Source: Halomonas sp. LBP4 (lineage in GTDB: Bacteria > Pseudomonadota > Gammaproteobacteria > Pseudomonadales > Halomonadaceae). Taken from it: 64,000 nt of DNA. Location of the stretch: the NCBI RefSeq assembly GCF_003202205.1, contig NZ_PDOG01000003.1, forward strand, positions 447,403-511,402. Reading direction: 5' to 3'. This document shows, piece by piece, positions 1 to 64,000 of the stretch. Each line of letters opens with the position of its first letter. The first letter of the stretch is position 1. The position numbers and the translations under genes were made by a program. The notes under the pieces were generated by a model. The model ran no database searches, was not told the DNA's origin, and saw nothing but the letters and a program-made list of their open reading frames with translations.

Positions 1-18
1 CACTACTCCTACAAGTGA
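1..18 (+). CDS. Possible 3' end of an upstream gene
   Basis: The first 18 bases read in frame as five sense codons (His-Tyr-Ser-Tyr-Lys) followed by TGA, which would fit the last codons of a gene that begins outside the window. Nothing more of it is visible, so no family can be named. The next 280 bases hold no convincing gene on either strand. Confidence 0.2.
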   Translation, partial: HYSYK

Positions 19-302
19 GGGGGCCATTGGGGATCGCCGTCGAGGCCCCGGCCGACCCGAGGAGGGCTCGGCATAGCTCTGCTGGACAGGCCGGTGCCTG
101 GGGGCCGGATACCTTTTCCGAATGGCTACGTAAGGTCATCGGTTTGCCACGGGGGGCTCTGGTATGAAAAATATGGACCGCCGAGCTGATTGAATTGCCG
201 GGCGGCCTATATTATTTCTTAATTCGGGATTCGGGAGCGAGAGAGCGGCCGGAGAGGTGGCATATGCCTTCATGTGGAGGCTTGGTGCCGCATGGAGGTT
301 CC

Positions 303-452
303 ATGCTTTTGCAATGTCCACGATGCAGGGGATTTGGTGTCTACAAGGTCAAGCAACGTTGGTGGGAGCGCGCCTTGCATATCGAGCGATTCTACTTCTG
401 TGTCGACTGCGAGGCACATCTGCCGCGCTCCAGGATGCGCGAGGTAGTGTAA
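303..452 (+). CDS. Small zinc-ribbon protein (49 aa), unknown function
   Basis: This is a short ORF starting at ATG 303, preceded by a GGAGG ribosome-binding site four bases upstream, which is why I prefer this start over the longer reading that begins at 195. The product has two CxxC knuckles (Cys5-Pro-Arg-Cys8 and Cys33-Val-Asp-Cys36) separated by 24 residues rich in Trp, Arg and Lys. That is the layout of a single zinc ribbon of the kind found in small nucleic-acid-binding or protein-binding modules. It stands alone, with no operon partner: the next gene is convergent. I do not recognise a named family. The paired knuckles and the ribosome-binding site support it being real, but its small size keeps confidence moderate. 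Confidence 0.45.
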   Translation: MLLQCPRCRGFGVYKVKQRWWERALHIERFYFCVDCEAHLPRSRMREVV

Positions 453-521
453 TGGCTCCTCGCGCCATTTTCTTTCGGTATTGCCCCCGTTTCTGCCCCA
501 TCTGCTGGGCGTAGTCGCTTA

Positions 522-941
522 CTACCTGATTTGTCCCTTGAAGCACGGCGGCGAGGTGAATTCGCGCTCTTCGGCGTCCTCGGCCTCGAGCGCCTGCTGG
601 AGGGCCTCGCGCAGGATGGGCAGATGGGAGTCGTCCAGTTCCCGGGCGGCCGAGAGCAGGGTCAGCCGCCCGCACCGGGCGTGGCGCATCAGCGGGATCA
701 GGCTGTCGGGGTCGTCACGCAGTTCGCCGCGATAGCGGGCGGCGAAGACGGCATGATTGATCTCTCCCAGGTGGTACTGGCGGCGTAGCGCCGGTGATGG
801 CGAGGCGTCCCGATACCAGTCGGTCAGTGCCAGGCTCTCGCGCCGCTTGCCACGCGGCCAGAGGCGGTCGACCAGGACCCGGGCGCCATCCTCCGGCTCG
901 GCGGGGCGGTAGATGCGCTTGAGGACGATATCGTAGCTCAT
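522..941 (-). CDS. DUF488 family protein
   Basis: The 139-residue product matches the DUF488 family in its conserved N-terminal half: a KRIYRP segment, then VDRLWPRGKRRE, and a central YHLGEI segment. Biochemical function of the family is not established; members are small cytosolic proteins. The C-terminal tail after about residue 120 is acidic and probably not conserved. The start codon overlaps the stop of the upstream C39-peptidase-like gene by 4 nt (ATGA), so the two are almost certainly co-transcribed and translationally coupled. Confidence 0.85.
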   Translation of the reverse strand: MSYDIVLKRIYRPAEPEDGARVLVDRLWPRGKRRESLALTDWYRDASPSPALRRQYHLGEINHAVFAARYRGELRDDPDSLIPLMRHARCGRLTLLSAARELDDSHLPILREALQQALEAEDAEEREFTSPPCFKGQIR

Positions 942-1921
942 GACAGGGTTTCCTCCTCCAGGCCGGTCAACGCCTCCCGGGCACGGGGCTGCCAGTGGCC
1001 GGGCAGGGCGGCGGCGCGGCGCAGGGCATGGCGGGCGGCATTCCTGTCACCCTGGTCGCGAAGCACCAGGCCCAGGTTGAGCCAGGCCACGGCGAGCTCC
1101 GGTTGGACCGCCACGGCGCGCTGGAAGGCCCGGATGGCCCCCTGGGCATCGCCCGTGGCATGCCGCGCATTGCCTAGGGCGAAGTGGCCCAGGGCGGCCC
1201 GGGGAAAGCGCTCGACCAGGGCCTCCCAGGCGGGCCGGGTGGCCTCCGCGCCATGCAGTCGTTCGTAGGCGGAGATCGCCTCCATGGCGCGGTCTTCGGC
1301 GACCCCCGCGGGGAGTGTGCCGGGGGGCAGGGCGACGAAGGCCCAACGGTCACTGCGCGCCCAGGTGGCATCGAAACGACGGAAGGACTCGATCCGCTCG
1401 GGCTCTTCGCCACTGTGCAGGATCAGCTCTTTGGCGTCCAGGTCATAGCCGATGGCCACGGCATAGTGCCACATCGGCCAGGCCGGCAGGGCGAGGTTCT
1501 GCATCACCAGCACGGGGTGGCCGGCATCGATCTCGGTCAGCAGCGCATCGAGGCGATTGTCGATGACGAAGGGGATGCGACCGTGCCGGCGCACGGTGGC
1601 GAGCATCTCGGGCTGGACGCTTCCCTCCCGACCGGGCGTGAAGACCTGGGGAATCAGGGTGTCGACCCCCACCTCCACACCCTCGGCATTGAGGACCATG
1701 GCCAGGGAGGCGGGACCGCACTGGTAGTCGCGCTGGGCATGGAAGGGAACCGTTTCGACTGACGCCTGACGCGGCAGTCGCTCCCGGGTGGACTCGGCCA
1801 ACTGCGGCGTACCGGCACAGCCGGCCAGCAGGAGTGTCAGCAGCACCAAGGCGAGAACGCCCGCAGGGCGGGCGTTCCTTGAGGCGTCATGCAAGTGCTG
1901 CCGTGAACGGCGTGGTGTCAT
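938..1921 (-). CDS. PA2778-like C39-family cysteine peptidase lipoprotein with TPR repeats
   Basis: The 327-residue protein begins with a basic N-terminus, a hydrophobic stretch and a lipobox (LLAG followed by Cys35), so it is predicted to be a lipoprotein. Residues about 55-200 form a papain-like C39 peptidase fold: the Cys68 motif YQCGPASLAMVL carries the nucleophile, and a WHYAVAIGYD segment near residue 150 supplies the histidine. Residues about 220-320 contain TPR-like helical repeats (ALGNARHATGD, AWLNLGLVLRDQGD). This architecture is that of the PA2778 family, normally paired with a PA2779-type small membrane protein, which lies immediately upstream in the same direction here. Substrate is unknown. 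An export-associated processing role is inference from the C39 family. Confidence 0.85.
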   Translation of the reverse strand: MTPRRSRQHLHDASRNARPAGVLALVLLTLLLAGCAGTPQLAESTRERLPRQASVETVPFHAQRDYQCGPASLAMVLNAEGVEVGVDTLIPQVFTPGREGSVQPEMLATVRRHGRIPFVIDNRLDALLTEIDAGHPVLVMQNLALPAWPMWHYAVAIGYDLDAKELILHSGEEPERIESFRRFDATWARSDRWAFVALPPGTLPAGVAEDRAMEAISAYERLHGAEATRPAWEALVERFPRAALGHFALGNARHATGDAQGAIRAFQRAVAVQPELAVAWLNLGLVLRDQGDRNAARHALRRAAALPGHWQPRAREALTGLEEETLS

Positions 1922-1933
1922 GGGACTCCCCGG

Positions 1934-2344
1934 TCAGCGAGTGAAGGGGAAGACGTTGGTCAGGCCGAGGATATCGGTGACCAGCAGGATCACGAAGACG
2001 GCGAACAGCGCTCCGACGACACTTCCGACGCCGGCGCCGGCGGGGAGCTGCTCGAGTTGTTCGGCCATCTGGGCGGCTTCCTCGTCGGACAGGGCGGCGA
2101 CGCGCGCTTCCACCTCCGCGAGGTCCACGCCCTGGGCGACGAGCTGTTGCTGGACCTCCTCGCGGGCGAGGATCTCGTGGATCCGCTCGCGGTCGGTCTG
2201 GGGCCGCTCGGCGTTCAGGGCCGCCTGGGTGGAGATCAGGTCGCTGCCCGGCGTGGCCTGGGGAGCCGCGGCAACGGGGAGACTGCCCAGCACCAGGGCG
2301 GCGATGAGCAGCGGGCTGAGGTAACGGCAGATCTTCTTCATCAT
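1934..2344 (-). CDS. PA2779 family small membrane protein
   Basis: The 136-residue product has a Sec signal peptide (MMKKICRYLSPLLIAALVLG, Ala-rich cleavage region), a predicted amphipathic helical middle with many Glu and Gln residues, and one C-terminal membrane helix (about residues 108-130, VVGALFAVFVILLVTDILG). This matches the PA2779 family. It is 12 nt upstream of the C39 peptidase gene in the same direction, the same pairing as in Pseudomonas, suggesting the two products work together at the inner membrane or in the periplasm. No biochemical role is known to me. Confidence 0.85.
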   Translation of the reverse strand: MMKKICRYLSPLLIAALVLGSLPVAAAPQATPGSDLISTQAALNAERPQTDRERIHEILAREEVQQQLVAQGVDLAEVEARVAALSDEEAAQMAEQLEQLPAGAGVGSVVGALFAVFVILLVTDILGLTNVFPFTR

Positions 2345-2539
2345 CGTGGTGTTCCTTCTTCTTGGGTTTGGCTTCCGGCTCCTTGATGATCCACGCGTCG
2401 CGTCCAGGCGAGGCAGCGGTCGAGACGTGCATGCAACGATGCGTCACCAGTATAGGCAAAAATGGCCTGGAGTTTCATGCCGTTGGCATCAACGGATGGC
2501 GTCGGGGCAAGGGCAGTGTGCCCTCCGGCATACGCCTCG

Positions 2540-3598
2540 TCAGGCGATACGGTAGGAGGAGGGCAGTTCGGCGAGCAACCCGCGCCCTCCGGCGAGAGTC
2601 AGGGCGAGGTCGTGCAGGCCGTCCTGGACCGGCAGTCGCGAGGCGCCCTTGATGGCGAGATCGAGGCGCTGGGCGAACAGCAGCAGCTTGTGCAGGCGCT
2701 TCACCGGCAGGCGAGCCAGGGCCTGCTGATAGGCGGGGCGGCGCTTGTCGAAGATTGCCGGCTTCTGCGACTTGCAGGCGTGCTCGAAGCTCTGTCCCTG
2801 GTCCAGGTGCTGGTGCAGGGAGAGCAGGGTGCGCAGTTCGCGGGCCAGGGCCCAGAGGATGATGGGCGTCTCGACGCCTTCGCCGCGCAGTCCGGCCATG
2901 ATGCGGGAGACCCTCGCCCTTTCGCCCCTGAGGCAGGCATCGACCAGGGTGAAGACGTCATAGCGGGCGCTGTCCTCCACCCCGCCGGCGATCTCCCGGG
3001 GCGAGACGCGCGTGCCGGGAGGCACCAGCAACGCCAGCTTCTGCAGCTCCTGGTCGGCGGCCAGCAGATTGCCCTCGGTGCGTTCGCCGAGCAGGCGGGC
3101 GGCGTCCAGCTCGAGGGTCAGGCCGTGGCGGCTGGCCCGGTCGCGCAGCCAGAAGCCCAGTCGCGAGGCATCCACCGGCCACACCGGCACGAACAGCCCG
3201 GCCTTGTCGAGGGCCTGGAACCAGGCGCTCTTCTGCTGGCGGAAGTCGAGCTTGCCCATGGCGATCAGCAGCACGTTGTCGCTGTCCCCGAGCCCGTCCA
3301 CGTACTCCTTCAGTGCCTTGCCGCCCTCCTGGCCCAGGTTGCTGCCGGCCAGGCGCAGTTCGATCAGCTTGCGCGAGGCGAACAGCGACAGGCTGGCGGA
3401 CGCCTCCCGCAGTCGTCCCCAGGCGAAATTGGCTTCCACAGGCAGGATCTCCCGCTCCTCGATGCCGGCGTCTCGTGCCGCGCCACGCACCGCATCACAG
3501 GCTTCCATATGCTGCAGGGGTTCGTCGCCGGCGACGATCACCACCGGCGGCAACTTCTTCGTCAGCGCCTCGGGCAGCTTGTCGGCATAGATCTTCAT
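2540..3598 (-). CDS. holA: DNA polymerase III subunit delta
   Basis: The 352-residue product is the delta subunit of the clamp loader, which opens the beta sliding clamp so that it can be placed on DNA. It starts MKIYADKLPEAL and continues with the VVIVAGDEPLQHMEACDAVR segment typical of the HolA N-terminal AAA+-like domain. Like other delta subunits it lacks a working Walker A motif. Length is normal for the family (about 340). The start overlaps the lptE stop by 4 nt (ATGA). The order leuS-lptE-holA is conserved in gammaproteobacteria and supports the call. Confidence 0.95.
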   Translation of the reverse strand: MKIYADKLPEALTKKLPPVVIVAGDEPLQHMEACDAVRGAARDAGIEEREILPVEANFAWGRLREASASLSLFASRKLIELRLAGSNLGQEGGKALKEYVDGLGDSDNVLLIAMGKLDFRQQKSAWFQALDKAGLFVPVWPVDASRLGFWLRDRASRHGLTLELDAARLLGERTEGNLLAADQELQKLALLVPPGTRVSPREIAGGVEDSARYDVFTLVDACLRGERARVSRIMAGLRGEGVETPIILWALARELRTLLSLHQHLDQGQSFEHACKSQKPAIFDKRRPAYQQALARLPVKRLHKLLLFAQRLDLAIKGASRLPVQDGLHDLALTLAGGRGLLAELPSSYRIA

Positions 3599-4086
3599 GC
3601 GTCGGCCAGCACCCGGAGCCGGTCGAGGAGACGGGTCACTGCCTCCCGGCGAAGCCGGTCGCGCGTCTCCGCGCGGATGTCATCCTGGGCCAGCAGGTTG
3701 TCGTCGGTCACCGTGAAGCGGGTGCTGACCTCGAGCCGCTGCTGGTCGAGCAGGTAGGCGCCGTCGCTGCGGCGCTGCACCGAAAAGGGCGCCGACAGTT
3801 CCATCTCCACCTCGCGGGGGCCACTCTCGAGCACGCTCAGGCGCCGTTCCCGGAAGGTCTCGTCGCCCAGGTTGAGGGCCAGGGCGGCGCCATCGTGGAC
3901 CCGGGTGCCGGCGGACGCGAGGCGTTCGACCGTCAGCCGCGCGAGGTCGCTGTCGGGTCCGGCGAGCGCGAGCTCGGGGAGCACCGCCTCGGGGGTGGCC
4001 AGGCCACGCAGGTGGAAGCCGCAGCCGGCCAGCGCCAGGGAGGTGCCGGCGGCCAGTCCGAGGTGTAGAAAGGTTCGGCGCTGCAT
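3595..4086 (-). CDS. lptE: LPS-assembly lipoprotein LptE
   Basis: LptE plugs the LptD barrel in the outer membrane and helps deliver lipopolysaccharide to the surface. I place the start at ATG 4086 because it directly precedes a lipoprotein signal peptide (MQRRTFLHLG, then a hydrophobic stretch ending LALAG-Cys22); the longer reading from 4125 adds 13 charged residues with no signal character. Cys22 is followed by GFHLRG, the usual first motif of mature LptE. The protein is 163 residues, normal for the family. It lies 22 nt after leuS and overlaps holA. Confidence 0.93.
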   Translation of the reverse strand: MQRRTFLHLGLAAGTSLALAGCGFHLRGLATPEAVLPELALAGPDSDLARLTVERLASAGTRVHDGAALALNLGDETFRERRLSVLESGPREVEMELSAPFSVQRRSDGAYLLDQQRLEVSTRFTVTDDNLLAQDDIRAETRDRLRREAVTRLLDRLRVLADA

Positions 4087-4108
4087 GGGTCTCTCCCTGT
4101 CTCGCTGC

Positions 4109-6712
<2,604 letters not shown>

Positions 6713-6921
6713 CTAGGGGTACCTTGCAAGTCAGGCGCACCGCTTGCGGGCGCTGCGCGGGTCAAAACGGGCATTGTCCGGTGTCATGGTCCCGTCGCCA
6801 AGATGCGTCAAGACATTGAACTGCCGGCAGGATGTCGTCTAAATGGTAGGCAAGGATACCCCAGCACGGCAGGGTCCGGCTATGCCCGGGCCCATCGCCT
6901 CGAGAACGGAAGGAGCAGATC

Positions 6922-7437
6922 ATGAGCGAGCAGAAGGATCCCCGTCACGACCGCCGCCTGCGCGAAGGCTACGAGCGCATGCTGGGCCGCCTCAAGGAGG
7001 GCGCCCACGAGCTGACCTGGGAGAACCTGCAGCAGGAGCTCGACGACGCGGTGGAGTTCGAGGCCGAGCTGGAGGAGTTCACCAAGGACGAGCTGTCGCT
7101 GCTGCGTGCCTGGGTCGAGCGCGACCTCAAGGAGATGCGCCGCTACCTGGGGGCCGGCGGCGAGAGCGTGGCGACCTGGCTCGGCATCGATCTCTCCATG
7201 CTGTCACGCAAGGTGGTGGAGTCGCTGTTCTCCATCGCCGATCGCAGCCGGATCGAGCGCGAGCGGTTCGAGGAGGACCTGGAGGCCGCCCGCGCCGACT
7301 ACTGCGAGGGCGAGATGGCGGCCCCCGGGCGCATGGCCTGCGTGCACTGTGGTGCCGTGGTCAACCTGGAGGGCGTGGCGCGCATCGAGCCGTGCCATCG
7401 GTGCGGGCATCGCTACTTTTCGCGGGTTTCAGCCTGA
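6922..7437 (+). CDS. DUF1451 / YbeL-like zinc-ribbon protein
   Basis: The 171-residue product is highly charged and helical over residues 1-125, then ends in a zinc ribbon with two CxxC pairs (CVHC and CHRC, about residues 137-160). This is the layout of the DUF1451 family, whose E. coli member YbeL also sits beside leuS. A strong GGAAGGAG ribosome-binding site lies just before the ATG. Function is unknown. The conserved neighbourhood with leuS is the best support for the family call. Confidence 0.88.
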   Translation: MSEQKDPRHDRRLREGYERMLGRLKEGAHELTWENLQQELDDAVEFEAELEEFTKDELSLLRAWVERDLKEMRRYLGAGGESVATWLGIDLSMLSRKVVESLFSIADRSRIERERFEEDLEAARADYCEGEMAAPGRMACVHCGAVVNLEGVARIEPCHRCGHRYFSRVSA

Positions 7438-7443
7438 TCGTTA

Positions 7444-7471
7444 CCACCGGCGTATACCTCTACGTCGGTGG
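7444..7471. terminator. Hairpin between convergent genes
   Basis: An 11-bp inverted repeat with one mismatch (arms 7444-7454 and 7461-7471, six-base loop) lies between the convergent YbeL-like gene and the sugar transferase gene. There is no clear T-tract on either side, so it may act as a weak bidirectional terminator or simply as an mRNA 3'-end structure. Confidence 0.4.
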
Positions 7472-7501
7472 GGGATCCGTGCTCCTGCGCGCAGCAGGTT
7501 G

Positions 7502-8110
7502 CTATCCGTTTAACAGTGTTCTCCACAGGTACTTCATGTCCTTACGGAAGGACCAGTGTCGCATGTAGTGTAGGTTGATGCTCACTTTGTCGGGCCAGAT
7601 GACATTTCGGTTGTAGCTCTCGGGATCCTGCTGCTGCCGTAGAAGCTCCTCCTCGTGACGGTATTTCAGAGTTGCTGGTCCGGTGATACCGGGACGTACC
7701 GTCAGTAGCAGTCGTTGTTCCCCCTCCAGGGCATCGGCGAAACCCTCGACGTCTGGGCGTGGGCCCACTAAGCTCATGTCGCCGATCAGCACGTTCCATA
7801 GCTGTGGCAGCTCATCGATCTTGGTGCGTCGCAGCAGCTGTCCAAGAGGGGTGATGCGTGGGTCGTCGGCCTGGGTGACCGTCGTCGAAATGCTAGGGGT
7901 ATCGCGCATGGTGCGAATCTTGACCAGCGTGAAGGGTTGGCCTCCTATGCCGATGCGGCGCTGCATGTAGAACCCATTCCTGCCGGTATCGAGAGTGGCG
8001 GCTACCCAAGCGATGGCAATGATCCACCAGGTCAGGGCCAGCCCAAGGGTGGAGACCAGAAAGTCGAAGGTGCGTTTGAGAAGGTGTGAACTGCGGCGTG
8101 AAAGGTTCAT
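7502..8110 (-). CDS. PglC/WcaJ-like sugar transferase (monotopic phosphoglycosyl transferase)
   Basis: The 202-residue protein is a bacterial sugar transferase. It has an N-terminal hydrophobic segment (about residues 13-40) that would enter the membrane as a re-entrant helix, the KIRTMRDT stretch, and the family signature TKIDELPQLWNVLIGDMSLVGPRPD (about residues 95-120). Such enzymes move a phospho-sugar from a UDP-sugar to undecaprenyl phosphate, the first step of polysaccharide or glycan assembly. The short length (no polytopic N-terminal domain) is the PglC type. Its start overlaps the stop of the upstream gene by one base (TAATG). No other glycan genes lie nearby. Base composition is visibly lower in G+C than the flanking genes. 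Confidence 0.88.
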   Translation of the reverse strand: MNLSRRSSHLLKRTFDFLVSTLGLALTWWIIAIAWVAATLDTGRNGFYMQRRIGIGGQPFTLVKIRTMRDTPSISTTVTQADDPRITPLGQLLRRTKIDELPQLWNVLIGDMSLVGPRPDVEGFADALEGEQRLLLTVRPGITGPATLKYRHEEELLRQQQDPESYNRNVIWPDKVSINLHYMRHWSFRKDMKYLWRTLLNG

Positions 8111-9063
8111 TACTGCAGCATCGAGGTCTGGACGGGGGGGCGGAAAAAGCTGCGCCGTATCCGCTCCTGTTCCAGCAGCACGGCTATCTTCCGATACAAC
8201 CTTCCCCTCGCTCGCTCGAAGTGGCGACGAAAGGGGTAGAGGACGTGTACTGTTGGGCTAAGCAGCGGGAAGTAGACGACGTGTAGTCGGGCGTATGCCT
8301 TACGGAAGCCGAACTGGCTGATCAGGAAGTCGTGGATAGCGGTGTCATGGCTGATGCTTCGGGCGCCATCGGAGACATAGCGCATCTCACGCGCATTGAG
8401 GTAGTGACTGTTCATGGTATGGATCAGGGCATATGTAGAGTAGCGCTTGAGGGAGTCGGGATCGAGCCAGATGGAGAGATAGAAGCAGGCCTGATCCATA
8501 ACGAGATTCTCGCTGAAGGCCACCAACTTTCCGCTTGCCTTGTCGCGGACGCCCCAGAACTCGGTTTCAGGGGGAAGCTCTTGGATGGCCTTGATGAAGC
8601 CTTCTTTTGAAACGCGCTGCTCGTAGGTCTCGTACCTCTCGAAAGCGGCCAGGTAAACAGTGTGACCCTCATCGAGCAGTTGCGCCCTGTCCAGCGGGGC
8701 GGCGTCGAACTGGCGCATGCCACGCCGCACCTTGCTGCGTGTGCTGGCGCTCAGGTCATCAAGCTCCTCCTTGCCCGTCTTGATCACGTGCCACCATTCC
8801 GTCGGATTGGCACCGTCGAAGTTGGATTCCCAGCGGATCAGGAAGGCTCTATGGGAAACCAACAGTAACAAGGCGCGAATGAGGTTGACGTTGGCGTTTC
8901 GATGCGGCATGGACAGCGGTATCAAGGTGCTCTGATGCTTGCGCCACACGAAACCGTCGCTGCGAAAATACTGATAACCAATCATGAGGATATGACCTGG
9001 TAACGGAGTTGCAATCCTGATTGGGGAGCGGGCCAGGCGACTATCTGCAGCATATTGTTGCAT
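8110..9063 (-). CDS. GNAT/FemAB-like acyltransferase-related protein, unknown
   Basis: The 317-residue protein is cytosolic and has no signal peptide. Residues about 70-260 resemble the GNAT/FemAB superfamily: a basic TRSKVRRGMRQF segment, a strand-rich core (EFWGVRDKASGKLVAFSENLV), and a C-terminal DFLISQFGFRKAYARLHVVY. I cannot identify a specific family. The start at 9063 has a GAGG ribosome-binding site nine bases upstream; an internal Met at 8985 is an alternative. The gene overlaps the sugar transferase by one base, so a role in modifying the sugar or lipid-linked intermediate, analogous to the PglC/PglD pairing, is a reasonable inference. G+C is lower than in neighbours, suggesting transfer. 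Confidence 0.6.
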   Translation of the reverse strand: MQQYAADSRLARSPIRIATPLPGHILMIGYQYFRSDGFVWRKHQSTLIPLSMPHRNANVNLIRALLLLVSHRAFLIRWESNFDGANPTEWWHVIKTGKEELDDLSASTRSKVRRGMRQFDAAPLDRAQLLDEGHTVYLAAFERYETYEQRVSKEGFIKAIQELPPETEFWGVRDKASGKLVAFSENLVMDQACFYLSIWLDPDSLKRYSTYALIHTMNSHYLNAREMRYVSDGARSISHDTAIHDFLISQFGFRKAYARLHVVYFPLLSPTVHVLYPFRRHFERARGRLYRKIAVLLEQERIRRSFFRPPVQTSMLQ

Positions 9064-9123
9064 TATGTAAGGCCTCGTGCCGCCTGAAATCTCTCATTCG
9101 TTGGCGTCATGACCTCGTATGAG

Positions 9124-10452
9124 CTAGAGATTGGCCTCCAGCAGTAGAATGGCCGCGATTATTACCACCACCATCGCCGCCGCATAGCCGAGATTCTGGC
9201 GCATCATCCGCGAGCCGCTGACGCCATAGCGCCCCTGGAGGGAGAGGTTGATGCCCGACAGGGGGCCGACGCTGGTGCCCACCGCCCAGGACGCCAGCGC
9301 CACGAAGGCGAACAGCGTCTGGCGGCCGGCATCGAGTTCCAGCATCGAGGCCAGTACCGAGACGCCGATGATGGGATGCAGGCCGAGGACCGCGCTGGCG
9401 ACGATGGCGAGGAAGCTCGCCACTGCCTCGAGGGGGCCGAAACGGACGAAGAGCGTCCACTCGCTGCCGGTGGTGGCGGCGATGAAGGTGGAGAGCCCCT
9501 GGGTCAGCAGCCCCGCACAGAGGAACAGCGAGATCTCCCCGCGCATCGCCGGCAGCCGATGCAGGCTGTGCAGCTGCACCCGTCGCAGTGTCCAGCGCGG
9601 TCCCTTCGGCAGGTTGGAGGCGAGCGCCACGGCGGGCAGCAGGAAGGTGATGATGCTGACGATGCTGAGTCCCGGCGTCAGCCCGTAGTGGAAGAGCATC
9701 ACCAGGGTGGCCATCGAGACCGGCATCAGCAGGCTCGACGGCGACAGCGAGAAGCCCGCGGTCTCCGAGAGGTCGAAGCGGCGCGACAGGTCCACCAGGC
9801 TGAGCCCCCCGGCGCACAGCGCCAGTGGCAGCCCGAAGGCGACCACGGTCGAGAAGCGCATCTCGGGCGCGAGGGTCATCACCACCCCCATGGAGGCGAA
9901 GAAGGGCGACCAGAGCGCGGCGCTCGACAGCCCGCGGTTGAGGGCCAGCAGCTGGGGCGTGGTCAGCGGGCCGTTGCGCTGCAGCCGGTCGCCGATCATG
10001 AAGACCGTGGAGAGGTTGAGGATCGCCCCGAGCAGGTGCACGCCCAGCCAGGTGCCGGCGATGCCACGCCCACCGGTCACCGGGTGCCCCAGGGGGCGGA
10101 CGTTGCCGCGGCGGTTGCCGATCAGTCCGATGAAACTCACGCCCACCAGCATCGCCACCACATAGCTGTTGCCGTCGAGCGTGCGCGGCCAGGCGACATC
10201 GGCGCCATACCGCCACTGCGCCACGATCAGCAGCCCCAGCCCGATGCCCGCCAGGGCGCCGGCCTGACGGCGCGTGCGCCGCGGCAGGTTGGGCCAGAGC
10301 AGCAGCACCGCCAGCCAGAAGCCGTAGCTCACCGGTTGGGGGGCGATCGGCAGCCCGGCGAAGCGCAGCACCTGCAGCACAAGCCCGGCGAGGGTCAGGC
10401 CGCCGGCCAGGGCATGGCGGAACGGGGGAGGGCTGGCGTCGCTGTCGGTCAC
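9124..10452 (-). CDS. Multi-pass membrane protein, permease-like
   Basis: The 442-residue product is almost entirely hydrophobic, with roughly 11-12 predicted membrane helices and short polar loops. A loop after about residue 110 reads GNRRGNVRPLG and a second conserved-looking patch is NRGLSSAALWSPFFASMG. The general pattern resembles ion-transporter superfamily permeases such as citrate or arsenite carriers, but I do not recognise a family signature, so no substrate is given. It lies 42 nt downstream of a LysR regulator gene on the same strand, which makes it a likely operon partner and possible target of that regulator. Confidence 0.6.
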   Translation of the reverse strand: MTDSDASPPPFRHALAGGLTLAGLVLQVLRFAGLPIAPQPVSYGFWLAVLLLWPNLPRRTRRQAGALAGIGLGLLIVAQWRYGADVAWPRTLDGNSYVVAMLVGVSFIGLIGNRRGNVRPLGHPVTGGRGIAGTWLGVHLLGAILNLSTVFMIGDRLQRNGPLTTPQLLALNRGLSSAALWSPFFASMGVVMTLAPEMRFSTVVAFGLPLALCAGGLSLVDLSRRFDLSETAGFSLSPSSLLMPVSMATLVMLFHYGLTPGLSIVSIITFLLPAVALASNLPKGPRWTLRRVQLHSLHRLPAMRGEISLFLCAGLLTQGLSTFIAATTGSEWTLFVRFGPLEAVASFLAIVASAVLGLHPIIGVSVLASMLELDAGRQTLFAFVALASWAVGTSVGPLSGINLSLQGRYGVSGSRMMRQNLGYAAAMVVVIIAAILLLEANL

Positions 10453-10494
10453 GGTGGCGGGGCTCCGGAAGATATGCTGAGCAGCCTAAACAAT

Positions 10495-11397
10495 TCAGCG
10501 CCTGTCCCGCCACTCGCTGGCGCCGGGCTCGCGGGCGGCCTCCAGCTCGTCGATCATGGCCCGGGCGGCGTTGGAGAGGGTACGGCTCTGGTGGACCAGG
10601 TAGCCCAGCGGGCGGTGGATGGGCGGATGGTCGACCGCCAGCACCCGCAGCTCGCTGGTCACCAGGCCCTCGGGCAGCAGGCTCCAGCCCAGGCCGATGG
10701 CGCTCATCATCCTCAGGGTCTCGAGGTAGTTGGTGGAGAGCGCCACGGGCAGGGTGAGGCCGACAGCGGCGAAGCGTGCCTCGATCAGGGTGCGGGTGAA
10801 GGTCAGCGGACCGGGCAGTACGGCATCGAACTCGCAGAGCTCGTGGAGCGTCAATTGCTCGCGGCTGGCCAGGGGGTGGTCGGGGGCACAGACGAAGCAG
10901 AGTCGGTCGATCCAGATCGGCACCACCTCGAGATGTTCGTCGGGGTGGGGGGCGAGGGTCACCACGGCGATCTCCAGCTCGCCGTCCAGCACGCCCTGGT
11001 AGGCCTGCTCGGAATCCAGGAAGTGCAGGTCAAGGCGCACCCCGGGATGCCGGCGGGTATAGGCCTTGAGTAGCGGCGGCAGTCGGTGCAGCCCGATATG
11101 GTGGCTGGTGGCGAGCGTCAGGCTGCCGCCCACGTCGCCGGCGAGGTTGCCCAGGGCCCGGCGGCTGTCGTCCACCATCACCAGGATCTGCCGTGCCCGG
11201 GGCAGCAGGAGCCGGCCGGCCTCGGTGAGGGTGACGCGCCGGCCAATGCGGTCGAACAGCCGGGCATCGATCTGGCCCTCGAGCACGGCGATGCGCTTGC
11301 TCACCGCCGGCTGGGTCAGGTGAAGCTGTTCGGCGGCCCGGGAAAAGCTGCCACTGTCGGCCACGGCGAGAAAGGCCTGAAGGCTCTGGGTATCCAT
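10495..11397 (-). CDS. LysR-family transcriptional regulator
   Basis: The 300-residue protein begins MDTQSLQAFLAVADSGSFSR with a classic winged helix-turn-helix (residues about 1-60, LHLTQPAVSKRIAVLEGQI), followed by a periplasmic-binding-protein-like effector domain (about 90-290). I choose ATG 11397 over the longer frame from 11487 because LysR proteins start a few residues before the HTH, and the extra 30 residues lack any domain character. It is divergent from leuC across 397 nt, an arrangement also seen in pseudomonads, so leuCD may be a target, but the membrane protein downstream is an equally likely target. The effector is unknown. Confidence 0.88.
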   Translation of the reverse strand: MDTQSLQAFLAVADSGSFSRAAEQLHLTQPAVSKRIAVLEGQIDARLFDRIGRRVTLTEAGRLLLPRARQILVMVDDSRRALGNLAGDVGGSLTLATSHHIGLHRLPPLLKAYTRRHPGVRLDLHFLDSEQAYQGVLDGELEIAVVTLAPHPDEHLEVVPIWIDRLCFVCAPDHPLASREQLTLHELCEFDAVLPGPLTFTRTLIEARFAAVGLTLPVALSTNYLETLRMMSAIGLGWSLLPEGLVTSELRVLAVDHPPIHRPLGYLVHQSRTLSNAARAMIDELEAAREPGASEWRDRR

Positions 11398-11419
11398 GGC
11401 GACACCTCGCTGGAATTCC

Positions 11420-11440
11420 TTATGGGAATGCAATCCATAA
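11420..11440. promoter_or_regulatory. Candidate LysR operator (inverted repeat)
   Basis: A perfect 6-bp inverted repeat, TTATGG (11420-11425) and CCATAA (11435-11440), separated by nine bases, begins 22 bases upstream of the LysR start. The dyad with a 21-bp footprint in an AT-rich patch is what LysR-type autoregulatory sites (T-N11-A class) look like. Confidence 0.5.
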
Positions 11441-11500
11441 ATAACATGAATTGCTTTTATGGGCGAGTCGCAGGACACTCCATGCATACGCTGAGGCTGC

Positions 11501-11592
11501 CCCTATGGGGTCAGACCCCAGCCGAGTCACGAAGCCTGCCGTGATGCAGGTTTCGAGCGTACACGACACCGCCGGGGTCTGACCCCATAGGG
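11501..11592. repeat. GGGGTCTGACCCC-type inverted-repeat element
   Basis: Two 19-bp arms, CCCTATGGGGTCAGACCCC (11501-11519) and its exact reverse complement (11574-11592), enclose 54 bases that themselves contain a smaller hairpin (CCTGC / GCAGG). The arms contain the self-complementary core GGGGTC(T/A)GACCCC. The whole 92-bp unit has the form of a small non-coding mobile element (MITE- or REP-like). It lies in the LysR-leuC intergenic region. The same core recurs inside folC at 26136. Confidence 0.7.
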
Positions 11593-11613
11593 ACCCGCGG
11601 GCCAAGCCCGAGC

Positions 11614-11711
11614 GGCGCCGGGGACAGGGCGAAGCGGAGGTCATTCTTCATGGATGAAGAATGTAGCGCCCAGGGAAGGGTTCACAGCGCCTCCGCGACG
11701 CCCTGTCGACG
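11614..11711 (+). repeat. Structured intergenic repeat, copy A
   Basis: This ~98-bp unit begins GGCGCCGGGG and contains the conserved block TAGCGCCCAGGGAAGGGTTC. It folds as nested stems: outer arms GACAGGGCG (11623-11631) with CGCCCTGTC (11699-11707), a GGAGG/CCTCC step, and an inner palindrome CATTCTTCAT-GG-ATGAAGAATG. A second copy in opposite orientation lies at 13940-14036 with the same unpaired sequence but different, still complementary stems. The copy sits just upstream of leuC, and the leuC reading frame happens to run open through it, which would wrongly extend the leuC N-terminus by 47 residues. Confidence 0.8.
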
Positions 11712-11794
11712 GAAGAGCCGCGGACGGAAGAGCCGCGAAAGGCCGCAAACGACCGGATTCAGCTAAGAGGGCCCCGAAGGCCCGGGAGAACGAC

Positions 11795-13243
11795 ATGGCA
11801 GGCCAGACACTCTACGACAAGCTGTGGTCGCAGCACCTCGTCAAGGAGCGCGACGACGGTACCGCGCTGATCTATATCGACCGCCAGCTGCTCCACGAGG
11901 TGACCTCGCCCCAGGCCTTCGAGGGGCTGCGCCTGGCCGGCCGCAAGCCGTGGCGCCTGGACGCCAACCTGGCGACCCCGGACCATAACGTGCCGACCAC
12001 CGTGATCGAGCGCGCCGAAGGCAATGCCGGCATCAAGGATCCGGTCTCGCTGATCCAGGTGCAGACCCTGGACGACAACTGCGAAGCCTTCGGCATCGAG
12101 GAGTTCCGCATCAACGACGCGCGCCAGGGCATCGTGCACGTGGTGGGCCCCGAGCAGGGCGCCACCCTGCCGGGCATGACGGTGGTGTGCGGCGACTCCC
12201 ACACCGCCACCCATGGCGCCTTTGCGGCGCTCGCCCATGGTATCGGCACCTCCGAGGTAGAGCACGTGCTGGCGACCCAGTGCCTGCTGGCCCAGAAGAT
12301 GAAGAACATGCAGGTACGGGTGGAGGGCAAGCTCGGCACCGGTGTCACCGCCAAGGACATCGTACTGGCCGTCATCGGCCGCATCGGCACTGCCGGCGGC
12401 ACCGGCTATGCCATCGAGTTCGCCGGCAGTGCCATCCGCGATCTCTCCATGGAGGGGCGGATGACGGTGTGTAACATGGCCATCGAAGCCGGCGCCCGGG
12501 TGGGCCTGATCGGTGTCGACGACACCACCATCGAGTATCTGCGCGAACGGCCCTTTGCCCCGACCGCCGAGCAGTGGGATGCCGCCGTGGCCGACTGGCG
12601 CCACCTGGTCTCCGATGACGACGCCGCCTTCGACAAGGTGGTGGAGCTCGACGCCGCCACGATCGAGCCACAGGTGAGCTGGGGCACCAGCCCCGAGATG
12701 GTCACCGGCATCTCCGGCGAAGTGCCCGACCCCGCGGCGGCCCCCGACGAGACCGTGCAGCGCAGTTACACCCGGGCGCTGGAGTACATGGGGCTGGCGC
12801 CGAAGCAGAAGATCACCGATATCCGGCTCGACAAGGTGTTCATCGGTTCGTGCACCAACTCGCGCATCGAGGACCTGCGCGAGGCGGCCAGGGTGGCCAA
12901 GGGCAAGAAGGTGGCCGACTCCATCAAGCTCGCCATGGTGGTGCCGGGCTCCGGCCTGGTGAAGCGCCAGGCCGAGGCCGAGGGGCTCGACAAGATCTTC
13001 ACCGAGGCGGGCTTCGAGTGGCGCGAGCCGGGCTGCTCCATGTGCCTGGCCATGAATGCCGACAAGCTCGGCACCGGCGAGCACTGCGCCTCCACCTCGA
13101 ACCGCAACTTCGAGGGGCGCCAGGGCTACGGTGGGCGCACCCATCTGGTCAGCCCGGCGATGGCCGCCGCGGCGGCCATCGCCGGGCACTTCGTCGATGT
13201 GCGGAGCATTGACGACTCTCAACCATCCGTGCAGGAGGCCTGA
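11795..13243 (+). CDS. leuC: 3-isopropylmalate dehydratase large subunit
   Basis: LeuC is the [4Fe-4S] aconitase-family subunit that isomerises 2-isopropylmalate to 3-isopropylmalate in leucine synthesis. The start is ATG 11795 ([16 protein letters not shown]), the canonical N-terminus; the frame is open back to 11654, but that stretch is repeat sequence. The cluster cysteines are visible in [10 protein letters not shown] (about residue 350) and in GCSMCLAMN (about residue 410). The protein has 482 residues, normal for the long form. leuD follows 3 nt later. Confidence 0.97.
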
Positions 13244-13246
13244 GCC

Positions 13247-13900
13247 ATGCAGAAGTTCGAACGCCTCGAAGGCCTCGTTGCGCCGCTCGACCGGGCCAAC
13301 GTCGACACCGACCTGATCATCCCCAAGCAGTTCCTGAAGTCGATCAAGCGCACCGGCTTCGGCGTCAACCTGTTCGACGAGCTGCGCTACCTCGACGAGG
13401 GCCAGCCCGGCCAGGACTGCTCGAAGCGCCCGCTGAATCCCGACTTCGTGCTCAACCAGGCGCGCTACCAGGGCGCGAGCGTCCTGCTGACCCGGCGCAA
13501 CTTCGGCTGCGGCAGCTCGCGGGAGCATGCTCCCTGGGCGCTGGAGGACTTCGGCTTCCGGGTGGTGATCGCCCCGAGCTTCGCCGACATCTTCTACAAC
13601 AACGCCTTCAAGAACGGCATCCTGCTGATTCCCCTCCCCGAGGAGACGGTGGATCGCCTGTTCAAGGAGGTCGAGGCCAGCGAGGGTTATCGGCTCGACG
13701 TGGACCTCGAGAACCAGCGGGTCATCACGCCCTCGGGCGAGATCCTCGAGTTCGAGGTCGATGCCTTCCGCAAGCACTGCCTGCTCGAGGGGCTCGACGA
13801 CATCGGCCTGACCCTGAAGGACGAGGAGGCGATTCGCGCCTTCGAGGAGAAGCATCGGCAGGCGCGCCCCTGGTTGTTCCGCGATACCGCTCAGGCTTGA
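13247..13900 (+). CDS. leuD: 3-isopropylmalate dehydratase small subunit
   Basis: LeuD is the swivelling small subunit that pairs with LeuC. The 217-residue sequence shows the expected [14 protein letters not shown] near residue 20, the substrate-loop [15 protein letters not shown] near residue 85, and the [18 protein letters not shown] strand-helix segment. Its ATG is 3 nt after the leuC stop, preceded by a GGAGG site inside leuC, so the two are translated together. Confidence 0.97.
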
Positions 13901-13939
13901 TACAAACTTGTTGCATCGGCCGGGTGACGGGGCTGATCC

Positions 13940-14036
13940 GGCGGCAGGCCTGCGAGGAGGCGCTGTGAACCCTTCCTTGGGCGCTACATTTGCCATCCAT
14001 GGCAAATGACCTCCTCTTCGGCCTGCCCCCGGCGCC
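13940..14036 (-). repeat. Structured intergenic repeat, copy B (inverted)
   Basis: Reading the minus strand, this unit aligns with copy A over nearly its whole length (GGCGCCGGGG, GGAGGTCATT, AATGTAGCGCCCA, GGAAGGGTTCACAGCGCC). Its outer arms are GGCAGGCC (13943-13950) and GGCCTGCC (14020-14027), and its inner palindrome is CATTTGCCAT-GG-ATGGCAAATG. Stem bases differ from copy A on both sides in a compensating way. It fills most of the 179-nt gap between leuD and leuB. Confidence 0.8.
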
Positions 14037-14079
14037 CCTCCTGTTGCCCTGCTGGCTGTGACGGCACAAGGACGAAACC

Positions 14080-15159
14080 ATGACACAGAAGATTCTGGTA
14101 CTGCCGGGCGACGGCATCGGTCCCGAGATCACCGCCCAGGCCAGCCGCGTGCTGGCCGCCTGCCAGGCCCGCGGCCTGGACGTCGAGGTCGAAGAGGCCC
14201 TGGTGGGCGGCAGCGCCTACGACGCCCATGGCGAGCCGCTGCCGGCCGCGACCCTGGAGAAGGCCAGGGGTGCCGACGCCATCCTGCTGGGCGCCGTGGG
14301 CGGCCCGAAGTGGGACACCATCGAGGACCTGGCCAAGCGCCCCGAGAAGGGCCTGCTCGGCCTGCGCAAGAACCTCGGCCTGTTCGGCAACCTGCGTCCG
14401 GCGATCCTCTACCCGCAGCTCGCCGACGCCTCGAGCCTCAAGCCCGAGGTGGTGTCGGGGCTGGACATCATGATCGTGCGCGAGCTGACCGGCGGCATCT
14501 ATTTCGGCCAGCCCCGCGGCATCGAGGAGCGTGACGGCGAGCGGGTGGGCTTCAACACCTATGTCTACGCCGAGTCCGAGATCGAGCGTATCGGTCGCGT
14601 GGCCTTCGAGATGGCTCGCAAGCGCCACAAGAAGCTCTGCAGCGTCGACAAGGCCAACGTGCTCGAGGTCACCATCCTGTGGCGCGAGGTAATGGAGCGC
14701 CTGGCGCCGGAGTATCCCGACGTCGAGCTCTCGCACATGTACGTCGACAACGCCGCCATGCAACTGGTGCGGGCGCCCAAGCAGTTCGACGTGATCGTCA
14801 CCGGCAACATGTTCGGCGACATCCTGTCGGATGCTGCGGCCATGCTCACCGGCTCCATCGGCATGTTGCCCTCGGCGTCGCTCAACGAGTCCGGGCAGGG
14901 CATGTACGAACCCTGCCACGGCAGCGCTCCGGACATTGCCGGCCAGAATGTTGCCAACCCGCTGGCCACCATCCTCTCGGTGGCCATGATGCTGCGCTAT
15001 TCGCTGAACGAACCCGCGCTCGCCGAGTGCATCGAGGCCGCCGTGGGCAAGGTGCTGGACGACGGTCTGCGAACCGCGGATATTGCCTCGGCAGGCACAC
15101 GCACCGTCTCCACCACGGAGATGGGCGACGCCGTGCTGGCGGCCTTCGAGGCGGCGTGA
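14080..15159 (+). CDS. leuB: 3-isopropylmalate dehydrogenase
   Basis: LeuB oxidatively decarboxylates 3-isopropylmalate to 2-oxoisocaproate using NAD+, the third step of leucine synthesis. The 359-residue protein opens [15 protein letters not shown] and carries the family features: [18 protein letters not shown] with substrate-binding arginines, the DKANVLEV segment, and [25 protein letters not shown] with the metal-binding aspartates. An AAGGA site precedes the ATG. It is separated from leuD by a repeat element but is in the same direction, so it may still be co-transcribed. It converges with the HprK-like gene 15 nt downstream. Confidence 0.97.
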
Positions 15160-15174
15160 GTCGCCGGCGCGGCA

Positions 15175-16197
15175 TCAGGCATCACGTCTTGCGGCCTCAT
15201 GGATGAGTGCCACCAGTGGGGCCAGGCTCTGTTCCATGTCGTCGAGTGACCAGGGGCGCCGATACCGGTAGACCCTGATGCGCCGGGCCAGGTCGGCGGC
15301 ATGGGTCATCAGGCGCGCCGGACCGTTGAACGTCCTTCCCCATTCCAGGTGATAGAGAGAGGCCGCGACCACCCTGAACGCCTCCCGGCCGTTCAGCGGT
15401 TCCAGAGTGGCGTCCTCTCCCTCCCCGGCTCGTTCCAGCGTGACCAGTGCCCGCAACGGTTGCGCATAGGTGCGGAAACCGTGGTGCTGAATGAGGTGGT
15501 ACCTGTCGGCCCGCGACGGGTCCCTCACCAGGTCGCGAGGGTCGATTCCCAGAGTGGCCAGGGCACCGTCCCAGAGTTTGAGGCGAGGCGGGCCCGGGTA
15601 CAGGTAGGGAGGTGTCTCGCCTGGCCTGATCACCCCGACGTCGTCGCTCACCAGGGGCCAGCCTTGGCAGTAGTGCAGCCAGGCGGCCAGGGTCGATTTG
15701 CCTGCGCCGGCATCGCCGGTGAAGCCCCATACGCCGGATGGCGTCTCCAGGGCACTGAGCTGGAGGGGAAGCCAGTGCTTCTGATGCAGCAGGGCGCCGA
15801 GAGCGGTGCTGAGCAGGTAGTGTCGCAGGTCCTCGTCGGGCGGGCTGGCTCCTGGCTTCAGCGGCACCCGCCTGTCGAGCTGGATTCGCCGACCCTGCTC
15901 GACCCGGCAGCGAGCGATGCCCTCGCAGCAGAATTGGCAGCGGTCTTCCGAGTACTGCAACCCGGGCTCGCTCCCATCGGAGTCTTCGAGCATGTCTGGA
16001 AGGTCGTCGGCGACGATCTCCACATCTGCTGCCATGCCGGGCGGGAGAGGGCGCAGTTCCGGGAACTCGAGTTGCGAGGAGAGCCTGAGCCCGTAGGTGG
16101 AGTAGAAATGGGGCGAGACGGTGGGACTGGGGTGCCCGCGCCGTTCATTGGGCGTCATGCCCCTTCGATAGGCCGAACAGTCGTTGTCGTAGTGCAT
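15175..16197 (-). CDS. HprK-like (HPr kinase/PEPCK-fold) orphan kinase
   Basis: The 340-residue protein resembles HprK-related kinases. It has an N-terminal region without recognised motifs (1-150), then a P-loop GFTGDAGAGKSTLAAW near residue 180 and PLVSDDVGVIRP about 25 residues later, the Walker-B-like aspartates typical of HPr kinase and ATP-PEPCK folds. Full HprK also needs an N-terminal phosphatase/regulatory domain and a conserved EVRG-type loop that I do not see, so this is a kinase-related branch. Relatives often sit in peptide-modification, lasso-peptide or GAK gene sets; none of those partners is present here. ATG 16197 is the longest start; ATG 16158 is a good alternative. The gene interrupts the widely conserved leuB-asd junction and has its own strong promoter. 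Confidence 0.7.
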   Translation of the reverse strand: MHYDNDCSAYRRGMTPNERRGHPSPTVSPHFYSTYGLRLSSQLEFPELRPLPPGMAADVEIVADDLPDMLEDSDGSEPGLQYSEDRCQFCCEGIARCRVEQGRRIQLDRRVPLKPGASPPDEDLRHYLLSTALGALLHQKHWLPLQLSALETPSGVWGFTGDAGAGKSTLAAWLHYCQGWPLVSDDVGVIRPGETPPYLYPGPPRLKLWDGALATLGIDPRDLVRDPSRADRYHLIQHHGFRTYAQPLRALVTLERAGEGEDATLEPLNGREAFRVVAASLYHLEWGRTFNGPARLMTHAADLARRIRVYRYRRPWSLDDMEQSLAPLVALIHEAARRDA

Positions 16198-16290
16198 CTT
16201 CTGCGATCCCCACCACCGATAGTGGTGCTCTTGATGTCCAGGAACGCAGCGCAGACTGATCCGACACCGAGTGCCGGTATCCGAGGGTGC

Positions 16291-16348
16291 TGGTAATGTT
16301 GCATTATATTACCATGCTGCCAGTTTTGTCAACTTATGTTACTGGCAG
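16291..16348. promoter_or_regulatory. Two dyad operators overlapping the kinase promoter
   Basis: Two perfect inverted repeats bracket the promoter elements. TGGTAAT (16291-16297) with ATTACCA (16308-16314) surrounds the -10, and CTGCCAGT (16317-16324) with ACTGGCAG (16341-16348) surrounds the -35. Such an arrangement is typical of a repressor site blocking an otherwise very strong promoter. The regulator is not evident in the window. Confidence 0.5.
16303..16332 (-). promoter_or_regulatory. Perfect sigma70 promoter of the HprK-like gene
   Basis: On the minus strand a consensus -35 (TTGACA, 16327-16332) and a consensus -10 (TATAAT, 16303-16308) are 18 bases apart. Both hexamers are exact, which is rare in a genome this rich in G+C. 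Transcription would begin near 16296, leaving a leader of about 100 nt before ATG 16197. Confidence 0.75.
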
Positions 16349-16428
16349 GTGGGTTGAGCCTGTGCAGCGGCGGTCAACCCCGGGGGCGATCGAGCCTGGT
16401 GCCATCTGCCCGGCGCGGCAGGCTCGTG

Positions 16429-16434
16429 TATAAT
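16429..16434 (+). promoter_or_regulatory. Candidate -10 of asd
   Basis: An exact TATAAT lies 33 bases upstream of the asd start. No convincing -35 sits at the right distance, so only the -10 is proposed. Confidence 0.35.
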
Positions 16435-16466
16435 ATGGGCCACATTCAATTTCAGGAGGACTTCAC

Positions 16467-17579
16467 ATGTTGAAAGTCGGTTTCGTCGGTTGGCGCGGCA
16501 TGGTGGGCTCGGTGCTCATGCAGCGCATGGTGGAAGACGGGGATTTCAATGGCATCGAGCCGGTCTTCTTCACCACCTCCCAGGTCGGCCAGGCCGGCCC
16601 CGACGTCGGCGTCGACGTGCCTCCGCTCAAGGACGCCTTCGACCTCGAGGCCCTCAAGGCGCTGGACGTGGTGATCACCTGCCAGGGCGGCGACTACACC
16701 AAGGAGGTCTACGCCGACCTGCGTGGCGCCGGCTGGAAAGGCTACTGGATCGACGCCGCCAGCACCCTGCGCATGGTGGACGAGGCGACCATCATCCTCG
16801 ACCCGGTCAACCGTCACGTCATCGATGCCCAACTGGCCAGGGGGGCGAAGACCTTCGTCGGCGGCAACTGCACCGTCAGCCTGATGCTGATGGGCCTCGG
16901 CGGCCTGTTCGAGGCCGACCTGATCGAGTGGATGACCTCCATGACCTATCAGGCCGCCTCTGGCTCCGGCGCCAAGCACATGCGCGAACTGCTCAACCAG
17001 ATGGGCGCGCTGCGTGACAGCGCGGCCGCCGAACTGGCCGATCCGTCCAGCGCGATCCTCGACATCGACCGCAAGGTCACCGCGGCCATGCGCAGCGGCG
17101 ACTTCCCCACCGACAACTTCGGTGCGCCGTTGGCCGGCAGCCTGCTGCCCTGGATCGACGTCAAGCGCGACAATGGCCAGAGCAAGGAGGAGTGGAAGGG
17201 GAGTGTCGAGACCAACAAGATCCTCGGCCTGCAGGACAACCCGATCCCCATCGATGGGCTCTGCGTGCGCATCGGTGCCATGCGCTCCCACAGCCAGGCC
17301 TTCACCATCAAGCTGAAGAAGGACGTACCGATCGACGAGATCGAGGACCGCCTGGCCAGGCACAACGAATGGGTCAAGGTGATTCCCAACGACAAGGACG
17401 CCACCATCGCCGGCCTGACGCCGGCGGCCGCCACCGGCACCCTGAGCGTGCCCGTGGGCCGGCTGCGCAAGCTGGCCATGGGTGGCGAGTACCTCTCCGC
17501 CTTCAGCGTCGGCGACCAGCTGCTGTGGGGCGCGGCCGAGCCGCTCAAGCGGATGCTGAAGATCCTGCGCGAGCAATAA
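16467..17579 (+). CDS. asd: Aspartate-semialdehyde dehydrogenase
   Basis: Asd reduces aspartyl phosphate to aspartate semialdehyde, the branch point to lysine/diaminopimelate, threonine and methionine. The 370-residue protein starts [17 protein letters not shown] with the NADP-binding glycine motif. The catalytic cysteine is in [15 protein letters not shown] (about residue 135), and the substrate-binding stretch [15 protein letters not shown] follows. An AGGAGG site precedes the ATG. A clear terminator follows the gene. Length and sequence match the gammaproteobacterial type. Confidence 0.97.
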
Positions 17580-17599
17580 GCCTTGCCGGCATGGCCACC

Positions 17600-17634
17600 A
17601 CGGGGCGCCTCCTTCGGGAGACGCCCCGTTTTTT
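17600..17634 (+). terminator. Rho-independent terminator of asd
   Basis: ACGGGGCG and CTCC pair with GGAG and CGCCCCGT around a TTCG tetraloop, followed directly by a run of six T (17629-17634). This is a textbook intrinsic terminator 20 nt after the asd stop. Confidence 0.93.
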
Positions 17635-17815
17635 CTCGTGGAATGGCGGATTCGCGGGAACGCCTCGTTCTGGCTTACGTTGAAAGGCACGGCATCAAGC
17701 ATGATCCGGAACAGGCGCACGGGGCCAGGTTTGTGATACATAAAGATCATAACGAGACTAATCATTTCACCCGCTGCCCGATGACCCGGCCAGCCGGGAG
17801 AAGCAAGGGAACGCC

Positions 17816-20473
17816 ATGAAACGCAAGCTGACTCTCGCCATGCTGCTCTCGCTCTCTGCCACCAGCCCCCTGGCGCTGGGGTTGGGGCTGGGCGAGACCG
17901 ACGTGCGCTCTACGCTCAATGCCCCGTTGCGTGCCAGCATCCCCCTGACGGATACCGCCGGGATGCAGGCGGGACTGCTCAACGTCTCGGTGGCCGATGA
18001 GCGGGCCTTCTCGGCCGCCGGCCTGGCTCGTACGCCGCTAGCGGCCAGCGTGCGGCTGGCCGTCGAGCAGCGCGAGGGCCGGCTGGTGCTGGTCCTGACC
18101 ACCGACCGTCCCGTGCGCGAGCCCTGGCTCGATCTGCTGCTGCGCTTCGACTGGCCGGACGGCCAGCAGCTGCGCGAGGTGACCCTGTTGCTCGATCCGC
18201 CCGACTATGACCAGATGCCGGCGCTGATCACCCCGACACGGCCGGCGGCGCCCTCCGTCGCCGCTGCGTCGCCGGGCCAGGAGCCATCGGCGACGTCACG
18301 CCCCGTCGTCCGTCCGGCGGTCCGGGCCGGTAGCGACGATCCGGCCTGGGTGCGCAGTGGCGACACCCTCTGGTCGGTGGCCGGCCGCCTGCGACCGGAC
18401 AGCGGCATCAGCATGAACCAGATGATGGTGGCGCTGGTGGAAGCCAACCCCGAGGTGTTTCCGTCGGGTAACATCAACGCCATGCGCGCCGGCTTCACCC
18501 TGGTGGTGCCGGGCCGGAACGCCATCGCCGCGCGCTCCGCCGGTGACGCCGCACGCGTCGTCCAGGCCATGAACCAGGCCTGGGCCAATCGTGGCAGCGG
18601 GGCACCGGCCCGTGTGCCGCTGGGCGGCAGCGAGGAGGTCTCGCCGGAAGCGGCTGTCGCGGCGGCCGGCACCGCCGAGACCCCGGCCGAGCCAGCGGCC
18701 GCGACGGAGGGCGAGGAGGCCGAGCCGGCGACGCCTCCAGTCGTCGAGGCCCCCGGGGAGATCGATGGGGAGGAGGGACCGCGCCTGACGCTGCTCACCG
18801 ATGCCGAGGTGGCTGCCGAAGTGGCGCGGGCCGCCGACCCGGTGGAGGGGGCGGCGCCCGGAGAGGGTGAGGCAGGCGAGGAGGGTGCCGCGACGGCTGG
18901 CGGGGAACGGCTCGACATCGACCCGACAGCACTCCAGGCTCTCCAGGGCGGTGGCGACCTGACCAGCGACGAGCGCTTGTTGCGCCTCGAGGCCCGCTGG
19001 CTCGAGAATCAGCAGTCCCTGGAAGCGGTACGCAACGAGCGCGACGAACTGCAGGACGAACTCGGCCAGATGCGCGAGGAGCTGGACGCCCTGCGCGAGG
19101 AGCTGGCCGCCCTGAGTGCCGGGGGGCAGGGGGGCGACGGCCCCGGGACGGGCGGGGTGGTGCCACCGGGAGAGAGTGGGCAGCCGGCCGAGACCCCCTG
19201 GTGGAGCGCCCTCTACCGGGGGGCGCTGGACCGTAGCCTGATGCTGGGGGGCGCTGCCCTCGCCGCGTTGCTGGCGCTCTGGGTGCTGGTGCGACGCCGG
19301 CGCCGGGAGGAGACGGCGACCACCTTCGGCCTGCAGACGGTGGCGCCGGACGGTGGTGGGGCCGGCTCCACGGTGGGTACCCCTTCGGCGGCCGACGCGG
19401 GCGAGGCCGCGCCGGCACGGACCGCCATGCCCCAGGCCGAGGCGATCAACGAGGCCGATATCTTCATCGCCTATGGCCGCTACGATCAGGCGCGTGAGCT
19501 GCTCGAGGCCAGCCTGGAGCGTGAGCCCGAGCGCGACGACCTGAGGGTGAAGCTGTTGATGGTCCACCTGGAGCAGGGTGACCATGAAAAGGCCGATCGC
19601 GAGGCCATGCGCCTGCGGGCCGGCGGCGACCCGGCGGTGCTGGCCGAGGTGGAGAGCCTGATGAGCCGGCACCCCGCGCCGCTGGACGCCTCGGCTGCGC
19701 CGGCGGGAGGCGACCGTGCCGTCTTTGCCGAGCCGGCGGAGCTGCCGCCGCGGCGTTTCGACGAGCCCGGCGAGGAGCCGTCCCCATCGGCATCCGAGCC
19801 TGGTGGGGAGCCAGCGGAACGAGTCGCCGACGACGCCGCCGAGCCGGAAGTGCTCGAGGATCCTGCCGCCCGCTACCGTCGGCCCGAGTCCGAGTCCGTG
19901 TCGGAGCCCGAGCCCGAAGGCGATGTCCGGCCAACCCCGGCCTCGCCGGAAGCCGCGCGCCCCGAGGCGAGCGAAGACGAGCCGCCACCTGCCCCCGAGC
20001 CGCCTCCTGCCCCCGAGCCGCCTCCTGCCGCCGAGCCGCCGCCCGCACCGACGCTGTCCCATCGGGTCGACGACCTCGGTCGCGATATCATCGATTACCG
20101 GCCGCCCGCCCTGGACCCCAGCCCGGCGCCACGCGAGGAGACGCCGATGCAGCCCAGCGTGGAGTTCAGTCCGGCCGCTCCCGCTGGCCCCTCGGACGAG
20201 GAGTCGAAGCCGCCCGGCGACGAGCGTCGCGGTCCCGCCGGGGCACCCGACGACTGGGAGGTCGAAGAGGTGGCATTCCCGCCGCTGGATCGGGATAATG
20301 AGTGGCTCTCCGCCGGCGCTTCCCCCGCGTCAAGGCTGGCCGAGGCTCGCCGCCTGCTGGATGCGGGCGAGCGTGATCGGGCACGGCCCTTGCTGCACGA
20401 GCTGGTCGATCTCTCCGACGATCCGTCGGCACGGGAGGAAGCCCGGGAGTTGATCACCCGCCACGACCTCTGA
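17816..20473 (+). CDS. fimV: FimV/HubP-family polar scaffold protein
   Basis: The 885-residue protein has the FimV plan: a signal peptide (MKRKLTLAMLLSLSATSPLA), the conserved FimV N-terminal domain (LGETDVRSTLNAPLRASIPL), a LysM peptidoglycan-binding domain at about residues 178-237 (WVRSGDTLWSVAGRL), a coiled coil near 390-440, one membrane helix at about 473-493 followed by RRRRRE, then a long acidic cytoplasmic tail. The tail holds a TPR-like segment (about 545-600), a Pro-Glu-rich stretch with repeated PPPAPE units (about 720-745), and the FimV C-terminal motif (last 60 residues). Homologues organise the cell pole, type IV pili and chemotaxis. No pilus genes are in the window. Confidence 0.92.
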   Translation: MKRKLTLAMLLSLSATSPLALGLGLGETDVRSTLNAPLRASIPLTDTAGMQAGLLNVSVADERAFSAAGLARTPLAASVRLAVEQREGRLVLVLTTDRPVREPWLDLLLRFDWPDGQQLREVTLLLDPPDYDQMPALITPTRPAAPSVAAASPGQEPSATSRPVVRPAVRAGSDDPAWVRSGDTLWSVAGRLRPDSGISMNQMMVALVEANPEVFPSGNINAMRAGFTLVVPGRNAIAARSAGDAARVVQAMNQAWANRGSGAPARVPLGGSEEVSPEAAVAAAGTAETPAEPAAATEGEEAEPATPPVVEAPGEIDGEEGPRLTLLTDAEVAAEVARAADPVEGAAPGEGEAGEEGAATAGGERLDIDPTALQALQGGGDLTSDERLLRLEARWLENQQSLEAVRNERDELQDELGQMREELDALREELAALSAGGQGGDGPGTGGVVPPGESGQPAETPWWSALYRGALDRSLMLGGAALAALLALWVLVRRRRREETATTFGLQTVAPDGGGAGSTVGTPSAADAGEAAPARTAMPQAEAINEADIFIAYGRYDQARELLEASLEREPERDDLRVKLLMVHLEQGDHEKADREAMRLRAGGDPAVLAEVESLMSRHPAPLDASAAPAGGDRAVFAEPAELPPRRFDEPGEEPSPSASEPGGEPAERVADDAAEPEVLEDPAARYRRPESESVSEPEPEGDVRPTPASPEAARPEASEDEPPPAPEPPPAPEPPPAAEPPPAPTLSHRVDDLGRDIIDYRPPALDPSPAPREETPMQPSVEFSPAAPAGPSDEESKPPGDERRGPAGAPDDWEVEEVAFPPLDRDNEWLSAGASPASRLAEARRLLDAGERDRARPLLHELVDLSDDPSAREEARELITRHDL

Positions 20474-20480
20474 AGGCCGC

Positions 20481-21398
20481 ATGACCCTGTTCCGACCCCT
20501 CGACGATCGCCATCCCCTCACCGGCCGCCTGGTCATGGGGGTGGAATATGACGGCAGCGCCTACTGCGGCTGGCAGCGTCTCAAGCATGCCGCCTCGGTG
20601 CAGGCCGCACTGGAGAAGGCATTGGCGAAGGTGGCCAGCCACCCGGTGACGGTACATGCCAGCGGGCGGACCGATTCCGGCGTCCATGCCACCCGCCAGA
20701 TCGTGCATTTCGACCCCCCCGCGCCGCGCTCGCAGAAGGCCTGGGTCTTCGGCGTCAACGCCAACCTGCCGCGGGATATCGCGGTGCGCTGGGTGAAGGC
20801 GGTGCCCGACGCCTTCCATGCGCGCTTCAAGGCGCTGGCGCGGCGCTACCGCTACGTGATCCTCAACCAGCCGAGCCGGCCGGTGCTGGAGCGGGCCAAC
20901 GCCACCTGGTGTCGCGACCCCCTGGATGCCGAGGCCATGCACCTGGCCGCCCAGGCCCTGGTGGGGGAGCACGACTTCTCGAGCTTCCGTGCGGCGGGCT
21001 GCCAGTCGAAGACCGCCTGGCGCCACCTGCACTTCATCGAGGTGCATCGCCACGGCCCCCTGGTGGTGATCGACGTCCAGGGCAACGCCTTCCTGCACCA
21101 TATGATCCGCAATATCGTCGGCGCCCTGGTCACCGTGGGGCGCGGAGAGCGAGGCAGCGACTACCTGGTCGAGCTGCTGGCCCTCAAGGATCGTACCCTG
21201 GCCGACGTCACCGCGCCGGCCTGTGGCCTGCACTTCGTCGACTCGCTCTACGACGAGGCCTGGGGGCTGCCGCGGGAGCCCCTGGGGCCCAACCTGCTGG
21301 CCTTTCTCGGCGAGTGGACCGGCGAGCGCGAACTGCCCGACTGCCCCATGGTCGAATTCCGGCGCGGCAAGCCGATGGCCGTCGAAAAGGAGGGCTGA
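20481..21398 (+). CDS. truA: tRNA pseudouridine(38-40) synthase
   Basis: TruA converts uridines 38-40 of the tRNA anticodon arm to pseudouridine. The catalytic Asp lies in ASGRTDSGVHATRQIVHF (about residue 66), and the family segments FHARFKALARRYRYVI and FLHHMIRNIVGALV are intact. The protein has 305 residues, slightly long for the family, with an extended C-terminus. It starts 7 nt after fimV, as in pseudomonads. Confidence 0.97.
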   Translation: MTLFRPLDDRHPLTGRLVMGVEYDGSAYCGWQRLKHAASVQAALEKALAKVASHPVTVHASGRTDSGVHATRQIVHFDPPAPRSQKAWVFGVNANLPRDIAVRWVKAVPDAFHARFKALARRYRYVILNQPSRPVLERANATWCRDPLDAEAMHLAAQALVGEHDFSSFRAAGCQSKTAWRHLHFIEVHRHGPLVVIDVQGNAFLHHMIRNIVGALVTVGRGERGSDYLVELLALKDRTLADVTAPACGLHFVDSLYDEAWGLPREPLGPNLLAFLGEWTGERELPDCPMVEFRRGKPMAVEKEG

Positions 21399-21493
21399 TG
21401 CACTCAACGCTGCCGCTCCCTATGGGGCCATGCCGCCGACATGGATAGCGAAAGGGCCAACATCGAGAAATACCCGGTCATGGAGAATTTTAC

Positions 21494-22180
21494 TTGTCGA
21501 ATGCCGATCAAATCCCTTCCCGCACCCGGGTCAAGCTCTGTGGCATGACCCGCGCGCAGGACGTCGATGCCGCCGTGGCGGCGGGGGCCGATGCCCTGGG
21601 CTTCGTGCTCTGGCCCGGCAGCAAGCGGGCCATCGACGAGGCGCGCCTGGCCGAACTCACCGCGCGGGTGCCGGCCTTCGTCACCCGGGTGGGGCTCTTC
21701 GTTGACCAGGAGCCCGGGCTGATCCACCGCTGTGCGGCGCATCTCGACCTGCTGCAGTTCCACGGCGACGAGTCCCCCGAAGCCTGCGCCGCTTTCGCCC
21801 GGCCCTGGATCAAGGCGCTGCGCATGCGCGACGGCCTCGACCTGCACGCCCTCGCCGCTGCCCATGACGGCGCCCGGGCCCTGCTGCTGGACGCCTACCG
21901 ACCCGGGGTGCCGGGTGGCACCGGCGCCACCTTCGACTGGTCGCGAATCCCCGCAGGCCTGGCAAAACCTGTTATTCTCGCGGGGGGCCTGACCCCCGAC
22001 AACGTGGCCGAGGCGGTCGTCCGTGTGCAGCCCTTCGCGGTCGACGTCTCGGGCGGCGTGGAGGCCGCCCCCGGGGTCAAGGATGCCGGGCGCATCGCGG
22101 CCTTCCTGCAGGCCGTTCGGCGAGGCGACGCGCTCCGCGCCGCGGGTGATGCCCAGTGTCCCGGCACGCCTGATCCTTGA
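21494..22180 (+). CDS. trpF: Phosphoribosylanthranilate isomerase
   Basis: TrpF performs the Amadori rearrangement of phosphoribosylanthranilate in tryptophan synthesis. The start appears to be TTG 21494: a GGAG site lies eight bases upstream, and the next in-frame Met falls inside the essential VKLCGMTR motif. The catalytic Cys is in that motif (about residue 16). The ribose-phosphate-binding end, [12 protein letters not shown] and [17 protein letters not shown], is intact. The protein is 228 residues, slightly longer than usual because of a C-terminal tail. Confidence 0.95.
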
Positions 22181-22233
22181 AGCAAGAGTTTTCAACCACC
22201 AGCCCCTTTCTGGCGACCTGTGAGGTGTCTTTC

Positions 22234-23448
22234 GTGAGCAAGTTCAGTGACCTGACCCGACTACCGGATGCCCGTGGCCACTTCGGCCCCTACGGCGGCC
22301 GGTTCGTCTCGGAGACCCTGAGCTTCGCCCTGGACGATCTGGCCAAGACCTACCTGAGTCTTCGCGACGATCCGGCGTTCCAGGCGGAATTCGACTATGA
22401 CCTGGCTCATTACGTGGGCCGTCCTTCACCGCTCTATCACGCCGAGCGGTGGTCGAAGCAGCTCGGCGGGGCGCAGATCTGGCTCAAGCGCGAGGACCTG
22501 AACCACACCGGTGCCCACAAGGTGAACAACACCATCGGCCAGGCGCTGCTCGCCAAGAAGAGCGGCAAGCCGCGGGTGATCGCCGAGACCGGCGCCGGCC
22601 AGCACGGCGTGGCCACCGCCACCGTGGCGGCACGCCTGGGGCTGTCGTGCGACGTCTACATGGGGGCCGAGGACGTGGAGCGCCAGAAGCTCAATGTCTA
22701 TCGCATGCGCCTGCTCGGGGCCAACGTCATTCCGGTGACGTCCGGCACTCGCACCCTGAAGGACGCCATGAACGAGGCGCTGCGCGACTGGGTCACCAAT
22801 GTCGACGACACCTTCTACATCATCGGTACCGTGGCGGGCCCGCATCCCTATCCGATGCTGGTGCGCGACTTCAACGCCGTGGTCGGCCGCGAGGCGCGCC
22901 GCCAGTCGCTGGAGGAGTTCGGCAAGCTGCCCGATGCGCTGATCGCCTGCGTCGGCGGCGGTTCCAACGCCATGGGGCTCTTCTACCCCTTCGTCGAGGA
23001 CGACGAGGTGGCGATGTACGGCGTCGAGGCCGGCGGCGACGGCGTCGAGACCGGTCGCCATGCCGCCCCGCTGGCCTCCAATGCCCCCCGCGGCGTGCTG
23101 CACGGCAACCGGACCTACCTGATGTCCGACGAGGGTGGCCAGGTCTCCGATACCCACTCGATCTCCGCCGGGCTCGACTATCCGGGCGTCGGCCCCGAGC
23201 ACGCCCTGTGGAAGGACGTGGGTCGCGTCAACTACGTGGCCGCCAACGACGAGGCGGTGCTCGAGGCCTTCCGCGAGCTGACCCGGATCGAGGGCATCAT
23301 GCCGGCGCTGGAGTCCGCCCATGCCCTGGCCCATGCCAAGGTGCTGGCGCCCTCCATGCGGCCCGACCAGCAGATCGTGGTCAACCTCTCCGGCCGTGGT
23401 GACAAGGACATCATGACCGTGGCAAAGATCGACGGGATCGAATTCTAG
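22234..23448 (+). CDS. trpB: Tryptophan synthase beta subunit
   Basis: TrpB condenses indole with serine on a PLP cofactor. I place the start at GTG 22234 ([20 protein letters not shown]), preceded by a GAGG site; a longer reading from TTG 22177 would overlap trpF and add 19 unconserved residues. The PLP lysine is in [13 protein letters not shown] (about residue 95). The phosphate-binding loop [10 protein letters not shown] and the [12 protein letters not shown] channel residues are intact. The 404-residue length is normal. Confidence 0.97.
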
Positions 23449-24279
23449 ATGACGGCCCATACCATGAATCGTATCGACCAACGCTTCGCCGCGCTCAAGG
23501 CCCAGGGCCGACGCGCGCTGATTCCCTACATCACCGCCGGCGATCCGGCGCCCGAGCACACCGTGACCTTCATGCACGCCCTGGTGGAGGCGGGGGCCGA
23601 TGTCATCGAGCTCGGCGTGCCGTTCTCCGATCCCATGGCCGACGGCCCGGTGATCCAGAAGGCCTGCGAGCGGGCCCTCAGGCACGGCGTGCGCCTCGCC
23701 CACCTGTTCGAGATGGTGCGCGAGTTCCGCCAGACCGACAGCACCACCCCGGTGGTACTGATGGGCTACCTCAACCCCATGGAGCGGATCGGCCTCGAGG
23801 CCTTCGCCGAGCAGGCCGCGACGGCCGGCGTCGACGGCGTGCTGACCGTCGACATGCCGCCGGAGGAGGCCGAGGAGTTCGGCCCCGTGCTCAAGGCCCG
23901 GGGGCTGGCCTCGATCTTCCTGGTGGCCCCTACCACTTCCAGCGCCCGGGCCGCTACAATATGCGCCCACGGTGAAGGCTACCTCTACTATGTGTCGCTG
24001 AAGGGCGTGACGGGCTCGGCGACCCTCGATGCCGAGGACGTGGCCAGTCACCTGGCGCCGCTGCGCGAGATGACCGAGCTGCCGCTCTGCGTCGGCTTCG
24101 GCATCCGTGACGGTGCCTCGGCGGCGGAAGTGGGCAGGGTGGCCGACGGGGTGATCGTGGGCTCGGCCCTGGTCAGCCGCATCGCCGCCAACGCCGAGAC
24201 GCCGGAGGCGATTCCCGCCGAGCTCAAGGCGGTGCTGGGCGAGATGCGCCAGGCCCTGGACGCCTCGAGCGGCGCCTGA
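23449..24279 (+). CDS. trpA: Tryptophan synthase alpha subunit
   Basis: TrpA cleaves indole-3-glycerol phosphate and channels indole to TrpB. The catalytic Glu and Asp are in [19 protein letters not shown] (about residues 55-70), and the family segments [13 protein letters not shown] and [15 protein letters not shown] are present. It starts directly after the trpB stop codon; an alternative Met five codons later would give the more usual N-terminus. Confidence 0.97.
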
Positions 24280-24353
24280 CAACGGCCTTCGACAGATTCG
24301 ATCCACGCGCCCGGGATACCGGGCGCCGACCAGATGACGGAACCCTTTCTGAC

Positions 24354-25376
24354 ATGAGCTGGCTAGACAAGATCGTGCCCTCCAGGGGGCGCATCCAGCG
24401 CAAGGATCGCCGGGCGAGCGTGCCCGACGGCCTGTGGCGCAAGTGCCCCAAGTGCGAGGCGGTGCTCTATCTCCCCGAACTCGAGAAGCACCACAACGTC
24501 TGCCCCAAGTGCGACCATCACCTGCGCCTGACCGCGCGCAAGCGGCTCGACTGGTTCCTCGACAAGGAGGGGCGCGAGGAACTGGCCGCCGGGGTGGAGC
24601 CGGTGGATCGCCTCAAGTTCCGCGACTCCAAGAAGTACAAGGACCGCCTGGCGGCGGCCCAGAAGGAGACCGGCGAGAAGGACGCCCTGATCGCCATGCG
24701 GGGCACCCTCGATGGCCTGCCGGTGGTGGTGGTCTCCTTCGAGTTCACCTTCATGGGCGGCTCCATGGGCGGCGTGGTGGGCGAGAAGTTCGTGCGTGCC
24801 GCCACCGTGGCCCTGGAGGAGGGCATCCCGCTGATCTGCTTCTCCGCCTCCGGCGGGGCCCGCATGCAGGAGGCGCTGTTCTCGCTGATGCAGATGGCCA
24901 AGACCTCGGCGGCGCTCGAGAAGCTCAAGCAGGCCGGCGTGCCCTATATCTCGGTGCTCACCGACCCGGTGTTCGGCGGTGTCTCGGCATCGCTGGCCAT
25001 GCTCGGCGACCTCAATGTGGCCGAGCCCAATGCCCTGATCGGCTTCGCCGGTCCCCGGGTCATCGAGCAGACCGTGCGCGAGAAGCTTCCCGAGGGCTTC
25101 CAGCGCAGCGAGTTCCTGCTCGAGCATGGCACCGTGGACATGATCGTCCACCGCCGCGAGATGCGCGATCGCCTCGGCGGCGTGCTGCGCAAGCTGACCC
25201 ATCAGCCGGCCATCGGCCTGGCCGAGGAGGGGGAGCCCGAGCTCGACCTGGTGGATGCCGCCGAACAGGCCCAGGCCACCGCCGATTATACCCTGACCCT
25301 TCCCGAGCATGAGGCCCCCGCGCGCGCCGAAGGCGAGGAAGTGGGGCGTGACGACCGCGCCGATGGCCCGCGCTGA
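24354..25376 (+). CDS. accD: Acetyl-CoA carboxylase carboxyltransferase subunit beta
   Basis: AccD forms the carboxyltransferase with AccA and makes malonyl-CoA for fatty acid synthesis. The N-terminal zinc finger is complete (CPKC, then CPKC 15 residues later, about residues 31-52). The crotonase-like core follows with [15 protein letters not shown] and [18 protein letters not shown]. The length of 340 residues includes an acidic C-terminal tail. The gene sits between trpA and folC as in Pseudomonas. Confidence 0.97.
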
Positions 25377-25387
25377 CCGCTATCGCC

Positions 25388-26770
25388 ATGAGTGATGCCG
25401 CCCTGCCCACTTCCCTCGACGCCTGGCTGGCCCGGCTGGAAGCGGCCCATCCGGTTGGCATCGACCTCGGCCTCGAGCGCGTGGCCGAGGTCGCCCGGCG
25501 CATGGGCCTGCTCGAGGCGCCGATCGCCGGGCGGGTGATCACCGTGGCGGGGACCAATGGCAAGGGCTCCACGGTGGCCATGCTCGAGGCGCTGGCCCGG
25601 GCCCATGGCGTCTCCACGGCCGCCTATACCTCCCCCCATCTGCTGCGCTACAACGAGCGTCTGCGCCTGGACGGGAAGGAGGCCGACGATGCCCTCCTGA
25701 TCGCCGGTTTCGAGGCCGTCGAGGCCGCGCGCCTCGACGGCGAGCCGGTGAGCCTGACCTATTTCGAGGTCGGCACCCTCGGCGCGCTCTGGGCCATTGC
25801 CCGTCGGCCTCCCGACCTGGCGATCCTCGAGGTGGGGCTCGGGGGGCGGCTCGATGCGGTGAACGTGATCGACCCCGACGTCGCGGTGGTGACCACCGTG
25901 GCCCGGGACCATGCCGCCTTCCTCGGCGACGACCTGCAGGGCATCGGCCGCGAGAAGGCCGGCATCCTGCGCGCCGGACGCCCGGCCGTGCTGGGCAGCA
26001 CGACGCTGCCGGCGAGCGTCAAGGCGGTGGCGAGCGAGCTGGGCGCTCGGGTTTACGCCCTGGACGAAGCGTACTGGCGCCAGGGTGATGGTGAGGGTTG
26101 GGGGTTCTCTGGACGTGTTGCCGAGGTGGCGCCTTTGGGGTCTGACCCCACAGGCGAGGCCTCTCATCAGGCCCGTCCTGACTCCAGGGGAGTCCTTGCC
26201 CTTGGCGGGTTACCCGACCCCGGCCTGCCGCTGGACAACGCGGCCACGGCCCTGCAGGCCCTGGCGCTCGCCGGGGTGCCCCTGGAGCTGGGCTCCTGCC
26301 GCCGGGCCCTGAGCCGGGTCGCGTTGCCCGGTCGCATGCAGTGGCTGGGCCGGTGGTGCCTGGACGTGGGGCACAATCCCCATGCGGCGACCTATCTTGC
26401 CGAGCGGCTACTGGCGCGCCCCTGCGACGGCCGCACCATCGCCCTGCTCGGCATGCTCGGTGACAAGGATGCCGACGGCGTGATGGCGGCGCTGGCCCCG
26501 GCGGTGGACGCCTGGGTGCCGGTCGGTCTGGCCGGCGAGCGGGCCCGCACCGCCGATGACCTCGCCGAGCGCCTCGTCGCCCGCGGCGCGGAAGTATGGC
26601 ACCGCGCCGCGTCCCCCGCCGAAGGGGCCTCCTGGCTGGCCGCCCGCCTTGCCCCCGAGGACCGGGTGCTGGTGTGCGGTTCCTTCTTCACCGTGGGCGA
26701 GGTACTGGCATGGTGGCAGTCGTCGGCGCAGACTGAAGCGGATGAGACGACCATCGAGGGAGCCCCATGA
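25388..26770 (+). CDS. folC: Dihydrofolate/folylpolyglutamate synthase with an internal insertion
   Basis: FolC makes dihydrofolate and adds glutamates to folates. The P-loop VAGTNGKGSTVAMLEALARA (about residue 50), YTSPHLLRYNERLR and the GLGGRLDAVNV loop are intact, as is the C-terminal domain beginning LDNAATALQALAL. The protein is 460 residues, some 30 longer than usual. The excess falls between about residues 243 and 275 (nt 26115-26210), where the reading frame passes through a GGGGTCTGACCCC palindrome and unconserved sequence. The insertion keeps the frame and lies in a surface region before the C-terminal domain, so the enzyme is probably functional. The stop overlaps the next gene by 4 nt. 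Confidence 0.95.
   Translation: MSDAALPTSLDAWLARLEAAHPVGIDLGLERVAEVARRMGLLEAPIAGRVITVAGTNGKGSTVAMLEALARAHGVSTAAYTSPHLLRYNERLRLDGKEADDALLIAGFEAVEAARLDGEPVSLTYFEVGTLGALWAIARRPPDLAILEVGLGGRLDAVNVIDPDVAVVTTVARDHAAFLGDDLQGIGREKAGILRAGRPAVLGSTTLPASVKAVASELGARVYALDEAYWRQGDGEGWGFSGRVAEVAPLGSDPTGEASHQARPDSRGVLALGGLPDPGLPLDNAATALQALALAGVPLELGSCRRALSRVALPGRMQWLGRWCLDVGHNPHAATYLAERLLARPCDGRTIALLGMLGDKDADGVMAALAPAVDAWVPVGLAGERARTADDLAERLVARGAEVWHRAASPAEGASWLAARLAPEDRVLVCGSFFTVGEVLAWWQSSAQTEADETTIEGAP
26136..26150. repeat. GGGGTCTGACCCC palindrome inside folC
   Basis: TGGGGTCTGACCCCA is the same core as in the arms of the element at 11501-11592. It encodes part of LGSDPTG in FolC. Confidence 0.7.
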
Positions 26771-27471
26771 AGTACGGAATGCGAGAACGCCTCAGTGGAG
26801 CCGTGATCCTGATCGCCCTGGCGGTGATCTTCGTCCCCATGCTGTTCGACGAGCCTGCCCCGCGCAGCGAGCGCCCCCAGCCGGTGCTGACCATCGAGCA
26901 GCCCGTCGACGTCGAGCGCCATGACGTACCGGATCCGCAGCCTCCCGCGAGCCTGGGGCAGATCGAGTCGCCTTCGGTCCTCACGCCCCGGACAGCGGAG
27001 GAGGGCGAGCCAGCCTCCGTCGACGAGCCAGCCATGGCCGAGGTGCCGCCCGAGGAAACGCCGGACGAGGCATCCGAGGAGGTCACGGCGGAGGCCGCCG
27101 AGGCGGTCGCGTCGCCCGAGTCCGAGCCGGCGCGCGAGGACGCCGACCCCATCGCGGAACTGGCCCGGGCCGCCGACCAGCGCCTCGCCGAGAGTTCGCG
27201 CCACACCGAGAGCGAGGCGGCAGCGCCGACGCCGGCGGCCTCTACCGGCGAGTGGGCGGTGCAAGTGGGCAGCTTCGGCGAACCGGCCAATGCCGAGCGT
27301 CTCGAGGCGCGGCTCGGGGAGCAGGGCTTCACGGTCTTCAGCCGCCCACGTGACAACCTGACCACCGTCTATGTGGGACCCTATGACTCCTCGGAGGACG
27401 GGGAGCGCGCCATGGGCGAGCTCAAGGAACGGGCCAACCTGCAGGGCCTGCTGGTGCGGGTGAGAGAGTGA
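26767..27471 (+). CDS. SPOR-domain protein (DedD-like)
   Basis: The 234-residue protein has a short cytoplasmic N-terminus (MKYGMRERLSG), one membrane helix (about residues 12-30), a long acidic, Glu/Pro-rich periplasmic linker, and a C-terminal SPOR domain (about 155-234, WAVQVGSFGEPANAERLEARL) that binds denuded septal peptidoglycan. This is the DedD plan. Its position between folC and cvpA is the same as that of dedD in E. coli. It starts with an ATGA overlap with folC. Confidence 0.92.
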   Translation: MKYGMRERLSGAVILIALAVIFVPMLFDEPAPRSERPQPVLTIEQPVDVERHDVPDPQPPASLGQIESPSVLTPRTAEEGEPASVDEPAMAEVPPEETPDEASEEVTAEAAEAVASPESEPAREDADPIAELARAADQRLAESSRHTESEAAAPTPAASTGEWAVQVGSFGEPANAERLEARLGEQGFTVFSRPRDNLTTVYVGPYDSSEDGERAMGELKERANLQGLLVRVRE

Positions 27472-27473
27472 GC

Positions 27474-28055
27474 ATGGCGCTGACCTGGGTCGATTGGAGC
27501 TTTCTCGCCGTGCTGGCCGTGACCACCGTGACCGGTTTCCTGCGCGGGCTGATCCGCGAGGCGCTGGGCCTGGCGGCGTGGATCATCGCGCTGCTCGCAG
27601 CGCGGCTGCTGGCCGAGCCGGTGGCGGACCTGATGACGGGCCTGGTCGACAACCCCGATGCTCGCCTGGTGCTGGCCTTCATCCTGGTGATATTCGGCGT
27701 GGTGCTGCTGTGCGGTATCGTCATTCGCCTGGTGCATGCCGCCGTCGAGTGGGTCGGCATGGGGCTGTTCAACCGGGTGATGGGGGCCGCCTTCGGTACC
27801 GCCAAGGGGGCGGCGATCCTGGTGCTGGGCACCATCCTGATCACCCTCACGCCATTGGCCCAGCTCGAGGCGTGGCAGGAGGCCGAGCTGCGTCCGGCCT
27901 TCGAGCAACTGCGCGACTGGGCGGTGAGCCAGCTCGAGGCGTGGGAGGGGCGCATTCCCGAGACGCCCGAGTCCCTGGGCGAGATGTCCCTGCCCGGCAA
28001 CGATCGCCAGGCCGACATCGAGCCGGAGGCCGACCCGGCGACGACGATCCCCTGA
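27474..28055 (+). CDS. cvpA: CvpA family inner-membrane protein
   Basis: The protein has four predicted membrane helices in its first 125 residues (WSFLAVLAVTTVTGFLRGLIREA, AAWIIALLAARLL, LVLAFILVIFGVVLLCGIVIRLV, GAAILVLGTILITL), then a soluble C-terminus. CvpA is required for colicin V production and for envelope homeostasis in E. coli; its molecular role is unclear. I use ATG 27474, although GTG 27468 is in frame and overlaps the upstream stop. It precedes purF, the conserved arrangement. Confidence 0.93.
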   Translation: MALTWVDWSFLAVLAVTTVTGFLRGLIREALGLAAWIIALLAARLLAEPVADLMTGLVDNPDARLVLAFILVIFGVVLLCGIVIRLVHAAVEWVGMGLFNRVMGAAFGTAKGAAILVLGTILITLTPLAQLEAWQEAELRPAFEQLRDWAVSQLEAWEGRIPETPESLGEMSLPGNDRQADIEPEADPATTIP

Positions 28056-28114
28056 CATATGAATTCGGGACGGGCTACGGTCACGTCTCATCAAGGCAAG
28101 CGAGGTAAGGTGGT

Positions 28115-29638
<1,524 letters not shown>

Positions 29639-29648
29639 GGGGCCGACC

Positions 29649-30839
29649 ATGCACGATGACCAGACACCGGACTGGGACCTGGAGACCCTGGCGATACGCG
29701 CCGGCCACCAGCGTACCCATGAGCAGGAGCACGGCGAGCCGATCTTCCCGACCTCGAGCTTCGTCTATGGCAGCGCGGCCGAGGCCGCGCGCAAGTTCGG
29801 TGGCGAGGAACCGGGCAACATCTACTCGCGTTTCACCAATCCCACGGTGCGCACCTTCGAGCAACGCCTGGCGGCCATGGAAGGGGGCGAGCGTTGCGTG
29901 GCCACCAGCTCGGGCATGGCGGCGATACTGGCCACCGCCCTGGCGCTGCTGCAGGCCGGCGACGAGATCGTCGCCTCGCGCTCGCTGTTCGGCTCCACCG
30001 TCAGCCTGTTCGACAAGTACCTGGGCAAGCTCGGCATCACCACCCGCTACGTGGAGCTGTCGAACCTCGACGCCTGGGAGGCGGCCATCACCCCGGCGAC
30101 CAAGCTGCTGTTCGCCGAGACGCCCTCCAACCCGCTTTCCGAGGTGGTCGACATCGCGGTGTTGGCCGATCTCGCTCACCGCCATGACGCGCTGCTGGCC
30201 ATCGACAACTGCTTCCTGACCCCGGCGCTGCAGAAGCCCATCGAACTGGGTGCCGACCTGGTGATCCACTCCGCCACCAAGTACCTGGACGGCCAGGGCC
30301 GGGCCATCGGCGGGGCGGTGGTGGGGCGTGACGCCGAGCTCGAGGAGTTGTTCGGCGTGGTACGCACCTGCGGCCCCTGCCTGAGCCCCTTCAACGCCTG
30401 GATCTTCACCAAGGGCCTCGAGACCCTGAACCTGCGCATGCGCGCCCACTGCGACAACGCCCAGGCCCTGGCCGAGTGGCTGGAAGCCCACCCGGCGGTA
30501 GCGCGGGTCCACTACAGCGGGTTGCCGAGCCACCCCCAGCATGCACTGGCCGCCCGTCAGCAGCGGGGCTTCGGTGCGGTGATCGGCTTCGAGGTGAAGG
30601 GCGGTCGCGAGGTGGCCTGGTCGGTGATCGATGCCACCCGCCTGCTCTCGATCACCGGCAACCTGGGCGACGTCAAGTCCACCATCACCCATCCCGGTAC
30701 CACCACCCACGGCCGGCTTTCCGACGACCAGAAGGCGTCCGCCGGCATCACTGAGGGGCTGATCCGCGTGGCGGTGGGCCTCGAGGCCCTCGACGACATC
30801 CGTGCCGACCTGGCCCGCGGCCTCGACGCCCTGGCTTAA
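29649..30839 (+). CDS. metZ: O-succinylhomoserine sulfhydrylase
   Basis: MetZ is a PLP enzyme of the Cys/Met-metabolism family that makes homocysteine directly from O-succinylhomoserine and sulfide. The start at ATG 29649 (MHDDQTPDWDLETLAIRAGH) gives the normal 396 residues; the frame is open further upstream but overlaps purF. The PLP lysine is in VIHSATKYLDGQGR (about residue 208). The choice between MetZ and MetB or MetY rests on the purF-metZ synteny seen in Pseudomonas. Confidence 0.92.
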   Translation: MHDDQTPDWDLETLAIRAGHQRTHEQEHGEPIFPTSSFVYGSAAEAARKFGGEEPGNIYSRFTNPTVRTFEQRLAAMEGGERCVATSSGMAAILATALALLQAGDEIVASRSLFGSTVSLFDKYLGKLGITTRYVELSNLDAWEAAITPATKLLFAETPSNPLSEVVDIAVLADLAHRHDALLAIDNCFLTPALQKPIELGADLVIHSATKYLDGQGRAIGGAVVGRDAELEELFGVVRTCGPCLSPFNAWIFTKGLETLNLRMRAHCDNAQALAEWLEAHPAVARVHYSGLPSHPQHALAARQQRGFGAVIGFEVKGGREVAWSVIDATRLLSITGNLGDVKSTITHPGTTTHGRLSDDQKASAGITEGLIRVAVGLEALDDIRADLARGLDALA

Positions 30840-30931
30840 GCGGACCTCGCTTTGCGTAACCGCGATGGCCATGGCCCGCGCCACCGTGTGATGGTACGGG
30901 CGTCGTCGCTGGGCGGGAGCTAACGGTTTTT

Positions 30932-30955
30932 CCGAATGGTGCATTCGGCTTTTTT
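30932..30955 (+). terminator. Terminator after metZ
   Basis: CCGAATG (30932-30938) and CATTCGG (30942-30948) form a 7-bp stem with a GTG loop, followed by C and six T (30950-30955). It ends the long asd-to-metZ block. Confidence 0.9.
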
Positions 30956-31025
30956 CAGCGGATGCTGATGATGCGCTACGGTATGCTTCTCGCCATCGTC
31001 ATCGAGGCACCCGAGGAACGAGACC

Positions 31026-31580
31026 ATGTGGCGCAATACGGAGAGTGGCTGGGGACTCGTCAGCATCCTGCTGCACTGGATCCTGGCGATCGCCATCGTC
31101 GGCCTGTTCGCCCTGGGCTGGTGGATGACCGGCCTGGGCTACTATGACAGCTGGTACAACCTGGCCCCCTGGTGGCACCGCTCCATCGGCATGCTGGTGC
31201 TGTTCGCCACCCTGCTGCGGCTGGCCTGGCGTTTCATCCAGCCGACGCCGGCCGGCCGCGGCCATCGTCTCGAGCGCCTCGCCGCCCACCTCGGCCATAT
31301 CGCCCTCTATGTGCTGATGCTGATGGTGCTGGTCAGCGGCTACCTGATCTCCACCGCCGACGGCCATGGGATCGGGGTATTCGGCCTCTTCGAGGTGCCG
31401 GCGCTGGTCAGCGACCTGCCCAACCAGGCCACCCTGGCCGGCGAGGTCCACTGGTACAGCGCCCTGGCGTTGATCCTGCTCGCGGCGGGCCATGCCCTGG
31501 CCGCCTTCAAGCACCATCTCGTCAATCACCACGACGTGCTCAGGCGAATGATCAATCCGGCGCATTCCCGGCGACCCTGA
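31026..31580 (+). CDS. Cytochrome b561 family protein
   Basis: The 184-residue protein has four predicted membrane helices and the conserved histidines of bacterial cytochrome b561: His17 in ILLHWILAI, WWHRSIGM near residue 51, GHIALYVLM near 97 and HWYSALALILLAAGHALAAFKHH near 145-165. These would bind two b-type haems. Such proteins shuttle electrons between the quinone pool and periplasmic partners. It sits 61 nt before a yceI-like gene, the same pairing as yceJ-yceI in E. coli. Confidence 0.9.
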   Translation: MWRNTESGWGLVSILLHWILAIAIVGLFALGWWMTGLGYYDSWYNLAPWWHRSIGMLVLFATLLRLAWRFIQPTPAGRGHRLERLAAHLGHIALYVLMLMVLVSGYLISTADGHGIGVFGLFEVPALVSDLPNQATLAGEVHWYSALALILLAAGHALAAFKHHLVNHHDVLRRMINPAHSRRP

Positions 31581-31641
31581 GCCGGGCGCCCCCGTGTAAG
31601 TTCCGCCCCCGGGTGGACCCGATCCCAAGGAGACATCACCG

Positions 31642-32226
31642 ATGCTGAAGAAGACCGCCCTTGCCACCGCCTTGGCCGCCGCGGCCTTGGTACCGCTTTC
31701 CCAGGCCCAGGCCGACGACTACGCGATCGACACCGAAGGCCAGCACGGCTTCATCCAGTTCAAGATCAACCATCTCGGCTATTCCTACATCCTCGGCAAC
31801 TTCGAGGAGTTCTCGGGCCAGTTCCAGTACGACCCCGAGAATCTCGAGGCTGCCAGCGTCGAGATGGAGGTGCAGGTGGACAGCCTGAACACCAACAACG
31901 CCGAGCGCGACAAGCACTTCCTCAGTAGCGACTTCCTGGATGCCGGCGAGTATCCGACCGCTACCTTCGTCTCCACCGGCTTCACGCCTAACGGCGACGA
32001 CGATGGCATGCTGACCGGTGACCTGACCCTGCACGGCGAGACCCGCGAGATCGAGATGCCGGTGACCCTGATGGGCGAGGGCGAGGATCCCTGGGGGGGC
32101 TATCGGGCCGGCTTCGAGGGTTCCGCCATGCTGACCCTGGCCGATTTCGGCATCGACATGAGCGACTTCCCGGAGGCGATGCACGAGCTCGAGCTCTACG
32201 TGACCTTCGAGGGCGTACGCCAGTAA
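31642..32226 (+). CDS. YceI family periplasmic protein
   Basis: The 194-residue product has a Sec signal peptide (MLKKTALATALAAAALVPLSQAQA) and the YceI lipocalin-like barrel: GFIQFKINHLGYSYILGNFEEFSG, KHFLSSDFLDAGEYPTATFVST and the C-terminal FGIDMSDFPEAM. Family members bind isoprenoid lipids such as polyprenyl chains or quinones. An AAGGAG site precedes the ATG. Together with the cytochrome b561 gene it forms a likely two-gene operon ended by a strong hairpin. Confidence 0.93.
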   Translation: MLKKTALATALAAAALVPLSQAQADDYAIDTEGQHGFIQFKINHLGYSYILGNFEEFSGQFQYDPENLEAASVEMEVQVDSLNTNNAERDKHFLSSDFLDAGEYPTATFVSTGFTPNGDDDGMLTGDLTLHGETREIEMPVTLMGEGEDPWGGYRAGFEGSAMLTLADFGIDMSDFPEAMHELELYVTFEGVRQ

Positions 32227-32247
32227 GCTCCCCGTTACCCCGTAACG

Positions 32248-32282
32248 ACGACACCCCCGGGCCCTCGGCCCGGGGGTGTCGT
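32248..32282. terminator. Strong hairpin after yceI (bidirectional)
   Basis: A perfect 16-bp stem (32248-32263 with 32267-32282, loop CTC) rich in G+C follows the YceI gene. It is followed by GTTTGT rather than a full T-tract. It could end transcription from both the yceI side and the opposing dioxygenase gene. Confidence 0.8.
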
Positions 32283-32334
32283 GTTTGTGGTGGAGGCGCC
32301 GCATCGGGAGCCTCCCTCCCGACGCGGGATCTGC

Positions 32335-33129
32335 TCAAGCGCCTTCGTTGAGGACCGCGTCGGGGAAGTGGCGCCGCAGGATGCGGTTCTGGAAGTCATC
32401 CACGAAGCGGCTGTTGATGATGATGATGAAGCGCTCGAAGGGCGCGTCGGGGTCATCCTGGGCGATCCCGTCCACACTGTGGAAGATACGATCATCTCGC
32501 AGGTGCAGGATATCGCCGGGGGCCAGGGTGGCGTCCGCGAGGGGGTGGCTACCGGCCTTGTCGGCGTAGAGGTGGTTGTCTGCGCCGCTCACGTTCTCCC
32601 GCTTGAGCACCAGGATGCTGAGGGCCTTGCAGCCATCGGCATGGATACCCTGGCCCTGCAATGGGTCGACCCGGCCCTCGCCGCGGACTCCGGTGATCTG
32701 CATCAGGATCGGCTCGTTGGCGCCGAGGTTCCACAGCCTCGCCCAGGCGCGCACGAAGGCCTTGACGTCGGGGCGGGCCAGGAAGTCGGGCGTCAGGGGA
32801 TCGTAGTAACGCAGGCGGTCGGCCATGCTCTCGGCGTCGTTGAAGGCACCGCCCTGTGCCATGGGGCAGTGCCCCATCTCCTTGACGTCGCCCAGCTCAT
32901 CGAGTGCCAGCCAGGACATGCGTTTCCAGCGACGGTTGACGTAGGGGTCCCGGGGAAGGTCGTCGGTGAAGGCCTGCCAGGCCTCCAGGTCCAGGCGTGA
33001 GCGCACCTCGGTCAGTGCCCAGTCCTGTTGCGCCAGCGAGGTGGCCACTGTCGAAGGCCAGTAGTTTGCCAGCAGATCAATGGGCATGCCGGTGAGGTCG
33101 AAGCCATACTTCAGGGTCTCGAGTTTCAT
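32335..33129 (-). CDS. 2-oxoglutarate/Fe(II) dioxygenase, amino-acid hydroxylase-like
   Basis: The 264-residue protein begins MKLETLKYGFDLTG, with an AGGAG site nine bases upstream of ATG 33129; the longer frame from 33180 has none. The iron-binding triad is visible as QGIHADG (His-x-Asp, about residue 155) and DRIFHSVDGI (His, about residue 210), with a following FIIIINSRF where the 2-oxoglutarate-binding Arg is expected. The pattern matches the 2OG-Fe dioxygenase family that contains free-L-isoleucine and related aliphatic amino-acid hydroxylases (PF10014 type). Such products serve as osmolytes or signals; the substrate here is not deducible. It is a single-gene unit convergent with yceI, in AT-rich surroundings. 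Confidence 0.8.
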   Translation of the reverse strand: MKLETLKYGFDLTGMPIDLLANYWPSTVATSLAQQDWALTEVRSRLDLEAWQAFTDDLPRDPYVNRRWKRMSWLALDELGDVKEMGHCPMAQGGAFNDAESMADRLRYYDPLTPDFLARPDVKAFVRAWARLWNLGANEPILMQITGVRGEGRVDPLQGQGIHADGCKALSILVLKRENVSGADNHLYADKAGSHPLADATLAPGDILHLRDDRIFHSVDGIAQDDPDAPFERFIIIINSRFVDDFQNRILRRHFPDAVLNEGA

Positions 33130-33150
33130 GAGAGTTTTCTCCTGTCGATA

Positions 33151-33189
33151 GGGCAGAATTGCCCGTGCGCTGTCGGACAAAAGTCCGAC
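33151..33189 (-). promoter_or_regulatory. Two hairpins in the dioxygenase leader
   Basis: In the leader of the minus-strand dioxygenase gene there are two small perfect stems: GGGCA/TGCCC (33151-33155, 33160-33164) and GTCGGAC/GTCCGAC with an AAAA loop (33172-33178, 33183-33189). The first lies just upstream of the ribosome-binding site. They may be an operator or an RNA control element. A TTGACA-like hexamer (33224-33229, minus strand) lies further upstream, but no good -10 follows it. Confidence 0.35.
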
Positions 33190-33428
33190 CCACAGAAGAA
33201 AAATGAAAATAAATGCAATGAAATGTCAAAGAAATGTACTTATAATTTACAAATGTGGTGATGGATCTCGACCAGTGGTATGGGATAGTCGGGACCACTC
33301 CGATCAGGGATGTAGGAGATTGGCGACAGGGAGGTGTAGGATATAAGAGCTAGGCGCCAGCATGATCAGGCCTCCCGGCCTTGATCCTTGATGGTTGGCT
33401 GGCGCCGTTCCCGACGAAGAGGATGTGA

Positions 33429-35264
33429 ATGTTCGCCCGCGACTCCCGTCTCAGGCAGTGGCTGGGACAGTGGCTGCCGAAACGGCCGGTGACTCGACTC
33501 GCTTCGCCTGCCACCGCAGGGGGTGGCCAGGGAGACGTGGAGCGTGTTCGGCGCCAGTATCTGGAGAGCGAGCAGCGTTTCAGGGCGTTGCTGGAGAGCC
33601 TGCCGAAGGTGGCGGTGCAGGGGTACGACCGCCACCGTCGCGTGATCTACTGGAACGAGGCCAGCACTCGTCTCTACGGTTACGCGCCGGATGAGGCGCA
33701 GGGGGAGTTGCTCGAGGACCTGATCATTCCCGACGTCATGCGCGATGGCGTCATTGCGGCCCATCGAGCGTGGATACACGAAGGCGTCGAGATTCCCGCA
33801 GGCGAGCTGGAGCTCAAGCATCAGAGTGGTGAGTTGGTTCCCGTCTTCTCCCACCACGTCATGCTCAACGAGCACACCGACGAGCCACTCATGTTCTGTG
33901 TCGACGTGGACCTCTCCGACCAGAAGCGGGCCCATCGCGATCTGGAGTTCGCCACTCGCTTCGATCGCCTGACCCACCTGCCCAACCGCCAGACCTTCGA
34001 GGCGAATCTCGACGAGGTCCTCGACGGGTGTCGCCGACGGGGTCTCGGCCTGGCGCTGCTCTACCTCGACATCGATCGCTTCGTCGAGATCAACGATGCC
34101 CTCGGCTACGAGGAGGGGGATCGCCTGCTGATCGAGCTGAGCCGACGACTGAGCGAGCAACTGCGAGCCACGGACCTGATGTCGCGGGTCTCGAGTGACG
34201 AGTTCGTGCTGGCGTTTCCCGGCCTGCACAGGGAAGACGATGTCATGCGTGTCCTGCACAAGGTGCAGGAGGTCTTCCGGCGGCCCTTCGGCCTGGAGGG
34301 ACACAAACGCGGCATCACGGCGAGCCTGGGGATCTGCCTGTTTCCCGACAACGGCAACGGTGCCCGCGAGCTGATCCGCAATGCCGATGTGGCCAAGAAC
34401 CGGGCCAAGCTGGAGGGGCGAGGGGGGCTGCAGTTCTTCCACCAGCATCTGCACGACGAGCTGGTACGACAGCACCGCCTGGCCGAAAGCCTCGAGCTTG
34501 CCCTCGACAACGATGAACTTTCCCTGCACTATCAGCCTCAGGTGTCGGCGGTCAGTGGCCAGATCGAGAACCTCGAGGCCTTGCTGCGATGGACGCCGCT
34601 CCATGGGCAACCGGTCTCGCCCCAGGAGTTCATTCCCGTCGCCGAGCGTTCCGGGCTGATCCATCGCCTGGGCGACTGGGTCATGCAGGAGGCTTGCCGG
34701 CAGCGGGCGTTGTGGCGGGATGCCGGCGTGAAGCTGGAGCGCATCGACATCAACTTTTCCGGACGGCAGATGGGGCGGCACGATGTCTTCGAGCGACTCG
34801 AGGCCCACCTTCGTCGCTACCGTCTCGGGCCGCGAGAGATCGGTATCGAGCTCACCGAGAACGTGCTGATCGAAGCCGATGCGCGCATCCTCGAGGGATT
34901 GCGTTCCCTGCACCATCGCGGCTTCCGCATCGCCATCGACGACTTCGGTACCGGCTACTCGTCACTGAGCTACCTGAAGCAGTTCCCGGTGACATCCTTG
35001 AAGATCGACCGCTCCTTCGTGCGGGATGGACCCGGGCAGCCCGAGGATCGCGCCATCATGGAGGCGGCGGTCTTCATCGGCCATCGCCTGGGGCTCGAGG
35101 TCGTGGCCGAGGGGGTCGAGAACGCCGAGCAGCTCGCCCTGGTCCGCGAGATACACTGCGATCTGGTACAGGGCTTCTATTTCTATCGCCCCATGCCCGC
35201 CGCTGCCATCGAGCGGCTGCTGCTCGTCGGGGTGGTGCCGAGTCTCGGAAGCCTGTTGAGCTGA
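33429..35264 (+). CDS. PAS-GGDEF-EAL protein, probable c-di-GMP phosphodiesterase
   Basis: The 611-residue protein has a PAS domain (about residues 48-165, [22 protein letters not shown]), a GGDEF domain (about 170-330) and an EAL domain (about 350-600). The GGDEF active-site loop reads SSDEF, so cyclase activity is probably lost and the domain may be regulatory. The EAL side looks intact: EALLRW, the Asn of [36 protein letters not shown] and AEGVENAEQ are all present. No membrane segment is seen, so it is cytosolic and probably senses a small molecule or redox signal through PAS. The gene stands alone in an AT-rich flank with an AGAGGA site before the ATG. Confidence 0.92.
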
Positions 35265-35330
35265 GCACGGTGCGACTCTTGCGTAGAATACGGCGTTCAC
35301 TCCCGCACAGCTGGCCGTAGGCGAATCGAC

Positions 35331-35359
35331 TATAATTACGGATTAATATTAAATATAAT
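35331..35359 (+). promoter_or_regulatory. AT-rich promoter region upstream of dadA
   Basis: Two exact TATAAT hexamers (35331-35336 and 35354-35359) lie in a very AT-rich patch containing an imperfect palindrome (35341-35360) 180-210 bases before dadA. No clear -35 accompanies them. The composition suggests a regulated promoter, possibly bent by a nucleoid protein. Confidence 0.35.
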
Positions 35360-35540
35360 CCTGCTTGTTGTTGAAAATACATTTATATGAATTGGATATA
35401 GATGGATAAACAGCATCATCCACTGGATAGGTTTCCCTATACTCCTTCCGTCGCCCGGCACCTGTGCCGGGCGACCTGCGTTGCGGCAGCGATCACAAGC
35501 ACTAGGCCATCCAACAACGGAAGCCAAGGGAGGAGAACCC

Positions 35541-36800
35541 ATGAAGGTACTGATTCTCGGCAGCGGTGTCGTCGGCGTCACCAGTGCCTACTACCTGGCC
35601 CGCCAGGGCCACGAGGTCACGGTGGTGGATCGCCAGCCGTCCCCGGCGCTGGAGACCAGCTACGGCAACGCCGGTCAGGTCTCCTTCGGCTTCTCCTCGC
35701 CCTGGGCGGCCCCCGGCATCCCGCAAAAGGCGGTCAAGTGGATGTTCCAGGAACATGCCCCGCTGAAGATCCAGCCGAAGATGGATCCGACCATGGCGCG
35801 TTTCATGATGCAGATGCTCGGCAACTGCAACCCCGAGCGCTATGCGGTGAACAAGGAGCGCATGGTGCGGGTGGCCGAGCACAGCCGGGCCTGCATCAAT
35901 GCCCTGCGCGAGGAGACCGGCATCCGCTACGAGGATCGCCAGCGCGGCCTGCTGCAGCTGTTCAGGAGCGAAGCGCAGGTGGAAGCCGTGGGCAAGGACA
36001 TGAAGGTGCTCGAGCAGTGCGGCGTGCGCCACCGGCTGCTGGGGGGCGACGAGCTCGCCGCGGTGGAGCCGGCGCTCGCCCGCGTGCCCGGCAAGTTCGT
36101 CGGTGGCCTGCACCTGCCCGACGACCAGACCGGCGACTGCTATCTCTTCGCCAACCGCCTGGCGGATCACTGCCGCGAGCGGCTCGGCGTCGAGTTCCGC
36201 TTCAACGTCGAGATCCAGCGCCTCAAGCGCTCGGCGGGCCGCATCGAGAGCGTGGTGACAAACGTTGGTGAGCTGACCGCCGATGCCTATGTGGTCTGCC
36301 TGGGCAGCTACTCGCCCTTCCTGGTCAAGGACATGGACATCCGGCTGCCGATCTACCCGGTCAAGGGCTACAGCCTGACCGTGCCGGTGACCGACGACGG
36401 CGGCGCCCCCCAGTCCACGGTGATGGACGAGAGCTTCAAGGTGGCGATCTCGCGCTTCGACGACCGCATCCGGGTGGGCGGTACCGCCGAGTTGGCCTCC
36501 TATAATCTCGACCTGCTGGAGAGGCGCCGGGCGACCATCAGCATGGTGGTGAGCGACATCTTCCCCGAGGGCGGCGACGTGGCGAAGGCCGAGTTCTGGA
36601 CCGGCCTGCGGCCGATGACCCCGGATTCCACCCCGATCATCGGCGCCACCCGGGTCGACAACCTCTGGCTGAACACCGGCCACGGCACCCTGGGCTGGAC
36701 CATGAGCTGCGGCAGCGGCCAGTTGCTGGCCGACCTGATGAGCGGTCGTGGGCCTGCCATCGACCCGAGTGGCCTCGACGTCTCACGCTACGCGGCTTGA
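35541..36800 (+). CDS. dadA: D-amino acid dehydrogenase small subunit
   Basis: DadA is a membrane-associated FAD enzyme that oxidises D-amino acids, mainly D-alanine, to 2-oxo acids and passes electrons to the respiratory chain. The 419-residue sequence opens [20 protein letters not shown] with the dinucleotide-binding GxGxxG motif and contains the family stretches [24 protein letters not shown] and the C-terminal [19 protein letters not shown] 35541 is chosen for its GGAGGA site and canonical N-terminus. No alanine racemase gene (dadX) follows, unlike in enteric bacteria. A strong terminator ends the gene. Confidence 0.95.
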
Positions 36801-36822
36801 ACTTCCCTTCTGTCCTGCCCCT

Positions 36823-36856
36823 CGACACCGGACCCATGGGTCCGGTGTCGCCTTTT
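36823..36856 (+). terminator. Terminator after dadA
   Basis: A perfect 13-bp stem CGACACCGGACCC / GGGTCCGGTGTCG (36823-36850) is followed by CCTTTTC. It begins 22 nt after the dadA stop. Confidence 0.9.
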
Positions 36857-37154
36857 CTGTCTCCTCATGCCGACAGCGTCGGCCCTTACTCCGACTAGGC
36901 AGAAGCGCGTCTCACCCCCCCATGGCTGTTGGCAGGTGGCGACGTTCTGGCGAGATTTTGGCAATGAATGGCCAGGTATGGAAACACTGTTTACTTTTAT
37001 CACATTGAAAATAAAGCATAATAAGTCATGCTGGCACGGAGATGGCATTGTCATGGCCAGGATGAAGCCCGTGTCGACGGGCGGCTCACGGAAGAGCCTC
37101 CAGATTCACTGCATTGAAGCGCCCGGCACACGCCGGTGCCGACAAGGAGACGCC
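36857..37154. other. Intergenic region before the repeat-protein gene
   Basis: This 298-nt gap holds no convincing gene. Its middle (36985-37030) is AT-rich and probably contains the promoter of the downstream gene, but I see no pair of hexamers at standard spacing. An AAGGAG ribosome-binding site lies at its end. Confidence 0.4.
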
Positions 37155-37697
37155 ATGAAACTCAAGACTCTCGCCGCAAGCATGACGCTGGCTTTCGCCG
37201 GCCTGTCCGGTACGGTGGCCCAGGCCGAGGCGACCAGTCTGGGGGTGGGCATTCAGCATGACACTACTGCTGCCGCAACGCTGGGCGGTGTCGCCAGCGA
37301 ATCCACCTTGCTGGCCGCCGCTGGCACCGAGGCCGGCGCCGACATCGGGTTGGAAGCCGAGGCGGGCAGCGATACCGGGCTGGAAGCCGAGGCCGAAGCT
37401 GGTTACGACACCGAGGCCGAAGCTGGCTATGACGCCGAGGCCGAAGCTGGTTACGACGCGGAGGCCGAAGCTGGCTACGACGCCGAGGCCGGCTACGATG
37501 CCGGGATGGAGGCGGACACCGAGGCCAGGACCCAGGCGCCGGGGCTGGATAGAGCCAGCGAGCGCGCCGCCGATCAGGCCAAGGAGCAGATCGACATGAA
37601 TCGCGAGCGTCTGAGAGGCGCCACCGACGAGACCCTGGAGGGCGGCGTCGAGGCCGATATCGAAGCGGAGGCCGAGTCGTCGATCGGGACGTACTGA
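37155..37697 (+). CDS. Secreted acidic protein with EAEAGYD tandem repeats, unknown
   Basis: The 180-residue product begins with a Sec signal peptide (MKLKTLAASMTLAFAGLSGTVAQAEA). The mature part is strongly acidic and low in complexity: degenerate GLEAEAGSDTG units, then four 8-residue units EAEAGYD(A/T) and a partial fifth (about residues 79-116), followed by a mixed-charge helical segment and a second acidic stretch ending in SIGTY. There are no cysteines. An AAGGAG site is well placed before ATG 37155. I do not recognise the family. The regular Gly-Tyr-Asp spacing could give calcium or surface binding or a disordered spacer, but this is speculation. The gene is monocistronic and followed by a hairpin. 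Confidence 0.75.
   Translation: MKLKTLAASMTLAFAGLSGTVAQAEATSLGVGIQHDTTAAATLGGVASESTLLAAAGTEAGADIGLEAEAGSDTGLEAEAEAGYDTEAEAGYDAEAEAGYDAEAEAGYDAEAGYDAGMEADTEARTQAPGLDRASERAADQAKEQIDMNRERLRGATDETLEGGVEADIEAEAESSIGTY
37389..37502 (+). repeat. 24-bp in-frame tandem repeats
   Basis: Four consecutive 24-bp units with the consensus GAGGCCGAAGCTGGYTAYGA followed by CRCC start at 37389, 37413, 37437 and 37461, with a shortened fifth at 37485. Differences between units are mostly synonymous third-position changes (TAC/TAT, GGT/GGC), so the protein sequence is more conserved than the DNA. Confidence 0.9.
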
Positions 37698-37720
37698 ACA
37701 AGGGCAGATCAAGGGATCAC

Positions 37721-37742
37721 GGGGGCGCCATCAGGCGCCCCC
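37721..37742. terminator. Hairpin after the repeat-protein gene
   Basis: GGGGGCGCC (37721-37729) and GGCGCCCCC (37734-37742) form a perfect 9-bp stem with an ATCA loop, 24 nt after the stop codon. There is no T-tract. Confidence 0.6.
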
Positions 37743-37838
37743 GTCGCGTCTGGCCACCCGCAGGGTCTGCTGGGTGGGCGTTGCGGATCAGTCCGCCTAA
37801 GAGGGCGGCGTGACAGTTGCGGGGAGGCGGCGACAACG

Positions 37839-37864
37839 AAAACGCCCGGGCAAGGGCCCGGGCG
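37839..37864 (-). terminator. Terminator of the phh operon
   Basis: On the minus strand CGCCCGGG and CCCGGGCG (37857-37864 and 37843-37850) form an 8-bp stem followed by TTTT (37842-37839). It lies 25 nt after the aminotransferase stop codon. Confidence 0.85.
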
Positions 37865-37888
37865 TGTCGGCTGGTCGGGGCGTGGCGG

Positions 37889-39076
37889 TCAGTTGACCGC
37901 GGCGATCGCCTTGGCCAGGTAGGGCAGGTTCTCCTGGGAGAAACCGGCCACGTTGGCGCGACCCGAGCGCACCATGTAGATGCCGAACTCATCGCGCAGG
38001 CGGTCGACCTGGTCGGGGGTCAGGCCGGTGTAGGAAAACATGCCGCGCTGCTCGGCCACGCAGTGGTACTTCTGGTCCAGGCCGTAAGGCTTGAGGGCCT
38101 CGACGAAGTCGCGCCGCAGGGTGTTGATGCGGTCGCGCATCTCGGTCAGCTCCTCGCGCCAGACCGCCGCCAGCTCGGCGGAGTAGAGGGTCTCGATGAC
38201 GATGGAGCTGCCGTGGGCCGGCGGGTTGGAGTAGTTCTCGCGGGCCACGATGGCCATCTGCGAGCGCACGTTCTCCATCTGCTCGTGGTCCTTCGCCACC
38301 ACGATCAGGCAGCCGGTCCGTTCATTGTAGATGCCGAAGTTCTTGGAGCAGGAGCTGGTGATCATCACCTCGTCGAGGCTCTCGGCCAGCAGGCGCACCG
38401 CGTAGGCGTCCTCGTCGAGCCCCTCGCCGAAGCCCTGGTAGGCGAAGTCGATCACCGGCAACAGGTTGCGCTCCTGGATCACCTCGAGCACCTGCTTCCA
38501 CTGTTCCCGGGAGAGGTCGAAGCCGGTGGGGTTGTGGCAGCAGGCGTGCAGCAGGATCACGTCGCCGTGGGGAATCGTCTTGATGGTCGCCAGCATGCCG
38601 TCGAAGTTGAGGCGGTTCTCGGCGTCGACATAGGGGTACTTGTGCAGCTCGATGCCGGCGGCCGGGAAGATGCCCAAGTGGTTCGGCCAGGTGGGATCGC
38701 TGACCCAGATGCCCTTGCCGGGAAGACGGGACTTGATGAAGTCGGCCGCCAGGCGCAACGCACCGGTACCACCGGGTGACTGGGTAGCGCTGGCACGACC
38801 GGCCTCGAGCACCGGAGAGCCCTCGCCCAGTACCATGGGCAGGATCGCCTGACCGTAGCGAGGATCGCCATGGGAGCCGATATAGGCCTTGGTGGTCTCG
38901 TTCTTGAGCAGCAGCGCCTCGGCTTCCTTGACCGCACGCATCACCGGCGTGTTGCCTTGGGCGTCCTTGTAGACGCCGACGCCGAGATCGACCTTCTGGG
39001 GGTTGGTATCCTTCTTGAAGGCCTCGATCAGCCCGAGGATGGCATCCCCGGGGACCCGCTCAATGTGTTCGAACAT
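37889..39076 (-). CDS. phhC: Aromatic/aspartate-type aminotransferase
   Basis: The 395-residue class I PLP aminotransferase is of the AspC/TyrB type. The PLP lysine is in SCSKNFGIYNERTG (about residue 245), and HACCHNPTGFDLS and the C-terminal GLTPDQVDRLRDEFGIYMVRSGR with the substrate-carboxylate Arg are intact. It starts immediately after the phhB stop, as third gene of phhA-phhB-phhC. That position indicates that it transaminates tyrosine to 4-hydroxyphenylpyruvate, the substrate of the hpd product encoded at 63.2 kb. From sequence alone a general aspartate aminotransferase is also possible. Confidence 0.9.
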   Translation of the reverse strand: MFEHIERVPGDAILGLIEAFKKDTNPQKVDLGVGVYKDAQGNTPVMRAVKEAEALLLKNETTKAYIGSHGDPRYGQAILPMVLGEGSPVLEAGRASATQSPGGTGALRLAADFIKSRLPGKGIWVSDPTWPNHLGIFPAAGIELHKYPYVDAENRLNFDGMLATIKTIPHGDVILLHACCHNPTGFDLSREQWKQVLEVIQERNLLPVIDFAYQGFGEGLDEDAYAVRLLAESLDEVMITSSCSKNFGIYNERTGCLIVVAKDHEQMENVRSQMAIVARENYSNPPAHGSSIVIETLYSAELAAVWREELTEMRDRINTLRRDFVEALKPYGLDQKYHCVAEQRGMFSYTGLTPDQVDRLRDEFGIYMVRSGRANVAGFSQENLPYLAKAIAAVN

Positions 39077-39415
39077 TTATTTCGCTACCTCGTCGGTTCT
39101 GGCGGCAAGAATGAAATCGTTCTTGTGCAGGCCCTTCAGCTCGTGCGACCACCAGGTCACGGTGACCTTGCCCCATTCGGTCAGCAGGGCCGGATGATGC
39201 CCCGCATCCTCGGCGATCTCGCCGATGCGATTGGTGAAGTCCAGGGCCTGCTTGAAGTTGCGGAACTTGTAGACCCGCTCCAGCTGCATGATGCCATCGC
39301 GCTCGACGATCTGCCACTCGGGGATGTCCTTCTTGAAGGCCTCGATCTCGGCCTCGGTGACAGGGGGGGCGTCCCCGCTGCAGACCTCGCACTGCTGTTC
39401 GGAAAGCTGGCTCAT
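39077..39415 (-). CDS. phhB: Pterin-4a-carbinolamine dehydratase
   Basis: PhhB regenerates the tetrahydropterin cofactor used by phenylalanine hydroxylase. The start at ATG 39415 gives 112 residues, the usual size; the frame is open much further upstream but overlaps phhA. The active-site motif is visible in [20 protein letters not shown], with the two histidines, and the N-terminal [18 protein letters not shown] segment is typical. It lies between phhA and the aminotransferase gene. Confidence 0.95.
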
Positions 39416-39443
39416 GGTATCTCCTTGTCGTGTCGAAAGGTCG

Positions 39444-40280
39444 TCAGGCGCTCGCCTTGCCGGTGCTCGGGGCCGGTTCGAAGCGAGGTTCGAAGAGCCC
39501 CAGCTCCATGGCCCGGTGCACCATGCCCATGATGTCCTGCCTCGAAAGGTCGTGCAGGGTGGTGAGGGCGTCAAGCACGTAGTAGAGCGGCTGCAGGATG
39601 TCGATGCGATAGGGGGTACGCATCGCTTCCACCGGGTCGAAGGGCAGGTGCTCCGGGACCTCGGAGAGGGCGTACAGGGTCTCCTTGTGTGAGGAGATGA
39701 TGCCGCCGCCATAGATGCGCCGCCCGGACGGTGTGTCGACCAGGCCGAACTCCACGGTCATCCAGTAGAGCCGCGCCAGATAGACCCGCTCCTTGTGCGT
39801 GGCCGCCTGGCCCAGCCGCCCGTAGGTGGCGGTGAACTCGGCGAAGGAGGGATCGGTGAGCATCGGGCAGTGGCCGAAGAGCTCGTGGAAGATGTCCGGT
39901 TCCTTGAGGTAATCCATCTCCTCTGGGGTGCGGATGAAGGTGGCCACCGGGAAGCGCCGGTTGGCGAGCAGGTCGAAGAAGGTGTCGAAGGGGATCAGCG
40001 CGGGTACCTGGGCGGTGCGCCAGCCGGTGGCGTCCTGCAGCACTCGGTCCACCTCGCCGAGCTGGGGGATACGGTCCTCGGGCAGGGCCAGGCGCTCCAG
40101 GCCGTCAAGGTACTGCTGACAGACGCGGCCCTCGATGATCGCCAACTGGCGCTGCATCAGGGCCTGCCAGGTGGCGTTCTCGGTGTCGCTGTAGACGATA
40201 TGGCCCTGGTCGTCGGGCAGCCGGGCGCGGTAGCCGGTCTTGCTGACGCACTCACTGTGGGGAGAGGTCGTTACCGTCAT
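39444..40280 (-). CDS. phhA: Phenylalanine-4-hydroxylase
   Basis: PhhA hydroxylates phenylalanine to tyrosine using tetrahydropterin, Fe(II) and oxygen. The 278-residue monomeric bacterial form has its iron ligands in [11 protein letters not shown] (two histidines, about residues 133-138) and [10 protein letters not shown] (Glu, about residue 178). It opens the operon with phhB and the aminotransferase gene and is divergent from the TyrR-like regulator across 297 nt that holds a TyrR-box-like site. Confidence 0.97.
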
Positions 40281-40508
40281 GGGGCGCTCCGTGATGTTTG
40301 CGGCTGTGATACTGCGTTAGTCGTCGAGTACTAGGCATCGTTCTATCGTTCTGGAGTCTAGAAGGCCAGCGGGAGGGTCAGGGGACGAGCTGGGAGAGTA
40401 TGACGATCGAAAGGGCGGTCATGGTCGTAAGGGAATCGTGACGGTGAGGGGCCGATGAGGGGGGCTGACATGGGAACCGCGCCATCACGGTGATTGAGTC
40501 GGGGTGAG

Positions 40509-40526
40509 TGTCACGTTATCTTTACA
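40509..40526. promoter_or_regulatory. TyrR/PhhR box upstream of tyrR and phhA
   Basis: TGTCACGTTATCTTTACA matches the TyrR consensus TGTAAA-N6-TTTACA; read on the other strand it is TGTAAA-GATAAC-GTGACA, with one half-site exact. It lies 52 nt before tyrR and about 230 nt before phhA, suited to autoregulation and/or activation of phhA. Confidence 0.6.
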
Positions 40527-40577
40527 GGAGAGTCACGCCGACGTGACGACTTTCATGACGACGAGGGGCACTTCCCG

Positions 40578-42140
40578 ATGCGCCTGAGGTTTCACTGCCA
40601 GAACCGGGTGGGCATACTGCGCGACATCGTCGCCCCCTTCGCCGACTACGGGCTCAACGTGGCGCGTGGCGAAGTGGGGGGCGAGCACGGCAACGCCATC
40701 TACCTGCACGTGCCCAACCTGCTCAACGCCCAGCTCACCACCCTGAAGCCCGAGCTGGAGGCGGTACCCGGGGTGTTCGGCGTGCGTCGCGTCAGCCTGA
40801 TGCCCAGCGAGCGCCGCCACCTGGAGCTCGACGCCCTGCTCTCGTCGCTCTCCGACCCGGTGATGTCCATCGACATGGAGGGCCACATCGTGGCGGCCAA
40901 TCGTGCCGCCGGCCAGCTGCTCGGCGTGCGCATCGACGAGGTGCCGGGCCTCTCGCTCGACCGCTACCTGCCTGACCTCGACCTGCCGGCGCTGATCCGG
41001 CGCAACAACGCCCGGGTCAATGGCCTGCGCATCAAGCTGCGCGACGCCACCTTCCTCGCCGACATCGCCCCCCTGCATCGCGAACACCAGGATGACGTGG
41101 CCTCGCTGGCCGGCGCCGTGGTGACCCTGCACAGCGCCGATCGCATCGGCGAGCGCATCTACCATGTGCAGCGCCAGGAGCTGCGCGGCTTCGAGGCGAT
41201 CTTCCAGGCCAGCCCCCGGCTCCAGGCGTTGATCCGCGAGGCCCGACGCATGGCGCCGCTGGATGCACCGCTGCTGATCCAGGGCGAGACCGGTACCGGC
41301 AAGGAGTTGCTGGCGCGGGCCTGCCACCTGGCCGGCGCCCGGGGCCAGGCGCCGTTCATGGCGCTCAACTGCGCCGGCCTGCCGGAATCCATGGCCGAGA
41401 CTGAGCTGTTTGGTTATGCCTCCGGGGCCTTCGAGGGCGCACGGCCCGAGGGCAAGCTGGGCCTGCTGGAGCTGACCGCTGGCGGTACCATCTTCCTCGA
41501 CGAGGTGGGCGAGATGAGCCCCCGGCTGCAGGTCAAGCTGCTGCGATTCCTGCAGGATGGCGGCTTCCGGCGGGTGGGCAGCGACGAGGAGACCTGGCTC
41601 GACGTGCGGGTGATCTGTGCCACCCAGCAGGACCTGCCGCGGCTCTGCGCCGAAGGCCACTTCCGCCAGGACCTCTACCACCGCCTCAACGTGCTCTCGC
41701 TGACGGTGCCGCCGCTGCGCGAGTGCCGCGACGGCATCGAGGCACTCGCCGCCCACTTCATCGACCGTGCCGCCCGGCAGATCGGCTGTCGCCTGCCGGC
41801 GCTCTCGCCGGCGGCCCTGGCGAGGCTTTCCGCCTACCACTGGCCGGGCAACGTGCGCCAGCTCGAGAACGTGCTCTTCCAGGCGGTCTCGCTGTGCGAG
41901 GGCGACACCATCGAGGCCTCGCACCTGCGCCTGCCGGACGTGGGCGAGGCGCCGGGGCTGGCCGGCATCGACCTGGAGGGCTCGCTTGCCGAGATCCTCG
42001 GCGAGGTGGAGCGTCGGGTGCTGGCGGCCCTCTATCCGCAACACCCCTCCAGCCGCCAGCTGGGCAAGCGGCTCGGGGTCTCCCATACCACTATCGCCAA
42101 CAAGCTCAAGCGCCATGGCCTCGGTGCCGGAGAGGAGTGA
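40578..42140 (+). CDS. tyrR: TyrR/PhhR-type sigma54-family transcriptional regulator
   Basis: The 520-residue protein has the TyrR plan: an ACT domain (about residues 1-75, MRLRFHCQNRVGILRDIVAPF), a PAS domain (about 80-190), an AAA+ central domain (about 205-430, Walker A GETGTGKELLARACH, Walker B GGTIFLDEVGEMS) and a C-terminal helix-turn-helix (about 480-518, SSRQLGKRLGVSHTTIANKLKRHG). The loop that contacts sigma54 (GAFTGA) reads GAFEGA, as is usual in TyrR proteins, which act with sigma70. ATG 40578 is chosen at the canonical ACT start. Next to phhABC it is the likely aromatic-amino-acid-responsive activator PhhR. Confidence 0.93.
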   Translation: MRLRFHCQNRVGILRDIVAPFADYGLNVARGEVGGEHGNAIYLHVPNLLNAQLTTLKPELEAVPGVFGVRRVSLMPSERRHLELDALLSSLSDPVMSIDMEGHIVAANRAAGQLLGVRIDEVPGLSLDRYLPDLDLPALIRRNNARVNGLRIKLRDATFLADIAPLHREHQDDVASLAGAVVTLHSADRIGERIYHVQRQELRGFEAIFQASPRLQALIREARRMAPLDAPLLIQGETGTGKELLARACHLAGARGQAPFMALNCAGLPESMAETELFGYASGAFEGARPEGKLGLLELTAGGTIFLDEVGEMSPRLQVKLLRFLQDGGFRRVGSDEETWLDVRVICATQQDLPRLCAEGHFRQDLYHRLNVLSLTVPPLRECRDGIEALAAHFIDRAARQIGCRLPALSPAALARLSAYHWPGNVRQLENVLFQAVSLCEGDTIEASHLRLPDVGEAPGLAGIDLEGSLAEILGEVERRVLAALYPQHPSSRQLGKRLGVSHTTIANKLKRHGLGAGEE

Positions 42141-42182
42141 GCGGCAGGCTGCTAGAGTAAGGGCATCCGGGCCAGGAGCACC

Positions 42183-42839
42183 GTGATGCCTGACGATGCC
42201 CATACTCGCCTGACCGGGGGGCGCCGGCCGCGGGCAGGCCTGCCCCTCTGGCTGAAGCTGGCGTTTACCGCCTGGATCCTCGGCTGGGCGCCCACCTACT
42301 GGGTGCTGCTCGGGCCGCAGAACTACTTCTGGCTGTGCAACCTGGCCAATTTCCTGATCCTGGTGGGGCTGTGGCGGGAGCATCGCCTGCTGCTCTCCAT
42401 GCAGTGGCTGGCGGTGTCCCTGGTGGGTAGCCTCTGGGCGGTGGACGTGGGCACGGCCTGGCTGACCGGGATGCACCCCATCGGCGGCACCGAGTACATG
42501 TTCGACGAGAACCAGCCGCTGCTGACCCGCATGATGTCGCTCTACCATCTGATTCTGCCGCCGGTGGCCGGCTTCGCCCTCTGGCGGCTCGGCTACGATC
42601 GCCGGGCGCTGGCCTGGCAGACCGGCCTCACCTGGCTGGTGGTTCCCCTGAGCTATGTCTTCACTGACCCCGAGCGCAATATCAATTGGGTGCACGGGCC
42701 CTTCGGCCAGCCCCAGGACAGCCTGGATCCGCTGGTCTATCTGGCCGGCCTGACGCTGCTGTGGCCGGTGGCGGTCTATCTGCCGGTGCATCTGCTGATG
42801 ATCGGCCTGCAGCATTGGCGCGCCCGCCATCGCCATTGA
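42183..42839 (+). CDS. Unknown multi-pass membrane protein
   Basis: The 218-residue product (start GTG 42183 or the adjacent ATG 42186) has about six hydrophobic segments. Distinctive polar patches are GPQNYFWLCNLANFLI, HPIGGTEYMFDENQPLLTRMMSLYH and TDPERNINWVHGPFGQPQ; the well-spaced His, Asp, Glu and Asn residues suggest a catalytic or binding site facing one side of the membrane. I do not recognise a named family. It lies 42 nt after tyrR in the same direction, so it may be co-transcribed with the regulator. Confidence 0.7.
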   Translation: MMPDDAHTRLTGGRRPRAGLPLWLKLAFTAWILGWAPTYWVLLGPQNYFWLCNLANFLILVGLWREHRLLLSMQWLAVSLVGSLWAVDVGTAWLTGMHPIGGTEYMFDENQPLLTRMMSLYHLILPPVAGFALWRLGYDRRALAWQTGLTWLVVPLSYVFTDPERNINWVHGPFGQPQDSLDPLVYLAGLTLLWPVAVYLPVHLLMIGLQHWRARHRH

Positions 42840-42971
42840 GCCTGCCGCGTTCGCCCCCGGCTCGCGCGAGTCGGTGTCGGGCTTTCTGCTATCGTCTGAG
42901 TTTGTGACAGTGCCAGCCCCACATGCATAGTATGTGAAGGTGCAAAGCCACCCGGCGGGGGTAGCGACACC

Positions 42972-47507
<4,536 letters not shown>

Positions 47508-48951
47508 TGGACGAGAACCATCCCGAGGGCTTTCTCAGACACCCGCGCGAGCCGATCGGCAAGCGCGACCCGCGCGAGCGCATCGGCGACTATCGCGAGA
47601 TCTATGCGCCGAGCTGGCGGGAGGATCACCTGCGCCAGCAGGGCGAGCGTTGCATGGATTGCGGCGTGCCGACCTGCATGGGCGGCTGCCCGATCGGCAA
47701 CCTGATCCCCGAGTGGAACGACCTGGTCTACCGTGGCCGCTGGCGCGAGGCCCTGGCGCGGTTGCATGCCACCAACAATTTCCCCGAGTTCACCGGTTAT
47801 ACCTGCCCGGCACCCTGCGAGCCGGCCTGCACGCTGGCCTACAACGCCGATGCCGTGGCCATCAAGAGCCTCGAGCGGGCGATCGTCGACAAGGGCTGGG
47901 AAAGGGGCTGGATCCGTCCCGAGCCGCCGGCGCGGCGAACCGGCAAGCGGGTAGCGGTGGTCGGCAGCGGCCCGGCGGGGCTGGCGTGTGCCCAGCAGCT
48001 CAACCGTGCCGGGCATGCGGTCACGGTGTTCGAACGCGATGAGGCGCTCGGCGGGTTGATGACCCTGGGCATCCCCGACTTCAAGTTCGCCAAGCACCAG
48101 GTCGAGCGGCGCCTCGACCAGCTGCGCGAGGAGGGTATCGAGTTCCGCACAGGGGTCGAAATCGGCCCTGTCATGCCATTGGCACAGTTGCGTGAACGTT
48201 TCGATGCGGTGTGTCTGGCGATCGGTGCCCAGCAGCATCGCGAGGTGACGGTACCGGGACGCGAGCTGAGGGGAATCCATTTCGGCATGCCCTACCTGAC
48301 CGCCGAGAATCGCCGCCAGGCGGGCCGCGACAGCCTGGCGATCGATGCCCGGGACAAGCGAGTGGTAGTGCTGGGCGGGGGCGACACCGGCGCCGACTGC
48401 GTGGCCACCGCCCATCGCCAGGGCGCCGCGGAGGTGGCGCAGATCAGTGTGCGCGAGCAGCCGCCAATGACGCGCCCCGCCGACAACCCCTGGCCGTGGC
48501 AGCCGCGCACCTATGAACAGACCTATGCCTTGGAGGAGGGCGGCCGGGCGCTGTTCGCGCTCAATGTCACTGCGTTCGTCGATGACGACGAGGACGGTGC
48601 CGTGGATGCCCTGGTCACCGAGCGCGTCAAATGGACCCTCGATAGCCAGGGACGGCGCGTGGACAAGACGGTGCTCGAGGAGAATATCCGCATTGCCGCC
48701 GACCTGGTGCTGATCGCCATCGGCTTCCAGGGTGCCCAGGCCCAGGCGTTCGTCGACCAGGGGCTGACGCTTGCCGACAGCGGCGCATTGGCAACCGACG
48801 ATGCCATGATGACGTCGCTCGATGGTGTCTTTGCCAGCGGCGATGCCCGCCGAGGGGCGTCGCTGGTGGTGTGGGCGATCGGCGAGGGGCGCGACGCGGC
48901 ACGCCATATCGACACCTACCTGATGGGGGGATCGCGGCTGCCGCCGAGCCT

Positions 48952-50943
<1,992 letters not shown>

Positions 50944-51011
50944 GTTGTCCTGTAAACGGCGCTGCTCGGCTTCATCCTCGCAAGATAAGGCCTGGGTGGG
51001 AATACCGCCGG

Positions 51012-51041
51012 TTGGTCGTGCATGACAGCGGTAGGTAGAAT
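51012..51041 (+). promoter_or_regulatory. Candidate promoter of the SMC operon
   Basis: TTGGTC (51012-51017) and TAGAAT (51036-51041), 18 bases apart, lie 42 bases before the first ATG. The -10 is good and the -35 is weak. This is the only plausible pair in the short gap shared with the divergent recQ-like gene. Confidence 0.35.
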
Positions 51042-51082
51042 GGTCACTTATGGCAAATCGCTAACCCCATCAAGGACGCGGC

Positions 51083-54000
51083 ATGGCTCACCTGTTACGT
51101 ATCGTGATGATCCACGGGCACCTCGAAGGCGTGGTGGAACTGAGTGTCGACGGTCACACCAATATCTGCGGCACCAATGCCTCGGGCAAGACCACGCTGC
51201 AGCGCCTGGTGCCGGTGTTCTACGGCGAGCTGCCCAACAAGGTGGTGCCCAGGACGCGTCTCAAGTTCGACGCCTTCTACCTGCCGCATCGCAACAGCTA
51301 CCTGGTCTACGAGTACCGCCGCGAGGAGGGTGACGTCTGCCAGGCGGTGCTGACCCGCAAGAGCGAGGGCGGCGTGGAGTACCGCTTCGTCGGTGCCCCC
51401 TACCGCCCCGAGGATTACCTGGTGGAGAGCGAGGGCAGGGTCACCGGCCTGGACTACGCCCAGTGGGCCAACGGCCTGCGCCGCCAGGGCATCAGCGTCT
51501 CGCCAAAGCTCGGTGCCACCTCCGAATACCGCTCGGTGATCCAGAACGATTTCACCCATCACGGCGCCACCCCGGCCCAGGGCAGCCGCCGCGAAGGGCT
51601 GCGTCTGCGCCAGGTGGCCGCCCGCTTCAGCCTGGTTCGCCCGGGGCAGCGGATCCGCCACATGGAGAAGCTGGTCTCGGCGGTGCACGCCAAGGAGGGC
51701 AAGATGGACACCCTCAAGACCATGCTGGCGGCAATCTTCGAGGAGGACGGCGTCGAGCTGCCGGTGACCCGCATCCGCAATACCAAGGCGCGGGAATGGA
51801 TCGACCGCATGCGCCAGTCGATGCGCCTGGAACCGCTGCAGCGCTCCCTTGCGGCCCTGCAGAGCCTCGATCGCGAGATCGCCGATATCGAGGCCTCGCT
51901 GTGGCAGCTGATGCCCCAGCTCGAGGCCGACCGCCACCGCGCCGAGCGCGAGAGCGCCGACCTCGACGCGCAGCTCCAGAGCCGACAGCGTGACTTCCAG
52001 GCCCGGGAGCAGGCCTACCAGGAGGCCCGCGATGCGCTGAACGATCGCTTGAGCCAGCTCGACAGCGAACTCGACCAGACCCGCCGCGTGCTCGACGACC
52101 TGCAGCGCCAGTTCGAGGCCTTCGAGGAGGCCGACATGCCGGGCCTGGCCCGCGACCTCGAGGCGCTGCCCCAGTGGCGCGAGCAGCAGCAACAGCTGCG
52201 CGAGCACCTCGAGGTGATGCAGCAGGCGGTCACGGAGAGCCGGGCCCGGCTCGACGCGCGGCTGGTGGAGCTCGGTGACCGGCTCGAGCAGCACAGTGAG
52301 GAGATCCAGGCGCTGATCGACGCCCTGGGCGAGGAGAAGGAGGCGTGCCGCGAGGCCCAGCGCAAGGCCGAAAGCCGCCTGGACGCCGACTACCAGGCCC
52401 GCCGACAGGCGTTGGATGACGACTATCGTGCCCGGCTGGAGCAGGGCACCGCCCGGTTCTCCGAACTCAAGGCGCAGCTGGCCCACAGCGCCGCGACCCC
52501 GGAGGAGGCGCGCGAGGCCGAGCAGGTCCAGGCCCGCGTCGATCAGGCTCAGAGCGAGCAGAGCGCCGCCGTGGCGGCGTTGGAGAGCGTGCAGGGGGAG
52601 CTCGACGAGCGCAAGCAGGAGCGCGAGCTCGCCGATCGCGAGCTGGAGCGCGCCCGCGCGCAGCGCGCCCGGGCCGAGGCCCGCCTGGAGGCGCTGCAGA
52701 TCCAGCGCGACCCCTCCCAAGGCAGCCTGCGCCACTTCCTGCGTCACCATCGGCCAGGTTGGGAGCAGACCCTGGGCAAGGTGATCGCGCCGGGTCTCCT
52801 GGAGCGCCGCGACCTGGCGCCACAACTCAATGATGCCGCCAGTGACGACCTCTTCGGGCTGGTGCTGGATCTCGCCGCTATCGCGCTGCCTGATTACGCC
52901 CAGGACGAGGCCAGTCTGCTCGCCGAGATCGCGGCCGCCGAACAGGCCCTGAGCGAGGCCCAGGGCGTCGAGAACGCTGCCGAGAAGGGGCTCCGGTCAC
53001 GCCACGAGCGCGTGCAGGAAGCCGACGCACGGCTCGACCGCGCGCGCAGCGAACGCCGCCGCGCCGCCGAGGAGGTGGACTACGCCCTGCAGGCCCGCAG
53101 CCAGTGCCAGCTGCGCCACGCCGCCGCCCGCAAGGACCGCGAGGCTGCCTGCCGCGAGGCCCTCGAAGAGCAGGAGGCCAGCCTGCAGGCGCTGCGCGAG
53201 GAGCAGCACCAGGCCTTGGCGGCGCTCGCCGATACCCACCGCGCCCAGCGTCTGGAGCTCACCGCCGACTACCAGGGGCGCCTGAGCGGGTTCGACCAGC
53301 AGATCGCCCAGCACCGCCGCCAGCTCGGCGAACTCAAGGAGGAGAACCGCCGCCAGCGCGAGGAGCTGCAGGCCGCCTTCGACCGCGAGCTGGCCGAGCA
53401 GGGCGTCGACACCGTCAGCCTCAAGGCGACCCGCTCACGCCTCGAGGAACTGGGACAGCGCATTCGCCAGACCGCCGAGCGCCAGGACGAACTGGACGCC
53501 TACCAGCGCTTCATGCGTGTGGAGTGGGGCAGCCGCAAGCCGCAGCTGGTCGCGAGGGAGGCCGAACTGAGTCACGAACGGCAGGCCGCCGAGCGCGAGC
53601 GCGAGACCCTCAAGGGCGACTTCCAGACGGCCAGGCGCGAGCATCAGGCGACCGTGAGCGAGCTCAAGCGCCGTCGCGACGGCGAGCAGCAGCACATCGA
53701 GACCCTCGCCCCACTGCTCGCCAGGCTCGAGGCCCTGCCCCTGGAGCCGGCCAGCGAGCCCCGCGGCGAGACCCCGGGGGATGCCGCCGAGCGCATCGAG
53801 CGCACCCGCCAGGCGCTGGCCGACCACGCCCGAGCGCTCGACGAGCTGCGTCGCGGCTGCGAGAAGATCGAGAGTGACCTGATCAAGGGCGCCAGCGCCG
53901 ATTTCCAGGCGACGCTCGAGTCCGAGCGCGCCAAGCTGGAAGACGCGAGCCCGCGGCGTCTGCTGGGGGTGCTGGCCGAGATGCTCCAGCTGCTCGAGGG

Positions 54001-54766
54001 GCAGCAGCAGCAACTGTTGCAGGAGGGGCGCAACCTCTCGGATGACCTCGACAAGTTCTTCACCGTGTTCCGCGACCTCAACCGGCGCATCAACGCCCAG
54101 AGCCGGCGGCTCTCCGACGAGGTGGCCGACGACCTCCGGCTGGAGGGCATCGGCCGCGCCGAGGTCAGGATCCAGTCGACCATCGACGAGCTGGGCTTCT
54201 GGGAGCCGCTCAAGCGCTTTGCCCAGCGCTACCGCGAATGGCGCGACTCCGGCCAGACGCTGCCCGGTGACGACTATCTCGAGGCCCTGGCCGACGTGGT
54301 GGAGCTCTTGCGCAGCGACCAGCAGTACAGCTTCGAGAGCCTGCTGCGCCTGGAGCTGCACCTCAACGAGGGCGGCACGGATCTCGTCATCAAGAACGAC
54401 CGTCAGCTGCTGGAGTCCTCCAGCCACGGCATGGCCTACCTGATCCTGTGCAAGTTCCTGCTCGCCTTCACGCGGTTGCTGCGCGGCCAGGCCGAGGTGG
54501 CCATCCACTGGCCCATCGACGAGATCGGCACCCTGGCCTATCACAACGTCGAGAAGCTGTTCGATGCCTGCGACAACAACCGCATCCATATCGTCGGCGC
54601 CTTTCCCAATCCGGAGTCGGACGTGCTGCTGCTGTTCCACAACCGCTACCTGATCGACCGCGACGAGGCCGCCCCCGGCAAGCGTCGCCTCAAGCGCATC
54701 GAACCGCGCCTGAGCCGCCTGGCCGAGCGCCTGCAGGCCCGCGCCGCCGAGGAGGTGTCCGTATGA
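51083..54766 (+). CDS. jetC: SMC-like ATPase of a Wadjet/MksBEFG-type system (JetC/MksB-like)
   Basis: The 1227-residue protein has the SMC layout. An N-terminal head carries Walker A GTNASGKTT (residues 30-38). A very long coiled coil, broken by a hinge-like globular segment around residues 545-620 (SLRHFLRHHRPGWEQTLGKVIAPGLL), spans about residues 230-1020. The C-terminal head carries a signature-like ESSSHGMAYLILCKF (about 1110) and Walker B VAIHWPIDEIGTL (about 1140). In Wadjet and Mks systems such a motor extrudes plasmid DNA loops and hands them to the TOPRIM nuclease. It is the first gene of a four-gene operon and ends with a 4-nt overlap (ATGA). Family placement beyond SMC/Rad50/DUF3584-like is uncertain. 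Confidence 0.88.
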   Translation: MAHLLRIVMIHGHLEGVVELSVDGHTNICGTNASGKTTLQRLVPVFYGELPNKVVPRTRLKFDAFYLPHRNSYLVYEYRREEGDVCQAVLTRKSEGGVEYRFVGAPYRPEDYLVESEGRVTGLDYAQWANGLRRQGISVSPKLGATSEYRSVIQNDFTHHGATPAQGSRREGLRLRQVAARFSLVRPGQRIRHMEKLVSAVHAKEGKMDTLKTMLAAIFEEDGVELPVTRIRNTKAREWIDRMRQSMRLEPLQRSLAALQSLDREIADIEASLWQLMPQLEADRHRAERESADLDAQLQSRQRDFQAREQAYQEARDALNDRLSQLDSELDQTRRVLDDLQRQFEAFEEADMPGLARDLEALPQWREQQQQLREHLEVMQQAVTESRARLDARLVELGDRLEQHSEEIQALIDALGEEKEACREAQRKAESRLDADYQARRQALDDDYRARLEQGTARFSELKAQLAHSAATPEEAREAEQVQARVDQAQSEQSAAVAALESVQGELDERKQERELADRELERARAQRARAEARLEALQIQRDPSQGSLRHFLRHHRPGWEQTLGKVIAPGLLERRDLAPQLNDAASDDLFGLVLDLAAIALPDYAQDEASLLAEIAAAEQALSEAQGVENAAEKGLRSRHERVQEADARLDRARSERRRAAEEVDYALQARSQCQLRHAAARKDREAACREALEEQEASLQALREEQHQALAALADTHRAQRLELTADYQGRLSGFDQQIAQHRRQLGELKEENRRQREELQAAFDRELAEQGVDTVSLKATRSRLEELGQRIRQTAERQDELDAYQRFMRVEWGSRKPQLVAREAELSHERQAAERERETLKGDFQTARREHQATVSELKRRRDGEQQHIETLAPLLARLEALPLEPASEPRGETPGDAAERIERTRQALADHARALDELRRGCEKIESDLIKGASADFQATLESERAKLEDASPRRLLGVLAEMLQLLEGQQQQLLQEGRNLSDDLDKFFTVFRDLNRRINAQSRRLSDEVADDLRLEGIGRAEVRIQSTIDELGFWEPLKRFAQRYREWRDSGQTLPGDDYLEALADVVELLRSDQQYSFESLLRLELHLNEGGTDLVIKNDRQLLESSSHGMAYLILCKFLLAFTRLLRGQAEVAIHWPIDEIGTLAYHNVEKLFDACDNNRIHIVGAFPNPESDVLLLFHNRYLIDRDEAAPGKRRLKRIEPRLSRLAERLQARAAEEVSV

Positions 54767-55419
54767 TCGAGCGTTCAATGGTTGAACACTCCATGGTGGA
54801 ACTGGGCCCCCTGCTTGAACGCCTGCTGGCTGGCCAGTTCATCTGCGCGGTGAGCGACGAGGCCGCCTTTCGCCGGCTGCAGGACGACGAGATCCGCGAG
54901 CAGCTCGATGCCTACCTGCGTCCCCTCAACCGCCGCCTGGCTACCAACGACGAGGGCAGCGTCTATTTCCTGGCCTGGCGGCAGTTGAACGACGACGCGC
55001 GGGAACAGCTCTCGCGGCAGCTTGGCGACACCGTCAACAGCCTGCTGCCGCTGCTGGAGTGGCTGCAGCTGGTGCAGGAGGCGCTGGGCCGCGATGGCCT
55101 GGCGGCCCCTGGCGACGTGCTCAAACCCGCCGACTTCAGCTCGCGCTGCGAGGATAACCAGGGCCTGCGCGAACGCCTCGAGCGCCTGGCCACCGACCCC
55201 TTCTTCGGCTCCCAGAGCGACCAGCTCGACGCCCAGATCAAGCAGGTCTTCAAGCGCCTGAAGGAGCACGGCTACCTGCTCCAGCCCCATGCCGACCGTC
55301 AGTACTTCGTGGTCACCGCCAAGATCGACTACCTCATTGACCTTACGCGCTTCATTCGCGACGAGGAGCACCTGCCTGTCGACGAGGCGGCCCCCGGTGA
55401 CCAGGAGAGCCTGCTGTGA
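54763..55419 (+). CDS. jetB: KITE-like condensin subunit (JetB/MksE-like)
   Basis: The 218-residue acidic protein starts at ATG 54763, overlapping the SMC gene by 4 nt. It is all soluble, with probable tandem winged helices: residues about 10-80 (ELGPLLERLLAGQFI) and about 130-205 (LDAQIKQVFKRLKEHGYLLQPHADRQYFVVTAKIDYLIDL, a helix plus beta-hairpin). Size, position and predicted fold fit the MksE/MukE/JetB (DUF4194-type) subunit that dimerises on the kleisin. Sequence alone would not have made the call; the operon context does. It ends with a GTGA overlap to the next gene. Confidence 0.8.
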   Translation: MIERSMVEHSMVELGPLLERLLAGQFICAVSDEAAFRRLQDDEIREQLDAYLRPLNRRLATNDEGSVYFLAWRQLNDDAREQLSRQLGDTVNSLLPLLEWLQLVQEALGRDGLAAPGDVLKPADFSSRCEDNQGLRERLERLATDPFFGSQSDQLDAQIKQVFKRLKEHGYLLQPHADRQYFVVTAKIDYLIDLTRFIRDEEHLPVDEAAPGDQESLL

Positions 55420-56663
55420 GCGCCGGCGACCCCCACGCCCTGGAGAGCCGGCTGATCACCACCGGCGCCGAGCGTCTGGCACTGCTGGGCAAGCACGCCG
55501 AGGCGCTGATGGCCGGCTATGCCCGCGACGAGGTGCCACTGGAGGGGCTGAGCACCACGGCGCTCAACCGGCTGCTGGCCGCGCGTATCCTGTGGCGGCC
55601 GGACGAGCAGGGCGGGGTGAAGCTCGCCCCCAAGGTACGCGAACTGATCGCCGAGATGCTCGCCGACGAGACCCGCCGCCACGTCAACGCCGACGTGGCC
55701 GAGACCCTGGAACTGACGCGCAGCCTGGTGCAGAGCTACCGGGAAGCCCGCGACGCCGGCGAGTACTGGCGCCAGGAGCAGCAGCTCCTGCGCCTGCGCC
55801 AGGAGGTGGACGATCTCAACGGCCGCTTCGCCGACGCCATCGACAGCCTGTGGCGACGCTTCAACAGCGACTTCGGCTTCGTCAGCCGGCTCACCGACAA
55901 GATCCGCGAGAACGAGCGCGCCCAGAAGCAGATCGAACGCCTGCTCAATGGTCTGGCACTGATCGACTTCGACGAGCTGATCGAACTGGTGGGCAGCGAC
56001 GGGGCGCTGCGCAAGCTGCTGGTCAGCGGGCTTCAGCACCAGCTCAGCCAGCACTACACCAGCCTCCGCGAGGTGCAGCGACGGCTGATCGAGCTGATGG
56101 CGCGCTTTCGTCAGCAGCAGTCGCGCAGCCGCCTGGTGGCGGGCATGGCCGCCTTCCTGCGCGAGCATCCCGGTTTCGTGCCCGGCAACTACGCGAGGCG
56201 AAGCGAGGTACCGGCACTGGTCAACCGCGCCGCGCCAGTGATCGCCGCCGGCGCCGCCGCGCTGGACCACCACCCCGGTACCCGAGTCCTCAGCGAGCTG
56301 CTGCACCAGTTGCCGCTGCCTACCCATCGCCCGGAACCGGTGACGGCCGCCGGCGCCGCCGCTCTCCAGGAAGACACTCTCGTCGCCGCTCGCCAGCAGG
56401 CGCTCAAGGAAGACGTCGAGCGCTTCTACCTGACGGTGGTGGACCATGGCGGCGAGTCGCTCAGCGCCCTGGAATACCTGCAGGAGGGGGCGCTGGAGTG
56501 GGGCGAGGAGATCTGGCTCTTCCAGGTGATTGCTGAATTCCAGGGGCTGCCCAGAGGCGAGCAGCGCGCCTTCCGCCTCCGCCAGCAGGAGACCCAGGCC
56601 AGCCCCTACAACCACCTGCGGCTGATCCACGACGTCCACCTGCAGCTGGCGCTGCCGGCATGA
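55416..56663 (+). CDS. jetA: Kleisin-like condensin subunit (JetA/MksF-like)
   Basis: The 415-residue protein starts at GTG 55416. An N-terminal winged-helix-like region (about 10-85, ESRLITTGAERLALLGKHAEALM) is followed by long amphipathic helices (about 90-260, ETLELTRSLVQSYREARDAGEYWRQEQQLL) and a C-terminal mixed domain (about 320-415, VERFYLTVVDHGGESLSALEYLQEGALEWGEEIWLFQVIAEF). This is the organisation of MukF/MksF/JetA kleisins, which bridge the two SMC heads and carry the KITE dimer. I see no DUF3375 motif that I could quote with confidence. It is flanked on both sides by 4-nt overlaps, so the subunits are made in fixed ratio. Confidence 0.78.
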   Translation: MSAGDPHALESRLITTGAERLALLGKHAEALMAGYARDEVPLEGLSTTALNRLLAARILWRPDEQGGVKLAPKVRELIAEMLADETRRHVNADVAETLELTRSLVQSYREARDAGEYWRQEQQLLRLRQEVDDLNGRFADAIDSLWRRFNSDFGFVSRLTDKIRENERAQKQIERLLNGLALIDFDELIELVGSDGALRKLLVSGLQHQLSQHYTSLREVQRRLIELMARFRQQQSRSRLVAGMAAFLREHPGFVPGNYARRSEVPALVNRAAPVIAAGAAALDHHPGTRVLSELLHQLPLPTHRPEPVTAAGAAALQEDTLVAARQQALKEDVERFYLTVVDHGGESLSALEYLQEGALEWGEEIWLFQVIAEFQGLPRGEQRAFRLRQQETQASPYNHLRLIHDVHLQLALPA

Positions 56664-57535
56664 GCCTCTCGCCCGGCGCCTACCGGCTGTTGCGTGGGGT
56701 CCGGGAGACGCTGCGCCGAGAGTCCATCGTGGAGAGGCCCCGTGGTGGCAAGGTCGTGGCGGAGATCGAAGCCTGGTGTGCTGAATACGACATCGACCTT
56801 ACCGTGCATCGCCTGGGCAAGCGGCTGCGCTTCGATCGCCGGCTGCTCGCAGACATGGGGCAAGTGCTGGACAGCCTGGGGCAGCCGCCGCTGGATGCTG
56901 CCCTGAGTGGACGCACCACGGCGGAGCAGGCCGACCAGGGGAGTCTCGAAGCGAAGAGCGTGCGTGAAAGCCCCCGCGCCAGGCGGACGCTGGTGAGCCT
57001 GCCGGTACTCGCTCGGCCAGCATGGCTGGCCGCCGAGCCTCGCGAGTATCGCGATCTCGACTGGCGCTCGCTCGATCTGGGCGCTTTCGATGCGCTGATC
57101 CAGGTGGAAAACCTCGACAGCTTCTACGCCTTCACGCCCGACATCGTGGCCACTGCGCACTGTCGGCAACCGCTGGTGGCCTACCGGGGCGACCGCCACT
57201 ACGGCGGCGGTTTCGCCGCCCTGGGCGAGGCGTGGTCGGCAAGGGGGAAGTTGCATCTCTACTTCGGCGACTTCGATGCAGCGGGCATCGGGGTGGCCAT
57301 GGCCAGCCGAGCTACGCATCTGCTGCTGCCGCCCCTGGAGTGGCTGAAACGCCACGCCACCGCCGATCACCTGCCGGCGGCGCAGATGACGGCACAGGCC
57401 GCGCTGCGCGATTACCGCGCCACGCTGCCTGGCGGCCACCCGTTACGGGGCTATCTGACGATCATCCTCGACCGCCAGTGCGGCCTGAGACAACAGTGGT
57501 TCGGCAATGACTTGATCCTGGTGCCGCTTGATTGA
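56660..57535 (+). CDS. jetD: TOPRIM-domain nuclease (JetD/MksG-like)
   Basis: The 291-residue protein has an N-terminal DNA-binding-like region (about 1-105, SLSPGAYRLLRGVRETLRRE) and a C-terminal TOPRIM domain. The TOPRIM glutamate is in LIQVENLDSFYAF (about residue 150), and the DxD pair is in LYFGDFDAAGIGVAM (about residues 204-206), the same layout as topoisomerase VI A and the JetD/MksG nucleases. In Wadjet this subunit cuts the plasmid that the SMC motor has extruded. It is shorter than the canonical JetD (DUF3322 plus DUF2220) as I remember it. It is the last gene of the operon. The next gene begins 118 nt downstream with its own ribosome-binding site. Confidence 0.85.
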   Translation: MSLSPGAYRLLRGVRETLRRESIVERPRGGKVVAEIEAWCAEYDIDLTVHRLGKRLRFDRRLLADMGQVLDSLGQPPLDAALSGRTTAEQADQGSLEAKSVRESPRARRTLVSLPVLARPAWLAAEPREYRDLDWRSLDLGAFDALIQVENLDSFYAFTPDIVATAHCRQPLVAYRGDRHYGGGFAALGEAWSARGKLHLYFGDFDAAGIGVAMASRATHLLLPPLEWLKRHATADHLPAAQMTAQAALRDYRATLPGGHPLRGYLTIILDRQCGLRQQWFGNDLILVPLD

Positions 57536-57653
57536 GACGCCTGCGCTGGCATTTGTGCAGTGCTTTCCTGATGCGGATGTGATGGTGCATGACGGCCGCT
57601 ACACTTCAGGTAGTACCGCCACCTGTTCCGGCGGTATTCCGGGAGGGCCGGTC

Positions 57654-58319
57654 ATGTCGTATTCCCAGCAGCCACTGGAGATCGAGACGGCGGGAGTATC
57701 GCTGGAAGGGGATCTCCTGCTTCCCGAGGCCCCGGCGGGCATCGTGGTCTTCGCCCACGGCAGCGGCAGCAGCCGCTTCAGCGTGCGCAATCGCCAGGTG
57801 GCGCGTCACCTGGCCGAGCAGGGGCTCGCCACCCTGCTGTTCGACCTGCTGACGCCGGAAGAGAGCCTGATCGACGAGCGCACCCGCGCCTTGCGCTTCG
57901 ATATCGAGCTGATCGGCTCCCGCATGAGCGGGGCGGTGGACTGGGTGGCCGAGGCGTCACAGGCCCGGGGGCTGGCGATCGGCCTCTTCGGTGCCAGTAC
58001 CGGGGCCGCCGCGGCGCTGATCGCCGCCGCCGAGCGGCCCGCGCGGGTGAGCGCGGTGGTCTCCCGCGGAGGGCGTCCCGACCTCGCCGGCGACCACCTG
58101 CCGCGGGTACGGGCACCGACCCTGCTGCTGGTCGGCGGGCGAGACACCCAGGTGATCGCGCTGAACGAAGCCGCCATGGCGCGCATGACGGCGCCCTGCG
58201 AGTTGCTGATCGTGCCCGGGGCCACCCACCTCTTCGAGGAGCCCGGAACCCTGGAGATGGTCGAGGCGCGGGCCGCCCGCTGGTTCCTGGATCATCTCGG
58301 GGCGGGCCGACCGGGATGA
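57654..58319 (+). CDS. Alpha/beta hydrolase (dienelactone hydrolase-like)
   Basis: The 221-residue protein starts at ATG 57654 after a GGGAGGG site. It shows the alpha/beta-hydrolase plan: oxyanion region VVFAHGSGSSRFSVRNRQVA (residues about 28-47), nucleophile elbow LFGASTGAAAALIAAA with the serine replaced at the usual Gly-x-Ser/Cys-x-Gly position by GASTG (serine present), acid residue in LLVGGRDTQV and a C-terminal histidine in VPGATHLFEEPG. The substrate is unknown. It converges with the diguanylate cyclase gene 7 nt downstream. Confidence 0.85.
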   Translation: MSYSQQPLEIETAGVSLEGDLLLPEAPAGIVVFAHGSGSSRFSVRNRQVARHLAEQGLATLLFDLLTPEESLIDERTRALRFDIELIGSRMSGAVDWVAEASQARGLAIGLFGASTGAAAALIAAAERPARVSAVVSRGGRPDLAGDHLPRVRAPTLLLVGGRDTQVIALNEAAMARMTAPCELLIVPGATHLFEEPGTLEMVEARAARWFLDHLGAGRPG

Positions 58320-58326
58320 CGGCGCT

Positions 58327-59241
58327 TCAGTCGCTGGTCATGACCCGGTTCCTGCCCCCGTGCTTGGCGGCATAGAGGCCCTGGTCGGCGCGGGCGATCA
58401 GGGTGTCGCGCGCCTCGCCGATGCGGTGCTCGGCAAGCCCGATGCTGACGGTGACGCGCCCCGGGCCGGGGCCGAAGTCGTGCGCCGCGATGCGCTCGCA
58501 GAGACGCCGGGCCAGGGTCTGGCAGGGGCCGATGGGGGTCAGCGGCAGCAGCAGGGCGAACTCCTCGCCGCCCAGGCGGGCCACCAGGTCCTCCTCGCGC
58601 AGCGACCTGCGACACAGCCCGGCCAGGTCGCGCAGTACCTGATCGCCCTGGAGGTGGCCCCAGGTGTCGTTGATCGACTTGAAGTGATCCAGGTCGAGCA
58701 TCATCAGCGACAGGGGCGTGGCGTGACGGTTGCTCAGGGAGATCTCCTCGTCGAGCCGATCGATCAGCTTGCGGCGGTTGGCCAGTCCGGTAAGGTCGTC
58801 GGTGTCGGAGAGGCGGCGCAGGCGCGCCTCCTCGGCGACCTGCTCGGAGATGTCGAGCATCATGCCGTGCCAGAGCACGCCATCGTCGACCCGTCGTGGC
58901 TGGGCCCGCACGGCGATCCAGCTGTGCCGGCCACCCATCAGCCGCAGGCGGAACTTGGTGGTGATGGGGGTCATCCAGCGTGCCGAGCGCTCGATGGCGG
59001 CCATCAGCCTCGGATAGTCGGCATCGTCGAGTCGTGCCAGCGCCGGCCTGGCGTCCTCGGCCAGCAGCCGACGGTCGATGCCGGTCAGGCGGGTACCGCT
59101 GCCGGCCAGGTAGGGGAAGTGCATGCTGCCGTCCGGCGCACGCTGTAACTGGAAGATGACCCCGGGCAACTGCTCGGTCAGCTCGGCCATGGCTCCACTG
59201 TGCCTCTTTCCCCCACCCGGCATGACGTCTTCGAAGGGCAT
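58327..59241 (-). CDS. PAS-GGDEF diguanylate cyclase
   Basis: The 304-residue protein has a PAS-type sensor domain (about residues 22-135, ending GVLWHGMMLDISEQVAEEARL) and a GGDEF domain (about 145-300). The active-site loop is intact as GGEEF (about residue 226) and the metal/substrate residues LDLDHFKSINDTWGHLQGD are present, so it should make cyclic di-GMP from GTP. No membrane segment is seen. The start has an AAGG site upstream; an internal Met18 is an alternative. Confidence 0.93.
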   Translation of the reverse strand: MPFEDVMPGGGKRHSGAMAELTEQLPGVIFQLQRAPDGSMHFPYLAGSGTRLTGIDRRLLAEDARPALARLDDADYPRLMAAIERSARWMTPITTKFRLRLMGGRHSWIAVRAQPRRVDDGVLWHGMMLDISEQVAEEARLRRLSDTDDLTGLANRRKLIDRLDEEISLSNRHATPLSLMMLDLDHFKSINDTWGHLQGDQVLRDLAGLCRRSLREEDLVARLGGEEFALLLPLTPIGPCQTLARRLCERIAAHDFGPGPGRVTVSIGLAEHRIGEARDTLIARADQGLYAAKHGGRNRVMTSD

Positions 59242-59476
59242 GCGGGTGTCCTTGTGTTCCTGCTGCGTACAGGTGGTGTTCTTCTCGCGGGCGCTGAGCG
59301 CCTCTAATCAAGCGTTCTATGATACGCCGAGTCGCCGGAGCGTCGCATCCTGCCTCGGTTGTAGGAGATCGCCTACAAGCTGGGAGGGGCATGCCCGGGA
59401 TCGATGTCTCTCACCGCTGGGCATCATACCCCTCGGGCGGCTTCGGCAGTAGGCCAGGGGGCACGGCTGCGGGTCG

Positions 59477-59602
59477 CTAGCGCGGCGCGTCGTACCGCCC
59501 GGGACGCCCCCGGGAGTAGACCACCTGCCACAGCTGCAGGTCGCGCGAGCGGAAGGCGCCGGCACAGACCGAGAGGCCCTAGGGTAAGCCGGAACATGCG
59601 CC
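59477..59602 (-). pseudogene. Degenerate 3' fragment of a second cfa copy
   Basis: Immediately downstream of cfa, the sequence 59477-59602 repeats the last ~39 codons of cfa, including the stop codon. The translated tail (AGAFRSRDLQLWQVVYSRG and on to PGRYDAPR) differs from the cfa tail at only a few positions. Near its 5' end a small insertion next to the TCTCGG segment shifts the frame, and there is no start codon or upstream body. It is a remnant of a tandem or ectopic cfa paralogue, not an active gene. Confidence 0.75.
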
Positions 59603-59617
59603 GATGGCGCATGTTCC
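59591..59617 (-). terminator. Hairpin downstream of cfa
   Basis: GGAACATGCGCC (59591-59602) and GGCGCATGTTCC (59606-59617) form a perfect 12-bp stem with a three-base loop, directly after the cfa stop. One arm is derived from cfa remnant sequence. There is no T-tract. Confidence 0.55.
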
Positions 59618-59623
59618 CCGGAC

Positions 59624-60778
<1,155 letters not shown>

Positions 60779-60951
60779 GGAGTCCTCCTGGTCCAGCAGG
60801 ATCGAGGGTCATCGCAGGGCTGGCGGCAATGCTCGTGTCGTGCATCATCGGGTCTGTCCGATTAGCCTTGAGCATAGACCAGCCTGAAAATGCCGGGAAA
60901 TCCGTACGATCCAACGCTGGATCGTTTCCGTGACGAGGAGGAATCGCCAGG

Positions 60952-61272
60952 ATGCACGTCATCATCGATCTCTGCGTGGTGCCACTGGGGGTGGGTGTCT
61001 CGGTATCACCACAGATCGCCGCCTGTCAGCGGGTGATCCGGGCCTCGGGCCTCGAGTACCGCATGCACGCCTATGGCACCAACATCGAGGGGCCCTGGGA
61101 CGAGGTCATGGCGGTGGTCAAGCGCTGTCACGAGGTGGTGCACGAGATGGGCGCGCCGCGCATCACCACCACCCTCAAGCTCGGCACCCGCACCGACCGC
61201 GAGCAGCACATGGACGACAAGGTCGAGAGCGTGGAGACCCTGCTGCGCGATGACCCGGCGAACGATTCCTGA
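60952..61272 (+). CDS. MTH1187/YkoF-type thiamine-binding protein
   Basis: The 106-residue protein matches the MTH1187 family: HVIIDLCVVPLGVGVSVS at the start, YRMHAYGTNIEGPWDEVMAVVKRCHEVVH in the middle and the RITTTLKLGTRTDREQHMDDKVESV end. Members form ferredoxin-like tetramers, and related YkoF domains bind thiamine or hydroxymethylpyrimidine. No thiamine transport or synthesis genes are adjacent. A GAGGA site precedes the ATG. Confidence 0.9.
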   Translation: MHVIIDLCVVPLGVGVSVSPQIAACQRVIRASGLEYRMHAYGTNIEGPWDEVMAVVKRCHEVVHEMGAPRITTTLKLGTRTDREQHMDDKVESVETLLRDDPANDS

Positions 61273-61390
61273 CGCCCAGGCGGTCGGGAGTTGGTCGCCG
61301 ACGTTGGCGGAGCCTGCGGGGGCTACCCCCATAGGGGCGGTCTCGGCGCCTTTTTCTCCGAACGTGCTGCCATCGTCGCGATAGTCGCGG

Positions 61391-62284
61391 TCATCTGTCG
61401 TCGAGGGGAGCCAGCCACTGGCGGGCCGTGGCCAGCAGGTGAGAGGTCAGGGCGTCCAGGGTCCGGCCGCCGTGGCGCCAGTGGTGCCAGTAGAGGGGAA
61501 CCTCGACGTGGCGGCCGGGATCCAGGTCGACGAGTCGTCCCTCCTCCAGCTCCCGGGTGACCTGCTGTTCGGGAATCAGTCCGTAGCCCATGCCCGCCAG
61601 GGCCAAGCGTACGAAGCCTTCGGAAGAGGGGCAGAGGTGGTGGGGGAAGGCCTCCCGGAAGCCGTGCAGGGCCAGGTAGCAGTGCTGCAGGCGGTCGTCG
61701 GGACCATAGACGATGACGGGGGCGGTCCTGAACGCCTCGGGGCTCGGCCCACGGGGGAAGTGGCGGGCCAGGTAGGCGGGGCTCGCCAGGGCCCGGTAGC
61801 GCATGCTGCCCAGCGGATGCACGCGGGCCCCCTGCACTGGCTGGGGCGTGGCGCAGATACAGCCGGCCACCTCGCCATCACGCATCCGTTTCAGGGCCAC
61901 GTCCTGATCCTCCACCAGCAATTCCATCAGTATGGGCGGCCTGGCGCAGAACTCACTGACGGCCGGCGCCCACCAGGTGGCCAGGCTGTCGGCGTTGATG
62001 GCGAGGCGCAGCCGCTGCTTGCTCTCGCCCAGGGCCGGGACCTGTTCGAGCAGGTCGTGCTCGAGCCACTGGACCTGTCGGGCATGCTCGAGCAGGCGCC
62101 GCCCGAGCGCGGTGGGGGCCAGGCGGGGCGCACGCACCAGCACCGGTTGGCCCAGCCGTGCCTCCAGCAGCTTGATGCGTTGTGACACGGCGGACTGCGT
62201 CAGGCCCAGGTGCCGGGCGCCGCGTTCGAACCCCTGCTGGTCCACCACGGCGGCCAGGGCGGCGAGCAGCTTGTAGTCGAGCAT
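61391..62284 (-). CDS. argP: ArgP/IciA-like LysR-family regulator
   Basis: The 297-residue LysR-type protein opens MLDYKLLAALAAVVDQQGFERGARHLGLTQSAVSQRIKLLE, the N-terminus characteristic of ArgP (formerly IciA), which senses lysine and arginine and activates the exporter gene argO. The effector domain follows from about residue 90. It is divergent from a LysE/ArgO exporter gene, exactly the partner expected. No good ribosome-binding site precedes ATG 62284. Confidence 0.9.
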   Translation of the reverse strand: MLDYKLLAALAAVVDQQGFERGARHLGLTQSAVSQRIKLLEARLGQPVLVRAPRLAPTALGRRLLEHARQVQWLEHDLLEQVPALGESKQRLRLAINADSLATWWAPAVSEFCARPPILMELLVEDQDVALKRMRDGEVAGCICATPQPVQGARVHPLGSMRYRALASPAYLARHFPRGPSPEAFRTAPVIVYGPDDRLQHCYLALHGFREAFPHHLCPSSEGFVRLALAGMGYGLIPEQQVTRELEEGRLVDLDPGRHVEVPLYWHHWRHGGRTLDALTSHLLATARQWLAPLDDR

Positions 62285-62292
62285 CGATAATG

Positions 62293-62329
62293 TTTATCCC
62301 ATAGTCATTGAATTAATTTCCCTGATAAA
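62293..62329. promoter_or_regulatory. AT-rich argP-argO control region with a dyad
   Basis: TTTATC (62293-62298) and GATAAA (62324-62329) form an inverted repeat 25 bases apart in the only AT-rich patch between the divergent genes. This suits a LysR-type tetramer contacting two half-sites. Confidence 0.4.
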
Positions 62330-62378
62330 AGAGTCAAGCCCAGAATGGCCCTCCATGACAAGCGGAGGGAGAGGGAGA

Positions 62379-62987
62379 GTGCTGACGTCCATCGTCTACG
62401 GCTGGTTGGTGAGTGGTGGCCTGATCATCGCCATCGGGGCCCAGAATGCCTTCGTCCTGGGGCAGGGGTTGCGCCGGGAACACGGCTGGCTGGTGGCCGG
62501 GGTGTGCGCCGGCTGCGATGGCCTGCTGATCGCCCTGGGGATCCTCGGGGCGGGGGCGCTGCTGGCCGAACAGGCGGGGCTGATGCTGCTGGCCCGCTGG
62601 GGTGGCGCCCTGTTCCTGGCCTGGCAGGCCTGGCTGGCACTGTGCCGGGTTCGTCGCCCAAGGGGCCTGGTCGCCGATGGAGGTGCGCCGGGGTCGCCCG
62701 GGCGGGCGCTGCTGGCGACCCTGGCGGTGACCCTTCTCAATCCCCAGGTCTATCTCGAGACCCTCGTCGTGCTGGGCTCCCTCGGGGCCATGCAGCCGAG
62801 CCCGGGAGGCTTCCTGTTCGGCGCGAGCCTGGCTTCGCTGGGCTGGTTCTTCGGTCTGGTGGCGGCCGCCGGCTGGCTGGCGCCCCGCCTGGTAAGCCGG
62901 CGGGCCTGGCAGGTCGTCGATGGCGTGACCGCGCTGGTCATGGCCGGGGTCGCCGGGCGGCTGGCCAGTGGGGGCATGATCGGCTGA
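62379..62987 (+). CDS. argO: LysE/ArgO family amino acid exporter
   Basis: LysE-type exporters expel lysine or arginine when cytoplasmic levels are toxic. The protein has six predicted membrane helices and the family N-terminus GWLVSGGLIIAIGAQNAFVLGQGLRREH, with the conserved AQNAFV motif, and later VTLLNPQVYLET. I prefer GTG 62379, which is preceded by a GGAGGG stretch and gives a normal 202 residues; ATG 62355 in the same frame is possible. The divergent ArgP-like gene supports an ArgO role. Confidence 0.9.
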   Translation: MLTSIVYGWLVSGGLIIAIGAQNAFVLGQGLRREHGWLVAGVCAGCDGLLIALGILGAGALLAEQAGLMLLARWGGALFLAWQAWLALCRVRRPRGLVADGGAPGSPGRALLATLAVTLLNPQVYLETLVVLGSLGAMQPSPGGFLFGASLASLGWFFGLVAAAGWLAPRLVSRRAWQVVDGVTALVMAGVAGRLASGGMIG

Positions 62988-63007
62988 GGGCACGGGAGTA
63001 CAACGGC

Positions 63008-63025
63008 TGTAAATCTTTCGTTACG
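63008..63025. promoter_or_regulatory. TyrR-box-like site 1 upstream of hpd
   Basis: TGTAAATCTTTCGTTACG has a perfect left half of the TyrR consensus (TGTAAA-N6-TTTACA) and four of six matches on the right. It lies about 205 nt before hpd. Confidence 0.4.
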
Positions 63026-63079
63026 CCGTGTCAGGGATTCTCGCCACCCGTCGGGCGGGAACAGCCGGGGCGAGCGACA

Positions 63080-63097
63080 TGTAACGAAAATTTGACG
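63080..63097. promoter_or_regulatory. TyrR-box-like site 2 upstream of hpd
   Basis: TGTAACGAAAATTTGACG matches the TyrR consensus at five of six left and three to four of six right positions, 72 bases (about seven helical turns) from site 1 and about 135 nt before hpd. Confidence 0.35.
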
Positions 63098-63230
63098 GTC
63101 GCACCCCGGCGAGAGGCTGGAACGGGGGCAGGAAGCGGGCCATGGAGCGTTCCGGGCCGGGGAGGAGGGCACTAGGCTGGGGGCACATCGAGGCGACAGG
63201 CCCTGCAATACAACATTCCCGGAGGAGATC

Positions 63231-64000
63231 ATGAACGCACCCGCCCAGACCCGGAGCACCATCAGCAAGACGAACCCCATCGGCACCAACGGCTTCGAGT
63301 TCGTCGAGTACACCGCGCCGACCGCCGAGGGCATCGAGGCGCTGCGCGCGCTGTTCACTCGGATGGGCTTCACCGAGACTCGCAAGCATCGTTCCAAGCA
63401 GGTCACGCTATTCCAGCAGGAAGGCGTCAACTTCGTGCTCAACGCCGAGCCGGGCAGCCACGCCGCCGAGTTCGGTCGCGTGCACGGTCCGAGTGCCTGT
63501 GCCATGGCCTGGAAGGTGGCCGATGCCCGTCAGGCCTTCGACTACGCCGTGGCACACGGCGCCGAGCCGGTGGAGAACCCGGTGGGCCCCGGCGAGGTGG
63601 GCATCCCCGCCGTGAAGGGTATCGGCGGCTCGCTGCTCTACTTCGTCGATCCCAAGGTCGACGACGAGGGGCGCACCATCTACGACATCGACTTCGAGCC
63701 GATTCCCGGCCGCGGTGCCAACGACCACAGCGTGGGCCTCAAGGTGCTCGATCACCTGACCCACAACGTCGACCGTGGCCAGATGGACGCCTGGGCCGAC
63801 TTCTACACCCGGATCGCCAACTTCCGCGAGATTCGCTACTTCGACATCAAGGGCAAGAAGACCGGGCTGCACTCCCGGGCCATGACCGCGCCCTGCGGCA
63901 AGATGCACATCCCGATCAACGAGTCCGCCGACGACAACTCCCAGATCGCCGAATTCCTGCGCCAGTACAACGGCGAGGGGATCCAGCACCTGGCCATGGC
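63231..64000 (+). CDS. hpd: 4-Hydroxyphenylpyruvate dioxygenase (partial, runs off window)
   Basis: Hpd converts 4-hydroxyphenylpyruvate, the transamination product of tyrosine, to homogentisate. The first 256 codons are present. They show the N-terminal domain (GFEFVEYTAPTAEGIEALRALFTRMGF) and the start of the catalytic domain with the first iron-ligand His in KVLDHLTHNV (about residue 172) and the second in GEGIQHLAMA at the window edge. The third ligand, a Glu, would lie beyond it. A GGAGGA site precedes ATG 63231. It completes the phenylalanine-to-homogentisate route begun by phhABC at 38-40 kb. Confidence 0.95.
   Translation, partial: MNAPAQTRSTISKTNPIGTNGFEFVEYTAPTAEGIEALRALFTRMGFTETRKHRSKQVTLFQQEGVNFVLNAEPGSHAAEFGRVHGPSACAMAWKVADARQAFDYAVAHGAEPVENPVGPGEVGIPAVKGIGGSLLYFVDPKVDDEGRTIYDIDFEPIPGRGANDHSVGLKVLDHLTHNVDRGQMDAWADFYTRIANFREIRYFDIKGKKTGLHSRAMTAPCGKMHIPINESADDNSQIAEFLRQYNGEGIQHLAM

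Follow-up and report, generated by a model that had tools for sequence, protein, structure and literature searches.

We analysed a window of 64,000 nucleotides from Halomonas sp. LBP4 (contig NZ_PDOG01000003.1, positions 447,403 to 511,402 of the forward strand), in which a gene for an HprK-like protein, here called K, lies between leuB and asd. The reading frame of K is intact and encodes 340 amino acids from its ATG, or 327 from a possible alternative start. It is on the strand opposite to both neighbors, and its stop codon is 15 bases away from that of leuB. An HprK-like frame with the motifs GDAGAGKST and then SDDVGVI, noted in the preliminary description of this locus, is present as claimed, on the minus strand. 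The range given there, 15175-16348, does contain the intact frame, but the frame ends at 16197, and the extra 151 bases have no in-frame start; they include a promoter match pointing into K. Elsewhere in the window, a minus-strand frame of 225 codons (8110-8787) has a weak coding score and no Pfam match.

Features of the leuB-asd interval in the window (positions are those of the window).
Feature	Position	Strand	Evidence
leuB, convergent with K	14080..15159	+	NCBIfam, above cut-off
Solo gene K, HprK-like, lasso-peptide tailoring kinase origin	15175..16197	-	homology, neighbourhoods
Codons 185-186 of K, Asp-Asp pair, intact in the window; Asp-Glu in the other solo lineage	15640..15645	-	
Codon 167 of K, Walker A Lys, intact in the window; Ile or Thr in the G044/G074/G015a/G046a lineage	15697..15699	-	
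Codon 146 of K, CAG (Gln); catalytic His in 38/38 cluster-type kinases	15760..15762	-	sequence, alignment
N-terminal region of K, residues 1-125, common to lasso-cluster kinases	15823..16197	-	alignments
Promoter match TTGACA-18-TATAAT, perfect, toward K	16303..16332	-	1 found in 15000-16600 vs mean 0.2 in shuffles
asd, divergent from K	16467..17579	+	NCBIfam, above cut-off

With a stricter promoter pattern, three of 25 K copies had an upstream match (those of the window, of G044, and copy a of G046). G033 is not among them, and the near-match TTGACA-18-TATACT upstream of its K was read by eye. The words GTAAC/GTTAC, a motif picked after inspecting the sequences, occur 20 times upstream of the 25 K copies, compared to 7.2 in shuffles, with no fixed spacing; in the window they are found at 16303-16355, and a shared operator is possible.

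The preliminary description considered the leuB-asd junction to be normally uninterrupted and K to be alone in it, and both statements agree with our data. We examined the junctions at the 30 top-scoring asd matches from 88 genomes of the genus and found K at nine of them. The 21 junctions without K comprise 19 short gaps of about 78-320 bases (the distances are approximate, because tblastn ends vary), one IS481-family transposase, and one case without leuB within 1.5 kb. The neighbor of asd is an IS481-family transposase in G023 (L115 2810-3823), while in G070 the adjoining sequence (L117 2758-3825) encodes a SlyA-type regulator and has a weak match to universal stress protein. The interval between leuB and asd apparently accommodates insertions.

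Homologues of K within the family have 43-79% identity to it, mostly over near full length, which is far beyond chance. The K of the window is homologous over nearly its full length to kinases encoded in lasso-peptide biosynthetic clusters, and its identity to the cluster kinases of the family is 43-60%. A more distant homologue, on a Priestia plasmid, has 27% identity over residues 26-315 of K (E 5e-27) and adjoins an annotated lasso peptide of the paeninodin family; the plasmid record labels the kinase of this cluster (L157 4980-5915) as 'aldolase'. This alignment places K in the family of the paeninodin-cluster kinase and shows that its N-terminal half is of a known kind. The N-terminal region, previously singled out as long and of unknown fold, is by homology neither special nor a new domain, since the alignment with a kinase beside an annotated paeninodin-family peptide begins at residue 26.

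Other searches were less informative. No Pfam model, including Hpr_kinase_C, matched K above cut-off, and a search of the whole genome of the window for Hpr_kinase_C (PF07475) found no match. In HPr kinase/phosphorylase (PF07475), the order of the His, the P-loop and the Asp-Asp pair resembles that of K. The absent Hpr_kinase_C match does not support K as an HPr kinase/phosphorylase, and the assignment as HprK_rel_A (TIGR04352) was rejected because the weak match of this model to residues 85-195 scored 27.7 bits versus a cut-off of 200 bits. A PDB sequence search with K returned one chance-level match, and a PDB profile search returned only weak P-loop matches, to MetN. The AlphaFold2 model of the window protein with two relatives had a mean pLDDT of 36 and was not used.

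We surveyed the neighbourhoods of K in related genomes. The first search detected a K homologue (E <=0.001) in 25 of 195 related genomes, 23 of them within the family, and a wider search brought the number to 37 of 275 family genomes. As lasso partners we counted the nucleotidyltransferase N, the ABC transporter D, B1, B2, the cyclase C and the precursor A. At least two of these genes lie near K in 19 of the 23 genomes of the first search; the wider search contributed 14 more genomes, 12 of them with such partners. Thus, of 37 genomes, 31 have lasso partners, four have a solo K (the window genome, G000, and G033, G044 and G074), and two were left unassigned. G322 has an intact pair of K genes with no partner seen; its contig, of 12.5 kb, stops 1.7 kb beyond the pair. 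In G342 (74% complete), K is frameshifted, its pieces keep the H, K, D, D residues, and the only partner nearby is a B1-like match. In G006, only N and D are visible before the contig ends. It should be noted that the K copies were read from tblastn places with heuristic starts, and that the partners were named by models at two loci (L042 and L053) and scored by tblastn at the others. At these two loci, PF14907 (NTP_transf_5), the ABC transporter, B2 (NF033537) and PqqD/B1 were above the Pfam or NCBIfam cut-offs; the cyclase is asparagine-synthetase-like, and lasso cyclase was its best NCBIfam model, with a score under the cut-off.

In seven of the 19 genomes from the first search, the cluster lies at the leuB-asd junction itself. 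Both flanks are seen around it in five (G015, G046, G038, G016 and G022), and in G072 and G045 asd is on one side and the contig ends before leuB. The order between asd and leuB in these relatives is K-N-D / B1-A-C-B2. The view of K as an orphan with no known pathway is therefore contradicted by the 31 of 37 family genomes in which it is near at least two lasso-peptide genes, and by the seven in which they share its junction. Among the matches listed in a literature search, mostly non-subscription papers, none dealt with a solo lasso kinase or a lasso cluster at leuB-asd.

Precursor-like open reading frames were found in the clusters. We aligned 14 of them, with a W-x-x-P-x-L leader and a Thr before the likely core; Glu occupies the presumed ring position in 13, and all 14 end in Ser, a count that is biased because the 14 were picked by hand from 27 rows and the frames had been pre-filtered for Ser/Thr at or near the end or for T-x-[GASC]. 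The C-terminal Ser is the site phosphorylated by PadeK, ThcoK, SyanK and PsmK, according to the available text of PMC9266682 and PMC8498205, while BsfK phosphorylates Ser3 of the core instead (PMC10368454, available text). Several variants of the arrangement were seen. G117 has a row of four precursor-like genes with Ser ends and a Y-x-[PA]-P leader (L050 15085-16890), near C, B1, B2, N and D. A precursor-like frame at L051 19017-19190 has an aromatic- and Lys-rich core and no Asp/Glu at the ring position. Tandem K pairs with the catalytic residues intact in both copies occur in two other genera of the family (L143, L144, L146, L147, L150 and L151), perhaps serving two substrates or two sites.

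The relatives of K, in clusters with N, D, B1, A, C and B2 and with Ser-ending precursors, are similar to the type with a kinase and a nucleotidyltransferase known from pseudomycoidin (PMC9266682, in the text available). The likeness of K to PadeK, ThcoK, SyanK and PsmK of the paeninodin and pseudomycoidin systems is drawn through its homology, over residues 26-315, to the kinase of the paeninodin-family cluster, and not from these four sequences. Unlike those systems, the K of the window has no cluster, no precursor was found for it, and Gln replaces His. For BsfK from Bradymonas sediminis, residues H148, G163, K169, S170, D186 and D187 have a spacing close to that of K residues 146, 161, 167, 168, 185 and 186, and its cluster also has N; however, BsfK is active and phosphorylates its peptide core, whereas the K of the window is without the His (for BsfK, the accessible part of PMC10368454).

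We also searched for the partners of K elsewhere. In the window genome (60 contigs, rated 100% complete), B2, N (NTP_transf_5) and the cyclase C were not found, nor was an A-type precursor (profile search, best E 5.5; the profile covers the W-x-x-P type only, and other types would escape it). A set of A, B1, B2 and C was found neither beside K nor in its genome. The four PqqD-domain places in this genome are two PQQ operons, the end of an HprK-like protein, and a frame of 829 residues; both operons (L158 6143-7577 and L159 5223-6649) have pqqD and pqqE above cut-off. B2, N, C, the A-type precursor and Hpr_kinase_C were likewise not found in G033, G044 and G074, where weak B2 matches of 20.6-22.2 bits, below the 26-bit cut-off, are in frames of 713-904 residues. 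By its own account, the preliminary description would be refuted if close homologues always belonged to an already described HprK-dependent pathway with its other genes elsewhere in this genome; the pathway half of this largely holds, but B2, N, C and A were not found there. That K is without HPr is correct for its neighbourhood but not for the genome, which has three HPr-domain places and encodes an HPr protein of ordinary size. All six genomes tested have HPr, whether or not they carry a cluster, and its presence in the cluster-bearing G015 and G038 means that it is no marker of a solo K.

A second HprK-like protein, of 400 amino acids and with a C-terminal PqqD domain, is encoded on another contig of the window genome (L160 5779-6981), and in G033 (L162 5361-6551). 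It scores 26.8 of 200 bits with HprK_rel_A and 28.6 of 35 with PqqD_rel_X, and its His, Lys and Asp-Asp motifs seem, by eye, to be present. The adjacent frame of 110 amino acids with a TAT-like N terminus (L160 7008-7340) could be its substrate. Of 90 genomes of the genus, 29 encode this protein, including those of the window and G033; it is absent in G044 and G074, and hence does not track the solo K. Of the two proteins, it may have the better claim to represent an HprK-like system that is still uncharacterised.

The active site of K differs sharply between the two kinds of neighbourhood. The residues His-Lys-Asp-Asp at positions 146, 167, 185 and 186 are intact in 38 of 38 cluster-type copies (two of these, from G322, have no partner in view), compared to none of the six solo-lineage copies; the six are related, so that this zero does not represent six independent events. 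The K of the window has Gln146-Lys167-Asp185-Asp186 and that of G033 has N, K, D, D; the residues are H, I, D, E in G044 and R, I, D, E in G074, and the first copies of two tandem pairs have H, T, D, E (G015a) and H, I, D, E (G046a). The 19 copies from the later survey, 17 of them with partners, served as a fresh check, and the tetrad was intact in all 19. The residue count does not include the frameshifted K of G342; neither it nor the tree includes G158, G173 and a second G011 match, all set aside as distant, and G173a was in the first tree. Each solo-lineage copy has changes at 5-8 of the 70 positions that are invariant in 19 cluster copies, compared to 0-5 when cluster copies were left out singly (0-2 in 17 of the 19). 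Among the invariant sites, three of the four in the tetrad had changed, versus seven of the remaining 48 (Fisher p 0.019, permutation p 0.009), a modest enrichment in a test that counts related sequences as independent.

The same four residues are required in the work on PadeK and ThcoK, according to a review (PMC9266682, available part), and variants of BsfK at H148, K169, D186 and D187 lost activity to varying degrees (PMC10368454, available part). Since the catalytic His is Gln in the window, the earlier label 'kinase' is doubtful, although the HprK-like assignment stands, and the activity of this K has probably been lost or strongly reduced. Counterpoints are the graded loss of activity in the BsfK variants and the retention of K167, D185 and D186 in the window.

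In the unrooted tree of 25 kinases, two supported solo groups are inside a supported clade of 13, all located at leuB-asd or next to asd. A single solo origin uniting the six kinases is not rejected (AU p 0.50), and 28% of bootstrap trees unite them; all six have Lys140, compared to Arg in the 19 cluster copies. Because K is cluster-linked elsewhere in the tree, the most economical view is that the solo state is the derived one. Downstream of copy a, G015 and G046 both have 24 bases that match the 3' end of leuB, and then sequence like that upstream of copy b. The simplest reading of this arrangement would be that K next to leuB came first and the cluster with copy b later. In G046, a frameshift near the C terminus affects the first K copy (L046 near 9378), and the second copy is intact.

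The solo genes are under selective constraint. The dN/dS values (NG86) of solo pairs are 0.45 (0.29-0.70) and 0.41 (0.27-0.57), with intervals that exclude 1, compared to 0.29 (0.14-0.46), 0.24 and 0.15 for cluster pairs and 0.08-0.12 for asd and leuB; the interval of the first cluster pair, G015b/G046b, overlaps those of the solo pairs. YN00 gave 0.33-0.42 within solo lineages and 0.19-0.34 for cluster pairs (0.34 for G016/G022); across the solo lineages, G000/G015a gave 0.13 (with dS of 2), compared to 0.36 by NG86. For the four solo genes, a fit with omega=1 fell short by 75 log units, at the best kappa of the six tried. On a grid for the whole gene, omega was 0.25 for the four solo genes and 0.3 for all six, versus 0.25 for the b-clade cluster set and 0.10 for the other. 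In the kinase domain it was 0.25 for the solo sets and 0.15 and 0.10 for the cluster sets, and in the N-terminal region 0.3 (solo) versus 0.35 and 0.15 (cluster). Relaxation is thus clear in the kinase domain and less so for the whole gene; the omega sets include any time before cluster loss, and so do the pair values if the losses were separate. The four solo genes contain no internal stop codons, and no frameshifts were seen in their alignment. In a neutral simulation of substitutions only, with all differences placed on one copy, the probability of remaining free of stops was 0.031 for G000/G033 and 0.014 for G044/G074.

Taken together, these results leave little doubt that K originated as a lasso kinase, and they make it probable that it is a tailoring kinase left stranded from a lasso-peptide cluster, with impaired catalysis and under relaxed selection. 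While in its cluster, K is most likely to have acted on the linear precursor, phosphorylating its C-terminal Ser, as characterised homologues and the Ser-ending precursors suggest. In the lineage of the window, the rest of the cluster would have been lost up to the leuB stop codon, leaving K alone. Its active site has degraded, with Gln in place of the His of the tetrad. The intact Walker A motif suggests that K probably still binds ATP, and its residues suggest that it phosphorylates poorly or not at all. It appears to be kept under relaxed but real purifying selection, which makes a non-catalytic or weak residual role somewhat likelier than none. We slightly favour some retained function, and K is perhaps kept for a non-catalytic role.

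The alternatives differ in what they take K to do at present. If K were a functionless relic in neutral decay, intact because too little time has elapsed, the loss of active-site residues, the changes at otherwise invariant positions in every solo-lineage copy, the raised kinase-domain omega and the C-terminal frameshift in copy a of G046 would all fit; however, the four solo genes have no internal stops, an outcome of low probability in the neutral simulation of substitutions, and no visible frameshifts, and both the rejection of omega=1 and the pair intervals argue against this explanation, which we regard as unlikely, if still of some weight. We give similar, limited credence to a repurposed pseudokinase, which would be kept for binding (of, for example, the leader or C-terminal parts of a lasso precursor, of peptides from neighbours, or of ATP) with no phosphorylation. 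The greater change at catalytic sites than at other invariant sites, the retention of most invariant positions, the promoter match upstream of K, and, in one lineage, signs that the solo arrangement predates the tandem one are consistent with it, but the role has no identified partner or ligand, the catalytic-site enrichment is modest and takes no account of the relatedness of the sequences, and omega in the kinase domain is relaxed.

A more specific possibility, which is doubtful, is that K was domesticated after cluster loss as a stand-alone pseudokinase for binding, e.g., blunting the lasso peptides of cluster-bearing relatives, with two lineages losing different catalytic residues. Improbable to a greater degree is an active orphan kinase with a new or HPr-like cellular target, as the preliminary description proposed. 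The Walker A Lys and the Asp-Asp pair are intact in the window and G033, purifying selection is evident, and HPr is encoded elsewhere in the genome. Against this, the catalytic His has been lost in the window (Gln) and in G033 (Asn), HPr is also present in the cluster-bearing G015 and G038, and there is no Hpr_kinase_C match; moreover, the sister solo lineage lost the Lys and an Asp instead, suggesting that catalysis is not what is being kept. A new HprK pathway is not needed to explain K.

With K read as a stranded tailoring kinase, what looked like a new kinase pathway becomes a legible example of the death of a natural-product cluster, in which one gene remains at the old address and has lost catalytic residues, yet is intact in several species. 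The survey also reveals lasso clusters with a kinase, a nucleotidyltransferase and Ser-ending precursors in relatives of Halomonas. The purpose of lasso-peptide phosphorylation is still open, as stated in the available text of a review (PMC9266682), and the question might be approached through a kinase gene that has persisted after the loss of its peptide.
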